This document shows positions 1 through 64,000 of a stretch of DNA of 64,000 nt, in pieces. A model generated the notes under the pieces. That model was not told where the DNA came from, did no database searches, and saw only the letters and a list, made by a program, of their open reading frames with translations. The translations under genes and the position numbers were made by a program. This DNA comes from Natrinema sp. CBA1119 (GTDB lineage: Archaea > Halobacteriota > Halobacteria > Halobacteriales > Natrialbaceae): positions 2,294,001 to 2,358,000 of the forward strand of contig NZ_PDBS01000001.1 of assembly GCF_002572525.1 (NCBI RefSeq), read 5' to 3'. The stretch's first letter is position 1. Each line of letters starts with the position of its first letter.

Positions 1-810
1 TCCGACGACCCGATCATCGTCCTCTCGGTCGGCCTCCTGCTCTGGTTGCTCGCGGAACTCGAGCCGACTATCGGGACGGGCGAAATCGTCATCGCACTCG
101 CCGTTACGGTCGCCTTCGGCTACGCATCCTACGCCCTTGAGACGGCGTCCATCGCGGGGATGCTCACCGGGATCTTGTTGGGGCTGCTAACGATCGTTCT
201 CGGCGGCTACGGCTGGTTCACCGTCCTCATCTCCTTTTTCGCCATCGGCGGCCTCTCGACGAAGTTCCGATACGAGCGGAAGACGGAACTCGGCGTCGCC
301 GAGGACAACAATGGGGCTCGGGGGAGCGGGAACGTCCTCGGCAACGCCGCCGTCGCGCTCGTCGCGGTGCTCGGCTACGCGGCCAGCGACGCCGGCTTCC
401 TCCCTCGAGAGCCCGAACTGTTCCTCTTCGCCTTCGCGGGCTCGATCGCGACCGCGATGAGCGACACCCTCTCGAGCGAGATCGGCAGCGTCTTCGACCG
501 GCCGCGGCTGATCACCACCCTCGAGCCGGTCGATCCCGGCACGGACGGCGGCGTCACCTGGCAGGGAGAACTCGCCGGCGTGGTCGGCGCAGCGGTCGTC
601 GCCGCGATCGCGTACGGGCTCTTCCCCGACATCGAACTCGTCGGCGCGGCGATAATCGTCGCCGCGGGTATCGCCGGCATGACCGTCGATAGCCTGCTCG
701 GGGCGACGCTCGAGGGAACGATTCTGGGGAATCAGGGCGTGAACTTCCTGGCGACGCTCTCCGGCGCGCTCGTCAGCGCCCTGCTGGTGCTCTCGATCGC
801 CGTTTCTTGA
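1..810 (+). CDS. DUF92 family membrane protein, C-terminal part (5' end outside window)
   Basis: The reading frame is open from base 1, so the true start lies upstream of the window; an apparent TTG start at 46 is only internal. About 270 residues are visible, with at least six hydrophobic segments. A polar loop, roughly residues 90-115, carries GARGSGNVLGNAA. The region around SDTLSSEIGSVF and the closing DSLLGATLEG...NFLATLSGA pattern are typical of DUF92/TIGR00297 integral membrane proteins, whose haloarchaeal members are usually 400 residues or longer. Biochemical function is unknown; some distant relatives are phytol/polyprenol kinase-like. The gene converges on dnaG. Confidence 0.8.
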   Translation, partial: SDDPIIVLSVGLLLWLLAELEPTIGTGEIVIALAVTVAFGYASYALETASIAGMLTGILLGLLTIVLGGYGWFTVLISFFAIGGLSTKFRYERKTELGVAEDNNGARGSGNVLGNAAVALVAVLGYAASDAGFLPREPELFLFAFAGSIATAMSDTLSSEIGSVFDRPRLITTLEPVDPGTDGGVTWQGELAGVVGAAVVAAIAYGLFPDIELVGAAIIVAAGIAGMTVDSLLGATLEGTILGNQGVNFLATLSGALVSALLVLSIAVS

Positions 811-962
811 GGGTCAGAACCGATCTCGGATTCGAAGCGTCCAACGATGCCGACAGTCACACCGTGACCGTTCGGTCCGTGGACACGGCTCGTGGGGCAC
901 CGTACCGGACTGGCTACCCATTCTCCGTTCGACGGCCGGATTCAGTTGCGAAAAATCGCCAG

Positions 963-2384
963 TCACTCCGCGTCCGGCCGCTGCTCGGCGACGTCGTCGA
1001 CCGCGTGGATCCGAACGTTGGTCGGCCGCTTGGTGAACTGGCCGAGCGAGCGCGCGATGATTCGGTTGACGCCGCGGTCGGCCGCCAGATCGAGAAGCCG
1101 CTGGTCGAGGATCCCGTCGAGGACGACCGTCGTCGGCGCGGTCTCGAGGGCCTCGAGTGTCTCGTAGGCCTCGCTCGCGTCGGCGTCGTCGATCGGGTCG
1201 GCCTCGGCGTCGAGAAAGCGGACGCTGTCGGTACCCGCCCGAATGACCGCGGTCGCGTGCCCGTAGACCGTCTCGGGGGCGCGATCGGTATCGGACTCGG
1301 CGTCGGTCGCGGCCTCGTCCTGGCGCGCCCGTTCCGAATCCGTCTCCGCCTCCTCGGCGGACGCGCCCGACTGCGCCCGACTCGTCGCCGCTCGTTCCGG
1401 CTCGACCGCCGACGACGTCTCGAGGGCGGCGCTCGAGTCGGGAGCTCGCTCGCTCGACTCGAGATCGCCCTCGTCGTCGGGCTCCGTGGTCGTCGGTGAC
1501 GCGGTCGACACGTCGGACGGCGGCGGTGCCGGCGTCGTACTCCCGTCGGTCGCGGCGATCGCGTCCCGGGGTTCGTTCAGCTCCGAGACGGTCTCGTAGG
1601 GCACCTTGTTCCGGAGCGCGGCGAACAGTTCGTGGTGGTTCAGGTCCTCGACGGAGCTCTCGGTGGGCGCGAAGGCGACGTAGTCGAGGTCGCCGACCTG
1701 AGCGAGCTCCTCGAGGATGAGGTCCCCACCGCGGTCGCCGTCGAGGAAGGCCGTGACGGTGCGGTGACGAGTGAGTTCGGCCACGGCGTCGGGGACGCTC
1801 GTCCCCTCGACCGCGATGGCGTTTTTGATGCCGTACTTGAGCAGGGAGAGGACGTCGGCCCGGCCCTCGACGACGATGATCGCGTCGCTGTCCGTCACTC
1901 GGGGGCCGGCGGGGAGTCCCTCGTACTCGGTGATGTCTTCGACGCGAACCTGCTGGCGCACCTCCGCGAGGATCTCGTCGGAGGACATGATCGTATCGTC
2001 GAACCCCGTCCGGAGCAGTTCCTTCGCGCGGTCGACGACTTCCTTTCGCTTCGCCGCGCGCACGTCCTCGATCTCCCGTACCTCGAGGTCGGCCCGGCAG
2101 GGACCGACCCGGGTGATGGTCTCGAGGGCGGCGGCGAGGGTGGCGGTTTCGACCTTGTCCAGACTGGTCGCGATCGTCACCTGTCCGTGAGACTGACCAG
2201 CGGTGCTCGTGATTTCGACGTCGATACGACCGACTTTGCTCGACTGGCGGAGGTCGCGGAGGTCGAGCTCGTCGCCGAGCAGTCCTTCGGTCTGGCCGAA
2301 GATCGCGCCGACGACGTCGCTTCGCTCGACGATCCCGTCAGCCGTCACGTCTGCGTGGATAAGATATTTCGAGGTGTCTTCCAT
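963..2384 (-). CDS. dnaG: DNA primase DnaG (archaeal type)
   Basis: Archaeal DnaG is a Toprim-domain primase homologue that also associates with the RNA exosome. The start is placed at MEDTSKYLIHADV rather than the in-frame ATG 84 nt upstream, because family members begin this way. A TATA-like box lies about 60 nt upstream. The N-terminal 150 residues are the conserved archaeal DnaG region. The Toprim domain follows at about residues 165-245, with IIVVEGRADV supplying the conserved Glu and FLDGDRGGD supplying the metal-binding Asp residues. A long linker rich in Ala, Ser, Asp and Glu (about residues 280-380) separates it from a conserved C-terminal domain, which is a common haloarchaeal expansion. 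Length is 473 aa. Confidence 0.93.
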   Translation of the reverse strand: MEDTSKYLIHADVTADGIVERSDVVGAIFGQTEGLLGDELDLRDLRQSSKVGRIDVEITSTAGQSHGQVTIATSLDKVETATLAAALETITRVGPCRADLEVREIEDVRAAKRKEVVDRAKELLRTGFDDTIMSSDEILAEVRQQVRVEDITEYEGLPAGPRVTDSDAIIVVEGRADVLSLLKYGIKNAIAVEGTSVPDAVAELTRHRTVTAFLDGDRGGDLILEELAQVGDLDYVAFAPTESSVEDLNHHELFAALRNKVPYETVSELNEPRDAIAATDGSTTPAPPPSDVSTASPTTTEPDDEGDLESSERAPDSSAALETSSAVEPERAATSRAQSGASAEEAETDSERARQDEAATDAESDTDRAPETVYGHATAVIRAGTDSVRFLDAEADPIDDADASEAYETLEALETAPTTVVLDGILDQRLLDLAADRGVNRIIARSLGQFTKRPTNVRIHAVDDVAEQRPDAE

Positions 2385-2437
2385 TGGAGATCTGTCCCCG
2401 GGAGGGGCGGTGACGCGGGTATCGCGTACAGAGACCG

Positions 2438-2445
2438 ATTTATAT
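2438..2445 (-). promoter_or_regulatory. TATA-like box of dnaG
   Basis: On the minus strand this reads ATATAAAT, about 58 nt upstream of the chosen dnaG ATG. That would give a leader of roughly 30 nt. It is the best TATA candidate in the dnaG upstream region. Confidence 0.5.
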
Positions 2446-2946
2446 GTGATTTCGGTCGTGGGGGGCAAATAGCTGTTGACCTCCGTAGGCGTTGGCTCGG
2501 CTCAGTTTGCCGGTGACCATTCGATCTCGATTCGGCGTCTTCGAACGTATCCGATCGTCGGTCTGTATGCGAAAGCGACGATTTGAACGACCGTTCACTA
2601 CAGACAGTGCAAGTACCTTTTTGCTGCGGGTCCTCGTTCGCTTCGCTCACTCGAACCGCTTGCAAAAATCTACGCTAAAAAGGCCGCTCGCTCCCGATGG
2701 TCGCTCACGGGTGCACTCCTTGCAACGCGACCGCAGCGGTAACTCCTTGGCCTGTACAAAGCGTTTTACCTGTTTATCGCTTCGGTCAGCGGGATATGCC
2801 TCGTCACCGCTGCTTCGAAACGATCCCTCCTCGCTTTCGAGATCTCGTCTACGACTTTCGTCACCGGTGTCACCCGTATCGGGTTTCGAAACGAGTTTCG
2901 TGGTCAGTATCTGTGTACGTTCTTCATGGATACTGTGGACAAGTTA

Positions 2947-2953
2947 TTTATAA
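2947..2953 (+). promoter_or_regulatory. TATA box, leaderless-type promoter of the class III aminotransferase
   Basis: TTTATAA is centred about 25 nt upstream of the ATG at 2975 and no Shine-Dalgarno sequence intervenes. This is the usual spacing of a haloarchaeal leaderless transcript, and it supports the chosen start. Confidence 0.6.
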
Positions 2954-2974
2954 CTGTTTCACCTGCCGTTACGT

Positions 2975-4357
2975 ATGACGGCAGGTCCGCCGATAGACGA
3001 ACTTCACTTCGATGACGCACCGGACGTCGACTCCGTCCCCGGCCCCAACACCAGGGCGCTGCTCGAGAAACAGCGCGAGATCGACAGTAGCGCGGTCGCC
3101 TATCCGGACGACATTCCGATCGCCTTCGAGGAGGGGAAGGGCGCGACGGTCCGCGACGCCGACGGCAACACCTACATCGATCTCTTCGCGGGCATCGGCG
3201 TGCTCAACGTCGGCCACTCGAACCCCTACGTCCTCGAGGCGGTCCACGAGCAGGCCGACAAGTTCGTCCACACGGTCGACTTCCCGACGGAAGCCCGGCT
3301 CGAGCTGATCGAGAAACTCGACGAAATCGTTCCTGCTGGTTTGCAGGGCCAGAACAAGGTCGTCTTCGGCGGCCCGACCGGCAGCGACGCCATCGAAGCG
3401 TCGATCAAACTCGCCAAGTACAACACCGGCGGCGACGGCCTCATCGCGTTCCGCGGTGGCTACCACGGCGCGACGACCGGCGCGATGAGCGTCACCTCGA
3501 ACAAGAAGTTCAAGAGCGACTACACGCCGCTGCTCGCCGACGTCGTCCACGCCCCCTATCCGCACCCGTTCCGACAGGGGAAGACGCCCGAGGAAGCGGT
3601 CGATCACGCGCTCGAGGAGGTCCGGGCCATCGTCGAGGACCCCTACGGCGGGCTGGCCAATCCGGCCGGCATGATCGTCGAACCGATCCAGGGCGAGGGC
3701 GGCATCGTCACGCCGCCGGCGGGCTTCCTGCAGGGGTTGCGCGACATCGCCGACGACAACGACGTCGTCCTCGTCTTCGACGAAATTCAGAGCGGGCTGG
3801 GCCGCACCGGGCAGTGGTGGGCCAGCGACTGGGAGGGCGTGACCCCCGACGTGATGACCTCCGCGAAAGCGCTGGGCGGCGTGGGCTTCCCGCTCTCGGC
3901 GACCATCTACCACGAGGATCTGGACACGTGGGGGCCGGGCGACCACGCCGGCACCTACCGCGGCCACGTCGTCGGGATGCGGGCCGGGACCCGCGCCATC
4001 GAGTACATTCAGGAGCACGACCTCCTCGCGCACGCTCGCGATCTCGGCGAGTACATTCGGGGCCGGCTCCGCGAGGCTGCCAACGACAACGAGCACCTCG
4101 CCGACATCCGCGGCAAGGGGCTGTTCATCGGCGCGGAGTTCGTCGATAGCGACGGTAATCCGGACGGCGACCTCGTCGACGCCATTCAGCAGTACTGCTT
4201 CGAGCGCGGCGTCCTGATCTGGACGGCCGGTCGCCACGGCAACGTCCTCCGGTTCCTGCCGCCGCTGGTGCTCACGCACGACCTGGCCGAGACGGCGCTC
4301 GACGTCGTCGTCGAGGCGATCGACGACATGACCGCCGAAGCGACGCAGACCGCCTGA
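2975..4357 (+). CDS. Class III aminotransferase, 2,4-diaminobutyrate transaminase-like
   Basis: PLP-dependent aminotransferase of 460 aa, the normal length for the family. The segment [18 protein letters not shown], then FRGGYHG, then [15 protein letters not shown] resembles the diaminobutyrate-2-oxoglutarate transaminase group (PvdH/Dat type). The PLP-contacting Asp is in [13 protein letters not shown] and the Schiff-base Lys in SAKALGG. Such enzymes move the 4-amino group of L-2,4-diaminobutyrate to 2-oxoglutarate, giving aspartate semialdehyde. Ornithine/acetylornithine or GABA activity, or the related amino-acid racemase activity of archaeal class III proteins, cannot be excluded. A RidA protein follows after 58 nt, and an ectoine-hydrolase-like gene lies in the same region, which favours a role in diaminobutyrate breakdown. 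Confidence 0.85.
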
Positions 4358-4399
4358 GACTCGAGCGGTGCGAAAGCGCGACGAGACTGACCACACCAC

Positions 4400-4432
4400 G
4401 TCCGACATCGATTCTATGTCCGACATCGATTC
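4400..4432 (+). repeat. 15-bp direct repeat with 18-bp period at the RidA start
   Basis: GTCCGACATCGATTC occurs at 4400-4414 and again at 4418-4432. The ATG at 4416 sits between the two copies. The repeat encodes SDIDSMSDIDS if the upstream GTG is used. It looks like a short tandem duplication that added codons at, or just before, the start. Confidence 0.75.
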
Positions 4433-4805
4433 CATCGAGACCGACGACGCACCGAGCAACGACAACCCCTACTCGCAGGGGATTCGCGCCGGCGATACGC
4501 TGTACGTCTCCGGCTACGGGCCCGTCGACCCCGACACGGGCGAGGTCGTCGACGAAGATATCGAGGCCCAGACCGACCGGGTGCTCGACAACATCGCCGC
4601 CGTCGTCGACGAAGCCGGCGGCGACGGCCTTGCGGACGTCGTCAAAGTCACCGTCTACCTGACCGATCTCGCGGACTACGAGCGGGTCAACGAGGCCTAC
4701 GGTGCTCGATTCGGCGAGGAGCCGCCGGCTCGAGTCTGCGTGGAGGTCTCGCGACTCCCCGGAGACGTTCGCGTGGAGCTGGACGCCACGGCGTTCCTCG
4801 GGTAG
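4416..4805 (+). CDS. RidA/YjgF family enamine/imine deaminase
   Basis: RidA proteins hydrolyse reactive enamine/imine intermediates released by PLP enzymes such as threonine dehydratase. The recognisable core runs from NPYSQGIRAGDTLYVSGYG through KVTVYLTDLADYERVNEAYG to PPARVCVEVSRLPGDVRVELDATAFLG. It carries the conserved Arg of the ARxxVEVxxLP motif that binds the substrate carboxylate. The ATG at 4416 gives about 129 aa, the family length; a GTG at 4368 would add 16 residues that include a duplicated SDIDS. The gene follows the aminotransferase closely on the same strand. A threonine ammonia-lyase lies 9 kb away. Confidence 0.88.
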   Translation: MSDIDSIETDDAPSNDNPYSQGIRAGDTLYVSGYGPVDPDTGEVVDEDIEAQTDRVLDNIAAVVDEAGGDGLADVVKVTVYLTDLADYERVNEAYGARFGEEPPARVCVEVSRLPGDVRVELDATAFLG

Positions 4806-4836
4806 GCGGTCCGACGTCCGGGAACCGCCGGTTCGA

Positions 4837-5289
4837 TCACACGAATTCGGGCGCGAACGGGTAGCGCCACGCGTCGCCGAAGATGGCTTTCGCCGTCGCG
4901 ACGATCCAGACGAAGAAATTGAGGAATCCGAGGAGGATCGAGACGAAGGCCAGCGCGAAGACGGGGACGAAGACGACCGTTTCGATCACCCCCGGAAGCG
5001 CGACGTACTCGAACAGCGTTCCCAGTCCGAACACGAGGACGAACACCGCGAGGAACGATCCGCTGACCAGCAGCTGCCAGTTGAGCGCGTTCCGCGCGTT
5101 GGCCCGCGTGAATTCGTGTTCCGATACCGCGTAGATGATCCCGGCGGTGACGAACCCGAGAAACGGGAGGATCGCGATGAAGTGGACGAATATCCCTAGG
5201 AGCGTCCGCTCCGTGAGGATCGACGGGCCGGGTTCGGTCGAAGTCGATTCGGGAGACGGCGATTCGTTCGGGGTCGAGTCAGTCGACAT
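4837..5289 (-). CDS. DUF4870 family membrane protein
   Basis: 150 aa. A Ser/Thr/Pro-rich N-terminal tail of about 25 residues precedes three to four hydrophobic segments. The motif HFTRANARNALNWQ between the first two membrane segments, and the closing KAIFGDAWRYPF, are hallmarks of the DUF4870/Tic20-like family. Function is unknown; it is probably an integral membrane protein of the cytoplasmic membrane. It is transcribed away from the RidA gene and lies 48 bp downstream of the next minus-strand gene. Confidence 0.78.
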   Translation of the reverse strand: MSTDSTPNESPSPESTSTEPGPSILTERTLLGIFVHFIAILPFLGFVTAGIIYAVSEHEFTRANARNALNWQLLVSGSFLAVFVLVFGLGTLFEYVALPGVIETVVFVPVFALAFVSILLGFLNFFVWIVATAKAIFGDAWRYPFAPEFV

Positions 5290-5337
5290 GGGTACGTGTG
5301 CTGGGATATCGGTTGGGTGATAGTCAGTTGCGTCGCG

Positions 5338-5940
5338 TTACTTCGGACTGGTCCGTTTAGGCGTCGGAATCGATCCGTTGGCGCCGTCGTCGCGACGGTT
5401 GCGAACGGCGCGTTCGGCGAAGAGGAGGACCAGACAGACGATGAAGAGATTGCCGGCGGCCGCCCACAGCCCGTGACTCGCGTCGACGGGGGCCTCTATC
5501 GACAGCACGATCATCCCGACGCCGACACAGAACAGCACCAGGCTGAGCTGGAAGCCCGCCAGGACCAGCGTCCTGATCCCGGCCGGGTTCCGGAGTCGGA
5601 GAAAGTCACGCGCCGACAGCGTTTCGAGTGGCGAATCGTGAGCGAGCGCCCGTTTCCCGTCCGGCGAGAGCGGCCACTGCGATTCGGGATGGTTGACGTA
5701 GTACAGCGTAATGGTGTCCGGATACGTTTCCGCGGCGACGACGTCGATCTCGCGGAGTTCGTCGAGCCGGTTTCGGACCGTCTCTTTACTGACCGTCGGT
5801 TTGACTCGAGCCCGGAGCTGCTGGATCGAAAAGAACGGCCGCTCGGACTCGAGCATGACCTCGACGACGTGTCGCTGCGTGAGTTTCTTGTCGAGCGCGG
5901 AGTCGATCCGATCGTCGATCCACGTTGGGAGGGGCGGCAT
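5338..5940 (-). CDS. Winged-helix DNA-binding membrane protein
   Basis: 200 aa. Residues about 10-95 look like a winged-helix domain: the segments RHVVEVMLES, IQQLRARV and SKETVRNRLDELREI resemble helix-turn-helix elements. Two hydrophobic segments follow, TLVLAGFQLSLVLFCVGVGM and AAGNLFIVCLVLLFA. A membrane-tethered transcription regulator is the simplest reading. The ATG at 5940 is chosen because a TTTAATTTA element on the minus strand is centred about 30 nt upstream; ATGs at 5955 and 6021 are alternatives. No target is suggested by neighbours. Confidence 0.6.
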   Translation of the reverse strand: MPPLPTWIDDRIDSALDKKLTQRHVVEVMLESERPFFSIQQLRARVKPTVSKETVRNRLDELREIDVVAAETYPDTITLYYVNHPESQWPLSPDGKRALAHDSPLETLSARDFLRLRNPAGIRTLVLAGFQLSLVLFCVGVGMIVLSIEAPVDASHGLWAAAGNLFIVCLVLLFAERAVRNRRDDGANGSIPTPKRTSPK

Positions 5941-6393
5941 CGATGGTCCATCCATCGAGGGGTTGTAAATTAAATCCCGTGATGGATTTGGCGGGCACCA
6001 AACGCGAATGTGCGTCCGCAAAACGGTGCGTCGATCGATCGAACGTGCGGCTGGCTCGAAGTAAGCGAGTGGTAACGGGTCTGCAAACCCGCGAGTTCGG
6101 CTCAGGAGCGATCCCGTCTCGAGCGGACCCGCGAACGATTCGTTCGGCGACGCGAATCACGACGTAGCCCAAGAGCGCGCTCCACGCAGCGGCCGGTCTT
6201 GTCTTCCGTACGCCTCTCTGACCGCCGTTCCCCTCGACCGTCTCTGGGCTGGGACCATCGCGGTCTTCGCGTCGGTTGTTCGCGTGAACCGCTCGAATCT
6301 GTCTCGACCCTTGACTGTCTACATCGATCGTGCGTAATCGGTATACGATTATCGACTACGATTAAGTATCTCCCGCGCGTAGAACCGGCAAGA

Positions 6394-7674
6394 ATGTCCT
6401 ACGAAGCGCGAAACAGATTGCGCGAATTACGGCGGGAGTTCCACCGTCATCCCGAACCGGGCTGGCGCGAGTTTCGGACCACCGGTCGGGTCGTCGAGGA
6501 ACTCGAGCGGATCGGCGTCGACGAGATCGCCGTCGGCCGCGACGCGCTGGCGACGGACGAGCGCATGGCCGTGCCGCCGGCGGCGGAACTCGAGCCGTGG
6601 ATCGAGCGCGCCCGCGAGGCGGGCGTTCGGTCGGACGTTCTCGAGCGCACGGCCGACGGTCACACTGGCGTTATCGCGACCCTCGAGCAGGGGGAGGGCC
6701 CCTGCATCGGGTTGCGCGTCGATCTCGACGCGATTTCGATGCGGGAATCCGACGAGAGCGAGCACCGGCCGGCCGCCGAGGGATTCCGGTCCGAACACGA
6801 CGGCTACATGCACGCCTGCGGCCACGACGCCCACCTCGCGATGGCGCTGGGGACGCTCGAGGCGGTCAAAGAGAGCGAGTTCGACGGGACGCTGACGGTG
6901 TTCTTCCAGCCCGCCGAGGAGATCTCCGGCGGCGGGAAGGCGATGGCCGAGAGCGGCTATCTCGACGACATCGACTACCTCCTCGCCCTTCACATCGGCC
7001 TCGACCATCCGACGGGCGAGGTCGTCGCCGGCATCGAGAAGCCGCTGGCGATGGCACATCTGACCGCGACGTTCGAGGGGGCGAGCGCCCACGCAGGGAA
7101 GGCCCCGAACGAGGGGGCCAACGCCATGCAGGCGGCGGCGACCGCGATTCAGAACGCCTACGGGATCCCCCGGCACAGCGACGGGCTGACCCGAGTGAAC
7201 GTCGGCCGAATCGAGGGCGGGACCGCGAGCAACGTCATCGCCGAGGAGGTCACCATCGAAGCCGAGGTCCGCGGCGGGACCACCGCGTTGATGGAGTATA
7301 CGCGCACGGAACTCGAGCGCGTCTGCTACGCCGCCGCCGAGATGCACGACTGCGACGTCACGCCGCGGGTGATCAGCGAGTCGCCCCGCGTCGACAGCCA
7401 TCCCGCGCTCCGCGACCTCGTGGGGAACGTCGCCTGGGAGGTCGAGGGCGTCGATCGGGTGATTCCGAGCGAGGAATTCGGCGTGAGCGAGGACGTGACC
7501 TACCTGATGCAGCGCGTCCAGGACGGGGGCGGGCTCGCGTCATACGTCCTCGTCGGTACCGACCACCCGACGAGCCACCACACGCCGACCTTCGACATCG
7601 ACGAGGAGAGCCTCGAGATCGGGGTGACGCTGCTCACCGAGACGGCGACCGAACTCTCCCGCCGGCGGCCGTAG
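6394..7674 (+). CDS. M20D family amidohydrolase (AbgA/N-acyl amino acid hydrolase-like), copy 1
   Basis: 426 aa zinc-type amidohydrolase. Metal-ligand regions include HACGHDAHLAM and FFQPAEEISGGG with the catalytic Glu pair, then LHIGLDHPTGEVVAG, TRVNVGRIEGG, and a C-terminal SEDVTYLMQRVQ...HHTPTFDIDEESL. The layout matches AbgA-type M20D enzymes, which cleave N-acyl or aminobenzoyl amides of amino acids. The start at MSYEARNRL replaces a 65-codon upstream extension, since RELRREFHRHPEPGW normally sits at the N-terminus. A close paralog lies at 14969-16369. In this context it could deacetylate N-acetyl-diaminobutyrate, but that is inferred. Confidence 0.85.
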   Translation: MSYEARNRLRELRREFHRHPEPGWREFRTTGRVVEELERIGVDEIAVGRDALATDERMAVPPAAELEPWIERAREAGVRSDVLERTADGHTGVIATLEQGEGPCIGLRVDLDAISMRESDESEHRPAAEGFRSEHDGYMHACGHDAHLAMALGTLEAVKESEFDGTLTVFFQPAEEISGGGKAMAESGYLDDIDYLLALHIGLDHPTGEVVAGIEKPLAMAHLTATFEGASAHAGKAPNEGANAMQAAATAIQNAYGIPRHSDGLTRVNVGRIEGGTASNVIAEEVTIEAEVRGGTTALMEYTRTELERVCYAAAEMHDCDVTPRVISESPRVDSHPALRDLVGNVAWEVEGVDRVIPSEEFGVSEDVTYLMQRVQDGGGLASYVLVGTDHPTSHHTPTFDIDEESLEIGVTLLTETATELSRRRP

Positions 7675-7833
7675 CGGACGCCCCTCGATCGGGACTGGAG
7701 CCCCTGTAACCGTGTCTGATGACGCTCACCGGGCGGACGGTTCGCCGCAACTCTCGTCGAAAACCGCAATACTGACTGACAGTCGAACGGACGCTTCTGT
7801 CCGTCGAGAATCACGTTCGCTGAATGGGAAACG

Positions 7834-7838
7834 TTAAT
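7834..7838 (+). promoter_or_regulatory. TATA-like box of the 216-aa gene downstream
   Basis: TTAAT lies 27 nt upstream of the ATG at 7863 and there is no Shine-Dalgarno sequence. The spacing supports a leaderless start at MSQDDVPE. Confidence 0.45.
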
Positions 7839-7862
7839 TCGCGGGCTCTCCGTGTATCCCCT

Positions 7863-8510
7863 ATGAGCCAAGACGACGTTCCGGAGTCGTTGCGGACGGC
7901 GGCGGACTCGGATCGCCCGCGCGGCATTCTCACGCCCTCCGACCGCGATTTCTTGCTCGGTCGAAAGACGGACTACACCGACCACTCGAAGAAACAGAAG
8001 CGAAACCGGATCCGACGCCGGGTACGAAACGCGATGCTCGACTTCAGCATCCTCTTCGAGTACATGGAGGAACGCGATCGGGAGACGGTCTTCGATCCCG
8101 ACGCCGAGGACCGCGACGCCTACACCCAGGGGATCACCGATATGCTCGCCTTTCTCCACCTCGGGACGATCGGCTACCACACCCCGTTCAAGGACATGCT
8201 CTCGGAGGGCGTCGGTAAGGCCGAACAGCGCCTCGCCGGCTCGAACTACCGGATGGTCAACGTCGAGTTCAACGTCGAACCGGTCGGCCAGATCGACGTC
8301 GACGAGGTCGTCGACAAACTCGAGAACGAGGAGTTCGCCCAGCTCACCGACGAGGAACTGCGGGCGTTCGTGCGCCTGCTGACGATGTCGGATAGCTTCT
8401 CACCGGCGGACACCCGCGAGGAAATCAAGGATCGTGTCGACGAGTTTGCCGAGCGCGTGGCCGAGAGCACCGAGACTCGCGAGCAGACGCTCGAGGAACT
8501 GACGAACTGA
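7863..8510 (+). CDS. Haloarchaeal conserved hypothetical protein
   Basis: 215 aa, soluble and acidic. The N-terminal third contains a basic stretch, DHSKKQKRNRIRRRVRNAMLDF, followed by two amphipathic helical regions. The C-terminal half is helical and Glu-rich (VDKLENEEFAQLTDEELRAFVRLL). The pattern is familiar from haloarchaeal hypothetical proteins, but I assign no function. The basic patch might bind nucleic acid. The start at MSQDDV is preferred over an ATG 39 nt upstream because of the TATA spacing. Confidence 0.7.
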   Translation: MSQDDVPESLRTAADSDRPRGILTPSDRDFLLGRKTDYTDHSKKQKRNRIRRRVRNAMLDFSILFEYMEERDRETVFDPDAEDRDAYTQGITDMLAFLHLGTIGYHTPFKDMLSEGVGKAEQRLAGSNYRMVNVEFNVEPVGQIDVDEVVDKLENEEFAQLTDEELRAFVRLLTMSDSFSPADTREEIKDRVDEFAERVAESTETREQTLEELTN

Positions 8511-8883
8511 CGGAGCCGTCTTCGGATTTCGTTTTCGGTCGACCGAATCGTCGGTTCCACCGTCGTTCCCCACACCGTCAGACACGTTAGTTCTCAGTTA
8601 CTGATTGGCATTTCGATTGACTAATCCTCTATTGTCCTCCGTAGTGGATATCGGTTGTCTGACTATATGGTGTATTTAACGATGATCGATACAGGGTGAG
8701 GAGACATTCTATACAAATTTTCGGAAATACATAATAAACGCAATCTGTAGATATTCTAGCCGAGTGAGAAACACTTATTGTATACGCCGTTAATGGTGGC
8801 GGTATGCCATCATGCAGCATGGCGAATGGTAGGTGGAAGCACGAGAGATCGTTCCGCTGCCGTCCGATACCGGGGGTGGGACG
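8511..8883. other. AT-rich upstream region of the BCCT transporter
   Basis: About 370 bp with no supportable gene. The part 8590-8800 is clearly more AT-rich than its surroundings. A TTGTATAC element near 8775-8785 may be the transporter promoter. A G-rich GGGGGTGGG stretch just before the ATG at 8884 could act as a ribosome binding site. Confidence 0.5.
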
Positions 8884-10587
8884 ATGAGCGACGCCGATCA
8901 GGGGATGGTCGACGAGTTCCTCGAGGAGATCGACCTGGTCGTCTTCGCGTTCGGGGCACTGTTGACCGTCGGCGTGATCGCGGCGTTCTTCATCAGTCCG
9001 AGCACGGTCGAGAGCGGCATCTCGACGCTGAACGATCAGATGCTCGGTGCGTTCAACTGGGCGCTGCTGTTGATCGTCTTCCTAATTGTCATCTTCTTGT
9101 TGTTCCTGATTGTCGGCCCGTGGGGCAAGATCAAAATGGGAGACGAGGATCCGGAGTACAGCTTCCTGTCGTTCTTTGCGATGCTGTACTCCGCGGGCTT
9201 TGCCGCCGGTGTCGTGTTCTGGGGCCCGACCGAGGCGCTGTTCTACTATGACAGCCCATCGCCACTGTTCGGTGGCGTCGAGGGCGGCTCGACCGAAGCG
9301 ATGACCCTCGCCGTCCAGCAGACGCTGTTCCACTGGGCACTGCCCCAACTCGCGGTGTTCACGATCATGGGAATCGCGATCGGCTACTTCGCGTACAACT
9401 ACGAGAATGTCCCGCTGCGAGTTTCCTCGGCACTCACTCCGATCATCGGCGCTGAGAACTTAGACGGGCCGTTCGCGAAGGTCGTCGACATCCTCGCCGT
9501 CTTCGCGACCATCGGCGGCGTGGCGACCTCGCTGGGCTTCATCGGCAGCCAGTTCGTCACGGGGCTGGACTACCAGTGGGGGATCAGTATGGGGAACATC
9601 GGCATTCTCCTCGTGGTGACATTCATGACGCTGCTGTTTACGACCTCGATGGTGTTGGGGGTCGACAAGGGGATCCGCCGGCTGTCGAACTTCAATATGA
9701 TCCTCTTCGTCATCCTCATGTTCGGCACGTTCATCGCCGGCCCGACCCTATTCTTGATTCTACTCGGCACGCAGGCGTTTGGTGGGATGATGTCGGACTT
9801 CATCTCAATGAGCCTCTTTACCGGTGCCGGTCCGATGGGTGCAGGTGATCCGGCGGCGGCGGAGTGGATGAACGCCTGGACCGTCTTCTACTGGGCGTGG
9901 GCGCTCTCGTGGTCGCCGTTCGCGGGCCTGTTCATCGCCCGCATCTCCAAGGGTCGCACCGTTCGCGAAGTTGCGTTTACGGGGATCGTTGCAACATCTG
10001 GAGCCACCATCCCGTGGTTCACGTTTGTCGGCGGCACCGCCGTTTGGGCCCAGCACAACGGCGTCGCCGACTTCGGCGCGGTCATCTCCGGCGAGGCAGG
10101 TGCGGAGGTCTCCGGCTTCATCCTCTTCGAGGCGTTGCAGTTCACGCTGGCCCTCGGGGGGAGTTCGATCACGATACCGGTCGGAACCGCTCTGATGTAC
10201 ATGTTCCTGATCCTCGTGACGACGTTCTTCGTCACCTCCGCGGACTCTTCGACGCTGGCCGTCTCGATGATGACGACCGGCGGCAAGGCACGTCCGTCGA
10301 CCATCAACCGGGTCTTCTGGGGCGTCGTCCTCGGCATGACCGCGGCGATCCTGATGATCCTCGGCGGCACCGGCAGCGCGAACACGCTCCAGCAGGCGGC
10401 GATCATCACCGGGACGCCGTTCGCGTTCGTCTGCTTCCTCGCGATGCTCTCGCTGATCAAGGACTTCGGCTCGAGCTACGGTCGCGTCCTCCTGCAGGAC
10501 GAAACCGTCCTCATCGGCTCGAGCCGAAAATCCGACGCCGACTCGCCGTCCGGCCCCGCCGGTACCGTCGAAACGGACGACGACTGA
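8884..10587 (+). CDS. BCCT family betaine/carnitine/choline-type transporter
   Basis: 567 aa integral membrane symporter with about twelve hydrophobic segments. The family signature in the eighth segment reads NAWTVFYWAWALSWSPFAG, followed by FIARISKGRTVREV, which is diagnostic of BCCT proteins. EYSFLSFFAMLYSAGFAAG, with small residues along the first part of the fold, also fits. These carriers take up trimethylammonium solutes or ectoine with Na+ or H+. The start at 8884 (MSDADQGMVDEF) is preferred over an ATG 51 nt upstream. Its place among amino acid and ectoine-type catabolic genes suggests uptake for catabolism as well as osmoprotection. Confidence 0.92.
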   Translation: MSDADQGMVDEFLEEIDLVVFAFGALLTVGVIAAFFISPSTVESGISTLNDQMLGAFNWALLLIVFLIVIFLLFLIVGPWGKIKMGDEDPEYSFLSFFAMLYSAGFAAGVVFWGPTEALFYYDSPSPLFGGVEGGSTEAMTLAVQQTLFHWALPQLAVFTIMGIAIGYFAYNYENVPLRVSSALTPIIGAENLDGPFAKVVDILAVFATIGGVATSLGFIGSQFVTGLDYQWGISMGNIGILLVVTFMTLLFTTSMVLGVDKGIRRLSNFNMILFVILMFGTFIAGPTLFLILLGTQAFGGMMSDFISMSLFTGAGPMGAGDPAAAEWMNAWTVFYWAWALSWSPFAGLFIARISKGRTVREVAFTGIVATSGATIPWFTFVGGTAVWAQHNGVADFGAVISGEAGAEVSGFILFEALQFTLALGGSSITIPVGTALMYMFLILVTTFFVTSADSSTLAVSMMTTGGKARPSTINRVFWGVVLGMTAAILMILGGTGSANTLQQAAIITGTPFAFVCFLAMLSLIKDFGSSYGRVLLQDETVLIGSSRKSDADSPSGPAGTVETDDD

Positions 10588-10780
10588 GCGCCACTATGTT
10601 TTTCTTGTTATCGAGCGATTCCCTGGCTATTTTTGCTGATACAACATCTGGAACTTGAGTACTGGATCGTAGTCGCGGTACAATCTGAAGTAGAATTCAA
10701 TGCCACAATCAGATATAGTAATAGAGTCTCTGAGAAAACACAGGATCATTATTATATCGGGTATTGATGGGAACCATAGA

Positions 10781-10788
10781 TATATAAA
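10781..10788 (+). promoter_or_regulatory. TATA box of the exported-protein gene
   Basis: TATATAAA is centred about 26 nt upstream of the ATG at 10810 with no Shine-Dalgarno sequence, matching a leaderless promoter. Confidence 0.6.
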
Positions 10789-10809
10789 GATAGAAAATAG
10801 AAATAATTT

Positions 10810-11655
10810 ATGGACAACAATACTGTCCAAAGGAGCGAAAGAGGTAGTCAAGTCAATCGACGAGGATTGCTACACTCAATCGGCACAGCAACCCTATCCG
10901 GAACAGCGATTCTCGGACTCAGTGGATCAGTAAGTGCGACTCATACTTGTCCTGATCTTGATATCAGTGGTGAGGCGTATGAGGATTGTGATGATGCAAG
11001 CGAAGAGATAAATTATGCTTACCGTCGAGATACCACACGTGTCAAGGGAGAAACTTCTTTGTCTGTCGGGTCTAGGGGGTGGACAGATAATAATTGCAAT
11101 GAATGTGTAACATACTTTTTTGATCTTGCTGGACTGAATGAAGCGTATGGAACAGATAATGGAAATGAGTATGTGAACTCATTCGGCTTTCGGTGGGAAG
11201 TCAGCGATTCTGTTATTCCTGATCCTCAGCCTGCTGGTTCCTCGAATCTCGAGAGTGGAGTAATTGATCCTGACGGAACTGAATCTCCGAATGGAAACGA
11301 TGAAGAGGCATTCTACGCGCTCGGAGACGTAGCCATTGGCGGCGGAACATTGCTTTATCCAGCGCTTGGCCCAACTGCATTTCTTTACACCCTCGCGCGG
11401 GCATCAAGCATCGACTCTTCTATAGACGAAGCGAACAATGAGGTGGCATTCAATGATGGTTTGATTCCCTCACATTTCGATTCGGTGGGATACGGGTATT
11501 ACAATATGCGATTTCAGCTACCTCTTCATGAAGAAGGTACTGTTACGTTTGAAGCATTCACTGATACCGGAAATCGAGAAGTAACTACTAGTACGAAAAC
11601 ATTTAATCTCGATAGTCACGTTTATTACACTGGCCCAGTTGGTCCGAATCCCTAA
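10810..11655 (+). CDS. Tat-exported protein of unknown function, AT-rich gene
   Basis: 281 aa. Residues about 15-45 form a twin-arginine signal: NRRGLLHSIGTATLSG followed by a hydrophobic run and a cleavage-type VSA. The mature protein has few cysteines, in CPDLDISGEAYEDC and NCNEC, and is rich in Asp, Asn, Ser and Tyr. A weakly hydrophobic stretch around ALGPTAFLYTLARASSI might contact the membrane. I recognise no family. Secretion across the membrane is well supported, but function is not; a surface or extracellular protein, or a small secreted antagonist, are possibilities. The gene is isolated within the AT-rich island. Confidence 0.7.
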   Translation: MDNNTVQRSERGSQVNRRGLLHSIGTATLSGTAILGLSGSVSATHTCPDLDISGEAYEDCDDASEEINYAYRRDTTRVKGETSLSVGSRGWTDNNCNECVTYFFDLAGLNEAYGTDNGNEYVNSFGFRWEVSDSVIPDPQPAGSSNLESGVIDPDGTESPNGNDEEAFYALGDVAIGGGTLLYPALGPTAFLYTLARASSIDSSIDEANNEVAFNDGLIPSHFDSVGYGYYNMRFQLPLHEEGTVTFEAFTDTGNREVTTSTKTFNLDSHVYYTGPVGPNP

Positions 11656-11847
11656 GATCCTTCTAAACATACCAATGCGATTTGTAAGTGATCGCGCTAT
11701 GTAGGGATCCCGACTGCCATATTGGTATTTCTAACACATAGAGATTATAAATATCTATAGTAGTGTATTAAATTCTATATTTAATTATATGTCTAACAAA
11801 GGGTTATGACTGGGAACCACCATCGTCTTCAGAAATCTATAACAAGT

Positions 11848-11854
11848 TTTAATG
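11848..11854 (+). promoter_or_regulatory. TATA-like box of the lysine/ornithine-type aminotransferase
   Basis: TTTAATG is centred 27 nt upstream of the ATG at 11878. This favours that start over the in-frame ATG at 11806. Confidence 0.5.
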
Positions 11855-11877
11855 TATGGGGTACACATAAACTGTGT

Positions 11878-13239
11878 ATGGATAGGGACACGGCGGAACC
11901 CGACGCGGACGCGCTTCCGGGGCCGAACGCCCAGCAGTGGGTCGACTTCCATCAGGAGTACTCAGCCCCCAGCGAGTACTCCCACGACTTCGTCTGGGAC
12001 GTGACCCGCGAGGCTGACGGCCCCTTCGTCACCGACGTCGACGGCAACGTTCTCCTCGATTTCACCTGTCACATCGGCGCGGCACCGCTCGGCTACAACA
12101 ACGAGAAGATCCTCGACAAGGTCCGCGAGTTCGACCTGGTCGAACCGATGAAGATCGCCGGCCAGGACATGTACTTCGGCTCCGGCCCCAGCCCCGAGGA
12201 GGCCGACGTCCCCGGCTCGAGTCACCTCATGCAGAAGCTCACGGAGGTTTCGAGTCAGTACGGGATGGACACCGTCTTCCTCTCGAACTCCGGCGCGGAG
12301 GCCATGGAGAACGCGATGAAGATCACGAACGACTACCGCGCGCCGTCGAAGTACGGCGTCGCGTTTTCGGGGAGCTTTCACGGTCGCACGCTCGGCACCC
12401 TCTCGCTGACGAAATCCAAGGAGGTCTACACGCGCCACTACCCCGAAATCAGCGGGATCGAGACGGTGCCGTTCTGCGACGATCGGGGCTGTGACGCCGA
12501 GAGCTGTGACTGTGGCTTCTTCGCCGGCGGCGGCTCACAGCTTCGCGATATGCTCGCGCCCGAAGGCGGCTACGTCGATCCCGACGAGATCGCCTTCCTG
12601 ACCCTCGAGCCGATTCAGGGCGTCGGCGGTTACCGATTCCCCAGCGAGGCGTTCATGCGGGAGGTCGCCGACGTCACCGACACCTACGACATCCCGCTGG
12701 TCGTCGACGAGATCCAGGCCGGCGTCGGTCGCACCGGCGAGATCTGGGCCTCCGACCATTACGCGATCGAACCCGACGTCATCGCCAGCGCGAAGGCCCT
12801 GCGCGTCGGCGCGACCATCTCTCGCTCGGAGGTCTTCCCCAGCGAGAAGAATCGCCTCGGATCGACCTTCGGCGGCGGCGACATGCTCGGGTCGATGATG
12901 GGCGCGTTCACGCTCGAGGCGATCCAGGAACACGACCTGCTCGACAACGCCACCCGACGCGGCGAACAGGCCAAAGAACTCCTCCGCGACGACGCGCCCG
13001 ACTCCGTCGTGGACATCCGCGGCAAGGGCCTGATGCTCGCCGTCGAGTTCGACACCCCCGACCGGCGCTCCGCCGTCGTCGAAGCCGCCCTCGAGCGCGG
13101 CCTGCTCACACTCGGCTGTGGAAAGAAGACTATCCGACTGCTCCCGCCGCTGGACTCGAGCGAGCGCGAGATCGAACTCGGGATCGGCATCTTCTGCGAG
13201 GCGATCGAGGCCGTTAGCCCGAACGCGAAAGCGGCGTAA
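11878..13239 (+). CDS. Class III aminotransferase, lysine/ornithine omega-transaminase-like
   Basis: 453 aa PLP enzyme. LSNSGAEAMENAMKI, the FHGRTLG motif, VVDEIQAGVGRTG and the Schiff-base Lys in SAKALRVG define class III. The stretch RLGSTFGGGD after the lysine resembles L-lysine 6-transaminases and archaeal omega-aminotransferases, so the substrate may be lysine or ornithine; this is uncertain. An unusual cysteine cluster, CDDRGCDAESCDC (about residues 200-215), could bind a metal. The gene stands at the right edge of the AT-rich island and has its own promoter. It is clearly distinct from the diaminobutyrate-type enzyme at 2975. Confidence 0.85.
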   Translation: MDRDTAEPDADALPGPNAQQWVDFHQEYSAPSEYSHDFVWDVTREADGPFVTDVDGNVLLDFTCHIGAAPLGYNNEKILDKVREFDLVEPMKIAGQDMYFGSGPSPEEADVPGSSHLMQKLTEVSSQYGMDTVFLSNSGAEAMENAMKITNDYRAPSKYGVAFSGSFHGRTLGTLSLTKSKEVYTRHYPEISGIETVPFCDDRGCDAESCDCGFFAGGGSQLRDMLAPEGGYVDPDEIAFLTLEPIQGVGGYRFPSEAFMREVADVTDTYDIPLVVDEIQAGVGRTGEIWASDHYAIEPDVIASAKALRVGATISRSEVFPSEKNRLGSTFGGGDMLGSMMGAFTLEAIQEHDLLDNATRRGEQAKELLRDDAPDSVVDIRGKGLMLAVEFDTPDRRSAVVEAALERGLLTLGCGKKTIRLLPPLDSSEREIELGIGIFCEAIEAVSPNAKAA

Positions 13240-13347
13240 TCACGTCCGCTAATTTTCCGATCGACGTTCGTTTCTCCGGGTGGCTCGAGCGCGTTTTCTC
13301 ATCGATTCTGACCAGTCTGATACACGACGTCCGTTTCTCGCCCGTTC

Positions 13348-13641
13348 TCAGAGCACGATCCACAGTAGCGCCGCGAGCACCATGAGTCCCGCTCCGGCCA
13401 CCGAGAGCCGGAATACCGCGGGAGTCAGCTCGGGTGGGTCGGCATCGGAGCGGAGCAGTTGATAGCAGTTCACGAGAACGATCCCGATCCCGCTAATCCC
13501 CATCAGTGCCACGAAGATGCCGTCGAACGCGTCGTAGAGCCCGTTACCCATAACCGACGAAACTGCGAACAGGAGGAGGCCGCCACCGACGACTATCTGG
13601 GACACGTGATACACGAGGAGTCGATTCACACTCACACTCAC
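13348..13641 (-). CDS. Small three-helix membrane protein
   Basis: 97 aa with three hydrophobic segments: VSQIVVGGGLLLFAV, IFVALMGISGIGIVLVN and LSVAGAGLMVLAALLWIVL. No family is recognised. It lies between the convergent ends of the aminotransferase and threonine ammonia-lyase genes, with its own upstream space. An integral membrane location is likely. Confidence 0.55.
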   Translation of the reverse strand: MSVSVNRLLVYHVSQIVVGGGLLLFAVSSVMGNGLYDAFDGIFVALMGISGIGIVLVNCYQLLRSDADPPELTPAVFRLSVAGAGLMVLAALLWIVL

Positions 13642-13721
13642 CTGACAGCAATCTAGAAACTTTCGCTAATACGCCGTCCCGCTCGTCCGTAAGGCGACCG
13701 AGAATCCGGCCCCGTCAGTCG

Positions 13722-14972
13722 TCAATCGAGCGTGTGTTCCACGACCGACACGCCCTCGAGCGCCGACAGCGCTTCGAGCACGCCCTCGAGATGCGCCGAA
13801 CCGCTCCCCTCGAGTCCGATCGTTACGGGCGTCCGATTCGGCTCGTCGACAGACGTCCGCCGAGCGCGCTCGAGTACGTCCAGCTCGGCACCCTCGGCTG
13901 TTACCGTCTCGACTACCGCGCCGACGCTCGTCGGCCAGCCCGCGAGCGCGAGTCTCGCTTCGGTGTAGCGCTCGAGTTCGTGCAGCCCGGTTCTGGTCAG
14001 TTCGGCGTGCTCGGAGAGGTTCACGTTCCCGCCCGAGATGACGACCCCGACGTGCTCGCCCTCGAGGTCCAGATCGTCGGAAAGCGCGGCGGCCAGCGGT
14101 GCGGCGCCGGCGCTCTCGGCGACCGTCTTCGCGCGCTCGGCCAGCAGAGTGACCGCTGCGGCGATCTCCCGATCGCTCACGCTGACCACGTCGTCGACGA
14201 CCTCGCGGGCGATTTCGAACGTCGTCTCGAGCATGCGAGTATCCGCGATCCCCTCCGCGACGGTGTCGACGTCCGGGAGCTGGCGGATTTCGCCGGCCTC
14301 GAGCGACGGCTTCGCGTGGGCGGCTCCCTCGGGCTGGACGCCGATCACGCGAACATCGCGCTCAGCGGCCTTCAGGACCGTTCCGATGCCCGAAATGAGC
14401 CCACCGCCACCGATCGCGACCAACACGGTGTCGATCTCGGGATACTGCTCGAGCAGTTCGAGGCCGATCGTTCCCTGCCCCGCAACGACGTCCGCGTCGT
14501 CGAAGGGATGGACGAACGTTTCCCGGGTCTCCGCGGCCCGCTCGAGGGCGTACTCGTAGGAGCGCTCGTAGATGTCGCCCTCGACGACGACTTCGGCCCC
14601 GTAGCCGCGGGTGGCCTCGATCTTCGCGGCCGGCGTCACCTCGGGGACGACGATCGTCGTGTCGATGTCGAGCAGACCCCCGGCCAGCGCCACGCCCTGC
14701 GCGTGATTACCCGCGCTCGAGGCGATGACGCCCACCTCGCGCTCCTCGGGAGACAACTGGGCCATCGTGTTGTACGCGCCGCGAATCTTGAACGAGCCGG
14801 TCCGCTGGACGTTCTCGAGCTTGAGCCCGATCGAATCGGCACCGCTCAGCTCGGCGAACGTCCGCGAGGTGTCGAGCGGGGTTCGGTGAACGACGTCCGC
14901 GATCCGCTCTCGAGCGTTCTCGACGTCCTCGCGGGTGACGAGCGCCTCGTCGGAGTCGCGGTCCCTGCTCAT
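13722..14972 (-). CDS. ilvA: Threonine ammonia-lyase with C-terminal ACT-like domain
   Basis: 416 aa fold-type II PLP enzyme converting threonine or serine to 2-oxobutyrate or pyruvate plus ammonia. GSFKIRGAYN holds the PLP lysine, SSAGNHAQGVAL contacts the cofactor phosphate, and IGGGGLISG is the glycine-rich loop. Residues about 330-416 form a regulatory ACT-type domain, as in the approximately 400-residue single-domain-regulated enzymes. Its ATGA overlap with the upstream M20D gene means the two are co-transcribed and translationally coupled. EutB of bacterial ectoine clusters belongs to the same family, so a role on hydroxylated diaminobutyrate is a possible alternative to isoleucine or threonine metabolism. 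Confidence 0.88.
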   Translation of the reverse strand: MSRDRDSDEALVTREDVENARERIADVVHRTPLDTSRTFAELSGADSIGLKLENVQRTGSFKIRGAYNTMAQLSPEEREVGVIASSAGNHAQGVALAGGLLDIDTTIVVPEVTPAAKIEATRGYGAEVVVEGDIYERSYEYALERAAETRETFVHPFDDADVVAGQGTIGLELLEQYPEIDTVLVAIGGGGLISGIGTVLKAAERDVRVIGVQPEGAAHAKPSLEAGEIRQLPDVDTVAEGIADTRMLETTFEIAREVVDDVVSVSDREIAAAVTLLAERAKTVAESAGAAPLAAALSDDLDLEGEHVGVVISGGNVNLSEHAELTRTGLHELERYTEARLALAGWPTSVGAVVETVTAEGAELDVLERARRTSVDEPNRTPVTIGLEGSGSAHLEGVLEALSALEGVSVVEHTLD

Positions 14973-16369
14973 CCGTCGTCCTCCGCGCGCGTTCCTATCT
15001 CGCCGAGCGCACCGATCTCGCCGAGCGCACCGCTCTCCCCGAGCGGCCCGCTTTCCCCGTGCTCCACGGTCGCCCCGTCATCGACACGCGGAACCGGATG
15101 CCGGCGCTCGAGGTCCCGGATCGTGCCGACGAGCACGTCGACGCCGTGTTGCAAACTCGCCTCGTCCACGTCGAAGGTCGGCGTGTGGTGGCTGGTGGGG
15201 TGATCGGTGCCGACGATCACGTAGGTCGCCAGCCCGCCCTCGTCCTGGACGCGCTCCATCAGGAAGGTCGCGTCCTCGCTCGCGCCGAAGTCGGCGGCCG
15301 GGAGGACGCGGTCGACTCCCTCGACGCCGCTGGCGACCTCGCTGACCAGGGCCTGCAGTTCGGGATCGCTGTCGGCCCGCGGCGACTTGCTGACCACGTC
15401 GACCTCGGCCCGGCAGCCGTGCATCTTGGCCGCCGACTTGATCGTGCGCTCGAGTCGCCGTTCCATGTACTCCATCAGCTCGGTCGTCTCGCCGCGGGCC
15501 TCGGCCTCCATGGACGCGTGCTCGGCGATGACGTTGCTCGCGGTCCCCGCCTCGGCCTTGCCGATATTCACTCGAGTCATGCCGTCGCTGTGCCGTGGAA
15601 TCCCGTAGGTGTTCACGATGGCGGCTCCCATCGCGTGCATGGCGTTGGCTCCCTCGTTCGGTGCCTTCCCCGCGTGCGCAGAGGTTCCGGTTATCGTCGC
15701 GTCGACGTGACACATCGCGAGGGGCTTCTCGATCCCCGCCACGACCTCGCCCGTGGGATGATCGAGCCCAACGTGGATCGCGAGCAGGTAGTCTAGATCC
15801 TCCGCGAACTCGCTCTTCGCCATCGGACAGCCGCCACCGCCGGTCTCCTCGGCGGGCTGGAAGAAGACGACCAGCCGCCCCGAAAAATCGCTCTCGGCGA
15901 TCGTCTCGAGGACGGCCAGCCCCCAGGTCATGTGAGCGTCGTGGCCACAGGCGTGCATCGTCCCGTCGATTTTCGAGCGAAACCCCTCGTTCGCAGGGTG
16001 GTGCTCCGAATCGGTCGATTCCTCGATGAACAGCCCGTCGATGTCGACCCGCAAACCGATCGTGGGTCCCTCGCCGCGCTCGAGGACCGCGACTGCACCC
16101 GTGTTACCGCCGGTCATCCGCTCGAGGAGGTCCTCGTCCGCGCCGCGCTCGCGGGCGCGTTCGATCCAGGGCTCGAGGTCGTCGTCGGTGACGGCCATTC
16201 GATCGGCAGGGTCGTAGGCGTCCGGTCCGACGGCCAGTTCGTCGACGCCGATGGCTCGGATTTCCTCGACGAGCCGTGCCGTGGTGAGGAATTCGCGCCA
16301 CGCGGGCTCGGGGTGGCGGTGGAAGCTGCGCCGGAGGCTGACGAGACGGTCCCGTATCGGCTCGGTCAT
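14969..16369 (-). CDS. M20D family amidohydrolase (AbgA-like), copy 2 with repetitive tail
   Basis: 466 aa. It is closely similar along its length to the 6394-7674 protein: HACGHDAHMTW, FFQPAEETGGGG, IHVGLDHPTGEVVAGIEKPLA, TRVNIGKAEAG and GASEDATFLMERVQ. Zinc ligands and the catalytic Glu pair are retained. It differs in a C-terminal extension of about 40 residues ending in repeats of the type LGESGALGEIGALGEIG. It forms an operon with threonine ammonia-lyase through a 4-nt overlap. Likely a deacylase of N-acyl amino acids in the cytoplasm; substrate not determined. Confidence 0.87.
   Translation of the reverse strand: MTEPIRDRLVSLRRSFHRHPEPAWREFLTTARLVEEIRAIGVDELAVGPDAYDPADRMAVTDDDLEPWIERARERGADEDLLERMTGGNTGAVAVLERGEGPTIGLRVDIDGLFIEESTDSEHHPANEGFRSKIDGTMHACGHDAHMTWGLAVLETIAESDFSGRLVVFFQPAEETGGGGCPMAKSEFAEDLDYLLAIHVGLDHPTGEVVAGIEKPLAMCHVDATITGTSAHAGKAPNEGANAMHAMGAAIVNTYGIPRHSDGMTRVNIGKAEAGTASNVIAEHASMEAEARGETTELMEYMERRLERTIKSAAKMHGCRAEVDVVSKSPRADSDPELQALVSEVASGVEGVDRVLPAADFGASEDATFLMERVQDEGGLATYVIVGTDHPTSHHTPTFDVDEASLQHGVDVLVGTIRDLERRHPVPRVDDGATVEHGESGPLGESGALGEIGALGEIGTRAEDDG
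14999..15058 (-). repeat. Tandem coding repeat in the tail of M20D copy 2
   Basis: A unit of about 18 bp, CTCGCCGAGCGCACCGAT-like, is repeated three to four times with drift. It encodes the GE(S/I)G(A/P)L peptide units. The paralog at 6394-7674 lacks it. Confidence 0.7.
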
Positions 16370-16395
16370 GCGGAGTACTGACGCGCCCCAGGGAC

Positions 16396-16404
16396 TTAAT
16401 TATA
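16396..16404 (-). promoter_or_regulatory. TATA box of the M20D/threonine ammonia-lyase operon
   Basis: The minus strand reads TATAATTAA, centred about 31 nt upstream of the ATG at 16369. The intergenic space to the divergent dehydrogenase is about 110 bp, so both promoters share it. Confidence 0.55.
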
Positions 16405-16481
16405 CACAATCAGTGTTTACGACGGGTACACAAAAAGGATAAGAGAGCGCGTGACAATGGTAGGCCAACACGGAACTCTCT

Positions 16482-17459
16482 ATGAGCACGAATCCAGACA
16501 TCGTCGTTCTCCGAGAGGGGACGGAAGGGCTGTCGATGGAATCGTACGCCGAAACGTTGCGCGAACGGTTGCCCGATTACACCGTCGCGCTCGCGCGAAC
16601 GCCGAAAGAGGAACGCGAACTCGTTCCGCAGGCGCGGGTCGTGACGGGCATCACGATCGAGGAGGACCTCCTCGAGCGCGCCGACCGACTCGAGCTGTTC
16701 GCGTGTACCTTCGCCGGCACAGACCACGTGCCGATGGACGCGCTGGCCGACCACGGCGTCACCGTCACCAACGCGGGCGGCATCCACGCGCCCGGCATCG
16801 CCGAGCAGTCGATCGGCAACATGCTCGTCTTCGCGCGCCGGCTCCACGAGGGCTGGCGACGGAAGGAAAACGACGAGTGGCGGCACTTCCAGTCCCACGA
16901 GTTCACCGACAGCACCGTCACGATCGTTGGCCTCGGCTCGATCGGGCAGGCGATCGTCCAGCGCCTCGAGGGATTCGAGGTCGAGACCATCGGAATCCGC
17001 TACACGCCCGAGAAGGGCGGGCCGACCGACGAGGTGCTGGGCTTCGACGAGGACGATATCCACGAGGCGTTCTCCCGGAGCGACTACGTCGTCCTCGCGT
17101 GTCCGCTCAACGACCTGACCCGCGGGCTCGTCGGTGAAGACGAACTCGCCACGCTCCCGCCGAATGCGGTCGTCGTCAACGCCGCTCGCGGCGGGATCGT
17201 CGACACCGACGCGCTCGTCTCGGCGCTGCAGTTCGAGGGGATCCGCGGGGCCGCGCTCGACGTCACCGATCCCGAACCGCTCCCCGCCGACCACCCGCTC
17301 TGGGACCTCGAGAACTGTCTCATCACGCCCCACACGGGCGGTCACACGCCGAAACACTGGGATCGACTGGCCGACATCGTCGCGCACAACGTCGCGGTGC
17401 TCGAGACCGGCGGCGACCTCGAAAACGCCGTCTATCAGCCCGACTCGAGCGGAGCGTAA
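16482..17459 (+). CDS. D-2-hydroxyacid dehydrogenase (NAD-dependent)
   Basis: 325 aa. The Rossmann motif is VGLGSIGQAIVQRL at about residues 150-163. The catalytic set is the Arg in NAARGGIVD, the Glu in DVTDPEPLP, and the His in ITPHTGGHTP. The enzyme interconverts 2-oxoacids and D-2-hydroxyacids; whether it is a lactate, hydroxyisocaproate or phosphoglycerate-type enzyme is not clear from the sequence. The next gene, an FAD/Fe-S oxidase for 2-hydroxyacids, begins one base after its stop, so the pair could link D-2-hydroxyacids to the respiratory chain. Confidence 0.88.
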   Translation: MSTNPDIVVLREGTEGLSMESYAETLRERLPDYTVALARTPKEERELVPQARVVTGITIEEDLLERADRLELFACTFAGTDHVPMDALADHGVTVTNAGGIHAPGIAEQSIGNMLVFARRLHEGWRRKENDEWRHFQSHEFTDSTVTIVGLGSIGQAIVQRLEGFEVETIGIRYTPEKGGPTDEVLGFDEDDIHEAFSRSDYVVLACPLNDLTRGLVGEDELATLPPNAVVVNAARGGIVDTDALVSALQFEGIRGAALDVTDPEPLPADHPLWDLENCLITPHTGGHTPKHWDRLADIVAHNVAVLETGGDLENAVYQPDSSGA

Positions 17460-17460
17460 G

Positions 17461-20400
17461 ATGGCAGCTGATAACTCGCGTTCCACGACCGACCACAGCG
17501 ATCAGACCGCGACCGCGGACGAGAGCGCTCTCGGGCCGCAGTCGGATCCGCGGGCGGACGATCCCGCAGCGGATCCCCGCGCCGAGTACGACTACGTCGG
17601 CGGCGATATCGACCGCCCCGAACTCGTCTCGGCGCTCGACAAGCGCGTCGACGGCGAAGTTCGCTTCGACGAGTACAGTCGGCGACTCTACGCGACCGAC
17701 GCGAGCGCCTACGAGGTGACGCCGGTCGGCGTCGTCCTCCCGCGATCGACCGACGACGTCGCCGCGGTCGCCGCGTACTGCGCCGAGCGCGGGATTCCGG
17801 TCCTCCCGCGCGGCGGCGGCACCAGCCTCGCCGGACAGGCGGTCAACGAAGCCGTCGTGCTCGATCTGACGACGCACATGGACGGCCTGTGCGAGGTCGC
17901 GCCCGACGAACGGACGGCGACCGTACAGGCGGGAACCGTCCTCGCAGACCTGAACGGCGCGCTCGAGCCAGACGATCTGAAGTTCGCACCCGATCCCGCC
18001 GCCGGAAATCGGAGCACGATCGGCGGCGCGATCGGCAACAACTCCACCGGCGCGCATTCGCTGCAATACGGCAAGACCGACGCGTACATCGAGGCGGTCG
18101 AAGTCGTCCTCGCCGACGGCTCCGTCGAGCGTTTCGGCGAGGTGACGGTCGCGGAACTCCGCGAGCGGGCCGATCCGGACGGGGGGCTGCTCGAGCGGAT
18201 CTACGAAGCATTGCGCCGGGTCGTCGACGAGGAAGCCGTGGCGATCAGCGAGGTCTTCCCGCAACTCAAGCGGAACGTCTCCGGCTACAACCTCGATCGG
18301 CTCGTCGCGGAGGCCTACGGCGAGCCCGAGGCGTTCGACGAAAACACGGACGAGACTGTTGCAATCGACGGCGAACCCGACCCCAACGCGACCCTCAATC
18401 TCGCCCGCGTCTTCGCCGGCAGCGAGGGAACGCTCGGCGTGATCACGGAGGCGACCGTCTCGCTCGAGCCGGTCCCCGAGACGACGGGCGTCGTCCTGTT
18501 GACCTACGAGGACCTGCTCGAGGCGATGGCCGACGTCGACACCATCGTCCGCAACTTCGACCCCGCAGCGATCGAGGCGATCGACGACGTGTTGCTCGAA
18601 CTCGCCCGGAACACCGAGGAGTTCGCCGACGTCGCGGCGAACCTTCCCGAGGGAACCGAGACGGCGCTGCTCGTCGAGTTCTACGCCGAGAGCGAGGCCG
18701 ACGCTCGCGAGAAAGTGACGGCGATGCTCGCGGATCGATTGCCGAATTCGAGCGCGCCGGAATCCGACGGCGGCACGACTGCAACTGAGTCGACTCCCGA
18801 TTCTGACCCCGTCCGCGCGTTCGACGCTCTCGAGGCCTACGCGCCCGACGACCGGGCCGAACTCTGGAAGCTCCGAAAGAGCGCGGCACCGATCCTGCTC
18901 TCCCGAACCTCGGACGCCAAGCACATCTCCTTTATCGAGGACACGGCCGTCCCGACCGAGAACCTCGCGGACTACGTGGCCGACTTTCAGGACGTGCTCG
19001 AGGAACAGGATACCTTCGCGAGTTTCTACGCCCACGCGGGACCGGGCTGTATGCACATGCGGCCGCTGGTCGACACCAAGAGCCCGGCGGGGCTGACCCA
19101 GTTCGAGGCGATTTCCGACGCCGTGACCGATCTCGTCGTCGAGTACGGCGGCTCGGTCTCGGGCGAACACGGCGACGGCCGCGCCCGAACCCAGTGGAAC
19201 CAGAAACTCTACGGCGAGGACGTCTGGTCGCTCTTCCGCGACGTCAAGACCGCGTTCGACCCCGACTGGCTCCTCAATCCCGGCACCGTCTGCGGCGACC
19301 ACGACATGACCGAGCACCTGCGGTTCTCGCCGGACTACGAGTTCGAGGCCGGCTTCGAGCCCGCACTTGAGTGGGCAAACGACAACGGCATGCAGGGGAT
19401 GGTCGAACTCTGTCACGGCTGCGGTGGCTGTCGGGGGTCCCAGGAGACGACCGGCGGCGTGATGTGCCCGACGTATCGCGCGGCCGAGGAAGAGAGCCTG
19501 AGCACCCGCGGTCGGGCGAACATGCTCCGCGGTGCGATGAACGGCGAACTCGACGCCGAGTCGACCGATCCGGAGTTCCTGGCCGAAGTGATGGACCTCT
19601 GTATCGGCTGCAAGGGCTGTGCGCGGGACTGTCCGAGCGAGGTCGACATGGCCAAACTCAAGGCGGAAGTCGAACACGCGAACCATCAGGAAAACGGCTC
19701 GAGCCTCCGCGACAAGCTGTTCGCGAATGTCGACCGGCTGAACGCCGTCGGCTCGGCGCTCGCGCCGCTCTCGAACTGGGCCGCGTCGCTTCCCGGTGCG
19801 GGCACGATCGCCGAAAAGACGGTCGGTATCGCACGCGAGCGCGACTTGCCCACGTTCGAGAGCGAGAGTTTCGAGGACTGGTTCGAGAAGCGAGGCGGCT
19901 CTCGAATTTCGCTCGAGGAAGCCACCCGGAAAGTCCTGCTCTTCCCGGACACGTACACGAACTACAACCACCCGCGAGCGGGGAAGGCGGCCGTCCAGGT
20001 GTTCGAGACGGCGGGGGTTCGCGTCGAGATTCCCGACGGCGTCACCTCGACCGGCCGGCCGGCCCACTCGAAGGGCTTCCTCGACGTTTCGCGTGAGCGC
20101 GCCCGAACCAACGTCGAGGCGCTGGCTCCGCGAGTCGAGGACGGCTGGGAGATCGTCCTGGTCGAACCCTCGGACGCGGTCATGCTCCAGTCGGACTACC
20201 TCGACCTCCTCTCGGAACGCGACGCCGAGCGGGTCGCGGCGAACACCTACGGTGTCATGGAGTATCTCGACCGGTTCGATCTGGCGGCCGGACTCCCGAC
20301 CGCCGAACTCGACGAACGGCTGACCTATCACGGCCACTGCCACCAGAAAGCGACGAAGAAGGACGGTCACGCGGCCGCGGTCCTGCGGACGGTCGGCTAC

Positions 20401-20637
20401 GAGGTCGACGCGCTCGATTCGGGCTGCTGCGGGATGGCCGGTTCCTTCGGCTACGAGGCCGAACACTACTCGCTGAGTCAGTCGATCGGGAGGATCCTCT
20501 TCGATCAGGTCGACGACAGCGACGGCGAGACCGTCGTCGCGCCGGGCGCGTCCTGCCGGACGCAGCTCTCGGGGTACGAGGGCTGTGACGATCCGCCCCA
20601 CCCGATCGAGAGCGTCGCGGCCGGGCTCTCGCGGTAA
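17461..20637 (+). CDS. Fused FAD-linked oxidase / Fe-S / CCG-domain protein (D-lactate or glycolate dehydrogenase type)
   Basis: 1058 aa, a fusion equivalent to GlcD plus GlcF. The FAD-binding-4 domain begins around residue 85, with PRGGGTSLAGQAV and GAIGNNSTGAHS. An FAD-oxidase C-terminal domain ends around EHGDGRARTQWNQ. Two 4Fe-4S motifs follow, CHGCGGCRGS...CP (about 650) and CIGCKGCARDCP (about 713). Cysteine-rich CCG segments close the protein, including HGHCHQKA and DSGCCGMAGSFG. It should oxidise a 2-hydroxyacid such as D-lactate and pass electrons to a membrane acceptor. The ATG at 17461 is used; the frame is open far upstream but inside the preceding gene. Confidence 0.9.
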   Translation: MAADNSRSTTDHSDQTATADESALGPQSDPRADDPAADPRAEYDYVGGDIDRPELVSALDKRVDGEVRFDEYSRRLYATDASAYEVTPVGVVLPRSTDDVAAVAAYCAERGIPVLPRGGGTSLAGQAVNEAVVLDLTTHMDGLCEVAPDERTATVQAGTVLADLNGALEPDDLKFAPDPAAGNRSTIGGAIGNNSTGAHSLQYGKTDAYIEAVEVVLADGSVERFGEVTVAELRERADPDGGLLERIYEALRRVVDEEAVAISEVFPQLKRNVSGYNLDRLVAEAYGEPEAFDENTDETVAIDGEPDPNATLNLARVFAGSEGTLGVITEATVSLEPVPETTGVVLLTYEDLLEAMADVDTIVRNFDPAAIEAIDDVLLELARNTEEFADVAANLPEGTETALLVEFYAESEADAREKVTAMLADRLPNSSAPESDGGTTATESTPDSDPVRAFDALEAYAPDDRAELWKLRKSAAPILLSRTSDAKHISFIEDTAVPTENLADYVADFQDVLEEQDTFASFYAHAGPGCMHMRPLVDTKSPAGLTQFEAISDAVTDLVVEYGGSVSGEHGDGRARTQWNQKLYGEDVWSLFRDVKTAFDPDWLLNPGTVCGDHDMTEHLRFSPDYEFEAGFEPALEWANDNGMQGMVELCHGCGGCRGSQETTGGVMCPTYRAAEEESLSTRGRANMLRGAMNGELDAESTDPEFLAEVMDLCIGCKGCARDCPSEVDMAKLKAEVEHANHQENGSSLRDKLFANVDRLNAVGSALAPLSNWAASLPGAGTIAEKTVGIARERDLPTFESESFEDWFEKRGGSRISLEEATRKVLLFPDTYTNYNHPRAGKAAVQVFETAGVRVEIPDGVTSTGRPAHSKGFLDVSRERARTNVEALAPRVEDGWEIVLVEPSDAVMLQSDYLDLLSERDAERVAANTYGVMEYLDRFDLAAGLPTAELDERLTYHGHCHQKATKKDGHAAAVLRTVGYEVDALDSGCCGMAGSFGYEAEHYSLSQSIGRILFDQVDDSDGETVVAPGASCRTQLSGYEGCDDPPHPIESVAAGLSR

Positions 20638-20696
20638 CGCGTCGTCTCACCCCCGAGCGGGTCGCAGTCATTCTTCATCCGTCTATCGGACTGCGG

Positions 20697-21392
20697 TCAC
20701 TCCTCGTCCATCGACCGCTCGTCGGCGGTGTCGAGCGGTGCCCGCGGCCGCTCGTTTCCCGGATGTTTTGACTCCCCGAACCCCCCGCTCAAGACCCGTG
20801 CGAGCGTCTCTTCGACGGACTCGTCGGTTTCGGTGACGCGGTCGGGGTCGGCCTCGACCGTGAACCCCGAGGAGATGTTCGGTGCCGTCGGGATGAAGAG
20901 GACGATCCGTCCGTCACTCGTAGTGTGTCCGGTCTTGAACGCCGGCATCTGGGTTCCATCCCAGCTCTCGACGCTGACCGATTCCTGCAGCGCCTGTTCC
21001 TCGCCGAACGTTGTCTCAGCGGCGACCTTCGACGCGTTGTAGAGGACGCGAAGCCCCGGAACGCGGTTCACGACGCCGTCGACGCTTCGCGAGAACACGT
21101 CGCCGACCGTCGTTCGGGTGAACGAGCCGACGACGATTGCTATCAGGACGAACACAACGAGCGGAACGACGGCGCGAAGCAGATAGACCGTAAACTCTCG
21201 CGTCGGCTCGTGACCGATCAGGCCGCCTACCAGTTCGCTATCGAAGACGAACACCGGCACGACCCCCGCGATGATCGCGTAGACGCGATAGACGACGTAC
21301 AGCGTGACGAGTATCGGACCGATAACGATCAGTCCGCTCGCGAAGACACGCTTCCACGACCTCATGTCTCTAGCGTATGACTGCTGGGACAT
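20697..21392 (-). CDS. DUF502 family membrane protein
   Basis: About 231 aa. WKRVFASGLIVIGPILVTLYVVYRVY and a second segment, LLRAVVPLVVFVLIAIVVGSF, are membrane helices. These are followed by the conserved soluble region VPGLRVLYNASK...FPTAPNISSGF-like block (here ILFIPTAPNISSGFTVEADP), characteristic of DUF502. The function of the family is unknown. Start choice is open: ATGs at 21365, 21392 and 21437 are all in frame. The C-terminal 35 residues are charged and variable. Confidence 0.8.
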   Translation of the reverse strand: MSQQSYARDMRSWKRVFASGLIVIGPILVTLYVVYRVYAIIAGVVPVFVFDSELVGGLIGHEPTREFTVYLLRAVVPLVVFVLIAIVVGSFTRTTVGDVFSRSVDGVVNRVPGLRVLYNASKVAAETTFGEEQALQESVSVESWDGTQMPAFKTGHTTSDGRIVLFIPTAPNISSGFTVEADPDRVTETDESVEETLARVLSGGFGESKHPGNERPRAPLDTADERSMDEE

Positions 21393-21488
21393 GATAGCTT
21401 CCATTCGTTCGAACGCGAGCGATTGAGAGAGCGGCATCGACGGCGGCCGCGTTGCGTCGCGCTCCGATCGTGACGGCCGACCCGTCCG

Positions 21489-22796
21489 CTACGGCCAGAG
21501 CCCGCGCGTTTCCTTCGCCTCTGCGATCCGTGACAGCGCCACCACGTAGGCGGCGTCGCGCCACGTCAGTCCCTCGGCGTCGACCTCGGCGCGGACGTCG
21601 TCCCAGGCATCGAGCATGTGCTCCTCGAGTTCCTCGTTGACCCGCTCGAGCGTCCACTGGCGGCGGTTGATGTCTTGCAGCCACTCGAAGTAGCTCACCG
21701 TCACGCCACCCGCGTTCGCCAGGATGTCCGGAATCACCGGGACGTCTCGCTCCTCGAGGATGGTGTCGGCGGCGAACGTCGTCGGGCCGTTCGCGCCCTC
21801 GACGACGATGTCGGCTGCGATCGCGTCAGCATTGTCCGCGGTGATGACGTTGCCGACGGCCGCCGGGATCAACACGTCGGCGTCTAGCTCGAGCAGTTCG
21901 GCGTTCGAGAGCCGACGGACGCTGTCACCGTCGTCGCGCTCGTTCGCGAACGCGGTGACCGCTTCCGGCTCTTCGTCGTGCGATGGGATCGCGTCGACGC
22001 CGATCCCTCCGGGATCGTAGACCGCGCCGTTGACGTCGCTCACGGCGACGATCGTCGCACCCCACTCCTCGAGCAGTCGGGCGGCGTTGGCACCGACGCT
22101 GCCGAAGCCCTGGACGGCGACTGTCGTGTCCGAAATCTCGCGATCGTAGTACTGGATGGCTTCTCGTGCGGCGATCGCCGTCGAGCGGCCGGGGGCCTCC
22201 TCGCGGCCGTAGGAGCCGCCGATGACCGGCGGCTTGCCGGTGACGACGCCGGGGATCGTCTCGCCCTGTTGCATCGAGTAGGCGTCCATGAACCAGGCCA
22301 TCGTCTGGGCGTCGGTGCCCATGTCCGGCGCGGGAACGTCCTTCGTCGGCCCGACGGCGTCGCGCAGTTCCTCGGCGAACCGGCGGGTGAGCCGTTCCGT
22401 CTCGTCGTCGGTCAACGATTTCGGGTCGACGGCGATGCCGCCCTTCCCGCCGCCGAAGGGGAGGTCCATCACTGCGCACTTCCAGGTCATCCACATCGAG
22501 AGCCCGGTACACTCCTCCGCGCTGACCTCGGGATGGTAGCGCAGACCGCCCTTGTAGGGCCCGCGAACGTCGTCGTGCTGGGCTCGGTAGCCGGTGAAGA
22601 CCTCGACGTTGCCGTCCTCGCGCTCGAGGGGTACCGAGACCTGCTGGACCCGCGTCGGGTGTTTCAGCCGCTCGACGACGCCGGGATCGACGTCGACGTG
22701 TGTCGCGGCTCGCTCGAGTTGCCTGCGGGCGGTGATCAATGCCGAGTCGAGGTCATCGTCCGATACAGTCTCGTCCGCGGATGGTGTCGTGCTCAT
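21489..22796 (-). CDS. gdhB: Glutamate dehydrogenase
   Basis: 435 aa Glu/Leu/Phe/Val-type dehydrogenase that interconverts glutamate with 2-oxoglutarate and ammonia. [13 protein letters not shown] and [12 protein letters not shown] hold the substrate-binding and catalytic lysines; PAPDMGTD carries the catalytic Asp. [17 protein letters not shown] is the nucleotide-binding motif. Several paralogs are usual in haloarchaea, so the letter is tentative. Here it lies next to the ectoine-hydrolase-like gene on the same strand (44 bp apart), and would regenerate the amino acceptor 2-oxoglutarate for the nearby transaminases. Confidence 0.92.
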
Positions 22797-22840
22797 GAGT
22801 ATCTGTTTGCAGTGGTGGGCAGTCGTGGCGGCCGGCGGCG

Positions 22841-24022
22841 TCAGGCCGTGAACAGTCGTCGCGGGAAGTCGGCCAAGGTTTCGGCGCCGTTACTCGTGAC
22901 GTGGAACGTCTCGCTTATCTCCATGCCGATCTCGTCGGTCCAGATCCCGGGGATCATGTGAAACGTCATGTCCTCCTCGAGGATAGTCTCGTCGCCCGGT
23001 CGAATGCTCGCGGTGTGTTCGCCCCAGTCCGGCGGGTAGCCCAGTCCCATCGAGTAGCCGATTCGGTCTTCCTTCTCGAGGCCGTACTGCGCGATGGTCT
23101 CGCGCCACGCTTTCTCGACTTCCTCGCAGGTGACGCCGGGTTCGACGGTGTCGAGCGCGGCCTCGATCCCCTCGACGACGATGTCGGCGGTTTCCTGGAG
23201 TTCGTCGGGCGGGTCGCCGACGAACGTGGTGCGGGCCAGCGGGGAGTGATACCGGTGGCGACAGCCCGAGAGTTCGATGATGACCGGATCGCCGTCCTCG
23301 AACTCGCGGTCGGTCCAGGTCAGGTGGGGCGTTCCGGTGTGGTCGCCCGACGGCATCAGCGGGACGATCGAGGGGTAGTCGCCGCCGTACTCCTCGGTCC
23401 CGGTGATCAGTTGCTCGTAGATAGCGGCCGCTGCCTCGTACTCCGGAACCCCTTCCTCGATGACGTCGAGTCCGGCCTGCATCGCGTTCTCGGAAATTCG
23501 GGCGGCCTCGCGCATGTATTCGAGTTCCTGCTCGGACTTTTTGATCCGGACCCAGCCGACTAGCAGCGTCGCGTCCTCGAACTCCGCTTCGGGCAGGTTC
23601 TCCTGCAGGCGCGTGTAGGATTTCGCGGTGAAGTAGGCGGCGTCCATCTCGAGGCCGATTCGGCCGTCTGCGACCTCGAGTTCCTCGAGGACGCCCGCGA
23701 CGTAGTCCATCGGGTGGAGGTCGTGGGGCGAGTGGACGTGCTCGTCGCTGTACGCGCGGATGCTCTCCTCGCCGAGATGGGTCGTTGCGCGCGCGCCCCC
23801 GCCGTCCATATCCCGGCCGATCCAGACGGGTTCGTCGCGATCGGGGGTGACCACCACTGCCTGGTGGACGTAGAACGACCAGCCGTCGTACCCCGTCAGG
23901 TAGTTCATGTTCGCCGGATCGGCGACGACGATCGCGTCGAGGTCCTCCTCGCGCACCCGCTCTTTGGTCCGAGCGACCCGGCGCTCGTACTCGGCCTCGT
24001 CGAAGATATGCTCTCGTGGCAT
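22841..24022 (-). CDS. M24 family hydrolase, ectoine hydrolase (DoeA/EutD)-like
   Basis: 393 aa pita-bread-fold protein. [18 protein letters not shown], the [10 protein letters not shown] segment, [24 protein letters not shown] and [15 protein letters not shown] closely resemble ectoine hydrolases, which open ectoine to N-acetyl-2,4-diaminobutyrate. In metallopeptidases of this fold two aspartates bind metal in a DxG...DxTRT block. Here that block reads [19 protein letters not shown], so the ligands are not conserved. This argues for a creatinase/DoeA-type non-metallo hydrolase rather than a true Xaa-Pro peptidase. It neighbours gdhB. I leave the symbol blank because activity is not shown. 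Confidence 0.82.
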
Positions 24023-24234
24023 GATAACAGGGCTTCTACGAGGAGCATCAATCAGGAGTGCTAAAAGTTTTTCGTGTACAGAAGGTACAGATACTGTTTA
24101 CAATTCTGTTTTTGATGCGATTGTGAGCGATCGGTACGCGTCGAGTGCCATCTGGGACCGTTCGACTCGAGTCCCACCGGATCGTTTCCGCCAAACCACC
24201 GCCGGTTAAGACACGTCGGTTCGTCCCGGCGGAT

Positions 24235-24780
24235 ATGGCAATCCTCGAGACAATCGTGATCGCGTTCTGGGCGATGTTGCCCGCCTACGTCCCCAACAAC
24301 GCCGCGGTGCTGGCCGGCGGCGGCCGGCCGATCGACGGCGGCCGGACGTGGGGCGACAAGCGCGTACTGGGCGACGGGAAGACCTGGCGCGGGACGGCGA
24401 TGGGCATCGTCGCGGGTCTCGCGCTCGCCGCCGTGCTCACCCTCGTCAAGCCGGCCGTCAGCGACGCGCTCGGCTTCGCAGTTCCCGACTTCACGCCGCT
24501 CGCGGCGCTCGGCCTCGCCGGCGGCGCGATGCTCGGGGACATCCTCGCGTCGTTCCTCAAACGCCGAAGCGGCCGCCAGCGCGGCGCGATGTTTCCGGGT
24601 CTCGATCAACTGGATTTCGTCGTCGTCTCCCTCCCGCTGGTCGCTCTGCTCGATTTCGAGTGGTTCAGCGAGTGGTTCACGCTCGAGGTCATCCTCGTCG
24701 TCGTGGTGCTCACGCCGATTCTCCACGTGACGACGAACATGATCGCGTACCAGCTCGGACTGAAGAACGAGCCCTGGTAG
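24235..24780 (+). CDS. carS: CDP-archaeol synthase (CDP-2,3-bis-(O-geranylgeranyl)-sn-glycerol synthase)
   Basis: 181 aa membrane enzyme that activates unsaturated archaeol phosphate with CTP during archaeal phospholipid synthesis. MLPAYVPNNAAVLAGGGRPIDGG, DKRVLGDGKTWRG, GDILASFLKRRSGRQRG and PGLDQLDF are the conserved CarS/DUF46 motifs. Four to five membrane helices fit the known fold. The start at MAILETIV is preferred to an ATG 90 nt upstream. Transcribed alone. Confidence 0.92.
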   Translation: MAILETIVIAFWAMLPAYVPNNAAVLAGGGRPIDGGRTWGDKRVLGDGKTWRGTAMGIVAGLALAAVLTLVKPAVSDALGFAVPDFTPLAALGLAGGAMLGDILASFLKRRSGRQRGAMFPGLDQLDFVVVSLPLVALLDFEWFSEWFTLEVILVVVVLTPILHVTTNMIAYQLGLKNEPW

Positions 24781-25037
24781 TCGCCCCGAACGGCTCGGAG
24801 AACGCACGCGATCCCGTCCGTTTCTCTCGAACGCGTTCCGACAGTATCCGATCAGCGAGGAACGGCGATCGTTTGAGTTTCTATCCGTCGATTCACGCTC
24901 GTCTCGTAGTTGTCGAGTTTGGTACTGACCAGGGTTTCCTCGAGGTGTTTCTCGAACCCCCTTCGGAACAGTGAATTTAGACACGTGTATGAAAAATCAT
25001 AAAACGGTTTTTATCGGTGACTCGAGGCGTGAATAGC

Positions 25038-25043
25038 TATATA
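25038..25043 (+). promoter_or_regulatory. TATA box of the 2-oxoacid dehydrogenase operon
   Basis: TATATA lies about 35 nt upstream of the ATG at 25075, in a locally AT-rich stretch. It is the only good TATA candidate before the four-gene operon. Confidence 0.5.
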
Positions 25044-25074
25044 TCGGTTCGTGACGATACCTCTACAGAGTCAC

Positions 25075-26115
25075 ATGGTAGCCGTTAGCAAACTACAGGG
25101 GATGTTCGAGGAGATGGTGACAGCGCGTCACTACGAAGAGCGCCTTCAGGAGGAGTACCTCGAGGGGAAACAGCCCGCGTTCGACATCTCCGCCGGGCCG
25201 ATTCCCGGCGAGTTGCACCTCGCCGCGGGCCACGAGGCGTCCGGTGCGGGTGTCTGCCGGCACTTGCGGGACGACGACACGGTCACGGCTCCCCACCGAC
25301 CCCACCACATCGCCATCGCGAAGGGCGTCGACTTGAAGCGGATGACCGCCGAGATCTTCGGCCGCGAGACCGGCCTCAGCAAGGGAAAAGGCGGCCACAT
25401 GCATCTCTTCGATCCCGACGTCAACTTCGCGTGCAGCGGGATCATCGCCGAGGGCTGTCCGCCAGCGGTCGGCGCCGGACTGGCCGCGAAGAAGCGCAAC
25501 ACCGACAGCGTCGCCGTCGCGTTCCTCGGCGAGGGCGCGATCGATCAGGGCGCGTTCCTCGAGTCGCTGAACCTGGCGACCGTTCAAAACCTCCCCGTCG
25601 TCTTCGTAATCGAGGACAACGACTGGGCCATCAGCATGCCAAAAGAACGCGTCACCGACGTCGAGAACGGTGCACAGCGCGCTGGCGGGTTCGACCTCCC
25701 TGGCGCTCGCGTCGACGTCGACGACGCCGTCGCCATCTACGAGGCCGCCGGGGAGGCTATCGGCCGCGCCCGCGACGGAAACGGGCCGACGCTGCTCGAG
25801 GTCCAGGTCCACCGACGTATGGGTCACTTCATGGGCGACGCGGAGGGCTACCGCTCCGACGAGGACAAGGCGGCGGCCGAGCAGCGGGACTCGATCGAGC
25901 GACTGGCGAGCGAGCTTCGGGCCCACGACGTGTCCGACGAGACGATCGACGACCTTCGCTCGAGTGCCCGCGAGCGCGTCGAGGAGGCGATCGAATGGGC
26001 GAAAGACCAGCCCGAACCCGAGCCGGACGCGGCCTACGAGGACGTGTTCGTGAACCCGCCGTCGGGCGCGACCGAGAGCGAGCCGTCCGCCGCGGAGACC
26101 GGAGGTGACGACTGA
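25075..26115 (+). CDS. Thiamine-diphosphate-dependent 2-oxoacid/acetoin dehydrogenase E1, alpha subunit
   Basis: 346 aa. GELHLAAGHEASGAGVC, TGLSKGKGGHMHLFD and the thiamine-diphosphate motif GEGAIDQGAFLES...IEDNDWAIS define E1-alpha. LEVQVHRRMGHFMGDAEGYRS near the C-terminus is the phosphorylation-loop equivalent. The family includes acetoin, pyruvate and branched-chain 2-oxoacid enzymes; the SKGKGGHMH pattern is common in acetoin dehydrogenase-like E1. The start at MVAVSKLQGMFEEM is used. The following E1-beta gene overlaps by one base. Confidence 0.88.
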   Translation: MVAVSKLQGMFEEMVTARHYEERLQEEYLEGKQPAFDISAGPIPGELHLAAGHEASGAGVCRHLRDDDTVTAPHRPHHIAIAKGVDLKRMTAEIFGRETGLSKGKGGHMHLFDPDVNFACSGIIAEGCPPAVGAGLAAKKRNTDSVAVAFLGEGAIDQGAFLESLNLATVQNLPVVFVIEDNDWAISMPKERVTDVENGAQRAGGFDLPGARVDVDDAVAIYEAAGEAIGRARDGNGPTLLEVQVHRRMGHFMGDAEGYRSDEDKAAAEQRDSIERLASELRAHDVSDETIDDLRSSARERVEEAIEWAKDQPEPEPDAAYEDVFVNPPSGATESEPSAAETGGDD

Positions 26116-27158
26116 TGGCACAAGAGGAACCGGAACGACGAGGACGGCAGACGGATCGATCGCTCACGATGAGCCGGGCGATGGTCGAGGCGATCGCCCA
26201 CGAGATGCGCGACGACGACGAGGTCTTCTACATGGGCGAGGACGTCGCGGACTACGGCGGGATCTTCGACAGCACCGAGGGCCTGCTCGAGGAGTTCGGC
26301 CGCGACCGCATCATGGACGTCCCCATCAGCGAGACGGCCTACATCGGCGCCGCCGTCGGGGCGGCGCAGGCGGGAATGCGGCCGATTGCGGAGCTCATGT
26401 TCGTCGACTTCTTCGGCGTCGGCATGGATCAGATCTACAACCAGCTGGCCAAGAACACCTACATGAGCGGCGGGAACGTGAACGTCCCGATGGTGCTGAC
26501 CGCCGCCGTCGGGGGAACGTATAACGACGCCGCCCAGCACTCCCAGACCCTGTACGGAACCTTCGCGCACCTCCCGGGAATGAAAGTTGTCGTGCCGTCG
26601 ACCGCCTACGACGCGAAGGGGCTGATGCACAACGCCATCCGCGACGACGATCCGGTCGTCTACCTGTTCCACAAGCGGCTGATGGGGATCGGCTGGCTCC
26701 CCGCACCGGACGGCCCGAAGACCGGTGTTCCCGAAGACGAGTACACGATTCCCTTCGGCAGCGCCGACGTCAAACGCGAGGGTGCTGACGTGACCGTCGT
26801 CACGCTCGGACTGCACGTCCACCGCGCGCTTGAGGCCGCCGAATCGCTCGACGACGACGGGATCGACGTCGAGGTAGTCGACCTCCGAACGCTCGTTCCC
26901 CTCGACACCGAGACCGTCCGTGAATCAGTGGCCAAGACCGGCCATCTGGTCGTCGTCGACGAGGACTACCAGTCCTACGGCGTCACTAGTGAGATCATTG
27001 CGCGCGTGGCCGAAGGCGGCCTCGACGACCTCGAGGCCGTCGAGCGGGTCGCCGTTCCCGACGTCCCGATCCCGTACGCGCGGCCGATGGAGGACGAGGT
27101 CGTTCCCGACGCGGACGACATTACGAACGCGATTCGAACCGTTCGATCGAACGAATGA
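26115..27158 (+). CDS. 2-oxoacid/acetoin dehydrogenase E1, beta subunit
   Basis: 347 aa. Characteristic blocks are MGEDVADYGGIFDSTEGL, the ISETAYIGAAVGAAQAGMRPIAELMF stretch, and VVDEDYQSYGVTSEIIARV in the C-terminal transketolase domain. It forms the heterotetrameric E1 component with the alpha subunit. Start and stop codons overlap on both sides (TGATG with E1-alpha, ATGA with the lipoyl gene), so the operon is translationally coupled. Confidence 0.9.
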   Translation: MAQEEPERRGRQTDRSLTMSRAMVEAIAHEMRDDDEVFYMGEDVADYGGIFDSTEGLLEEFGRDRIMDVPISETAYIGAAVGAAQAGMRPIAELMFVDFFGVGMDQIYNQLAKNTYMSGGNVNVPMVLTAAVGGTYNDAAQHSQTLYGTFAHLPGMKVVVPSTAYDAKGLMHNAIRDDDPVVYLFHKRLMGIGWLPAPDGPKTGVPEDEYTIPFGSADVKREGADVTVVTLGLHVHRALEAAESLDDDGIDVEVVDLRTLVPLDTETVRESVAKTGHLVVVDEDYQSYGVTSEIIARVAEGGLDDLEAVERVAVPDVPIPYARPMEDEVVPDADDITNAIRTVRSNE

Positions 27159-27418
27159 GCGCGAACGACGAGCGCGTCGCCGTCGATACGGCCGACGTCT
27201 GGCCCGACGATGCGGACGAAGACGAGGGAGTCGTCGTCAATTGGTTCCTCAGCGAGGGGAGTCGCGTCGAGGAAGGCGACGCCCTCTGTGAATACCAGGT
27301 CGAAAAGGTGAGCGTCGACGTCCCCGCACCGATGACGGGAACGCTCGACGAGATCATCCTCGAGGAAGACGACGAGTTCGAGCGGGGCGACGTCCTCGCC
27401 TGGATTCGCCCAGAGTAG
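27155..27418 (+). CDS. Stand-alone lipoyl-domain carrier protein
   Basis: 87 aa, a single biotinyl/lipoyl domain. The lipoylated lysine is in EYQVEKVSVDVPAP, the typical hairpin turn, preceded by WFLSEGSRVEEGD. In most complexes this domain is fused to the E2 acyltransferase; here it is separate, and the E2 core follows after about 50 bp. It would shuttle acyl groups between E1 and E2. A lipoate-ligase-like gene at 41394 may attach its cofactor. Confidence 0.88.
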   Translation: MSANDERVAVDTADVWPDDADEDEGVVVNWFLSEGSRVEEGDALCEYQVEKVSVDVPAPMTGTLDEIILEEDDEFERGDVLAWIRPE

Positions 27419-27466
27419 CGGCGTCCGGCCCCTCGAACGTGCACGACGGAACACCCTCTCACATCT

Positions 27467-28225
27467 ATGCCACCCACCGATACGGAGTCCGACCGGAGCG
27501 AGGAACAGTCGTCCGAGACCGGCGGCGGATCGGGTCGTACCGTCCGCGAAGCGCGATCGCTCTCTCGAACGCGACGGACGATCGCGAACCGCCTGCAGGA
27601 GAGCTATCGGAACGCGGTCCACGTGACCGCGAGTCGAGACGTCGACGCGGAGGCGCTGCTGCGAGCGACCGAGACCGCCGACGCGCAACTCGAGAGAGAC
27701 GTTTCGGTCATCGATCTCGTGCTCTGTGCGGTCTCGGCGACCCTCGAGGAACACCCCGCGTTCAACGCGACGTTCGAAGACGAAACGCATCGGCTCTACG
27801 AGGAGCACAACATCGGCGTCGCAATCGATACCGAAGCGGGGCTCGTGGCTCCCGTGCTCCGCGATATCGGGTCGAAACCCCTCGACGAGATCGCAGCCGA
27901 ACGGCGGCGGGTCACGGAGTCCGTCCAGTCGGGCGAGCATTCGATGAGCGACCTCCGCGGCGGTACGTTTACCGTCACGAACCTCGGCGTGCTCGGTATC
28001 GACTCGTTCACGCCGATCATCAATCCGCCCGAGATCGCGATTCTCGGCGTGAATCGGATCCGGGAACGCCCGCAGCGAGGCGACGACGGCATCGAGTTCC
28101 GGAACCGGATGAACGTCGATCTGAGTTTCGACCATCGAATCGTCGACGGTGCCGACGCGGCCCGATTTCTGGCGACCCTCGCCGATCGGCTCACGGCGGC
28201 AGAGCAGTTCGTCCCTGACGGCTAA
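27467..28225 (+). CDS. E2 acyltransferase catalytic domain without lipoyl domain
   Basis: 252 aa of the 2-oxoacid dehydrogenase acyltransferase family. The active-site motif is DHRIVDGADAARFL near residue 220 (His and Asp retained). NIGVAIDTEAGLVAPVL and GTFTVTNLGVLGIDSFTPIINPPE are conserved core blocks. A Glu/Ser-rich leader of about 25 residues precedes RTRRTIANRLQESY. There is no lipoyl or clear E1/E3-binding domain, making the protein much shorter than a standard 400-550 aa E2. It is the last gene of the operon; no E3 gene is present in this window. Confidence 0.88.
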   Translation: MPPTDTESDRSEEQSSETGGGSGRTVREARSLSRTRRTIANRLQESYRNAVHVTASRDVDAEALLRATETADAQLERDVSVIDLVLCAVSATLEEHPAFNATFEDETHRLYEEHNIGVAIDTEAGLVAPVLRDIGSKPLDEIAAERRRVTESVQSGEHSMSDLRGGTFTVTNLGVLGIDSFTPIINPPEIAILGVNRIRERPQRGDDGIEFRNRMNVDLSFDHRIVDGADAARFLATLADRLTAAEQFVPDG

Positions 28226-28318
28226 CTCGTCGATCGATCGCTGTGTGCCGGTATCGGTCCGATCATTCCTCTACTGAACGGGTCCGCTGTTGAACACAGT
28301 CTCGAGCGATATCGCTAC

Positions 28319-29278
28319 TCACTCGAGCGCCGCGTCCATGTCTGCGACTGCGTCCTCGTGGGCTTCGTGCGCTCGATCCAGATCGACCGGATCCGAGATC
28401 ATGCTGAAGAAGCCGTGGATCATGTCGTCGTAGTTGTGGTATTCGACGGGGACGCCGGCGTCTGCGAGTCGGTCGGCGTACTTCGCACCGACGTCGCGTA
28501 GCGGATCGAAGCCGGCGGTGATGATCGTCGCCGGCGGGAGTTCCGAGAGGTCGTTCGCGCGCAACGGCAGCGCGTAGACGTTTCCGAGGTCGATGTCGGT
28601 TTCGTAGAGGTGCCCGCGGAACCACTCCATGTCGTCTTCCGTGAGGAAGTAGCCCTCCTTGTTCTCCTCGTAGGCCTCGGTCACGGTCGCGTCGCCGACG
28701 CTGGGGTAGAGCAACAGCTGATACGCGATCTCGGGGCCGCCCCGGTCTCGAGCGAGCAGCGACAGTCCCGCCGCGAGGCCGCCACCGGCGCTGTCGCCAC
28801 CCACGACGATCTTCTCCGGATCGGCGTTCAGTTCGTCGGCTTCCGCAGCCGCCCACTCGAGGGCGGCGTAACAGTCCTGTAACCCCTCGGGGAAGGGGTG
28901 GTCCGGCGCGAGCCCGTAGTCGACGCTGACGACGGGATAGCCGGTGTCGTCGGCAAGCTTCCGACAGACGCCGTCGTGGGTATCGATGCTGCCGACGACC
29001 CACCCACCCCCGTGAAAGTACAGGAGCAGCGGCCGGTCCTCGCCCTCGGTCCCGGGATCGTAGCTCCGCACCGCGAGGTCGCCGTGTGGCCCGTCGATGG
29101 CGTGGTCCTCGACGGACGCGAGTTCGACGTCGGGCTCCTCGACGACGCGCATCTCCTCGAACATCCGTCGAGCCTCCTCGGGCGTGATCTCGCTGAACTC
29201 CGGGGTGTCGAGCGAGTCGTAGAGCTCGAGAAACGCCTGCACGTCCGGATGCGGCTCGGCTGCACTGGATGGTGTCAT
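28319..29278 (-). CDS. Alpha/beta hydrolase, HSL-type esterase
   Basis: 319 aa esterase/lipase of the hormone-sensitive-lipase family. The oxyanion motif is LYFHGGGWVVG, the nucleophile motif GGDSAGGGLAAGL, and the C-terminal acid and base lie in ITAGFDPLRD and DDMIHGFFSM. These enzymes hydrolyse short-chain esters. The ATG at 29278 is preferred over an adjacent TTG. Monocistronic, between convergent and divergent genes. Confidence 0.88.
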   Translation of the reverse strand: MTPSSAAEPHPDVQAFLELYDSLDTPEFSEITPEEARRMFEEMRVVEEPDVELASVEDHAIDGPHGDLAVRSYDPGTEGEDRPLLLYFHGGGWVVGSIDTHDGVCRKLADDTGYPVVSVDYGLAPDHPFPEGLQDCYAALEWAAAEADELNADPEKIVVGGDSAGGGLAAGLSLLARDRGGPEIAYQLLLYPSVGDATVTEAYEENKEGYFLTEDDMEWFRGHLYETDIDLGNVYALPLRANDLSELPPATIITAGFDPLRDVGAKYADRLADAGVPVEYHNYDDMIHGFFSMISDPVDLDRAHEAHEDAVADMDAALE

Positions 29279-29395
29279 CAATGATCACACACTCCGGAAG
29301 GTACAAAAATCTACATGAACCGGGAACCGCCACCCATTCGTTGCCAGCGTCCCGTTCCACACCGCTTATTTCGGTTCGGCGCGCTCTCTCGAGCA

Positions 29396-29923
29396 ATGAC
29401 GAATCAGGACCTCATCGACGCCCTTCGCGCGGCCGAGGCCGTCCAGTTCGGCGAGTTCGAACTCTCCCACGGCGGCACCAGCGAGTACTACGTCGACAAG
29501 TACCTCTTCGAGACCGACCCGGACTGCCTCGAGCTGGTCGCCGAGGCCTTCGCGGACCGAGTGTCGGCCGACGACAAACTCGGCGGCGTCGCGCTGGGCG
29601 GGGTGCCCCTCGCCGCCGCGACGAGCGTCGCGGCCGGCGTTCCCTACGTCATCGCGCGCAAACAGCGCAAGGAGTACGGCACCGGCAACCTGGTCGAGGG
29701 GCGACTCGAGGACGGTGAGAAGGTCGTCATCGTCGAGGACATCGTGACGACGGGCACGAGCGTCGTCGAGGCCGTCGAGGCGCTCCGGGAGGCGGGCGCG
29801 ACCGTCGAGCGCGCGCTGGTCGTCGTCGATCGCGAGGAGGGCGGCCGCGAGAACATCGCGGACGCCGGCGTCGAGATGGAAGCGCTGGTGACCGCGAGCG
29901 AGTTACTCGCCGACCGCGACTGA
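29396..29923 (+). CDS. pyrE: Orotate phosphoribosyltransferase
   Basis: 175 aa. It converts orotate and PRPP to orotidine monophosphate in pyrimidine synthesis. [31 protein letters not shown] and the PRPP motif [13 protein letters not shown] are those of true OPRT. The start at [11 protein letters not shown] follows a TTATTT element about 25-30 nt upstream. Distinct from the regulator-type PRTase at 34418. Confidence 0.92.
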
Positions 29924-29958
29924 CCGACCGGCGTCCCGGCACCGAGCGGAACGGCTGT

Positions 29959-30600
29959 TCACTGCCCGTAGGATTCGAACTGCTCGAGCACCGTTTCCAA
30001 CTGCTCGTCCGACAGCGTCTGGGGCTCGAGTCCGGCCGCGCGGGTCTCGAGGTAGAGTCGAGCGAGGCTCTCGACGTGGTGGGTGTTCTCGAGGGCGGTC
30101 TCGACGTCCGACGCGGTGACGACGAGGCCGTGGTTCTCGACGAACGTCGCCGTCGCGTCGGCCTCGTCCATCGCGCGGACGATGCGTTCGGCCAACTCGT
30201 CGGTCCCGTACGGCGCGTACTCGGCGACCGGGACGCGCTTGCCGACCGCGACGATCATGTAGTGAATCGGCGGCAGCGGCTCGTGTGCGACGGCCATCGC
30301 GGTCGACCACGGCGAGTGGGTGTGGACGATCGCGCCGACGTCTTCGCGCCGGTAGATCGCGGCGTGCATCGGGACCTCGCTGCTCGGGGCCATCTCGCCG
30401 CCGCGCCGGTCGCCGTCGACGCCGACGACCGGGACGTCATCGACGTCGAAACTGTCGTAGGGGACGCCGGTGGGCGTGACCGCGAAGGCGTCGCCGCTGG
30501 CACCGTCGCGGACGCTCAGATTTCCCGTCCGGCCGGGCGTCAGCGCGGCGAGCTCCGGCGCGTGCTCGACCACCGCTCGCCGCTGGGACTCGAGGATCAC
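29959..30600 (-). CDS. Class II aldolase/adducin family protein (fuculose-phosphate aldolase-like)
   Basis: 213 aa. Zinc-binding histidines are recognisable in [12 protein letters not shown], and [13 protein letters not shown] near the C-terminus. GNLSVRDG and [13 protein letters not shown] are conserved phosphate-binding and catalytic blocks. The start is GTG, overlapping the stop of the HAD gene (GTGA), so the two are coupled. The aldolase cleaves a ketose 1-phosphate to DHAP and an aldehyde; L-fuculose-1-P, ribulose-1-P or 5-deoxyribulose-1-P are possible substrates. Confidence 0.85.
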
Positions 30601-31307
30601 AGTACAACCTCCGTCAGCGCCGCGAACGAATCTATCCTGTGGTCCGGGCGGTGATTCCCCTCGAGCGACTCGCCGTCGCGGTCGCCGTCGGCGTCGAACA
30701 GCACCGTCTCCAGCCCGACGGCGTTCCCGCCCGCGATATCCGCCTCGACGTCGTCGCCCACCATCACCGCCTCTGACGGCCGCCGGTCGAGTCGCGACAG
30801 GGGCAGCGTGAACATGACCGACCCCGGCTTCTCCCGACCGGTCTCTTCGGAGGTGAGAAGCAGGTCGATGGAGGACTCGAGTCCCAGCGCGGCGAGCTTC
30901 TCGAGTTGGACGCGCGTCGTGAGATTCGTGACGATGGCGACGTCGATCCCGTTTTCGCGCAGCGTCTCGAGGGTTCGCTCGACCCCGGGATAGAGCGCCA
31001 TTTCGTCGATATACGCCTCCCAGTAGGCCTCACCGAGCGCGAGCGCGTCCGCCGGTCTCGGGCGACCGACGCGACGCTCGAGGGCCCGTTTGAAGTAGAG
31101 GAAGCGCTCGTGGGAGGCCGCCGTCCCGGGCAGCTCGCGCTTCGTCGCGCGGCGTCCCATCTGGTAGAACGCCTCGAACGACTCGCGGTCGAACTCGTAG
31201 CCGAGGTCCCGTGCGGTCGCTCGAGCGGCATCCTTTCCCGCCTCGTTACACGGCGAGTAGGGATAGAACGTATCGTCGAAGTCGAAGAGAACGGCGTTGA
31301 CGCACAT
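30597..31307 (-). CDS. HAD superfamily hydrolase
   Basis: 236 aa haloacid-dehalogenase-type phosphatase. Motif I is [11 protein letters not shown], motif [10 protein letters not shown], motif III the Lys in [10 protein letters not shown], and motif [13 protein letters not shown]. The cap is the alpha-helical C1 type. It sits first in a two-gene operon with the class II aldolase, suggesting that both act on a phosphorylated sugar, as in deoxy-sugar or 5'-deoxynucleoside salvage. Confidence 0.85.
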
Positions 31308-31544
31308 ACCGGCCTATCGACGGGACGCGAAAAACGAGTACCGATCCCGAGAGCGACGCGGCGATGAGGGGGCGCGAAGGCGATTCCACGGACGAATCGG
31401 ATCGGCAGACGTCCGGACTGACAAGTTCAGTGGGAACTGACCGCCGCGATTCTGTTACTCTGTTAATCAAAACAAGGGTGGTTCGTGAAAATGTAACCTT
31501 TTTAAGATGATGACGGCTCTACATGGAAATCGAGGGGATACTTG

Positions 31545-31937
31545 ATGATCGACGATGACGAGATGTTCGAGGCGTTGGCGGACGTTCGCCGGCGTGAGCT
31601 ATTAGTCGAGTTACTGAGCCGAGAGCGGCTCCGCATCTCCAAACTAACTGGCATTTCTCGACAGATCGCCGAAGCAGACGGGGGATTGCTCCGCACGTAT
31701 CTCTCCGGATCCGGCGAGAACTCGGACGCGGACGTGGAGCTGCTCCGGAAGCGCCACGTTCACCTGCCGAAACTGGCTTCGTACGGCTTTATCGAGTGGG
31801 ATCGGGACAATCACATCGTCACGCGAGGGCAGCGATTCGAGGACATGAGACCGTTTCTCGAACTGATAGACGAGCATCGGAACGAGCGTCCGATACCGGA
31901 ACGGAACCGAGTACGTCTCTCCGTCGATGACCGGTGA
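31545..31937 (+). CDS. Winged-helix protein, probable transcription regulator
   Basis: 130 aa. It begins MIDDDEMFEALADVRRRELLVEL, a typical haloarchaeal winged-helix opening, and ends with a wing-like HLPKLASYGFIEWDRDNHIVTRG. An insertion of about 25 residues (SGSGENSDADVELL) breaks the middle of the fold. A GAGGGG sequence at 31532-31537 could serve as a ribosome binding site. A TTTTTAAG box lies at 31498-31505. No target is indicated by neighbours. Confidence 0.72.
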   Translation: MIDDDEMFEALADVRRRELLVELLSRERLRISKLTGISRQIAEADGGLLRTYLSGSGENSDADVELLRKRHVHLPKLASYGFIEWDRDNHIVTRGQRFEDMRPFLELIDEHRNERPIPERNRVRLSVDDR

Positions 31938-32088
31938 CCGCACACTCGGAGTTGCGTTCTCGTTCGCTCGCTTCGCCTGCGTTGGAATTCGATCGCGTAC
32001 TGACAGTCTGCGGTCGAGTGCGGTAGTTCGCCGCCGACTCCCATTCGAGCGACGGCAACCACATCGCCGTCCAAGCCCCATCACAACG

Positions 32089-32096
32089 CTTTTATT
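32089..32096 (+). promoter_or_regulatory. TATA-like box of the thrS leader
   Basis: CTTTTATT sits about 28 nt upstream of an ATG at 32122 and about 165 nt upstream of thrS. The start of transcription is predicted near 32118-32122, giving thrS a long leader. Confidence 0.5.
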
Positions 32097-32121
32097 CCGT
32101 TCGAGAGTAGCCGTAGCCACG

Positions 32122-32163
32122 ATGGTAGGTGTCCGCTTTACAGGGGCGTTTGCCCGTTTCTAA
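32122..32163 (+). CDS. Candidate leaderless 13-codon leader ORF upstream of thrS
   Basis: ATG to TAA encodes MVGVRFTGAFARF. Its ATG is spaced like a leaderless start behind the TATA-like box at 32089. The outer hairpin of the leader begins at codon 1-2 and closes just after the stop codon. Translation would therefore open the structure. This could be a leader peptide controlling thrS, or chance; there is only one Thr codon. Confidence 0.35.
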   Translation: MVGVRFTGAFARF

Positions 32164-32175
32164 TTCCCACCTACC
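32124..32175 (+). promoter_or_regulatory. Nested hairpin in the thrS leader
   Basis: GGTAGGTG (32124-32131) pairs perfectly with CACCTACC (32168-32175). Inside it GGGC (32144-32147) pairs with GCCC (32152-32155) around GTTT. The structure lies at the predicted 5' end of the thrS transcript and overlaps the small leader ORF. Confidence 0.55.
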
Positions 32176-32256
32176 GCGTATTGCGTCGGCCACGGTCGAC
32201 CAGTGTGCGGGATGCGACGCGGACACGCCACCGGGATTTTCACCACATCCACAGTC

Positions 32257-34203
32257 ATGTCAGAATCAGATTCACAGCGGCAGATAGCGGTCGTACTACC
32301 CGACGGATCGGAGCTCGAGGTCGCCGAAGACGCCACGGTCGAGGACTGCGCCTACGAGATCGGCCCCGGACTCGGCAGCGACACGGTCGCCGGCAAACTC
32401 GACGGCGAACTCGTCGCCAAGGAGGAGCCGGTCTACGACGGCGCGGAGCTCGAGATCGTCACGGACCAGTCCGAGGAGTACCTGCGGGTCATGCGCCACT
32501 CCGCCTCGCACTGTCTCGCTCAGGCCGTCGAACGACTGTACGACGAAGACAAGGTCAAACTCGCGATCGGCCCGCCGACGGACGAGGGCTTCTACTACGA
32601 CTTCGACAACCTCGATATCGACGAGGAGGACCTCGCCGACCTCGAGGACGAAATGGCGGAGATCATCGCCGAGGATTACGAGATCGAACGCGAGGAGGTC
32701 TCGATCGAGGAGGCCGAGGAGCGACTGGCCGACGAGCCCTACAAACTCGAACTCCTCGCTGAGTTCGCCGAGGAGGGAGACATGGTCACGTTCTACAGGC
32801 AGGGCGAGTGGGAGGACCTCTGTGCCGGCCCGCACGTCGAGTCGACGGGCGAGATCGGTGCCGTCGAGCTGCTCGAGATCGCGGGCGCCTACTGGCGCGG
32901 CGACGAGGAGAACACGATGCAGACGCGTATCTACGGCACCGCCTTCGAGGACGAGAGCGACCTCGAAGACTTCCTCAATCGCAAGCAAGAAGCCGAGAAG
33001 CGCGATCACCGCCGGATCGGCAACGAGATGGATCTCTTCTCGATCCAGGACGTGACGGGGCCCGGCCTGCCGCTCTATCACCCCGCCGGGAAGACCGTGC
33101 TCAAGGAACTCGAGGGCTTCGTCGAGGATCTCAACGAGGACGCGGGCTACGACTACGTCGAAACGCCCCACGTCTTCAAGACGGACCTCTGGCACCGCTC
33201 GGGCCACTACGAGAACTACCAGGACGACATGTTCATCTTCGACGTCGGCGACGACGAGTTCGGCCTGAAGCCGATGAACTGTCCCGGCCACGCGGCCATC
33301 TTCCAGGATCACTCCTGGAGCTACCGCGACCTGCCGATCCGCTACGCGGAAAACGGGAAGGTGTATCGCAAAGAGCAACGCGGCGAGCTCTCCGGACTCT
33401 CTCGAGTCTGGGCCTTTACCATCGACGACGGCCACCTCTTCGTCCGCCCCGAACAGATCAAGTCGGAGGTCGAGCAGATCATGGACATGATCACGGACGT
33501 ACTGGATACGTTCGACCTCGAGTACGAGATGGCGCTGGCCACGCGCCCCGAGAAGTCGGTCGGGAGCGACGAAATCTGGGACCGCGCCGAGGAGCAACTC
33601 GAGAGCGTCCTCGACTCTCACGGCCACGAGTACGAGGTCGAGGAGGGCGACGGTGCGTTCTACGGCCCGAAGATCGACTTCGCGTTCGAGGACGCGATCG
33701 GTCGCTCGTGGGACGGCCCGACGGTCCAGTTGGACTTCAACATGCCCGAGCGCTTCGACCTGAACTACGTCGGCGAGGACAACGAGGAACACCGCCCCGT
33801 CATGATCCACCGCGCGCTCTACGGCAGCTACGAGCGGTTCTTCATGATGCTCATCGAGCACTACGAGGGTCGGTTCCCGCTCTGGCTCGCGCCCGAACAG
33901 GTCCGCGTGCTGCCCATCTCCGACGACAATCTCGGTTACGCCCACCGCGTCGCCAACGAGTTCGACGACTTCCGCGTCGAGGTCGACGGCCGCGATAGCA
34001 CCCTAGAGCGGAAGATCCGCGCCGCCCACGACGATCGAGTGCCCTATCAGATCATCGTCGGCGACAACGAGGAAGACGACGGTAATATCTCGGTCCGGGA
34101 CCGCTTCGAGGATCAGGAGTACGATGTTGAGATCGAGGCGTTCCGGAGCCATCTCGAGGACGAAATCGAGGAACAACGGACCGAACCGGACTTCCTGCAG
34201 TAA
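32257..34203 (+). CDS. thrS: Threonyl-tRNA synthetase
   Basis: 648 aa class II synthetase of the bacterial-like architecture. An N-terminal TGS domain occupies residues 1-65, then a second additional domain with [15 protein letters not shown] and [11 protein letters not shown]. The catalytic core has [10 protein letters not shown] with the zinc Cys, motif 2 [14 protein letters not shown], and motif 3 [18 protein letters not shown]-terminal anticodon-binding domain ends the protein. The start at [17 protein letters not shown] is chosen over an ATG 54 nt upstream. A structured leader precedes it. Confidence 0.95.
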
Positions 34204-34217
34204 CGACCGCTACCCCG

Positions 34218-34230
34218 TTTTTCGGTTTTT
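34218..34230 (+). terminator. Oligo-T terminator after thrS
   Basis: Two T5 runs separated by CGG lie 15-27 nt past the thrS stop. Poly-T runs on the coding strand are the usual archaeal termination signal. Confidence 0.5.
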
Positions 34231-34417
34231 CTCTCCCAGTGTGGGACCACAGTAGCCGCTCGTTCTGAAGCATCGGCGGTTCGTTCGGCCCTCTCGGTCG
34301 CTCGTTCGGAATCACTCGAATGAGACACTCCCCGCTCGAGTACGAACCACATTCGTGCTGATTTCACGAGTGGAATTCGATCGTAATACCCATAGTTGCG
34401 GAATCGTGCATATCCGT

Positions 34418-35128
34418 ATGAACAGAGCCGAGAAGGCAGCCCTCCAGTTGCGGGCCGTCGACGTGTTGCGGATGTTGAAGGAGACGCGGACCTACGACGA
34501 ACTCGCCGAGACGACGGGGCTGCCTGCGGGCGATCTCAACCGATACGTCAACGGGCACGTCCTTCCCGGTACCGATCGCGCGCGCGAGGTCGTCGACGAG
34601 CTCGGCCGAGCGGCGTTAGCCGAGGAGCTCGACGCACGAATCCGCGTCGACGAGGAGGGGTACGTGGACAATTCGGCGACCGTCTTCGATCAGCCCTTCC
34701 TCGATCTGGCCGCCCCGGTCGTGGCCAACGGCTTCGACTTCGAGCGACCGGACGTCGTCCTCACGGCCGCGACCGACGGGATCACGCTCGCGGCCGCGCT
34801 CGCGAGCTACTACGGCGTCCGGTGTGCCTACGCGAAAAAGCAAAAGGAGACCGCCGTCGAGGAGTTCATCGAGGCCCGCCAGCGACTCCAGTCCGGAATC
34901 GAACTCACCTACTATCTGCCCGCCTCCGCGATCGATCCGGGCGAATCGGTACTGGTCGTCGACGACCTCATTCGCTCGGGCGAGACCCAGGAACTCCTGT
35001 TGGACATCGCCCACACTGCCGATGCCGAGGTCGCCGGCGTCTTCGCGCTCATCGCTGCCGGCGAGGACGGCATTCGGCGCGCCCGCGAACGTACCGATGC
35101 CCCGATCGGCTCGCTCGTTAGCGTCTAA
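34418..35128 (+). CDS. gfcR: GfcR, PyrE-like transcriptional regulator of glycolytic genes
   Basis: 236 aa. Residues 1-60 form a helix-turn-helix (VLRMLKETRTYDELAETTGLP and LNRYVNGHVLPG). A phosphoribosyltransferase domain follows, with the PRPP motif VLVVDDLIRSGETQELL and KKQKETAVEEF. In Haloferax volcanii the orthologue activates sugar-degradation genes rather than making OMP. The start at MNRAEKAAL is preceded by a weak AT-rich region only. The separate, true pyrE at 29396 supports a regulatory role here. Confidence 0.88.
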   Translation: MNRAEKAALQLRAVDVLRMLKETRTYDELAETTGLPAGDLNRYVNGHVLPGTDRAREVVDELGRAALAEELDARIRVDEEGYVDNSATVFDQPFLDLAAPVVANGFDFERPDVVLTAATDGITLAAALASYYGVRCAYAKKQKETAVEEFIEARQRLQSGIELTYYLPASAIDPGESVLVVDDLIRSGETQELLLDIAHTADAEVAGVFALIAAGEDGIRRARERTDAPIGSLVSV

Positions 35129-35444
35129 GCTCGCCCGTCAGCGTCTACGACGGACTGCTGTCCGTCGTGTTTGGCCCAGTCGTCGGAGGCCGCAGTCGGA
35201 CGGCCGCAGTTGCGCCGGGAAACCGGTACGACAATCCGCACGACCGGGTGCCCGAGTGACTCGAGTTTCGATCCCCGACGTGACGATCGGACGGCGATCG
35301 TCCTCGAGACCGAACGGACGGCTCGTCGATCGATTCGTTCGTCAACAGCTGCCGAGTAATCGCCCGAGGGGAACCGTGCGAACGGTTAGCACATTATTAA
35401 TCATTAGGTTTATAGTGGTGCCGCCAGTTAGTGGAGGTACGCAC
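35129..35444 (+). promoter_or_regulatory. Upstream region of mamA with TATA box and strong Shine-Dalgarno
   Basis: 316 bp without a gene. TTTATAG at 35409-35415 is the likely TATA element. GGAGGT at 35433-35438 is a perfect Shine-Dalgarno sequence six bases before the ATG at 35445, which is unusual in a window where most starts look leaderless. The rest holds nothing I recognise. Confidence 0.6.
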
Positions 35445-35891
35445 ATGACGAAGACAGTTATCCTCGGCGTGATCGGGTCCGACGCACACGTCGTCGGGAT
35501 TACCATCCTGGAACAGGCGCTGGAGGCAGCCGGATTTGACGTTGTCAACCTGGGCGTGCAGAGTTCCCAGGAGGAGTTCGTCGAAGCCGCGTCCGCCAAC
35601 GACGCCGAGGCTGTACTCGTCTCATCGCTCTACGGCCACGCCAAACAGGACTGCGAGGGCTTCCACCAGCGGATCGCCGAATCCGACATCGACGTCACGA
35701 CCTACATCGGCGGCAACCTCGCCGTCGGACAGGACGACTTCGACGAGACGCGGTCGTTCTTCCGACAGATGGGCTTCGATCGGGTCTTTGATTCCGAGAC
35801 CGACCCCGAGGAGGCCATCGAGGCCCTGAAGGCCGATCTGGACATGCGCTCGACCGAATCCGAACAGGAAGGCCAGACCGTCTCGGTCTAA
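35445..35891 (+). CDS. mamA: Methylaspartate (glutamate) mutase subunit S
   Basis: 148 aa B12-binding small subunit. The cobalamin motif DxHxxG is present in GVIGSDAHVVGITIL, followed by FDVVNLGVQSSQEEFVEAA, VSSLYGHAKQDCEGF and IGGNLAVGQ, as in GlmS/MutS of glutamate mutase. With the large subunit it rearranges glutamate to 3-methylaspartate in the haloarchaeal methylaspartate cycle of acetate assimilation. The expected large-subunit and methylaspartase genes do not follow; the next gene is uspA on the other strand. The last 15 residues are an acidic tail. Confidence 0.9.
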   Translation: MTKTVILGVIGSDAHVVGITILEQALEAAGFDVVNLGVQSSQEEFVEAASANDAEAVLVSSLYGHAKQDCEGFHQRIAESDIDVTTYIGGNLAVGQDDFDETRSFFRQMGFDRVFDSETDPEEAIEALKADLDMRSTESEQEGQTVSV

Positions 35892-36011
35892 TCGGCACCA
35901 TCTCTTATCGTCCCGTTTCGCGTCACACTACTCGACCAGCAGTCGCTGCGCCCGCTACGCCGTGTATTCGCTGTCAGTGTTTGCAGTACGGACTCCGACG
36001 GCGACGACCGA

Positions 36012-36446
36012 TCACCGAACGATCGTCACCGGCACCGGCGACCGGCGGGCGACCGTCTCCGCGACGCTGCCGAGGAGGATTCGACTCGCGCCCGTCCGGC
36101 CGTGGCTGCCGACGACGATGTGGTCGACGTCGTGTTCGGCGGCGTAATCCACGATCGATCGCGAAACGCTCCCGAGAATGTGCTCCGTCTCGAGTTCGAC
36201 GCCGTGTTCGGCCGCCTGTTCGCGCGCCGTCTCGAGGATGTTTTCGGCTCGCTCCTCGTGGTGGCCCTGTACCTCGTCGTAGTTTGCCATCGCGGTCCCC
36301 TCGATGCCGCTGACCGCGTAGAAATCGCCCGGATCGAGGACGTAGAGCGCGGTGATCGTTGCCTCCGGATACTCCGTACAGGCGAACTCGAGCGCTTCAG
36401 TAGACTGATTCGAGTCGTCGACCGCCACGAGAACGTGTCGTGCCAT
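36012..36446 (-). CDS. Universal stress protein, UspA family
   Basis: 144 aa. It begins MARHVLVAVDDSNQS and has the nucleotide-binding motif GSHGRTGASRILLGSVAETV near the C-terminus (G-2x-G-9x-G-S/T). Such proteins bind ATP or other nucleotides and respond to stress. The start at MARHV is preferred; the frame is open for 29 codons upstream without family similarity. Confidence 0.9.
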   Translation of the reverse strand: MARHVLVAVDDSNQSTEALEFACTEYPEATITALYVLDPGDFYAVSGIEGTAMANYDEVQGHHEERAENILETAREQAAEHGVELETEHILGSVSRSIVDYAAEHDVDHIVVGSHGRTGASRILLGSVAETVARRSPVPVTIVR

Positions 36447-36827
36447 ACGGGATGATACGCGTGCTGATGGAATAAGTCCACCTCTGGACCCGGTGAGTTG
36501 GGAATCGGATACTCCGACGGAGCGAGTACGCATTCGATTGCCGTCCGAATTCGATCCCCGTCACCCGTTCGATGGGTGCCCCAACGGACTCGTCGACCCG
36601 GCCCTCCTGATCGAGCACCTGGACGCGATCGATCGAGAACGCGGCGACCTGAGAGCGCGGCATATCGCTGGCACGACAATGGGTCACGTAGTGCCAGTCT
36701 CGCCCATCGCGTGGCCGGCCCTCGGCGTTGCGGTGGGAGTCGTCGGATCGGTGACGGCGCAGTCGCTCTCGGCTCGAGCCGGATTGCAGAAAAATCGACG
36801 TGAAATCGGCTGCGATGACTGTCCGCG
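36447..36827. other. Intergenic region between uspA and rpl15e
   Basis: 381 bp without a convincing gene. Its left part should hold the uspA promoter, with AT-rich TGATGGAATAAGT at about 36462-36477. Open frames here run as shadows into rpl15e. Confidence 0.5.
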
Positions 36828-37418
36828 TTACTTCGCGCGGCCTTTGCCGCCGTTGTTGGACGGGCGGACCTTCTCTGCGCCTTTACCGCGGTTGTTGAGG
36901 CCGCGGTTCGATTTACCGGCGTTGGTGAGTCCGCGGAACGCGCGGTTCGTGTGGTCGTCGTCGCAGATCCAGTTGAGATCGTCGTCGTTCTCGATCGCGG
37001 GGTGGTTCGGATCCACGAGGATCATCTCGAACCACTTCTGCGAGCCGTCTTCCCCGACCCAGTAACTGTTGAGTACGCGCAGGTTGGGATATTTCCGGGA
37101 GACGCGCTCTTCACCGATGCGCTGGATGTTCTTGCGCCGCCCGATGCGGTTGACACCCTGGCGCTTCGAGCGCCGACCGGCCTTATGTCGCTGTTTCCGG
37201 GCGGTCCCTTTGCGGACCGAGACCCGGGTCACGATGATGCCCTGTTTCGCCTTGTAGCCGAGTTCGCGCGCCTTGTCGAGTCGCGTCGGGCGATCGATCC
37301 GTTCGATCGCGCCCTGATCGCGCCACTCCTGCTTGCGCTGCCACTGCAGTTCCCCGAGCTTGCCGTCGTCGGGGTCCTTCCATGCGTCCTTGATGTGGGA
37401 ATAGAAGCTTTTTGCCAT
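36828..37418 (-). CDS. rpl15e: 50S ribosomal protein L15e
   Basis: 196 aa ribosomal protein shared by archaea and eukaryotes. MAKSFYSHIKDAWKDPDDG, GARKQRHKAGRRSKRQG-like basic region, NIQRIGEERVSRKYPNLRVLNSYWVGEDG and a basic Gly/Asn-rich tail (GLNNRGKGAEKVRPSNN) are characteristic. The start at MAKSFYS is used rather than an ATG three codons upstream. It is unusually basic against the acidic proteome, as expected for an RNA-binding ribosomal protein. Confidence 0.95.
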   Translation of the reverse strand: MAKSFYSHIKDAWKDPDDGKLGELQWQRKQEWRDQGAIERIDRPTRLDKARELGYKAKQGIIVTRVSVRKGTARKQRHKAGRRSKRQGVNRIGRRKNIQRIGEERVSRKYPNLRVLNSYWVGEDGSQKWFEMILVDPNHPAIENDDDLNWICDDDHTNRAFRGLTNAGKSNRGLNNRGKGAEKVRPSNNGGKGRAK

Positions 37419-37639
37419 TGTATTCACCCGCGGGCGTTGCGTGGTTCAATCCCGACCGGGGCGCGCGCCCCGCGGATCACATCCCGACCTGTGACGTGAC
37501 GTCGTACAGGTGCCCGCTGATGCCCGCGCGAACCAGCGAGTCTACCGAACCTACCCAACTCTCGAGTATAAGGGCTTCGAACTCCGATCCGGAATGGTTC
37601 CAGCGAGACGGGCGAACGCCCGCCTATCGCGCCGACGGA

Positions 37640-38170
37640 TTACCGCACCGGGACGCGCTCGCGAACGCCGCCGGGCGTAATCCCGTTGATCGTCGCGAAG
37701 ACGCCTCCAAGGACCAGCCCGTAGACGAGATGGCCGAGGCCGAACACGAGCGCGCTGACGAGTTCTCCTGTGGCTCCCGAAACGGGGAGGAACGACAGCG
37801 GCAATGCCGCGACGCCGGCCCGTTCCATCGCCAGTGGAAACACGACGCCGCCGGCGAAGAGCCCGATGACCGCACCGAAGACGAGCCCCATGATGACGTA
37901 ATCGACGAACGAGCCGATTTGCTGCCGGACGAACGACCTCGAGGCGACGGCGGCGAACAGCAGCCCGAAAACGACGCTGATCATCAGGTGAATCGTCCAG
38001 CCGACGCCGATTGCCGTACTGGGCTCCGTTGCGAGTCCGCCGAGTAGTTCGATCTGGTTCCCGCCCAGGTGAAGGACCAGCCCCATAGCGATACCGGCGA
38101 TGAGTCCACTCGTGACGCCACCGCCCCAGATTCCGATGCTGTCGATATTTTGCTTGTGAGTACCACTCAT
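37640..38170 (-). CDS. Integral membrane protein of unknown function
   Basis: 176 aa with about five hydrophobic segments, for example GVTSGLIAGIAMGLVLHLG, WTIHLMISVVFGLLFAAVA and YVIMGLVFGAVIGLFAGGV. Gly-rich helices and a conserved-looking HLVYGLVLGGVFA close the sequence. No family is assigned. The start at MSGTHKQNID is preferred over an ATG 114 nt upstream. Confidence 0.68.
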   Translation of the reverse strand: MSGTHKQNIDSIGIWGGGVTSGLIAGIAMGLVLHLGGNQIELLGGLATEPSTAIGVGWTIHLMISVVFGLLFAAVASRSFVRQQIGSFVDYVIMGLVFGAVIGLFAGGVVFPLAMERAGVAALPLSFLPVSGATGELVSALVFGLGHLVYGLVLGGVFATINGITPGGVRERVPVR

Positions 38171-38603
38171 ATGTCGGGCTACGGATCTGATCCTGATCAA
38201 GGTCTCCATTCGTCGGGTTTCGAGACACACACTGGAAGTGACCGGCTGCCAGGAACCGAGAGGGGACTTCTTACACGGATGCACACGGAAGCGATTCCGT
38301 CTGATCGTCCTGTCTTCCGTGTGAATGTCGCTTAAACCGCCGCCGTGGACGAACGTGTAGTCGGGCGTCTCTCATAGCGATAGTACCGCTAATTATAGTA
38401 GCCGCTGCAAGTCAGTGCACACCTGATCGCACGATAGCTGTGCGATCAGTGTGTAACTAGTTGCAGTTGTTACGGTATTACCCGAAACCGATCCGACAGT
38501 ACAGCTCTCGACATCTTGTTTTGGACCGATACAGCGGTTAATGGGCCGATATTCGGGATTTGTGTAGTAGCCACTATACACGGGCTGGGCGCGTATTTCT
38601 CAC
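38171..38603. other. Gene-free region with a palindromic repeat
   Basis: 433 bp. It carries the upstream region of the membrane-protein gene on its left, a hairpin repeat at 38418-38454, and the decayed 5' side of the pseudogene on its right. No gene supported. Confidence 0.55.
38418..38454 (+). repeat. Hairpin repeat, copy 1
   Basis: CTGATCGCAC (38423-38432) and GTGCGATCAG (38440-38449) are perfect 10-bp arms around a 7-nt loop. CACA/TGTG extends the stem by four pairs past a one-base bulge. A related copy is at 63959-63994. Confidence 0.75.
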
Positions 38604-38948
38604 ATGTCTTTCGTCAGCCGCTGCTACAGGAGCGCGTTCGTCACGATCGAGGATCAGAACTTCGTCCGGGCGTTCCGAAGCAGTTGGACGCTGACCCAGG
38701 GAAGTCACCTCCGCCTGTTCGGCCTGTGAATCGCTGTCGTCATCCTCGGCTTCGCCGTCAACGCGACCGTCGCGATTCCGACGCTCCTGCTCGGCGGTGC
38801 CGCCGGGTTCGTCCTCACGCAGTTCGTCGCTGCAGTCGTCACAGTGTACACCATCGCGACTACCGCCCGCGCGTACGACCAGCTTCGCGGTCTCGAGCAT
38901 CCCGCTGATCCGGAGCCACGACCGGGATCCGCCGGGATGGCGGCCTGA
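38604..38948 (+). pseudogene. Remnant of a haloarchaeal membrane protein gene with internal TGA
   Basis: From ATG at 38604 the frame reads VTIEDQNFVRAFRSSWTLT...LFGL, hits TGA at 38727-38729, then continues in the same frame for 72 codons with a membrane-like IAVVILGFAVN, LLLGGAAGFVLTQFVAAVV and YTIATTARAYDQLRGLE, ending at TGA 38946. The combined sequence resembles the C-terminal half of multi-helix haloarchaeal membrane proteins of the type with IEDQNFVxAFRxSWxLTxG (from memory; family not verified). The 5' half appears missing. Confidence 0.65.
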
Positions 38949-39293
38949 GACGACACTCGAGCGTTTCGAACGCCCGCTGCTCGAACGGGCGAGTATCACA
39001 CGTTTCCGAATTTCATATAGCGGTATGAAATTCATTGGTCCGAATGGAGAGCCGAATTCCGTCGATTCACGCTGCGCGACCGATTTCGAGAACGCTGCTC
39101 GAAGCCGCAGGTGGGCGAGCCGTGTACTGATTGGGGAGGAGAGGGCTTTTCGCGGCGATCGTCCACTCACTGTCGTTTCCGGAGATATCCGTCCGATACC
39201 CTGACTCCGACACCCCGTAGACGGAGTCGAGACGCACGGCTCCGGTATCGTGGAGAATCAGCTCGAACCGCCACTTGCAGAAAATCAGGGGCC
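38949..39293. other. Gene-free region with a perfect palindrome
   Basis: 345 bp. The only clear element is the palindrome at 39008-39033. Open frames run as shadows into rio2. Confidence 0.5.
39008..39033. promoter_or_regulatory. Palindromic site GAATTTCATA-N6-TATGAAATTC
   Basis: Perfect 10-bp arms (39008-39017 and 39024-39033) around TAGCGG. The centre, ATATAGCGGTAT, resembles the palindrome at 40330-40341. It could be a regulator operator. Confidence 0.5.
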
Positions 39294-40202
39294 TCAGACG
39301 AATTCGGCGACCGTCTCGAACGAGTCGTCGTCGATTGCTTCGGCGAGTTCGTCGCTCTCGAGTTCGTCGGGGACGTGCTGGGGGTACTTGCGCCGGAAGT
39401 AACCGACGATGTTCGTCAGATCGCGCCGGAGGAACTCGTCGGCGTTCTCGTGGTCCGTCGGAACTGCCTGGGGCCAGTCGAAGACCGTCACGCCCTCTTC
39501 GTTGACGAAGACGTTGTACTCGCTCATGTCGGCGTGGACGTACCCCTTCGCGTACGCGCGCGAGACCTCAGAGAGCAGGAGATCGAGGACGCCCAGGACT
39601 TGCTCGTCCTCGAGTCGGGTCTGGGAAAGCTCGACGCCGTCCATTTTCTCCATCACGATGGCGTGGCGGTTCTGGCCGATCGGCTGTGGCACCGCGACAT
39701 CGGGATAGAGTTCCTCGAGGATGCCGTGTTCGCGCTCGGCGGCCTTTCGGGCGGTGTACATCCAGGAGACGTGATCGTTCTCCGACGTGTAATCGCGCTC
39801 CTTGTGGACCTTCCGGAAGTTCGTATATCCCTCGCGGTGATACTTCAGCGCCAGCGGCTTGTACGACTTGACCTCGTAGACGTCGCTCTCCTTGCCGACG
39901 CCCAGGGGCGAACCGAACTCGGAAATGATGTCCTGTTCGACGAGCGCTCGCAGGGCCAGAGTATCGTAGCCCTCGAACTGGAGGGTGTACCCCTCGTACT
40001 GGATCGTCTTCTTCTCGACCAGTCCGCGCTCGAGACAGCGCCCGAGCCGATACTCGACCTCCTCCTCGCTCAGATCGGAGAACTTCGGGAGCTTCTCCCG
40101 CTGGACCCACTCGGAGAACCGCATCCCCTGTTCGACCCCCGAGAGGAGATAGAAGTCCTCCGCCTCGAGTTCCGGGAGCAACCCGGCAACGTTGCGCACC
40201 AT
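39294..40202 (-). CDS. rio2: RIO2-type serine/threonine kinase/ATPase
   Basis: 302 aa. An N-terminal winged helix (residues 1-80, including ERGLVEKKTIQYEGYTLQFE) is diagnostic of Rio2. The kinase core has GVGKESDVYEV, the ATP-binding Lys in LALKYHREG, catalytic HADMSEYNVFV, and the metal-binding Asp in VFDWPQAV. Rio2 acts in late maturation of the small ribosomal subunit. The start at MVRNVAGLLPEL fits a TATA box 26 nt upstream; a longer in-frame start at 40310 is less likely. Confidence 0.94.
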   Translation of the reverse strand: MVRNVAGLLPELEAEDFYLLSGVEQGMRFSEWVQREKLPKFSDLSEEEVEYRLGRCLERGLVEKKTIQYEGYTLQFEGYDTLALRALVEQDIISEFGSPLGVGKESDVYEVKSYKPLALKYHREGYTNFRKVHKERDYTSENDHVSWMYTARKAAEREHGILEELYPDVAVPQPIGQNRHAIVMEKMDGVELSQTRLEDEQVLGVLDLLLSEVSRAYAKGYVHADMSEYNVFVNEEGVTVFDWPQAVPTDHENADEFLRRDLTNIVGYFRRKYPQHVPDELESDELAEAIDDDSFETVAEFV

Positions 40203-40224
40203 ACGGGTGGTAGCCGCCGGGTAC

Positions 40225-40232
40225 GTAAAAAC
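40225..40232 (-). promoter_or_regulatory. TATA-like box of rio2
   Basis: The minus strand reads GTTTTTAC, about 26 nt upstream of the ATG at 40202, matching a leaderless start. Confidence 0.5.
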
Positions 40233-40329
40233 GGCGTGACGAGCGCCCGAGTGCGTCACAGTCGGCGAGGGAGTCGTGTCCATCGCTCTCGTCGGCTGGA
40301 CTACTGACACGCCATCATACTATAAATCA

Positions 40330-40341
40330 TATACCGGTATA
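40330..40341. promoter_or_regulatory. 12-bp palindrome TATACCGGTATA
   Basis: Perfect self-complementary 12-mer in an AT-rich setting, between rio2 and the MBL-fold gene. Its centre differs by one base from the palindrome centre at 39008-39033. Confidence 0.45.
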
Positions 40342-40476
40342 CCAAATCAGCCATCCCCTACCGTCCTCCTTCCTCCGGATGGCAGTCCGTTCACTGTGCG
40401 TGTCCGTGTCGGATTTCATCGTGCTCTCGACGAACGGGCGTCGGTTTGACGGGTATCGCTGTTCGCGGATGAATCG

Positions 40477-41226
40477 TTACTTCTGTTTTTCTCGCTCTCG
40501 AGCGTGTTCGACGGCCGTCTCGGTGTGACCATGCCACGGCTCGCCGTGGCCCGGCAGGATGAGGACCTCGCCGATCGACTCGAGTCGGGACAGCGACTCA
40601 TACGCGCGGTCGTGATCCAAGTTGAACCAGTCGGCGAGCAGTTGCGGCCGGTGGCCGCGACCGGCGACGAAATCGGTCGTGACGAGTTCATCGCCGCACA
40701 AGAGGGCCTCCTGCTCCGGGAAGTGGTACGCGACGTGCCCCTCGCTGTGGCCGGGGGTGTGAACGACTCGCGGCGAGCCCGGCACGTCGAGCGTCTCGCC
40801 GTCCGTGACCGTCCGAAACGTCGTCAGCGGCGGGACGGAGAGACCACCCGAGCGCACGAACTCGACCGCATACCGGGCGAGTTCCGGCCGCCAGAGGCGA
40901 ACGAGCCCCTCGGTGAGGGGCACCTCGCCGTCGCCTCGAGCGTGTGCGGCGTCGGCTTCGTGGACCCACACCGGGACCCCGGCTTCCCTGTGGAGTCGCT
41001 CGGCGAACCCCGCGTGATCGGGATGCGCGTGCGTCAGTATGCAGGCGTCGACGTCCGCCACGCCGTAGCCCATCGTCTCGAGTTGACTGTCGAACTGTTC
41101 CCAGTGTGCCGGAAAGCCGGTATCGACGACCGTGATGCCGTCGGCCGTCTCCAGGAGATACCAGTTCACTCGCTCGCTCCCGCACCGGTAGACGCCGTCC
41201 GCAACGCGTTCCGAGGTCATCGTCAT
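40477..41226 (-). CDS. MBL-fold metallo-hydrolase
   Basis: 249 aa. The zinc-binding signature is THAHPDHAGF at about residue 60. Further metal ligands are in HTPGHSEGHVAY, in CGDELV and in the terminal LPGHGEPWHGH. Such proteins include glyoxalase II-like thiolesterases and many uncharacterised hydrolases; the substrate is not predictable. The start at MTMTSERVADG fits an AT-rich TATA region at about 41252-41260. Confidence 0.88.
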   Translation of the reverse strand: MTMTSERVADGVYRCGSERVNWYLLETADGITVVDTGFPAHWEQFDSQLETMGYGVADVDACILTHAHPDHAGFAERLHREAGVPVWVHEADAAHARGDGEVPLTEGLVRLWRPELARYAVEFVRSGGLSVPPLTTFRTVTDGETLDVPGSPRVVHTPGHSEGHVAYHFPEQEALLCGDELVTTDFVAGRGHRPQLLADWFNLDHDRAYESLSRLESIGEVLILPGHGEPWHGHTETAVEHAREREKQK

Positions 41227-41393
41227 CGATACGCTGACCGAACTCACGACAGAAAATAAACGTCTCGAGCCGTTCTTGGGAACTGGGAACCGAACACGCA
41301 GGTGACCCGTCTGCGGACACGGTTCCGTTCCGGAGTCAGGTCCACGGGCCGTCCGAACCTTACCTCTAACCCCCTCGAGTGCGACTGGGGGAT

Positions 41394-42257
41394 ATGAGCG
41401 ACGCCACAGACCGTTCGACCGATACGGACCTTGCGGATCGGGACTGGCGACTGATCCAGGACGAACCCCGTGACGGGGCGACGCAGATGGCCCTCGAGGA
41501 GATCGCCGCACGAACGGCCCTCGAGGACGGCATCCGAACCGTCCGCACGTACTCGTGGGAGCCGAGCACGCTCTCGCTGGGGTACCGGCAGGATGCCGAC
41601 ACGGTCGATTGGGAGTTCTGCGAACGGGAGGGGATCGACGTTACCCGTCGCCAGACCGGTGGCGGCGGCATCTATCACGATCGGGACGCCGATATTTCGT
41701 ACACGATCGTGGCTCCCGCCGACGAGGTTCCGGGGAAGCTGATGGACTGTTACGAACTGTTCTGCGAACCCATTCTCGAGGCGTTCGACCGGATGGGCGT
41801 CGACGCTGCCTTCGCGTCGACCGAACAGGAAGCGATCTATCAGCCCTCGTGCTATCTGCGGGACATTAACCCGGCACACGATATCGTCGCGCCAGCGAAG
41901 GCAGGCGCGGACGCACGGAAGATCAGCGGCAACGCCCAGTACCGCCAGCGCGACGTCGTCATCCAGCACGGGTCGATCAGCTACGATCTCGAGCCCCGGA
42001 AACACGTCGGTGTCTTCGATACCGAACTCGAGGAACCGACGTTCACCGATCGGGTGACGAGCATTTATGACGAAGTGGGGATTGATCGCGACGACGCGGT
42101 TGCGACGATCGCCGGGGGACTGCAGGACTGGTGTGACGCCGAGGAGTCGACTTGGAACGACGGCGAACTCGAGGCTGCTCGGGACCTCGCCGACCGGAAG
42201 TTCGGTTCTGATGCGTGGGTTCGGGATCGGGAGGTGCTCGAGGTGGACAACCAGTGA
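41394..42257 (+). CDS. Lipoate-protein ligase A family protein
   Basis: 287 aa of the LplA/LipB/BirA fold. RRQTGGGGIYHDRDADISYTI holds the lipoyl-AMP-binding glycine-rich loop, and ADARKISGNAQYRQRDVVIQHGSI carries the catalytic Lys. NLSLGYRQ-like SLSLGYRQDADTVD is also conserved. It could transfer lipoate or octanoate to the lipoyl domains of the complex encoded at 25-28 kb, or to the glycine cleavage H protein. Start at ATG 41394 (MSDATDRS). Confidence 0.85.
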   Translation: MSDATDRSTDTDLADRDWRLIQDEPRDGATQMALEEIAARTALEDGIRTVRTYSWEPSTLSLGYRQDADTVDWEFCEREGIDVTRRQTGGGGIYHDRDADISYTIVAPADEVPGKLMDCYELFCEPILEAFDRMGVDAAFASTEQEAIYQPSCYLRDINPAHDIVAPAKAGADARKISGNAQYRQRDVVIQHGSISYDLEPRKHVGVFDTELEEPTFTDRVTSIYDEVGIDRDDAVATIAGGLQDWCDAEESTWNDGELEAARDLADRKFGSDAWVRDREVLEVDNQ

Positions 42258-42809
42258 CCGTCGGCGATCGACCGGCGTCTCGTAGACGGGCTCGAACGAT
42301 TGCTGCGGTGGCGCGTGCTGTCCTGCGATGAACGATCAGTGAATCGCAGGAGAACACCGCGCGAGGGATGAGCGAATAGTGCGGGACCGAAGGTCCCACA
42401 TACCATGCGAACGGCGCTTCGCGCCGTGAGCAGACGTAGTGAGCGAATCGGCTGGGGAGGACGTGGTATCCCTAGTTGCCAGAAGCAGGTGACAGCCGTT
42501 ACTCCGGTATGATTTAACCAGGCAGTTCGGAATCGATCACCGGTTCTCATACTGGCAGCTAGGTATTTCCACACCCTCCCCAGCCGATTCGCTCGCGCCT
42601 GACGGCGCTCATCCACAGGAAGACGCCTCCGTCTTCTACGCCTTCGTTCACTCGTTCACGAAGACCTCGCGCGGATTCGATCGACGGTTCGCCAGTGGCG
42701 AACCGTAGCGCGGCAGGCGCCACCACACGTCTATTGGCCGATATGGAGATGCCGTCCGAACTCGAGGCGCTCCGTTATACCTATCACGACCCGGTACTGA
42801 CGGGAATCC
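42258..42809. other. Gene-free region rich in hairpins
   Basis: 552 bp between lplA-like and nfo genes. It contains small hairpins (GGGACC/GGTCCC at 42383-42397; ACGGCGC/GCGCCGT around 42413-42428) and the MITE-like element at 42441-42594. The text around it resembles decayed insertion-sequence flanks. No gene is supported. Confidence 0.6.
42441..42594. mobile_element. MITE-like element with perfect 20-bp terminal inverted repeats
   Basis: The first 20 bases, beginning GAGCGAATCGG, are the exact reverse complement of the last 20, ending in CCGATTCGCTC. Sub-terminal segments (GTGGTATCCCTAGTTGCCA and GTGGAAATACCTAGCTGCCA on the opposite strand) extend the symmetry imperfectly to about 40 bp. 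At 154 bp without an ORF, it fits a non-autonomous element or a long structured RNA. Confidence 0.6.
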
Positions 42810-43688
42810 ATGACGATGAAGGTCGGCGCACACGTTTCGATCTCCGGTTCGCGCGTCTCGTCCGACGAGGAAACACCGCCCTATGACGATCTCCGTAACG
42901 CGGTCCACCGCCAGACCGCCTTTGGCGGCAACTGTGGGCAGGTGTTTACCACCTCGCCGCAGGTCTGGGCACAGCCCGAGATCAGCGACGAGGCGGCCGC
43001 GGGCTTCCGGGAAGCGAGCGACGATCGACTCGAGGGGCCGTGGGTCATCCACTCGGCTTACCTCGTCAATCTCTGCACGCCGAAAGACGACCTCCGCCGG
43101 AAGTCCATGGAGAGCATGCAGGCGGAACTCGCCGCCGCCGAACGACTCGGGATTCCGTACGTCAACGTCCACCTCGGAGCCCACACTGGCGCGGGCGTCG
43201 AGGGCGGACTGGACAACGCCGCGAGCGTCATCGACGACCTCGAGGTGCCCGACGACGTTCGGATCCTCATCGAGTCCGACGCGGGCAGCGGGACCAAGCT
43301 GGGCGGCGAGTTCGAGCACCTCGCGGGGATCATCGACCGCACCGAGACCGATATCGGCATCTGCATCGACACCGCCCACACGCTCGTCGCGGGCAACGAC
43401 CTGACGACGCCCGAGGCTGTCGACGAGACCGTCGGCCGCTTCGACGACGTAGTCGGCCTCGAGCACCTCGAGTACATCCACCTCAACGACTCGAAACACG
43501 ACGTGGGAACGCACAAGGACGAGCACGCCCACATCGGCGAGGGCTACATCGGGGAGGACGGAATGAAGGCCATCGTGAACCATCCGGATCTTCGGGAGCT
43601 GCCGTTCGCGCTCGAGACGCCGACGGAGGACGGCCGCGGCTTCGCGTGGAACATTCAGCGGGTCAAAGAGCTTCGCGACGACGAGTAG
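42810..43688 (+). CDS. nfo: Endonuclease IV (AP endonuclease)
   Basis: 292 aa TIM-barrel DNA repair enzyme that cleaves at abasic sites. [66 protein letters not shown] and [12 protein letters not shown] carry the trinuclear zinc ligands. Either ATG 42810 or 42816 (MKVGAHVS) may be used; the latter matches family N-termini best. Confidence 0.94.
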
Positions 43689-43791
43689 CCGAGACCGCCA
43701 GGGTAAGGGTAGCGGCGAACGTAACGAATCCCAGCCCTAGCGGATCCGAGAAATCGACCCGTTTTTACTCGAGACCCTCGAAACGCCGTCC

Positions 43792-44589
43792 GTGCGCGAG
43801 TTCTCCGAATCCTACCTCAGTCGGACCCGCGAGGGGATGTGGGCCGATTCCCGCGACGCGCTCGAGCCGCTCGTCCTCGACTCACGCGACCGAACCCTCG
43901 ACGTGGGCTGTGGGACCGGCGAGTTGAGTCGCGTCCTCGCGGCGGAGTCGCCGGGCGAGGTGATCGGCTGCGACGCAGACTCCGACCTGCTCGCGGCCGC
44001 GAGCGAGCACGTTCCCACCGTTGCCGGCGACGCCGTTCGGCTTCCGTTTCCCGACGACACCTTCGACCTGGTAGTCTGTCAGGCGCTCCTGATCAACCTC
44101 CCCGATCCGACGGCCGCGCTCGAGGAGTTCGCACGCGTCTCCACCGACCTCGTCGCGGCCGTCGAACCCGACAACGCCGCGGTCGAGATCGACTCGAGCG
44201 TCGCCGCGGAAGGTCGACTCGAGCGACGGGCGCGGCGGGCCTACCTCGAGGGCGTGGACACGGACGTGGCGCTCGGGGCCGGCGCTCGCGACGCGTTCGA
44301 GACGGCGGGGCTCGAGGTGCTCGCGACTCGCCGGTACGACCACGTTCGAACGGTCGAACCGCCGTACAGCGACGGCGCGCTGATGGCGGCCCGCCGGAAG
44401 GCGACCGGCGACGGGCTGGCCGACGACCGGGAGACCATCCTCTCGGGGGCGGTGACCGAGTCGGAGTACGACGACCTCCGCAGTTCGTGGCGGGAGATGG
44501 GACGAACCGTCGTCGAGCAGATGGGTACAAAGGAGTATCGTCGCGCGGAAACGGTCCCGTTTTTTGTCACCGTCGGGCGGGTCGCCTAG
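43792..44589 (+). CDS. Class I SAM-dependent methyltransferase
   Basis: 265 aa. Motif I is LDVGCGTGELSRVLA, followed by VIGCDADSDLL and, later, LPFPDDTFDLVVCQALLINL. The C-terminal third is unlike any specific family I recognise. The start is GTG at 43792 (MREFSESYLSRTREGMW). Substrate unknown. Confidence 0.8.
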   Translation: MREFSESYLSRTREGMWADSRDALEPLVLDSRDRTLDVGCGTGELSRVLAAESPGEVIGCDADSDLLAAASEHVPTVAGDAVRLPFPDDTFDLVVCQALLINLPDPTAALEEFARVSTDLVAAVEPDNAAVEIDSSVAAEGRLERRARRAYLEGVDTDVALGAGARDAFETAGLEVLATRRYDHVRTVEPPYSDGALMAARRKATGDGLADDRETILSGAVTESEYDDLRSSWREMGRTVVEQMGTKEYRRAETVPFFVTVGRVA

Positions 44590-44642
44590 TCCGGTTTCGA
44601 CACGGGAGTCGAGCGGTAGCGATGGACGCGTTGCGATCCGTC

Positions 44643-45104
44643 TCACCAGGGGAGAAGCACTCGCAGCCCGCTACCGACCAGTCCGCCGACGAACCCGTCG
44701 ATGGCGGTCAGCACCGAGAAGGCGAGCACGATCAGAACGACGCTTGGCAGTCCGAGTCCCGTGAGCATCGGGCTGATCGGGCCGATCGACGCGAGTACCA
44801 GCAGCGGCGGTTCGTTGTACAGTCCGAGAAGCGTTCCGAGGGTCGCCGTCACCGTTCCGGCGACGCCGCCGACGATCGCGCTCGCGATCACCGCGTGACC
44901 GATGCCGGAGACGATCCGACCGACGGCGTACGCGGCGATGAACCCGGCGACGACGCCACCGCCGAGACGAGTGAGCAGCGGGACCATCAATCCGGTGAGG
45001 TTGACGAGAACGCCGACGGTAGCGGCACCGACGATGATCCACGTGTCGACCGCCTTGATCGATGTGTCGTTCGCTTCGACGCCGACCGTCTCGTATTCGC
45101 TCAT
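44643..45104 (-). CDS. DUF5518-like membrane protein
   Basis: 153 aa with four hydrophobic segments, Gly- and Val-rich: TWIIVGAATVGVLVNLTG, GGGVVAGFIAAYAVGRI, ASAIVGGVAGTVTATLG and LPSVVLIVLAFSVLTAI. The pattern GGGVVAGFIAxYxxG occurs in haloarchaeal DUF5518 proteins. Function unknown. Confidence 0.65.
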   Translation of the reverse strand: MSEYETVGVEANDTSIKAVDTWIIVGAATVGVLVNLTGLMVPLLTRLGGGVVAGFIAAYAVGRIVSGIGHAVIASAIVGGVAGTVTATLGTLLGLYNEPPLLVLASIGPISPMLTGLGLPSVVLIVLAFSVLTAIDGFVGGLVGSGLRVLLPW

Positions 45105-45158
45105 CTCTCACTCTCACCATGTTTCTGAACGGCGCTTCCGATTGCGTGCGTCTGCATA

Positions 45159-46217
45159 CTAGCTCAGCGGCTCCGTCGTCTCTTCGGTTGTTTCTCGAAG
45201 GAAGTCGGTCGATTCCTGGGTCGTTTCCTCGACGTAGTCCCCGGTTTCGCTGGTCGGTTCCTCGAGGTGATCACCCGTTTCGTTGGTCGTTTCCTCGACG
45301 TGGTCACCGGTCTCATTGACGGTCTCCGCCGTCTGATCGACTGTCTCCTCGGTCGATTCGACGAGCTGTTCGTCCGTCTCGGTCGGTTCACTGGTGACCG
45401 TCTCCGTCACGTCTCCGGTGGTGTTCTCGACGTAGTCCCCGGTTTCGTTGACCGTCCCTTCGGTGTGGTTGACGGTGTCGTTGACCGTCTCTTCGGTGTG
45501 GCCGACCGTGTCGTCGACCGTCCCGGTGGTCTCATCGAGGGGGTCATCGGGTTCGTCGACCGGTTCGGTCGCGGCGTCGTCATCCCGTCCGTCAGTCTCG
45601 TTCGACTCGTTTTCAGTGTCGTCCGACGACTCATCGGGTCCGTCCGCTCCGTCCGGCCAGTTTTCGTAGTCGTCGGCCTCGTCCTCGTCGGACGTCCCGT
45701 CGGTTTCGTCGTTCGCCCCGTCGCTCTCAGGAGTGGATGCGCTCTCGTTGCCGGACGCGTCGAATATCGCAGGTTCGGGGATACCCGCGCTCGAGCCTGT
45801 TTCGACCGAATAGCCGCTCGTCGAGAGTCCCCGCTTGGTGATCGATCGAGCGTTGACGACGACGTCGCTCCGGTCGGCGGTGACACATTCGTCGACCTCG
45901 GAGAGGTTGTTTATTCCCTCGTTTTGCCGGTCGGTCTGCAACGCGATGGTCGCCTCAGATTGCGTCTGCTCGAGATCGACCCGTCTGTTCCCGTCGAGAT
46001 AGATGGTGATGCCCTCGTACGCGTCGTTTCGGACGACCAGTTGATTGGTATCCGACGAGAGTTGCTGGACGCAGACGGTGGCACCCTCGATCACGCCGAG
46101 TTCGACCGTAGAGAGGTTGTCGTCTTCCTGCGCGGCCGCCGGGAGCGCACCGATTCCGGTCGCGGTACTCCCGACGACGACCAGGAGGACGACGCCGAGC
46201 GTGCGGGATCGGCTCAT
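45159..46217 (-). CDS. Exported, acidic, Thr/Glu-repeat protein
   Basis: 352 aa. A signal-type N-terminus (residues 1-30, ending LPAAAQED) precedes a folded-looking domain of about 110 residues with two cysteines (VCVQQL, DECVTA). The remaining half is low-complexity: acidic linkers then more than ten units of the type ETVNETGDHVEETT with an 11-residue spacing, which suggests a coiled or extended stalk. The start at MSRSRTLGV avoids a long extension that overlaps the next gene. Third gene of an operon after DUF6230 and DUF6114 genes. Function unknown; a cell-surface location is inferred. Confidence 0.75.
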   Translation of the reverse strand: MSRSRTLGVVLLVVVGSTATGIGALPAAAQEDDNLSTVELGVIEGATVCVQQLSSDTNQLVVRNDAYEGITIYLDGNRRVDLEQTQSEATIALQTDRQNEGINNLSEVDECVTADRSDVVVNARSITKRGLSTSGYSVETGSSAGIPEPAIFDASGNESASTPESDGANDETDGTSDEDEADDYENWPDGADGPDESSDDTENESNETDGRDDDAATEPVDEPDDPLDETTGTVDDTVGHTEETVNDTVNHTEGTVNETGDYVENTTGDVTETVTSEPTETDEQLVESTEETVDQTAETVNETGDHVEETTNETGDHLEEPTSETGDYVEETTQESTDFLRETTEETTEPLS

Positions 46218-46278
46218 GTATCGGGTCGGTCCACTGGTGACGTCCGCGTTCGTGGTCGTGTCGTCGCTCGTGCCGGTG

Positions 46279-46866
46279 TCATTCGTCGGCACTCCGTTGG
46301 GTGTTGGTTTCGGCGCTCTCGCGGAGCCGTGCGCTCGCCTTCTCGACGACACGTCCGACTCGGTTTCGCAATCGTGCGACGGCTCGGTCGACCTTGCTCG
46401 GTTCTGCCAGGGTTTCGTCGGCAACGTCGTCGCGAGGTTTCCACGCGATACAGAGGTTGCCGCCGAGGATGCCCAGAAGCATCCCCAGAAACAGCCCGCC
46501 GAGGGAACCGAACAGCGAGAAGATCGATAGAACGACGCCGATAACGCCGATCTCGTGGGATTTCGACGGCCTGTACAGCGCGTACACGCCCGTCAGGAAG
46601 ACGAACACGCCGATCAGGGCGCCGATGGTGAGAAAGCCCGCCATCTCTCCGCCGATAAAGATGAGATCGGGCAGTATCTGCATCGGCACCCAGGTGATGA
46701 GGATCCCGGCCAGGCAGAGCAGGACGCCGCCCATGAACGGGCGCCGCGTCCGCCAGTCGTTGAACCGGTTCCATCGGCTCCCGATCCACCCGGTTCCCCG
46801 CTTCCACCGGCTCTCAGATCGGTCGGGATCGGTTTCGGGGTCGTTCTGACCGCTTTGAGTTGCCAT
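46279..46866 (-). CDS. DUF6114 domain membrane protein
   Basis: 195 aa with four membrane helices between residues 40 and 140. WRTRRPFMGGVLLCLAGILI, the WVPMQ motif, then GVFVFLTGVYALYRPSKSHEIGVIGVVLSIFSLFGSLGGLFLGMLLGILGG-type spacing match DUF6114 (named from recall; to be confirmed). A basic C-terminal tail follows. It starts six bases after the stop of the DUF6230 gene. In Actinobacteria the same two families are also reported next to each other. Confidence 0.75.
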   Translation of the reverse strand: MATQSGQNDPETDPDRSESRWKRGTGWIGSRWNRFNDWRTRRPFMGGVLLCLAGILITWVPMQILPDLIFIGGEMAGFLTIGALIGVFVFLTGVYALYRPSKSHEIGVIGVVLSIFSLFGSLGGLFLGMLLGILGGNLCIAWKPRDDVADETLAEPSKVDRAVARLRNRVGRVVEKASARLRESAETNTQRSADE

Positions 46867-46872
46867 CGGTGA

Positions 46873-47478
46873 TCACCCGCTCGAGTTGTATTCGACGCCG
46901 ACGTCGAGACCGGGGAGGGTGATCTCGTTCGAGGCGAGGTACACCATGTCGATTTCGACGTCTTCCTGAACCATTCCGGGCGCTTCTCCGCTAACGTTGG
47001 TGAGGTAGCCGTCTTCGGGGTCGGCGTTCTCTCCGGCCGTCTGCTGGAACTGTTGTTCGGGGTTTTCGCTAGATTGGGCGTTGATGATCTGGCCGTTGAA
47101 CTCAGCGTTCTCCGCGTCCAGCCCGGTCAGTTTGATGTACTGCTCGTCCGCCGTGACCGTCTCGTCGGCGGTGAACGAAATCTCCATCGTCCCGTCCATC
47201 ATGGGTACTTCCTGCTCTCTCGTCAGCACCAGTCCGTCGATTTCGACGCCGCGTTGTTCGACGACTGCAACTGGAGTCTCTCCTTGATCGCTTTCACCGG
47301 CGCTGGGGTAGAGGAGGAACTCGTCGGATCTGATCTCGTCGGCCTCGACGGTGAACCCACTGCCGCTCGCCAGTGGCGCAGCGTAGGCCGTCCCCGACGA
47401 GAGGACGATCATTCCCACGAGCGCGACGACCAAGAACGATGCGCCGGTTCCGCCCAATAGTCGCTTTTTATTGTACAT
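46873..47478 (-). CDS. DUF6230 family exported protein
   Basis: 201 aa. Residues 1-33 form a signal or membrane anchor (LLGGTGASFLVVALVGMIVLSSG). The mature part, beginning PLASGSGFTVEADEI, is rich in beta-strand-like sequence and ends with IDMVYLASNEITLPGLDVGVEY. This matches DUF6230 as I recall it. Probably a secreted or membrane-anchored lipid- or surface-associated protein. It is the first gene of the three-gene operon. Confidence 0.75.
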   Translation of the reverse strand: MYNKKRLLGGTGASFLVVALVGMIVLSSGTAYAAPLASGSGFTVEADEIRSDEFLLYPSAGESDQGETPVAVVEQRGVEIDGLVLTREQEVPMMDGTMEISFTADETVTADEQYIKLTGLDAENAEFNGQIINAQSSENPEQQFQQTAGENADPEDGYLTNVSGEAPGMVQEDVEIDMVYLASNEITLPGLDVGVEYNSSG

Positions 47479-47823
47479 ATTACACCCGTTTATCGATCAC
47501 TATTCCCGCGGTTTCGCGTCGATTCGCCGAGATCGGGGTCGAACTGTCCGATAATCGGCCGAGTCGGTGTTGCACTGTGGATGACACAAGAACACACCCA
47601 ACACGATTTGCAATCATTTTACCCCCTTGTATACGGGGTGATTTATACGGAATTCGGCCACAAGCATTATGCATTTGAGAGAACCCCACCGAGTAGTTCA
47701 CTCCTCGCTACCGTCTCAACGGGCCGAGAGAGAATCGAGTGACACCGTCCGTGAGTGAGACGATATAAAGCGGCGTGGAAACGCGGGAGAAGGACTATCG
47801 GAGAGAACGGCCCGCCTCAGAGC
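47479..47823. other. Divergent promoter region
   Basis: 345 bp between the DUF6230 operon and a methyltransferase. AT-rich around 47600-47680, with no supported gene. The promoters for both directions should lie here. Confidence 0.5.
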
Positions 47824-48675
47824 ATGCAAACGAAACGGTTCGAGACCGATGAAATCGTCGACTTCTATAACGAAACCGCGTGGGAGTATCTCGTCTTCTG
47901 GAGTACCGCCAACCTCCACTACGGCTTTTACGACGACGAATCCACGACCCATCGAGAGGCCATGGCGAACTCCAACCGCGTCTACGCCGACACGCTCGAG
48001 GTCGACGAGACGGACACGGTGTTAGATATCGGAACGGGACGCGGTGGGTTCCCGACGCACGTTGCGGCCGAACGCGGGGCCGACGTCCACGGCATCGATA
48101 TCGATCCGCTGCACGTTAGCGAAGCCCGGGCGAACGCCTGCGAGCGCGGGGTTTCCGAGTCGACCGAGTTCAGCGTCGGGGACTACCACGACATTCCGTA
48201 CCCTGACGATACGTTCGACGCTGTCTCAGGCATCGAAACGGTCTGTCACTCGGAGCGCAAGGAACGGGTCCTCGCGGAGATTCGCCGCGTCCTCGCGCCG
48301 GGCGGCCGCCTCATGATATCCGACGGCTTCAGAAGTCGAACCGCGCTCACCGACCCGGAGGCGGAGAAGTTACGAACGGTCCTCGACGGATGGGCCGTTC
48401 CCGACTTCGCGCACATCAGCGAGTTCCGGGAGGCCCTCGAGGAACTCGGATTCGCGGACGTGACGTTCGACGACCACTACGAGCAGATCATTCCGTCGTC
48501 GCGACGCCAGTGGGTGCTCTCACTGGCCGTCACGCCCCTCCTCAGGATCGCGGCTGTACTCGGCCTCAAGAGCGAGTCGTCCGTCGAGCAGGGTGTGACG
48601 CTCTACCACCAGTACGAGATCATCGAGCGCGGAATCGCAGTCCACGGCGACTTCACCGCCGAACTCCCCGAGTAG
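47824..48675 (+). CDS. SAM-dependent methyltransferase (sterol/tocopherol C-methyltransferase-like)
   Basis: 283 aa. It opens IVDFYNETAWEYLVFW...LHYGFYDDESTTHREAM, a layout shared by sterol and gamma-tocopherol methyltransferases. Motif I is VLDIGTGRGGFPTHVA and later motifs are YHDIPYPDDTFDAV and RRVLAPGGRLMISDGF. A hydrophobic stretch near residue 235 (LAVTPLLRIAAVLGL) could associate with membranes, so a lipid or quinone substrate is plausible. The start at MQTKRFET is used. Confidence 0.8.
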   Translation: MQTKRFETDEIVDFYNETAWEYLVFWSTANLHYGFYDDESTTHREAMANSNRVYADTLEVDETDTVLDIGTGRGGFPTHVAAERGADVHGIDIDPLHVSEARANACERGVSESTEFSVGDYHDIPYPDDTFDAVSGIETVCHSERKERVLAEIRRVLAPGGRLMISDGFRSRTALTDPEAEKLRTVLDGWAVPDFAHISEFREALEELGFADVTFDDHYEQIIPSSRRQWVLSLAVTPLLRIAAVLGLKSESSVEQGVTLYHQYEIIERGIAVHGDFTAELPE

Positions 48676-48847
48676 CGTCTCCGATGTCGTTACCAGTGAT
48701 CTATCGACGATCTCGAACTGCGCGGCGGTATCGGCGGCAGACGACCGTCTCGGAGCGCAGATCCACCGATAGCCACCGGACTCGAGTTCCGTTGTCACTG
48801 ACAAACGGTAGCAAGAAGTATGTTCACAATGTGGTGACGGTCGTGCG

Positions 48848-49498
48848 ATGAGATACGCAAAATGCATCATCATCCCTGATGACGAGGGATTGCACCCCGT
48901 CGATAAGCGGATCGCGGACCATCCCGAGGTTTCGCGTGAGCTCCTCCACAACGTCAACCTCCTCGCCGACGAGACGATCGTTACGATCTATCAATTCGCG
49001 GGTGACCGGGACGCCCTCGAGTCGATTCTGGCGGACGCGCCGATGGTACGCAAGTACCAGCTCTCGGGCGTCGACGACGAGATTCACGCCTACATCCACG
49101 TCGATGCACACGCCAGGCTCGTCGGCCTGCTGAGCATGCTCAAGGAATTCGAGTTCATCTTCGATACGCCCCTCGAGTTCACGCGCCGCGGCGGGTTGCG
49201 CGTCACGATGATCGGTGACGTCGGAAGCTTCCAGGACGCCATCCCGGACGTTCCCGACGGAATCAGGCTCAAGCTCCTCAAGACCGGTGAGTACGAACCG
49301 AACACGGACCGCCTGTTCTCCCAGCTCACCGAGCGCCAACAGGAGATCCTCCAGACCGCCGTCGATATGGGGTACTACAACGTGCCTCGAGCGGTCACGC
49401 ACGAGGATATCGGCGAGGAACTCGACTGCACCGGTGGGACGGTCGGCGGCCACCTGCGGAAGATCGAGTCGAAAATCCTCGCACAGATCATTCCGTGA
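48848..49498 (+). CDS. HTH-10 family transcription regulator (bacterio-opsin activator type)
   Basis: 216 aa. The C-terminal domain, about residues 155-215, reads LTERQQEILQTAVDMGYYNVPRAVTHEDIG then CTGGTVGGHLRKIESKIL, the HTH-10 signature of Bat-like regulators. The N-terminal 150 residues are a sensory-like region without a recognised domain. Target genes not known; it stands alone between divergent neighbours. Confidence 0.88.
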   Translation: MRYAKCIIIPDDEGLHPVDKRIADHPEVSRELLHNVNLLADETIVTIYQFAGDRDALESILADAPMVRKYQLSGVDDEIHAYIHVDAHARLVGLLSMLKEFEFIFDTPLEFTRRGGLRVTMIGDVGSFQDAIPDVPDGIRLKLLKTGEYEPNTDRLFSQLTERQQEILQTAVDMGYYNVPRAVTHEDIGEELDCTGGTVGGHLRKIESKILAQIIP

Positions 49499-49755
49499 CG
49501 GCCGTGGTCGCGCGAATCGGGATGCGAGACGAGGGGGAGACCGGCTGCGACCGCGCGGTGCGACGGAGACGGCGGGCGTGACCGCCGCAGTGGACGGGGA
49601 TGGCGGCTGGGACCGCCACAGCGCGACGGCGCGCGGATGACAGTTTTTCTCACGAGGCAGTAGTTGGTGGCTGTGTGACGCCGTCCTGGCGATCCGTCGC
49701 CGTCGGCCTCGAGCGTCGATCGACGGCAGAAATCGGTCGCTGTAGCGGCTATCGG

Positions 49756-50565
49756 TTAGAAACTAAAGAGGTCCACGCCGCCGGTGACGCCGACGACCTG
49801 CCCCGTGATGTATTCGGCCTGTTCGGAGCAGAGATACGCGATCAGGTTCGCGACGTCTTCCTCCCGTCCCAGCCGGCGCATCGGCGTGGCCTTCGCGATC
49901 CGGGCGAAGTGCTCGTCGACCCCCTCTAACTGGTCGATCGGCAGGTCCGCGAGCGCGCCGACGACGATGCTCGGGGCGACGACGTTGCTCGTGATGCCGT
50001 GCTGGGCTCCCTCGAGGGCGAGCGTCTTGCCGAAGCCGATCAGCGCGGACTTCGTCGCGCTGTAGGAGGCCTGACCGAAGCCGCCCTGCCAGCCGGCGAC
50101 CGAGGACATGGTGATGATGCGCCCCCACTCCCGCTCTTTCATCCCGGGGTAGACCGCGCGGGTGACGTTGTAGGTCCCCGTCAGGTTGACCGCGATGTCG
50201 CGATCCCAGATTTCGTCGTCGAACTCCTCGATCCTGTCGCGGGCATCGACCAGCCCCGCGTTGTTGATCAACACGTCGATGCCGCCGACGTCCTCGTCGA
50301 TCGCCGAAACCGTCTCCGCGATCGCGTCGCGATCGGTCAGGTCGCACTCGAGCGCACGGGCTGTCCCGCCCGCGTCTTCGATGTCGTCGACGACCGTTTC
50401 GGCGGCATCGATGTCGACGTCCAGCGCGATTACGTCGGTGCCTTCCGCGGCGAGCACCTCGCAGTCAACGCTGCCGATCCGACCGCCCGCCCCCGTGACG
50501 AGCGCGGTCTTGTCGTCCAGTCCGAAGTCCATGCGCCGAGAGTGACCGGCGACGACGAAGGACAT
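49756..50565 (-). CDS. Short-chain dehydrogenase/reductase
   Basis: 269 aa NAD(P)-dependent SDR. The cofactor motif is VTGAGGRIGSVDCEVL (TGxxxGxG variant), then LINNAGL, the catalytic Ser in MSSVAGW, and YSATK as the YxxxK motif. The TGQVVGVTGG C-terminus resembles 3-oxoacyl-ACP reductases. The ATG at 50565 is chosen since TATATAAA-like sequence is 25 nt upstream; the ATG at 50532 (MDFGLDDKTALVTG) is the alternative. It diverges from an acyl-CoA-ligase-like gene. Confidence 0.88.
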   Translation of the reverse strand: MSFVVAGHSRRMDFGLDDKTALVTGAGGRIGSVDCEVLAAEGTDVIALDVDIDAAETVVDDIEDAGGTARALECDLTDRDAIAETVSAIDEDVGGIDVLINNAGLVDARDRIEEFDDEIWDRDIAVNLTGTYNVTRAVYPGMKEREWGRIITMSSVAGWQGGFGQASYSATKSALIGFGKTLALEGAQHGITSNVVAPSIVVGALADLPIDQLEGVDEHFARIAKATPMRRLGREEDVANLIAYLCSEQAEYITGQVVGVTGGVDLFSF

Positions 50566-50586
50566 TGCTCGGCGGATCGCAGGTCG

Positions 50587-50594
50587 TTTATATA
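50587..50594 (-). promoter_or_regulatory. TATA box of the SDR gene
   Basis: The minus strand reads TATATAAA, about 25 nt upstream of ATG 50565, which supports that start. Confidence 0.55.
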
Positions 50595-50751
50595 GTCCCC
50601 GGGCCCGTCCCCGCCGTATCGATCGCGGTCTGCCCACTGCTTCAGTAGACGACCCTACTCGCGGAAGCCGCGAGTCCATCGGTGTCGACCTTCAACACCC
50701 CCGGATGGCAGTGGGTATCCTTTAGCGAATCTGGAGTGGTAACGAGAACGA

Positions 50752-52434
50752 ATGTCCCGAGACGCGACACTCTGGTCGACGGCCTACGAACGGTTCGGCA
50801 TTCCCGAGACGCTCGAGCCGTATCCCGACGAACCGGTCCACCGATTCCTCGAGAACGCCGCGGCCGACCACCCGGAACAGGGGATCATCCAGCACGGCGA
50901 GCGGTACACCTATCCGGAGCTACTCGCGGACGTCGAACGCTTGGCGACGGCGCTGCGCGAGCGCGGCGTCGAGAAGGGGAGCAGGGTCGCGACGATCCTG
51001 CCGACGTCCGCCCAGTTCGTCGTCGCCTCGAACGCCATCTCGCGGGCCGGCGGCGTCCACATTCCGAACGATTTCCTCGACGCCGAGGACTCGCTCGCCT
51101 ACCGGCTCGAGCAGGGCGACCCGGAGGTCCTGATCGGCCACGACGAACACCTCGAACTGGTGCGCTCGCTCGCGGACGACCTCGACCTGGACGACGTCAT
51201 CCTCACGTCGCTGGACGACTACTCGGCCGATCCACCGGGCGACCACGAGACGATCGACGGAGCGGAGTGGCTGCCGGACGTTATCGAAGCGGCCGAGCGA
51301 GCACCCCCGAGTATCGACTTCGACGTCGAGACGGACGTTCACACGCTGCTGTTCACCGGCGGCACGACCGGTCTCCCGAAGGGGTGTCTGCTGACCCACC
51401 GCAACCTCGTGGCCAACGCGTTGCAGGGCGTCGCCGCGCAGTCCCAGCTGGCGGAGATGATGCGCGGCAGCGAGGCGGCGGTGATGGCGCTGCCGATGTA
51501 TCACTCGTACGGCTACTCGATCACCAACAGCCTGCTCGAGCTCGCGCTCGACCTCCTGGTCGTTCCCGACGCGCGGAACACGGCCCAGATGAGCGAACTG
51601 GTCGAGACGCACGACCCGCTGATCATGTTCGGGGTTCCGACCCAGTTCATGGAACTCGTCGACGAGGAGCTGTCGGCGGAGGTACTCGGTATCTCCGGCT
51701 CCGCACCCCTGGCGAGCGAGACGAAATCGGAGTTCGAGCGCGAGTCCGGCGGCGTCTCTCAGGGGTACGGGCTCTCCGAGATGTCCCCGATCACGCACTT
51801 CAACATCCACGGCGTCCACGGGTTCCTGACCGGTTCGTCGGACGACGACGGCCTCGATCAGCCGACCATCGGCATCCCCGTCCCGGACACGGACGTCAAG
51901 CTCCGCGACGTCGACACCGGCGAGGAGATCCCGCTCGAGGCGGCCGCGGCCGACGGGCTCGAGGGCGAGATGCTGGTGAACGGCCCCCAGCGGATGAAGG
52001 GGTACCTCGACGAGGACAGGGACCCCTTCGACGACGAGGGGTACGTCGCCACCGGCGACATCGCGAAAGTCGATTCGGCGGGGCGGTTCTACGTCGTCGA
52101 TCGCGTCAAACACATGATCAACGTCTCGGGGCTGAAGGTCTACTCCGAGGAAGTCGACGAGGTCCTGTACGCGCTCGAGGGGGTCAAACGACCCGCGACG
52201 GTCGGCGTCCCCGATCCGGAGCGGCCGGGCAGCGAACGGGTCCGGATCTTCATCGAACCGGAACCGAACGCCGACCTGACCGAGGCGGACGTGATCGACC
52301 ACCTCGAGGGGAACGTGCCACAGCACGCGATGCCCTCGAGGGTGACGTTCGTCGAGTCGATCCCGCTGACCGACATCGAGAAGACGGACAAGGAGGCGCT
52401 TCGCGAGCGCGCGACGGCGGACGCGGCCGACTGA
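50752..52434 (+). CDS. AMP-dependent acyl-CoA synthetase/ligase
   Basis: 560 aa adenylate-forming enzyme. The P-loop-like motif is LFTGGTTGLPKG (about residue 200), then SQGYGLSEMSP, the YVATGDIAKV block, the hinge VSGLKVYSEEVDEVL and the catalytic Lys in TDIEKTDKEAL. It activates a carboxylic acid, probably a fatty or aromatic acid, to its CoA ester. Neighbouring genes for an SDR, a sterol-carrier-type protein and an acyl-CoA dehydrogenase point to fatty acyl metabolism. Confidence 0.9.
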   Translation: MSRDATLWSTAYERFGIPETLEPYPDEPVHRFLENAAADHPEQGIIQHGERYTYPELLADVERLATALRERGVEKGSRVATILPTSAQFVVASNAISRAGGVHIPNDFLDAEDSLAYRLEQGDPEVLIGHDEHLELVRSLADDLDLDDVILTSLDDYSADPPGDHETIDGAEWLPDVIEAAERAPPSIDFDVETDVHTLLFTGGTTGLPKGCLLTHRNLVANALQGVAAQSQLAEMMRGSEAAVMALPMYHSYGYSITNSLLELALDLLVVPDARNTAQMSELVETHDPLIMFGVPTQFMELVDEELSAEVLGISGSAPLASETKSEFERESGGVSQGYGLSEMSPITHFNIHGVHGFLTGSSDDDGLDQPTIGIPVPDTDVKLRDVDTGEEIPLEAAAADGLEGEMLVNGPQRMKGYLDEDRDPFDDEGYVATGDIAKVDSAGRFYVVDRVKHMINVSGLKVYSEEVDEVLYALEGVKRPATVGVPDPERPGSERVRIFIEPEPNADLTEADVIDHLEGNVPQHAMPSRVTFVESIPLTDIEKTDKEALRERATADAAD

Positions 52435-52629
52435 TCCGTTTCGTCGCGTGTGAATCCGAGCGGGTCTCTCCGTTCTCCCGGACGCCCGTCGCTCGAGCGC
52501 GCTCGACATCCGCGATCGATCCGTGTGGTCGCCCCTCTCCGGACGCGCTCCGTCCGTTCGACGACGCCCAGAAAATCGAGTATTCGAGGACCGGCGTCCT
52601 CACCGACCAACGTCGCTCGGCTACTGGAG

Positions 52630-52938
52630 TCAGCTGACGAGCCAGATGAGGGCCCCTACTGCGATCAGTGCGAGGCCCGCGGTCGACGTGATCGGTTCCG
52701 GGAAGACGAAGAGTACGACCCCGGCGGCGACGAGCAGCGCACCGAGCCCGTACTTCGCTCTGGCTCGATCGAACCAGCTCCCCGACTCGTCCGTAGTCGG
52801 CACGTTCGAGCGTCCTCTCTCCCGGTCTAACAGCCCGCTCGAGTCGTCTTCGGTTCGGTCCTCCGATCGTCCTCTCACTCGGTCGACGACGCTTCTCGAG
52901 TCGTCCTCGGTTCGACTCTCGGTTTGTCTGAATCGCAT
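52630..52938 (-). CDS. Small membrane protein with a repeated charged N-terminus
   Basis: 102 aa. The N-terminal half consists of about two imperfect units, RTEDDSRSVVDRVRGRSED and RTEDDSSGLLDRERGRS. The C-terminal half has two membrane helices, LGALLVAAGVVLFVFPEPI and STAGLALIAVGALIWLV. No family is assigned beyond small haloarchaeal membrane protein. Confidence 0.6.
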   Translation of the reverse strand: MRFRQTESRTEDDSRSVVDRVRGRSEDRTEDDSSGLLDRERGRSNVPTTDESGSWFDRARAKYGLGALLVAAGVVLFVFPEPITSTAGLALIAVGALIWLVS

Positions 52939-53536
52939 ATAGTCGTCTTATGCATCACGTACGAACAGCGGATCGCCTTCCTGTGCCGGCCGTTGAAATT
53001 CAAACTGACAGATAGAATCTTGGAGGGTTCTACGACGACGCTTTTCGGCAGTTATGCCTGCCCTACGACTCCGGTATCGTCTCGAAGATATTTGCTGTGT
53101 CCGTCGCAATTATACGTTTCCAAACTGCCAAACACTGGCTCGTGTAATTGATGGCACGCTCGCGCCGGGAGACGCCGGTCAGAGCCCGCCGTTACGGGGA
53201 CTCCGATCGCTCTCCGTCTCACCACGAACGGATGTGACGGGACGCGCTGCGGTTCGTTGCCGTCCGAGACCGTCTCTCGCGACTGAGCGAATCGACGTAG
53301 AATGCGTTTTCCACGTGCCAGCGCGTGCCCGCCGTTGCGGTCTTTTCGACTCGGTTCTGACGGCGCTCGGCACTCCGTGCGTCGTCGATGGTCGCGCCTC
53401 GAGCCGGGACCGACTCGCCGACCGTCACGGCTCGGAATATAAACCTCCGCGTATTCCACGGATCACACTGTTCGTCGGTTGCTCCCTATTCACGGGTAGC
53501 GGGACCCGTCCATCCGGCGGGCCCGAACCGATAGCC
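52939..53536. other. Gene-free region before the SCP2 gene
   Basis: 598 bp. No frame here has the acidic composition of neighbours. A GGAATATAAACC element at about 53433-53444 may be the promoter of the downstream SCP2/acyl-CoA dehydrogenase operon, with a leader of about 70 nt. Confidence 0.5.
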
Positions 53537-54109
53537 ATGACGAACGACGAACTCATTCAGGAGATCGACGCATCGCTCGAGAAGTCGAACGACGAACTCG
53601 AAGACGACCTGCCGGCGCTGCTCGGCGAGATGGAGGGCCAGACCGAGGAACTCGTCCGGGAATACCCCGAGACGTTCGGCCGCGTGGTTCAGCGAATGGA
53701 GTCGATGGACATCGCGTCGTTCGTCTCCGAGAACCCCGACACCGCCGATCAGTTCCAGGAACTGCTCTGGGCCGGCATGAACGTCCTCGTCGAGACCTCG
53801 CCCGCGGTCCGCGAGAGCATCGACGAGGACATCACCGTCACCTTCGAGGCCGACGACTGCCCGATGGAGGGCCACCTCGAGGTCGACGAGGACGCGCAGA
53901 CGATGCGGGGCGGCGCGGGCAAACTCGACGATCCGATGCTCGAGATCACCGGCCCGGCGGACACGCTCGTCGGCCTCATCGTCGGCAGCGTCGATCCGAT
54001 TCAGGGCTTCATGAAGCAGAAGTACGAGATGGACGGCCCGGTGCAGAAGGGCACGCGCCTCGCGCCGATCATGAACTCGCTGTCCGAACAGGTTCCCGCG
54101 GAGTCATAG
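53537..54109 (+). CDS. SCP2 sterol-carrier domain protein
   Basis: 190 aa. The N-terminal 80 residues are helical and acidic. Residues about 95-185 form an SCP2-type domain: VTFEADDCPMEGHLEV, DDPMLEITGPADTLVGLIVGSVDPIQGFMKQKYEMDG-type pattern, ending PIMNSLSEQV. SCP2 domains bind hydrophobic acyl or sterol ligands. Its stop is one base from the start of acyl-CoA dehydrogenase, so the two are one operon. Confidence 0.8.
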   Translation: MTNDELIQEIDASLEKSNDELEDDLPALLGEMEGQTEELVREYPETFGRVVQRMESMDIASFVSENPDTADQFQELLWAGMNVLVETSPAVRESIDEDITVTFEADDCPMEGHLEVDEDAQTMRGGAGKLDDPMLEITGPADTLVGLIVGSVDPIQGFMKQKYEMDGPVQKGTRLAPIMNSLSEQVPAES

Positions 54110-54110
54110 A

Positions 54111-55316
54111 ATGCGGCTGACCGAGGACCAGACGGCGTTTCGCGACGATCTCCGGGCGCACCTCGAGTCCGAGATCGAACCGATCGTCGACGAGGCGGAT
54201 CGCAACGGCCCGATGACGCGCGACGACCTCCTGGGCTATCTCGACGGGTTGCACGATCTCGGAATCGGCTTCACCCCCGACACCGTCGACCAGTACTTCG
54301 GCGACGTCTGGCGGTTCGTCATTGCGAGCGAGGAGATCAGCCGCGTGTGGCCGAGCCTGAACGTCGCGCTTCAGATGTCGTTCCCGTCGCTGTTCGTCCG
54401 CTTCGCCGCCGATGAGACGCGGCAGGCAATGCTCCCGAAACTCGAGGAGAACCGCTGTCTCGGCTGTCTCGCGGTGACAGAACCCGAGGGCGGCAGCGAC
54501 ACGGCCCACCCGAACACCGTCGCGCGAAAGGACGGCGAGGAGTTCGTGCTCAACGGCGAGAAGGTATGGGTCGGCAACGCCCAGATCGCGGACGTCGCGC
54601 TCGTCATCGCTCACGACGCGTCCGAGGACGCCCAGGACATGTTCCTGGTCGACCGGGCGAACACCGACTTCGAGACCGAGGAGATGAACAAGCTCGGTTG
54701 GAAGGGCGTCCCGAACGGTCGCATGATCCTCGACGACGTCCGAGTCCCGGTCGAGAACCGGTTCTCGACCATCTTCGGCGACGCGATCGCCGACGGCCAC
54801 GACATCCACGATATCGTCCCGTTCCCCGAGAACGTCAGCCAGCTGTTCTTCGAGCACAAACCGCTCAACGTCATGTTCTCGTTCATGCGAACGGGGATGG
54901 CGTTCATGGCGGTCGGGATCATGGAGGCGGCGTTCGAGGACGCGCTGGCGTACGCCCAAGAGCGTGAGACGTTCGGCGAACCGATCGGCCAGCACCAGCT
55001 GGTCCAGGAGAAGCTCTACGACGTTCGGACGGCGATCGAGGCCTCGCGTGGCCTCTCCCGCAGCGCCGCCGAAGCGCTCGTCGACGGGGATCCGGACGCT
55101 CGACTCCTCTCTTCGCTCGCGAAGGGGTACGCTTGCGAACAGTCGATCGAGGCGACCAGCGACGCGCTGCAGGTGCTTGGCGCGTCGGGGCTGGACCTCG
55201 AGAACCGCATGGAGCGCTACTATCGGGACGCCCGTGTGATGACGATCCCGGACGGCACCACCGAGATCCAGAAGCTCATCGTCGGCAAGGAGCTGACCGG
55301 GATGAGCGCCTATTGA
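54111..55316 (+). CDS. Acyl-CoA dehydrogenase
   Basis: 401 aa FAD flavoprotein. AVTEPEGGSDTAHPNTVARKDGEEFVLNGEK and VWVGNAQIADVALV are the conserved FAD-binding block. LVQEKLYDVRTAIEASRG and ARVMTIPDGTTEIQKLIVGKEL close the C-terminal domain. It introduces a 2,3-double bond into acyl-CoA in beta-oxidation. The neighbouring SCP2-type protein may present the acyl substrate. Confidence 0.92.
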   Translation: MRLTEDQTAFRDDLRAHLESEIEPIVDEADRNGPMTRDDLLGYLDGLHDLGIGFTPDTVDQYFGDVWRFVIASEEISRVWPSLNVALQMSFPSLFVRFAADETRQAMLPKLEENRCLGCLAVTEPEGGSDTAHPNTVARKDGEEFVLNGEKVWVGNAQIADVALVIAHDASEDAQDMFLVDRANTDFETEEMNKLGWKGVPNGRMILDDVRVPVENRFSTIFGDAIADGHDIHDIVPFPENVSQLFFEHKPLNVMFSFMRTGMAFMAVGIMEAAFEDALAYAQERETFGEPIGQHQLVQEKLYDVRTAIEASRGLSRSAAEALVDGDPDARLLSSLAKGYACEQSIEATSDALQVLGASGLDLENRMERYYRDARVMTIPDGTTEIQKLIVGKELTGMSAY

Positions 55317-55521
55317 CCGGTCGGCTCGCTCTTACTTCGATTCCATTTGTTCGCTTGCGATTCGGTTCCGATCGGTTCTCTCGGTCTCGCTCGGTTTCCT
55401 CGGCCCCGTCGGCTACGATGCCGCGAGCCGCGCGGACCCTACACGGACCGTTGGAAGTCATTTCCGGAGCAACCGCGAACCGTCCTAGGATTGCTCCGGG
55501 ACATCGTTCCAACAGCCCGTG

Positions 55522-55770
55522 TCAGCCGTCGGATCGAACGACGATCCGATCGTTCACCGTTTCGACGTTGCTGACGGGGATCCGCAGTCGACCGTCATCG
55601 TCAGTGAGGCTGGTGAGCACGGACGACGGGCCGCTGTCGGAGTCGACGACGAGATCGCGGAGGGAGCCGGATTCGGGATCCATCGTGATGGTAGCGAGCG
55701 TCCCGTAGTCGGTGCCGTCGATTCCGACGATCGGTTTGCCGCTGAGACGTCGCGCGAATAATTCGCTCAT
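55522..55770 (-). CDS. PRC-barrel domain protein
   Basis: 82 aa, essentially one PRC-barrel domain: ARRLSGKPIVGIDGTDYGTLATITMDPESGSLRDLVV. In haloarchaea such proteins associate with cell-division and ribosome-related functions; the role here is not known. A TTTACT element is centred 27 nt upstream of the ATG at 55770. Confidence 0.85.
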   Translation of the reverse strand: MSELFARRLSGKPIVGIDGTDYGTLATITMDPESGSLRDLVVDSDSGPSSVLTSLTDDDGRLRIPVSNVETVNDRIVVRSDG

Positions 55771-55932
55771 ATGGATTCGGCCCACATCCCGTAGTAAATG
55801 ATTTTGGTCACTCGTTCGGGAAACTAGTTCCAAATGGTATGTCCGGCAACCGCGTGTGACGGTATAAATCACCGCGGATACGCGGAACAAGGCTGAGGCG
55901 CGTTACCGATGACCGATGGATAGGCATCGACG

Positions 55933-56562
55933 ATGGCAGATTCCAACGCCAGCACCGGATCCGACGCCGGTTCGAACGCCGATCGCAACCCCGACGAGCC
56001 TGCGTCCTGCCTCGCGCCGGCCTCGCTCGTCGAGACGATCGAGTCCCTCGAGGTCGACGCTCGAGAGGTCGAAGCCGCCGTCGCGGGCGGGCTCGCCGGC
56101 GGCTTTCAGGCCGCGCTGGTGATCCAGTTGTACGATACCGACGCGATCAAGCGGGTCGGTGCGGTTTTCGGCGCCCCGACCCTGAACGGCGGCTGGCTCG
56201 CGATGTTCGCGCTCGGCGTCCTGTTCGCGCTGCCGTTCAGCGTCTTCGTCTCGCGTTCGATCGACGCGTTCGTCTCGAGGGTCATGCTGCTCTCGAGTCG
56301 CAACGAGCACCTCCGGAAACTCCTCGTCCCGCTGCTCGAGCGATCCGCGCTCACGACGACGACGCTCGCGCTCGGCAACGGCTACGGGGTCGCCGTGGGC
56401 GTGGTCCTCTCCCTGTTCCTGATACCCGTCTGGTTGACGGTCGCAATGGGGGTGCCGATGGCGATTCCCGACGTCACTGTCGGCGGCCTCGTCGGCGTCG
56501 TCGCGTGGGCCCTCTACGGCGGGACGCTCGGGTTGGTCTATGGACTGATCCTCGAGTACTGA
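55933..56562 (+). CDS. Membrane protein of unknown function
   Basis: 209 aa. A polar N-terminal tail of about 45 residues precedes five hydrophobic segments: AVAGGLAGGFQAALVIQL, LAMFALGVLFALPFSVFV, TTTTLALGNGYGVAVGVVL, SLFLIPVWLTVAMGVPM and VVAWALYGGTLGLVYGLIL. A basic pair of segments, SRSIDAF and SRNEHLRKL, lies between helices 2 and 3. No family recognised. Confidence 0.65.
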   Translation: MADSNASTGSDAGSNADRNPDEPASCLAPASLVETIESLEVDAREVEAAVAGGLAGGFQAALVIQLYDTDAIKRVGAVFGAPTLNGGWLAMFALGVLFALPFSVFVSRSIDAFVSRVMLLSSRNEHLRKLLVPLLERSALTTTTLALGNGYGVAVGVVLSLFLIPVWLTVAMGVPMAIPDVTVGGLVGVVAWALYGGTLGLVYGLILEY

Positions 56563-56671
56563 CGGGATACCGGTCACACGGGACACCGGCCGCTCGACGG
56601 GAAACGGGATCGCGGCACCGAGTTCGCTCCGGCACCGTACTTTCTTCTCGATAGCCTCGAATGGATCGTCC

Positions 56672-56842
56672 ATGAATCGGGCCAGACTCGCGGGAGCCGG
56701 TTTGTTTGCCGTCGGATTTATCGGGTACGTCGTCGGGATCTCCGTCGAGTACCCCGGACGGGCGTTTTCGATCACGGCGATCATCGTCGGCGTCGCTCTC
56801 GTCGCGATCGCGGGACGGTCTGAGCCGGGAGAGAGCGTATGA
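56672..56842 (+). CDS. 56-residue two-helix membrane protein coupled to corA
   Basis: Encodes MNRARLAGAGLFAVGFIGYV and continues to VAIAGRSEPGESV, with two hydrophobic segments separated by SVEYPGRAF. Its TGA overlaps the ATG of corA (ATGA), so it is the first gene of a coupled pair. It is below usual ORF length cut-offs. A small accessory subunit of the transporter is possible, but function is unknown. Confidence 0.7.
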   Translation: MNRARLAGAGLFAVGFIGYVVGISVEYPGRAFSITAIIVGVALVAIAGRSEPGESV

Positions 56843-57825
56843 GTCTCGACGCGATGGTGTACACGGCCGACGGCGCGGAGCAGTACGACGATCTGGCGAC
56901 CGCGATCGAGACGCCGGGAGAGACGTGGATACACGCTGCCGACCCCGTTCCGAGCGAGATGGAAGCGATCGTAGAGCGCTTCGACATTCACCAGTTGGCC
57001 ATCGAAGACGTGCTCGAGGGAGGGACGCGACCGAAGACCGAGGAGTACGAGACGCACACGTTCGTGTTGCTAAAGACTGTCCGGCTCAGTCAGCGCGACG
57101 ATGTCGCGTTCCACAAGGAGGTACAGACGAACCCCGTCGGGTTCTTCATCGGCACCGACTGGGTGGTGACGATGTCGACGACCGACGTCGAACTCGTCGA
57201 CCCCTCGGCGTCCCGGTGGGCGAAGAACGGCCGCCGATTCGCCGACCGCGGGGCCGACTTCCTCGTCTACCGGATTATGGACGCCATCGTCGACGACTAC
57301 TTCGTTCTCCTCGACGAGATCGAAGACGATATCGAAGCGGTCGAAGAGCGCGTCCTCGACGAGCCGGACCCACAGCTGTTGGCGACGCTGAACGACGTCC
57401 GGCGGGACCTCCTCGCGTTCCGAAAAGTCGCTTGGCCCGCTCGAGAGGCGATCTCGTTTCTCTCCCGCGGCGACGTTCCCCAGATCGCCGATCACAACGA
57501 GAAGTACTTCCGAGACGTCTATGACCACCTCGTCCAGGTCGTCGACCTCATCGAGACGTACCGCGACCTCACCGGCGGATCGCGGGATATCTACCTCAAC
57601 ACCGTCTCGCAGTCGACCAACGACGTGATGAAGACGCTGACGGTCGTCGCGACGATCTTCATCCCGCTGACGTTCATCGCCGGCGTCTACGGCATGAACT
57701 TCGCCGAGACGCCCCTGGCCATGCCCGAACTGTACTGGACGTACGGCTATCCGGCGACGATGCTGGGAATGGGCCTCCTCGCCGGGCTGCTGCTCGTTCA
57801 CTTCCGCCGACAGGACTGGCTCTGA
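56839..57825 (+). CDS. corA: CorA family magnesium/divalent cation transporter
   Basis: 328 aa. The cytoplasmic N-terminal domain is followed by a long helix (EIEDDIEAVEERVLDEPDPQLLATLNDVRRDLL) and two C-terminal membrane helices. The pore motif YGMNF is present in FIAGVYGMNFAETP. The pentameric channel imports Mg2+, Co2+ or Ni2+. The basic terminal LLVHFRRQDWL matches the family. Confidence 0.93.
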   Translation: MSLDAMVYTADGAEQYDDLATAIETPGETWIHAADPVPSEMEAIVERFDIHQLAIEDVLEGGTRPKTEEYETHTFVLLKTVRLSQRDDVAFHKEVQTNPVGFFIGTDWVVTMSTTDVELVDPSASRWAKNGRRFADRGADFLVYRIMDAIVDDYFVLLDEIEDDIEAVEERVLDEPDPQLLATLNDVRRDLLAFRKVAWPAREAISFLSRGDVPQIADHNEKYFRDVYDHLVQVVDLIETYRDLTGGSRDIYLNTVSQSTNDVMKTLTVVATIFIPLTFIAGVYGMNFAETPLAMPELYWTYGYPATMLGMGLLAGLLLVHFRRQDWL

Positions 57826-58004
57826 ATCGCTCGCCAGGGGACGCTCGAGGGCGGAACGAAACGGGGCGGGCCGAGAACGGAGCGAAAGAGGGGGCGGCCG
57901 AGGGCGGAGCGGAACCGAGTCACCGTACTCGAGCGATCGCGAACAAGTTTGCCACCGCGTCGCCGCCGACCGGTGGCTGGCAGACCGCCCGCCGTCGAGC
58001 GGAC

Positions 58005-58733
58005 TCAGAAGATGAATCGGGAGTCCACGTCGGCCGCAATTTCGGCGAGATCGACCGCCGCGTCGGAGTACTGCAGGATCTTCTGCATGTCGCCGTCGAT
58101 CTCGAAATCGCCGGACATCAGCATGTCGATGACGCCGCCCTCGCCGCGGACGAGCGTCGTCCACTGCTCGTAGTCGCCGACGAGGCGGAAGCCGTACTCC
58201 CGCTCGTCGAGGTCGGTGATCGTGTCCACCTCCCGGCACTCGCCGTCGCAGAGGTCGAGATACGAGTACACGGTGCCGTCGTCGGCGATGTTTTCCTCGA
58301 GTTGCGTGGTCAGTTCGGCGAGGAGGTCGGGGAGTTCCGCCCGCAGCTCCGGCCAGGTGCGGTCGGGAATCTCCGCCATCGTCGTCTCTAGGACCTCCTC
58401 GGTGACGCGTTCCTCGAGCGACCCGGTACGGGACTCGATGCGGTCACGTACATCGGCGGGCGCTTCCTCGAGAATCGCCTCGAGTTCGCCCTCCGAGAGG
58501 CCCGAGAGTTCGTCCTCGACGGCGTCGACGATCTCCGGGGGCAGGTCGGCGATCGCGTTGCTCTCGAGAGGGACGTCCTCGATCTGGAAGATGAACGAGC
58601 CGTCGAAGTCGACGCCCCAGCCCGCCGAGTGCTCCGCGTACTCGTCGCTCTCGTTGATCGCGTCTCGATACGCCTCGAGCCACGGTGCGGTCGGGAAATA
58701 CTGTTCGATCGGTCGGAGTCGTTGCGTGCTCAT
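58005..58733 (-). CDS. SCP2-like protein, paralog A
   Basis: 242 aa. The start, PWLEAYRDAINESDEYAEHSAGWGVDFDGSFIF, and the end, DADVDSRFIF-like VDSRFIF preceded by LVGDYEQWTTLVRGEGGVIDMLMSG, resemble the protein encoded divergently at 59025. The C-terminal half is consistent with an SCP2/sterol-carrier-type ligand-binding fold. The middle is helical and Glu-rich. Function unknown; likely binds a hydrophobic ligand. Confidence 0.7.
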   Translation of the reverse strand: MSTQRLRPIEQYFPTAPWLEAYRDAINESDEYAEHSAGWGVDFDGSFIFQIEDVPLESNAIADLPPEIVDAVEDELSGLSEGELEAILEEAPADVRDRIESRTGSLEERVTEEVLETTMAEIPDRTWPELRAELPDLLAELTTQLEENIADDGTVYSYLDLCDGECREVDTITDLDEREYGFRLVGDYEQWTTLVRGEGGVIDMLMSGDFEIDGDMQKILQYSDAAVDLAEIAADVDSRFIF

Positions 58734-59024
58734 GTGTGGCCACCGGGCCGCGACGGACCCGATATAGAACTGTGCTCAGTGTGAACGCCTGTTGTAATTG
58801 CTCCGGGTATCCGAGGGAGTTTATCAGCCATCGGGGGTCACTCGAGGATCGGAGACACTCGAGACGAGCCGCTCACTGCCGGCTGTCCCCGTTCGGCGGG
58901 TTTCGGTCTCCATCACTCGCGGACTTCCGCGTCCGTTGATCGGTTCCCGTGCGAACCCATCTCACATATATCGCCTCGGATTCGCGGACGAACGCTGAAG
59001 CCGCCGAATCCCGTCCGTGAACCC

Positions 59025-59738
59025 ATGACAGACTGGTTTCCGTCCAGAGAGTGGTTGGAGAGTTACCGCGCCAATCTCAACGAGGACGACGCGTACGCGG
59101 CCGAGAGCGACGGCTGGGGCGTCGATTTCGACGGCGACTTCCGGTTCGTCCTGACGCGACTCCCCCTCGAGGAGACCGCGCTCGGGGACCTCCCCGACGA
59201 CCTGACCGCTGACCTCTCCGACCGGATCGACGCGCTCGGGGACGACGAGTTCGACCGGCTGCGGGAGACGGCGACGCCGGCCTTCGAAGCGCGACTCGAG
59301 TCTGCTGAGTGCGATGGTGACGACGGCGACCGAGAGCGGTTCCGGCGCGCCCTCTCGGGCGTCGCGCTCGCCGACGTTCCCGACGTGGCTTGGCCGGCGC
59401 TCGAGGACCAGATCCGGGGCGACCTCGACTCGCTGCTCGCGCAACTGGAGACGTACGTCGTCGACGACTCGCGGGTCCACGCGCACCTCGAACTGGAAGA
59501 CGGCGTCTGTCGACGGGCACAACTCGTGGAAGATCCGTCGGCGCGGGACGTGGGATTCGAACTCGAGGCCCCCTACGAGACCTGGACGGACCTCCTCGAG
59601 GGCGCGGACGTCATCGAGTCGGTGATGTCCAACGAGATGGCCCTCGAGGGAAGCGTGACGCGGGTCATCCACTACGGCGACGCCGCGGCGGCGATGGGTG
59701 ACGTCGCCGGCGAGACCGACGCGCGATACCTGTTCTGA
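59025..59738 (+). CDS. SCP2-like protein, paralog B
   Basis: 237 aa, a divergent paralog of the 58005-58733 protein. It shares EWLESYRANLNEDDAYAAESDGWGVDFDG at the N-terminus and YETWTDLLEGADVIESVMS...ALEGSVTRVIHYGDAAAAM and RYLF at the end. The central part diverges. It is followed 168 bp later by a diiron oxygenase operon on the same strand, which suggests a shared task. Confidence 0.7.
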   Translation: MTDWFPSREWLESYRANLNEDDAYAAESDGWGVDFDGDFRFVLTRLPLEETALGDLPDDLTADLSDRIDALGDDEFDRLRETATPAFEARLESAECDGDDGDRERFRRALSGVALADVPDVAWPALEDQIRGDLDSLLAQLETYVVDDSRVHAHLELEDGVCRRAQLVEDPSARDVGFELEAPYETWTDLLEGADVIESVMSNEMALEGSVTRVIHYGDAAAAMGDVAGETDARYLF

Positions 59739-59906
59739 TACGGTCTGCTGTCAGTCATTTCCGGCGCGACCGCGATCCGGCCTGCCGTCGCGCCGGTAAA
59801 TCGTTACAGCAAACCGTATGAGTGGATCGATCGAGCGCGGATTCTCGGCGTGACTTCAACTGCCGGTTATTCGAACGAGTACGCTCATTGTTGACACCGG
59901 CGATCT

Positions 59907-60965
59907 ATGCTTGTGTCACAAGTTACCACAACGGACGGGTTCCGAGCGGAACGGATCGACACCGAGAGCAAGTGGTACGACCTCTTCCAGAAAGGGGTCG
60001 AACTCGGGACGTGGAACGTCGAGAAGCTCTTCGAGGAGGTCGGGTTCGAGGAGGACCGCGAGATCTGGCGCTCGCTCGAGCCCGTCGAGCAAAAGCAGAT
60101 CCGGTATCTGGTATCGGGCTTTCTCGACGGGGAGTTCGCGGTCGGCGAGGACGCGAGTCACCACCTCCAGCGCATCATGGGTGCGCCGTGTTTCGACGAC
60201 AACGAGGAGATGGAGATGTATATGACGATGTTTACGCTGACCGAACACAAGCACACGCAGTTCCTCGACGTCTACATGCACGAGGTGATGGGCGAACAGG
60301 ACGTGTTCGCCGACCTGAATCCGAAACGCGGCGGCGCTCGGATTCCGATCGTGCAGGCGACCGGGCTCGGCGAAATATTCGATCGGCAGGGCCAGCTAAC
60401 CGCTAGAGCGGCCCACTCGCAGGACCCCGTCGACATCGCGAAGGCGCTGACCGTCTACCACATGATCGTGGAGGGGCTGCTCGCCCGCGGCGGCTTCTAC
60501 GCGATCAACAAACTCTCGCAGAACGCCCCGTTACCGCTGTTGAACCACGGATTCAAGTTCATCAGCACCGACGAAGGGCGGCACATGACCCACGGCGTCG
60601 AGGCGCTGGGCGAACTGCTCGCGAAGGAACGCGCCGGCGAGCCCGAGTTTCAGGGCGTCGGTCGGGCCATCGAGGACGTCCTCTACGAGAACGTTGCGTC
60701 GGTCGCGGACTTCGGCTACATGTTCACGGACGCCGTCGGCGACCCCCTCGAGATCGATTTCGACGACCTCCTGATGCGGGTGGGCCACCTCATCGACGGC
60801 CAGTTCAACGAGACGCTGGCCCTCGACATCGACCACCGGAAGATCATCGGCCTCGTCGCCGACCGCCATCAGGAGTGTCTCGAGAAAGACATCGACGAGG
60901 AGGTCCGGGAGTATCAGAAGGTCTACCAGCGAAAACGCGGCGTCGCGGCGGACGGAGGGCGATAG
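59907..60965 (+). CDS. Ferritin-like diiron oxygenase, R2-like
   Basis: 352 aa all-helical protein related to ribonucleotide reductase R2 and R2-like oxidases. A full carboxylate/His diiron set is visible: Glu in VGEDASHHLQRIMG, ExxH in LTEHKHTQFLD, Glu in IVEGLLARGGF, and ExxH in STDEGRHMTHG. It is not a safe nrdB call, since haloarchaea generally use B12-dependent ribonucleotide reductase and the following genes encode a small protein and a ferredoxin. A monooxygenase or desaturase is more likely. Start ATG 59907 (MLVSQVTTTDGFR). Confidence 0.8.
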   Translation: MLVSQVTTTDGFRAERIDTESKWYDLFQKGVELGTWNVEKLFEEVGFEEDREIWRSLEPVEQKQIRYLVSGFLDGEFAVGEDASHHLQRIMGAPCFDDNEEMEMYMTMFTLTEHKHTQFLDVYMHEVMGEQDVFADLNPKRGGARIPIVQATGLGEIFDRQGQLTARAAHSQDPVDIAKALTVYHMIVEGLLARGGFYAINKLSQNAPLPLLNHGFKFISTDEGRHMTHGVEALGELLAKERAGEPEFQGVGRAIEDVLYENVASVADFGYMFTDAVGDPLEIDFDDLLMRVGHLIDGQFNETLALDIDHRKIIGLVADRHQECLEKDIDEEVREYQKVYQRKRGVAADGGR

Positions 60966-60966
60966 G

Positions 60967-61290
60967 ATGACGGACGACACTGAGACGACGACCGATTCCG
61001 GTGCATCGACCGAGACCGAACTGCGGGAACTGTCCCGCGGTGCGGAGTTCACCGCCTCGGAGGACGAGGTGATCGACGCGATCGAGGACGCCGCCGACGA
61101 ACTCGGCCAGCGCTTCGAGACGGTGCGCGATAACGTCGCCTACATCATGGACTCGACGTTCGAGGAGGAGGGCGTCAGCACCTCGTTCAACGAGAGCATT
61201 AGCGGTGCCAGCCTCGAGCACGACGAGGTCGGCACCGGCGATCCGCGTCTGGAAGCGCTGGAACTGTACAAGCTCCGCCAGCGGATATAG
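60967..61290 (+). CDS. Small helical protein of the diiron oxygenase operon
   Basis: 107 aa, acidic, predicted mostly helical (DEVIDAIEDAADELGQRFETVRDNVAYIMDSTFEEEG). The gene starts one base after the oxygenase stop and is followed without spacing by the ferredoxin gene, so it is part of the module. It could be a coupling or effector subunit, like the small regulatory proteins of multicomponent oxygenases. No family recognised. Confidence 0.68.
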   Translation: MTDDTETTTDSGASTETELRELSRGAEFTASEDEVIDAIEDAADELGQRFETVRDNVAYIMDSTFEEEGVSTSFNESISGASLEHDEVGTGDPRLEALELYKLRQRI

Positions 61291-61599
61291 ATGTACGAGA
61301 TCACGTTCCACCTCGAGGACGGGACGGAGACCGTCGCGGTCGGCTCGGACGAGTACGTCCTCGACGCCGCCGAGCGCGCCGGCCTCGAGCTCCCCCACTC
61401 CTGTCGAAACGGGATGTGTACCTCCTGTGCGGGCGAGTTGCTCGAGGGCGAACTCGACGGGCGCGAGGGGACGGCGCTCACCCCCGAACAGGCGGACGAC
61501 GGCTACGTGTTACTGTGCTGTTCGTACCCGCGAGCGGACAGCGAGATCCGGGTCGGAGAGCGGGTACAGGACGACCTGCTCGGACTCGACGCGCTGTAA
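61291..61599 (+). CDS. 2Fe-2S ferredoxin (plant type)
   Basis: 102 aa. The cluster ligands are in SCRNGMCTSCAGE (C-x4-C-x2-C) and the fourth Cys in VLLCCSYP. LEDGTETVAVGSDEYVLDAAE is the usual beta-grasp opening. It begins immediately after the stop of the preceding gene. It should deliver electrons to the diiron oxygenase. Confidence 0.92.
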   Translation: MYEITFHLEDGTETVAVGSDEYVLDAAERAGLELPHSCRNGMCTSCAGELLEGELDGREGTALTPEQADDGYVLLCCSYPRADSEIRVGERVQDDLLGLDAL

Positions 61600-61656
61600 T
61601 TCGGAACAATCGCTTCGAACCGCGCTCCTATCGTGTGACCGGGTGTGCAGTGACTG

Positions 61657-63258
61657 TCAGTCAGCGGGATGGACATCGGTTACCGTCCCCACGCCCTTGC
61701 TGCGGCCCTCGCGGAAGACGAACTTCTGGCCCTCCTCGACGAGGTACGGGCGGAACTTGAACCGGACGGTGGTCTCGCCCGTATCACCCGGCAGGAGTCG
61801 GCCGTTTTCGGGGTAGAAGGCCGCGGCCTCGCCGATCGTCTCGAGGTGGACGACCGGTTCGTACCCCTCGCCGATTCGGGTGGGGTGATTGAGCACCATG
61901 ACTTCGGCCTCGAACTCCCGGACGGGGTCCGGATCGGCATCTCGCGGTAACAGGACCATGCCGCGTTCGATCGCGCTCTCCTTGATTCCCTTGAGTGCGA
62001 TCCCGACGATCCGGCCGGCCTGGGCCTTGTCGACCCGGTGATAGTGCATCTCGATTGAGCGAACCTCGACCTCCTGGAAGCGGCCGTCGGCCATCGGGCC
62101 GAGCAGGAGTTCGTCGCCGGCCTCGACCTCGCCGGCCATGACCGTGCCGGAGGCGACCGCGCCGACCCCCGTGACCGAGTAGCTTCGGTCGACGTACATC
62201 CGGAACTCGCCGGTGTCCTGGGACGTTTTCGGGAGCCGATCGAACAGTTCGTCCAGCGTCTCGAGGCCGTCCATCGTGATCGCGCTGGTCTCGACGATCG
62301 GAACGACGCGCTCGCTGACTTCCTCGACGGCGGCGTCGATGCCGTGACGGGCGACCCGCAGCGGCGATTTGTCGACCTCCCGGAGGAGTCGCTCGACCTC
62401 GCGTTCGACTTCCTCGATGCGCTCCTCGTCGACGGTGTCGGTCTTCGTGATCGCGACGATCGTCGGGAGGTCCGTGGCGAGCAGGACGCCGAGATGTTCG
62501 CGGGTCGTCCGGGTCGGCCCGTCGTCGGCGTCGACGACCAGCAGGCCGTAGTCGAGTTTCTGCCCGACGAGGCCGCGGATCGTCGTCCGAAGCCACGGCT
62601 CGTGGCCGACGGTGTCGACGAAGGAGACGAGCCGATCGGCCTCCTGGACGACTTCGGCGCGGTCGGCCTTTCGGTTCGGATTCCGCACGCGAACGGGGCC
62701 GTCGTCGTCGAAGCCGTAGACGGCGTAGGAGAGATCGGCCGAAAGGCCGCGCTCGACCTCGTGGGGCTGCACGTCGAGGAATGCGCGCGTCGCACCGTCC
62801 CCGTCGTCGGGTTTGCCCGTTACGAGCGACCCTACCAGGGTACTCTTTCCGTGATCGACGTGGCCCGCCGTCCCGACGACGACGTGTTCGTCGTCCGTCT
62901 CGAGGACGCCACCCTCCTGAACCTGAGCGACGCCGACGATACCCTCGTTAATCCCCCAGGTCTGCACGTCTTCGATGTGTGCGTCGGCCTCCTCGGCCAG
63001 CAGGGAGAGGACGTCCATCGTCTCGGAGAAGGTGTCGGGATCGATCCCGGCGAGGCCGCCGTCGTCGGTAACGCCGACGACGTACGTCGCCTCGCCGTCG
63101 CCCGAAAGGAGTCGGTGTCGGAGTTGCGCGGCCAGACTCTCCCGTCGTCCACCCTCGAGGTGGACGTCTCGTGACAGCCGTTCCTTGAACTCGACGTTGC
63201 CACCGTCCTGTTCGCCACGGTCCAGGGCTCGCTCGAGGAGAGCCCGGTCACGGCTCAT
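61657..63258 (-). CDS. GTPBP1-like translational GTPase
   Basis: 533 aa. G1 is GTAGHVDHGKSTL, G3 DTVGHEPW, G4 ITKTD, followed by EF-Tu-like domains 2 and 3 (FRMYVDRSYSVTGVGAVASGTVM). The N-terminal 120 residues (ALDRGEQDGGNVEFKERL) are typical of archaeal GTPBP1/GTPBP2 relatives, which act in translation quality control or RNA decay. Start ATG 63258; a longer in-frame start at 63324 lacks similarity. Confidence 0.9.
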   Translation of the reverse strand: MSRDRALLERALDRGEQDGGNVEFKERLSRDVHLEGGRRESLAAQLRHRLLSGDGEATYVVGVTDDGGLAGIDPDTFSETMDVLSLLAEEADAHIEDVQTWGINEGIVGVAQVQEGGVLETDDEHVVVGTAGHVDHGKSTLVGSLVTGKPDDGDGATRAFLDVQPHEVERGLSADLSYAVYGFDDDGPVRVRNPNRKADRAEVVQEADRLVSFVDTVGHEPWLRTTIRGLVGQKLDYGLLVVDADDGPTRTTREHLGVLLATDLPTIVAITKTDTVDEERIEEVEREVERLLREVDKSPLRVARHGIDAAVEEVSERVVPIVETSAITMDGLETLDELFDRLPKTSQDTGEFRMYVDRSYSVTGVGAVASGTVMAGEVEAGDELLLGPMADGRFQEVEVRSIEMHYHRVDKAQAGRIVGIALKGIKESAIERGMVLLPRDADPDPVREFEAEVMVLNHPTRIGEGYEPVVHLETIGEAAAFYPENGRLLPGDTGETTVRFKFRPYLVEEGQKFVFREGRSKGVGTVTDVHPAD

Positions 63259-63467
63259 ACCCCCTGGTAGCGGGGCACATGGCAAAAGCCTTCCCGTGTA
63301 TTGACAATGTTTGACATGGTACAACTCCTGAGTCGAAGAAAACTACGCCGAAAGGGACTCGAGCGTCGCGAAAACGCCCTGCAGTGTCCGATATCGTCGC
63401 GTGGCCGCGCGTCCGGGCCGAACGTGCCGGGGCCGCTTTCAAGCCCCTCGAGTCCGTCCCTCGAGTC

Positions 63468-63647
63468 ATGAGCGTCAGTGGTCTCTGTCAGATCTGTGAA
63501 TCGCGTCCGGCCCAGGAGCGGTGTTCCAACTGCGGGACGCTCGTGTGTGCGGTTCACTACGAGGACAGCATGGGGTTGTGTGCCGACTGCGCCTCGCAGG
63601 CACAGCCGGGCCCCGGGAACGACGACGTGGAGATCAACCAGCTCTGA
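63468..63647 (+). CDS. HIT-type zinc finger protein
   Basis: 59 aa. A single treble of cysteine pairs, CQICESRPAQERCSNCGTLVCAVHYEDS...CADCA, fits a HIT zinc finger that binds two zinc ions. Likely a protein-interaction module. Start ATG 63468 (MSVSGLCQI). Confidence 0.85.
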   Translation: MSVSGLCQICESRPAQERCSNCGTLVCAVHYEDSMGLCADCASQAQPGPGNDDVEINQL

Positions 63648-63678
63648 CCCGACCGACGAAACCGAGGACAGCAATCTC

Positions 63679-63948
63679 GTGACTTCGATACGCGACCTGC
63701 TCGGCGAGTCACTCGGCGTCGGCGAGACGTATCGGCTCCGACTCGAGGAGCACGACGGAACCCTCGTCGCCGACCACCCGAACGACTCGAGTCCGATGGA
63801 CATCGCCGTCGTCGAGGGGTTGGACGGACTCGAGGAGCGGCCGCCGGCGGAGCCGGTGACAGTCGAGATTGTCGGCCGGGTCGTCGATGGGCGGATCGCG
63901 GGTCGGGTGGTCGAGCCCGGTCGTCGAACGGCGGAGAGGAGTCACTGA
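63679..63948 (+). CDS. Small hypothetical protein, GTG start
   Basis: 89 aa if the GTG at 63679 is used; no ATG is available in frame. The product is acidic, with YRLRLEEHDGTLVADHP and PVTVEIVGRVVDGRIAGRVV suggesting a small beta-rich fold. It follows the zinc-finger gene by about 30 bp, so may be co-transcribed. No family recognised. Confidence 0.5.
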   Translation: MTSIRDLLGESLGVGETYRLRLEEHDGTLVADHPNDSSPMDIAVVEGLDGLEERPPAEPVTVEIVGRVVDGRIAGRVVEPGRRTAERSH

Positions 63949-63958
63949 CAGTTATCCA

Positions 63959-63994
63959 TACCTGATCGCATGACAGCGTTGCGGTCAGTGTGTG
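63959..63994 (+). repeat. Hairpin repeat, copy 2
   Basis: CTGATCGCA (63962-63970) pairs with TGCGGTCAG (63980-63988) with one G-T wobble. The flanks ACCTGATCGCA and TCAGTGTGTGA match copy 1 at 38418-38454. It lies just past the last gene. Confidence 0.65.
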
Positions 63995-64000
63995 ATTCGT

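Follow-up and report, generated by a model that had tools for sequence, protein, structure and literature searches.

A conserved mini-ORF with covarying RNA structure ahead of haloarchaeal thrS: a candidate ribosome-operated leader-peptide switch

In bacteria, the control of synthetase and amino-acid genes by leader peptides is textbook knowledge. The 135-nt leader between a DUF7344 gene (31545-31937) and the thrS start codon at 32257 in Natrinema sp. CBA1119 raises the question whether such control might also operate on an archaeal synthetase gene. All coordinates refer to the window, i.e. the whole 64,000-nt stretch of DNA that was analysed. The original prediction described a TATA-like box, an ATG opening a 13-codon ORF, an 8-bp perfect stem and a nested hairpin, and all of these lie where it had placed them; strand C and hairpin H2 were absent from it. 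Based on the anatomy of the locus, we propose, with a probability of about 0.55, that the leader is a ribosome-operated leader-peptide switch sensing the supply of Thr-tRNA.

Layout of the thrS leader

The elements referred to below are, in order of their position:

32078..32099, +, conserved leader promoter CCATCACAACGCTTTTATTCCG with TATA-like CTTTTATT at 32089-32096; TTTT starts 32 nt ahead of the ATG of the small ORF (sORF)
32122..32163, +, leader ORF MVGVRFTGAFARF, 13 codons plus TAA (ATG 32122-32124, stop 32161-32163)
32124..32136, +, strand A, GGTAGGTGTCCGC, codons 1-5; pairs with B via 32124-32131 and with C via 32129-32136
32124-32131, +, stem half of A facing B, GGTAGGTG, reverse complement of CACCTACC
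32137..32142, +, TTT-ACA (Phe6-Thr7), invariant in all leaders found; ACA is the proposed sensing codon
32144..32155, +, nested hairpin GGGC-GTTT-GCCC
32168..32175, +, strand B, CACCTACC, partner of A, 4 nt past the sORF stop
32174..32210, +, hairpin H2 after B, predicted by RNAalifold; several of its pairs show compensatory changes
32219..32226, +, strand C, GCGGACAC, pairs with A in place of B, which excludes A:B
32257..34203, +, thrS, bacterial-type threonyl-tRNA synthetase (ThrRS), the presumed controlled gene (ATG 32257; Pfam TGS, tRNA_SAD, tRNA-synt_2b, HGTP_anticodon)

The closest named ThrS loci are those of Natrinema, with 94% identity to ThrS of the window. About 90 nt separate the sORF stop from the thrS start in Natrinema. 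Directly ahead of thrS, Natrialbaceae have a G-poor stretch rich in CA repeats (32236-32256 in the window, and homologues; e.g. CACCCACACC), which is probably unstructured and could be a loading site for a termination factor or a ribosome.

Conservation of the leader, its ORF and its promoter

The ThrS loci for the upstream comparison were picked by protein similarity and hence independently of the leader. With a 186-base query, the leader was recovered from every one of the 29 genomes sampled for the genus, and it was found 5' of essentially every Natrialbaceae thrS examined as well as in five further haloarchaeal families. The series ATG GTA GGT GTC YRC TTT ACA, followed by a stop and CACCTACC, recurs throughout Natrialbaceae, with variants in Haloarchaeobius and Haladaptatus. 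The core pattern ATGNNNGGTGNCNNCTTTACA, with one mismatch allowed, matched 123 of 391 genomes of the class, once per genome apart from a few evident chance matches. Forty matches from six families (f1, f3, f4, f6, f7 and f10) were inspected, 38 of which lay just upstream of thrS and 2 of which were chance matches; every leader inspected is at thrS. At other synthetase genes of the same genome, no similar leader was apparent by eye in eight gene starts (two Pfam families), some of which are doubtful.

A similar ThrS is encoded in 46 of 55 pattern-negative genomes. Two of these carry an altered leader, with a 30-codon ORF (L182) or the ORF MYVGDRFTPRSE plus stop (L210), and most of the remaining thrS genes are preceded by a TATA-like box spaced roughly as for a leaderless mRNA. 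Outside Natrialbaceae and its neighbours, most sampled thrS genes look leaderless. At E 1e-60, no match to the bacterial-type ThrRS of the window was obtained in G137 and G319 (f1 g14), G030, G073, G213 and G381 (f3), G047 (f5), and G231 and G299 (f11); these haloarchaea may use another, archaeal-type ThrRS. Leader-bearing ThrS proteins sit on deep and separate branches in a tree of the ThrS N-terminus (built on fragments, with many weak branches). The leader requires at least six changes on this tree, is clustered and is present on the deep Haladaptatus branch, which suits either an ancient leader lost several times or one that moved along with thrS. Within one genus (f4 g43), two genomes (G224 and G132) combine the leader with a ThrS that has diverged (about 56% identical to the window's), whereas a third (G063) has a leaderless thrS (67%); this suggests that thrS was transferred there together with its leader.

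The reading frame of the ORF is conserved specifically. All 75 distinct leaders have a stop within 11 codons past ACA in the ORF frame, compared to 0/75 in the +1 and 9/75 in the +2 frame, and in the 25 leaders that lack the usual TTYTAA ending, the stop (TAA, TGA or TAG) varies in position but is always in frame. The distance from ATG to ACA is 18 nt in 95 of 98 leaders, and the three exceptions keep the frame, with insertions ahead of TTTACA of 51 nt (twice, apparently in one lineage) and 3 nt. The two long forms, L030 (G026) and L182 (G046), with 51 nt inserted in frame, encode 30-codon ORFs (MAVGN...LRFTRAFARF and MARGH...RRFTRAVARF). In another leader (L172, G337), an insert of about 80 bases near the ORF end includes a GC-rich hairpin; the ORF ends there at codon 18 and the usual B follows downstream of the insert.

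At the control position, the leader has an invariant single ACA at codon 7, not a run of Thr codons, and the Phe-Thr pair is invariant including its synonymous sites. In nine neighbouring ORFs, admittedly a small sample, ACA accounts for 2 of 112 Thr codons (1.8%) and TTT for 8 of 77 Phe codons; a gene for tRNA-Thr(UGU) is present in the genome. Past Thr7, single steps were synonymous to non-synonymous at 9:10, compared to 6:13 and 5:14 in the wrong frames, so the sequences do not clearly indicate amino-acid selection on this part of the peptide, as expected of a leader peptide.

Comparison of 46 distinct upstream regions yielded the promoter consensus cCATCacAA.gcTTTTatcCc, whose spacing to the sORF ATG is constant, with TTTT starting 31-33 nt ahead of it in 88 of 98 leaders. 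The eight bases at -32 to -25 have 75% A+T at the sORF, compared to 36% at thrS, and thrS itself is not preceded by a TATA-like tract. The leaderless nature of the sORF, as predicted originally, agrees with this arrangement, which, given a normal TATA spacing, leaves 0-3 nt before the ATG; the expected transcript start is at the ATG or no more than about 3 nt away. A start near 32230, the contrary case named in the original prediction, is disfavoured because the promoter at 32089 is conserved and the bases proximal to thrS, where no promoter was seen, are poor in A+T. In Haloferax, leaderless transcripts (0-5 nt) make up 72% of the protein-coding ones (PMC4983044). Between TATA box and ATG (32100-32121 in the window), Natrialbaceae keep CTCGAGActACGCGTAgcc, which is partly palindromic (CTCGAG, TACGCGTA) and may serve as a binding site for a regulator or as an initiator.

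Alternative pairings around the ORF

Folding of the single sequence was set aside as evidence, since its minimum free energy of -52.3 compared to -46.8 in shuffles is not significant (z -1.5; 14 of 200 shuffles as good); this fold pairs A with C and not with B as in the original prediction. Support for structure comes instead from comparison, as A:B beats shuffles and covaries and the ORF frame is kept.

Codons 1-4 in strand A pair with strand B just past the stop. The mean energy of the A:B duplex is -15.7 kcal/mol compared to -11.3 kcal/mol after dinucleotide shuffling of the sequence downstream (mean z -2.0), and in 46 of 77 leaders at most 5 of 100 shuffles were as good. When B was re-dealt among the leaders 2000 times, the paired fraction reached at most 0.802 compared to the actual 0.832, a lenient test given related sequences. 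These two analyses supersede a first, weak ungapped test allowing G-U pairs (7.3 versus 6.6 of 8 paired). The pairing is nearly invariant in 33 Natrialbaceae leaders (100% of cells paired) and therefore uninformative there. Across families, nucleotide 5 occurs as T-A or C-G and nucleotide 11 as T-A, A-T or G-C, and co-variants include GGTGACT/AGTCACC, GGTGGCT/AGCCACT, GTCGGTGATC/GATCACCGAC in L210 and GGTGACTG/CAGTCACT in L144. Thus, the stem, whose lack of conservation would have spoken against the original prediction, is conserved and covaries across families. The start of B lies between -3 and +11 nt relative to the stop codon's end in 68 of 77 leaders, close enough for a terminating ribosome to reach it.

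Strand C competes for A in part of the families. In the 33 Natrialbaceae leaders, 98% of A:C cells are paired (at most 63% in slid controls), two pairs are changed on both sides, and the covariation score was reached by none of 500 shuffles. Both strands are also changed together in the Haloarchaeobius group (GTGTCTGC/GCAGACAC) and in L161 (GTGGCTAC/GTAGCCAC), and it is in these three that A:B and A:C are mutually exclusive. C was not found in f3, f6 and most of f7 and f10, and the mean z of A:C over the non-Natrialbaceae leaders is -0.35; a three-strand switch therefore cannot account for the mechanism in every family. In Natrialbaceae, 95.5% of cells of the nested GGGC hairpin are paired, but this hairpin, present in the window, is broken in 3 of 33 rows there and absent from some other families, and is thus not universal.

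With regard to a possible output, no terminator-like site was found in 31940-32300 by a search that covered the intrinsic type, from which archaeal termination signals differ. Pairing of B with the Shine-Dalgarno region of thrS was rejected as a general sequester, being mostly no better than in shuffles. In f7, the predicted equivalent of H2 takes in a Shine-Dalgarno-like GGAGG ahead of thrS, which hints at an output at the level of translation in that family.

A proposed ribosome-operated switch and its alternatives

At the level of the sequence, the comparisons establish the conserved ORF frame, the fixed Thr codon, the link to thrS, A:B and, for some of the families, the competing A:C. A probably translated leader ORF within a structure that its translation would disrupt, as originally predicted, is well supported by the conserved, covarying stem and by a conserved promoter at 32089 with none seen near 32230; for translation itself, the argument is the frame-specific conservation of start and stop. 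From here, we infer translation, stalling, sensing, the identity of the 'off' conformer and the mode of output. Transcription would begin at the leader ORF, whose leaderless ATG would load ribosomes. If Thr-tRNA, especially the reader of ACA, were short, the ribosome would wait with ACA in its A site and cover strand A, which could then pair neither with B nor with C, and thrS would be expressed. If charged tRNA were ample, the ribosome would reach the stop just ahead of B, freeing A and masking B, and A could pair with C in the proposed low-expression form. On an ORF without a ribosome, A:B would form and hide the ORF start as well. The output could be transcription termination (e.g. of the FttA type) or initiation of thrS translation. 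A ribosome footprint covers roughly 28 nt; it would extend over about nt 3-31 of the ORF, and thus all of A, with ACA in the A site, and over about nt 24-52, reaching B, at the stop. This geometry fits a switch whose Thr codon determines if A is available for pairing.

The rare Thr codon 5' of a Thr synthetase gene counts in favour of the switch. Several points count against it: there is one Thr codon only, where classical attenuators of bacteria have runs of codons; no intrinsic terminator was found in the range searched; C is missing from several families; the peptide past Thr is without clear amino-acid selection; and in the 30-codon ORFs of L030 and L182, ACA is distant from strand A, such that a ribosome at ACA would leave A uncovered and the geometry must differ. 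Furthermore, TTT is as invariant as ACA, yet one tRNA-Phe reads both Phe codons, an invariance that codon sensing alone leaves unexplained.

The best-placed of the alternatives, which we still consider unlikely, is that the translated sORF acts by re-initiation, translational coupling or an MxGxxFT nascent-peptide effect without threonine sensing. The invariance of Phe-Thr down to synonymous sites and the GGAGG near H2 before thrS in f7 and some f3 leaders would suit it, but one of the two invariant codons specifies the very amino acid that the synthetase encoded downstream handles, and the distance from the sORF stop to thrS in Natrinema is far for coupling.

In E. coli, thrS is autoregulated by ThrRS through a structured leader with a mimic of the tRNA-Thr anticodon arm. 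It is also unlikely, and ranks next, that the haloarchaeal leader is such a ThrRS-bound operator with the ORF as a secondary feature. Gene and structured leader are common to both systems, the ThrRS of the window is of the bacterial type, and UUUACA and GGUAGGUG are kept at the nucleotide level beyond the protein code; however, the haloarchaeal leader conserves a reading frame and stop instead, and the anticodon-like YGU in H2 is lost in the Natrialbaceae leaders L059 and L180 and in other families. An operator of the E. coli type was rejected for lack of a kept anticodon-arm mimic.

Direct, T-box-like binding of uncharged tRNA-Thr appears improbable. The anticodon loop of tRNA-Thr(UGU), CUUGUAA, includes UGUAA, the complement of UUACA, and this match would account for the invariant TTT before ACA, but a tRNA-binding element needs neither start nor stop codon, and no conserved sequence was seen that could pair with the 3' end of the tRNA; a T-box riboswitch was rejected since 31900-32500 gave no Rfam match, T-box family included, up to E 5. 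Least probable is a non-regulatory leader retained for promoter or mRNA-stability reasons, which the many haloarchaea without a leader would allow but against which the covarying A:B and A:C, the conserved frame and the fixed Thr codon speak.

Compared to these alternatives, attenuation-like control by a leader-peptide switch, as raised in the original prediction, is the best explanation of the anatomy, albeit with no intrinsic terminator. Leader-peptide attenuators have been described for bacterial synthetase genes including trpS and leuS in Streptomyces (PMC1262725). The thrS leader resembles them in its short ORF with a cognate codon, the exclusive pairings around this ORF and the location 5' of a synthetase gene, but differs in being archaeal, in its leaderless start, single rare Thr codon and lack of a detected intrinsic terminator, in using the ORF's own first codons as the switching strand, and in that C is not found in all families. 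It also resembles a leader-ORF system with Cys codons, in that codons of the cognate amino acid lie in a leader ORF and a terminator is lacking; that system has Cys runs near the stop and no conserved hairpins, whereas the thrS leader has one Thr codon and conserved stems. In Haloferax volcanii, uORFs of 15-31 codons were predicted in long 5' UTRs of this single species (PMC4983044), likewise small ORFs in haloarchaeal 5' UTRs but ones for which no structure or conservation is described, and the same genome-wide start-site study found structured-leader control not to be typical of haloarchaea. A limited search of the open-access literature yielded no description of archaeal leader-peptide attenuation or of a haloarchaeal thrS leader. 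We place the leader with the attenuators by its apparent mode of action and not as a proven member, and give about even odds that it represents the first case in Archaea of a ribosome-mediated leader-peptide switch that senses an amino acid. In this reading, the initial codons of a leaderless mini-ORF would themselves serve as the switching strand, and the readout would be where the ribosome stands, at the single rare Thr codon or at the stop.

The conservation pattern suggests a switch operated by ribosomes, a mode of control for which the examples described to date are mostly bacterial. As a covarying, frame-conserved synthetase leader in six haloarchaeal families, the thrS leader offers a precise and testable case for archaea coupling decoding speed to gene expression, and such coupling would operate on a leaderless mRNA start.
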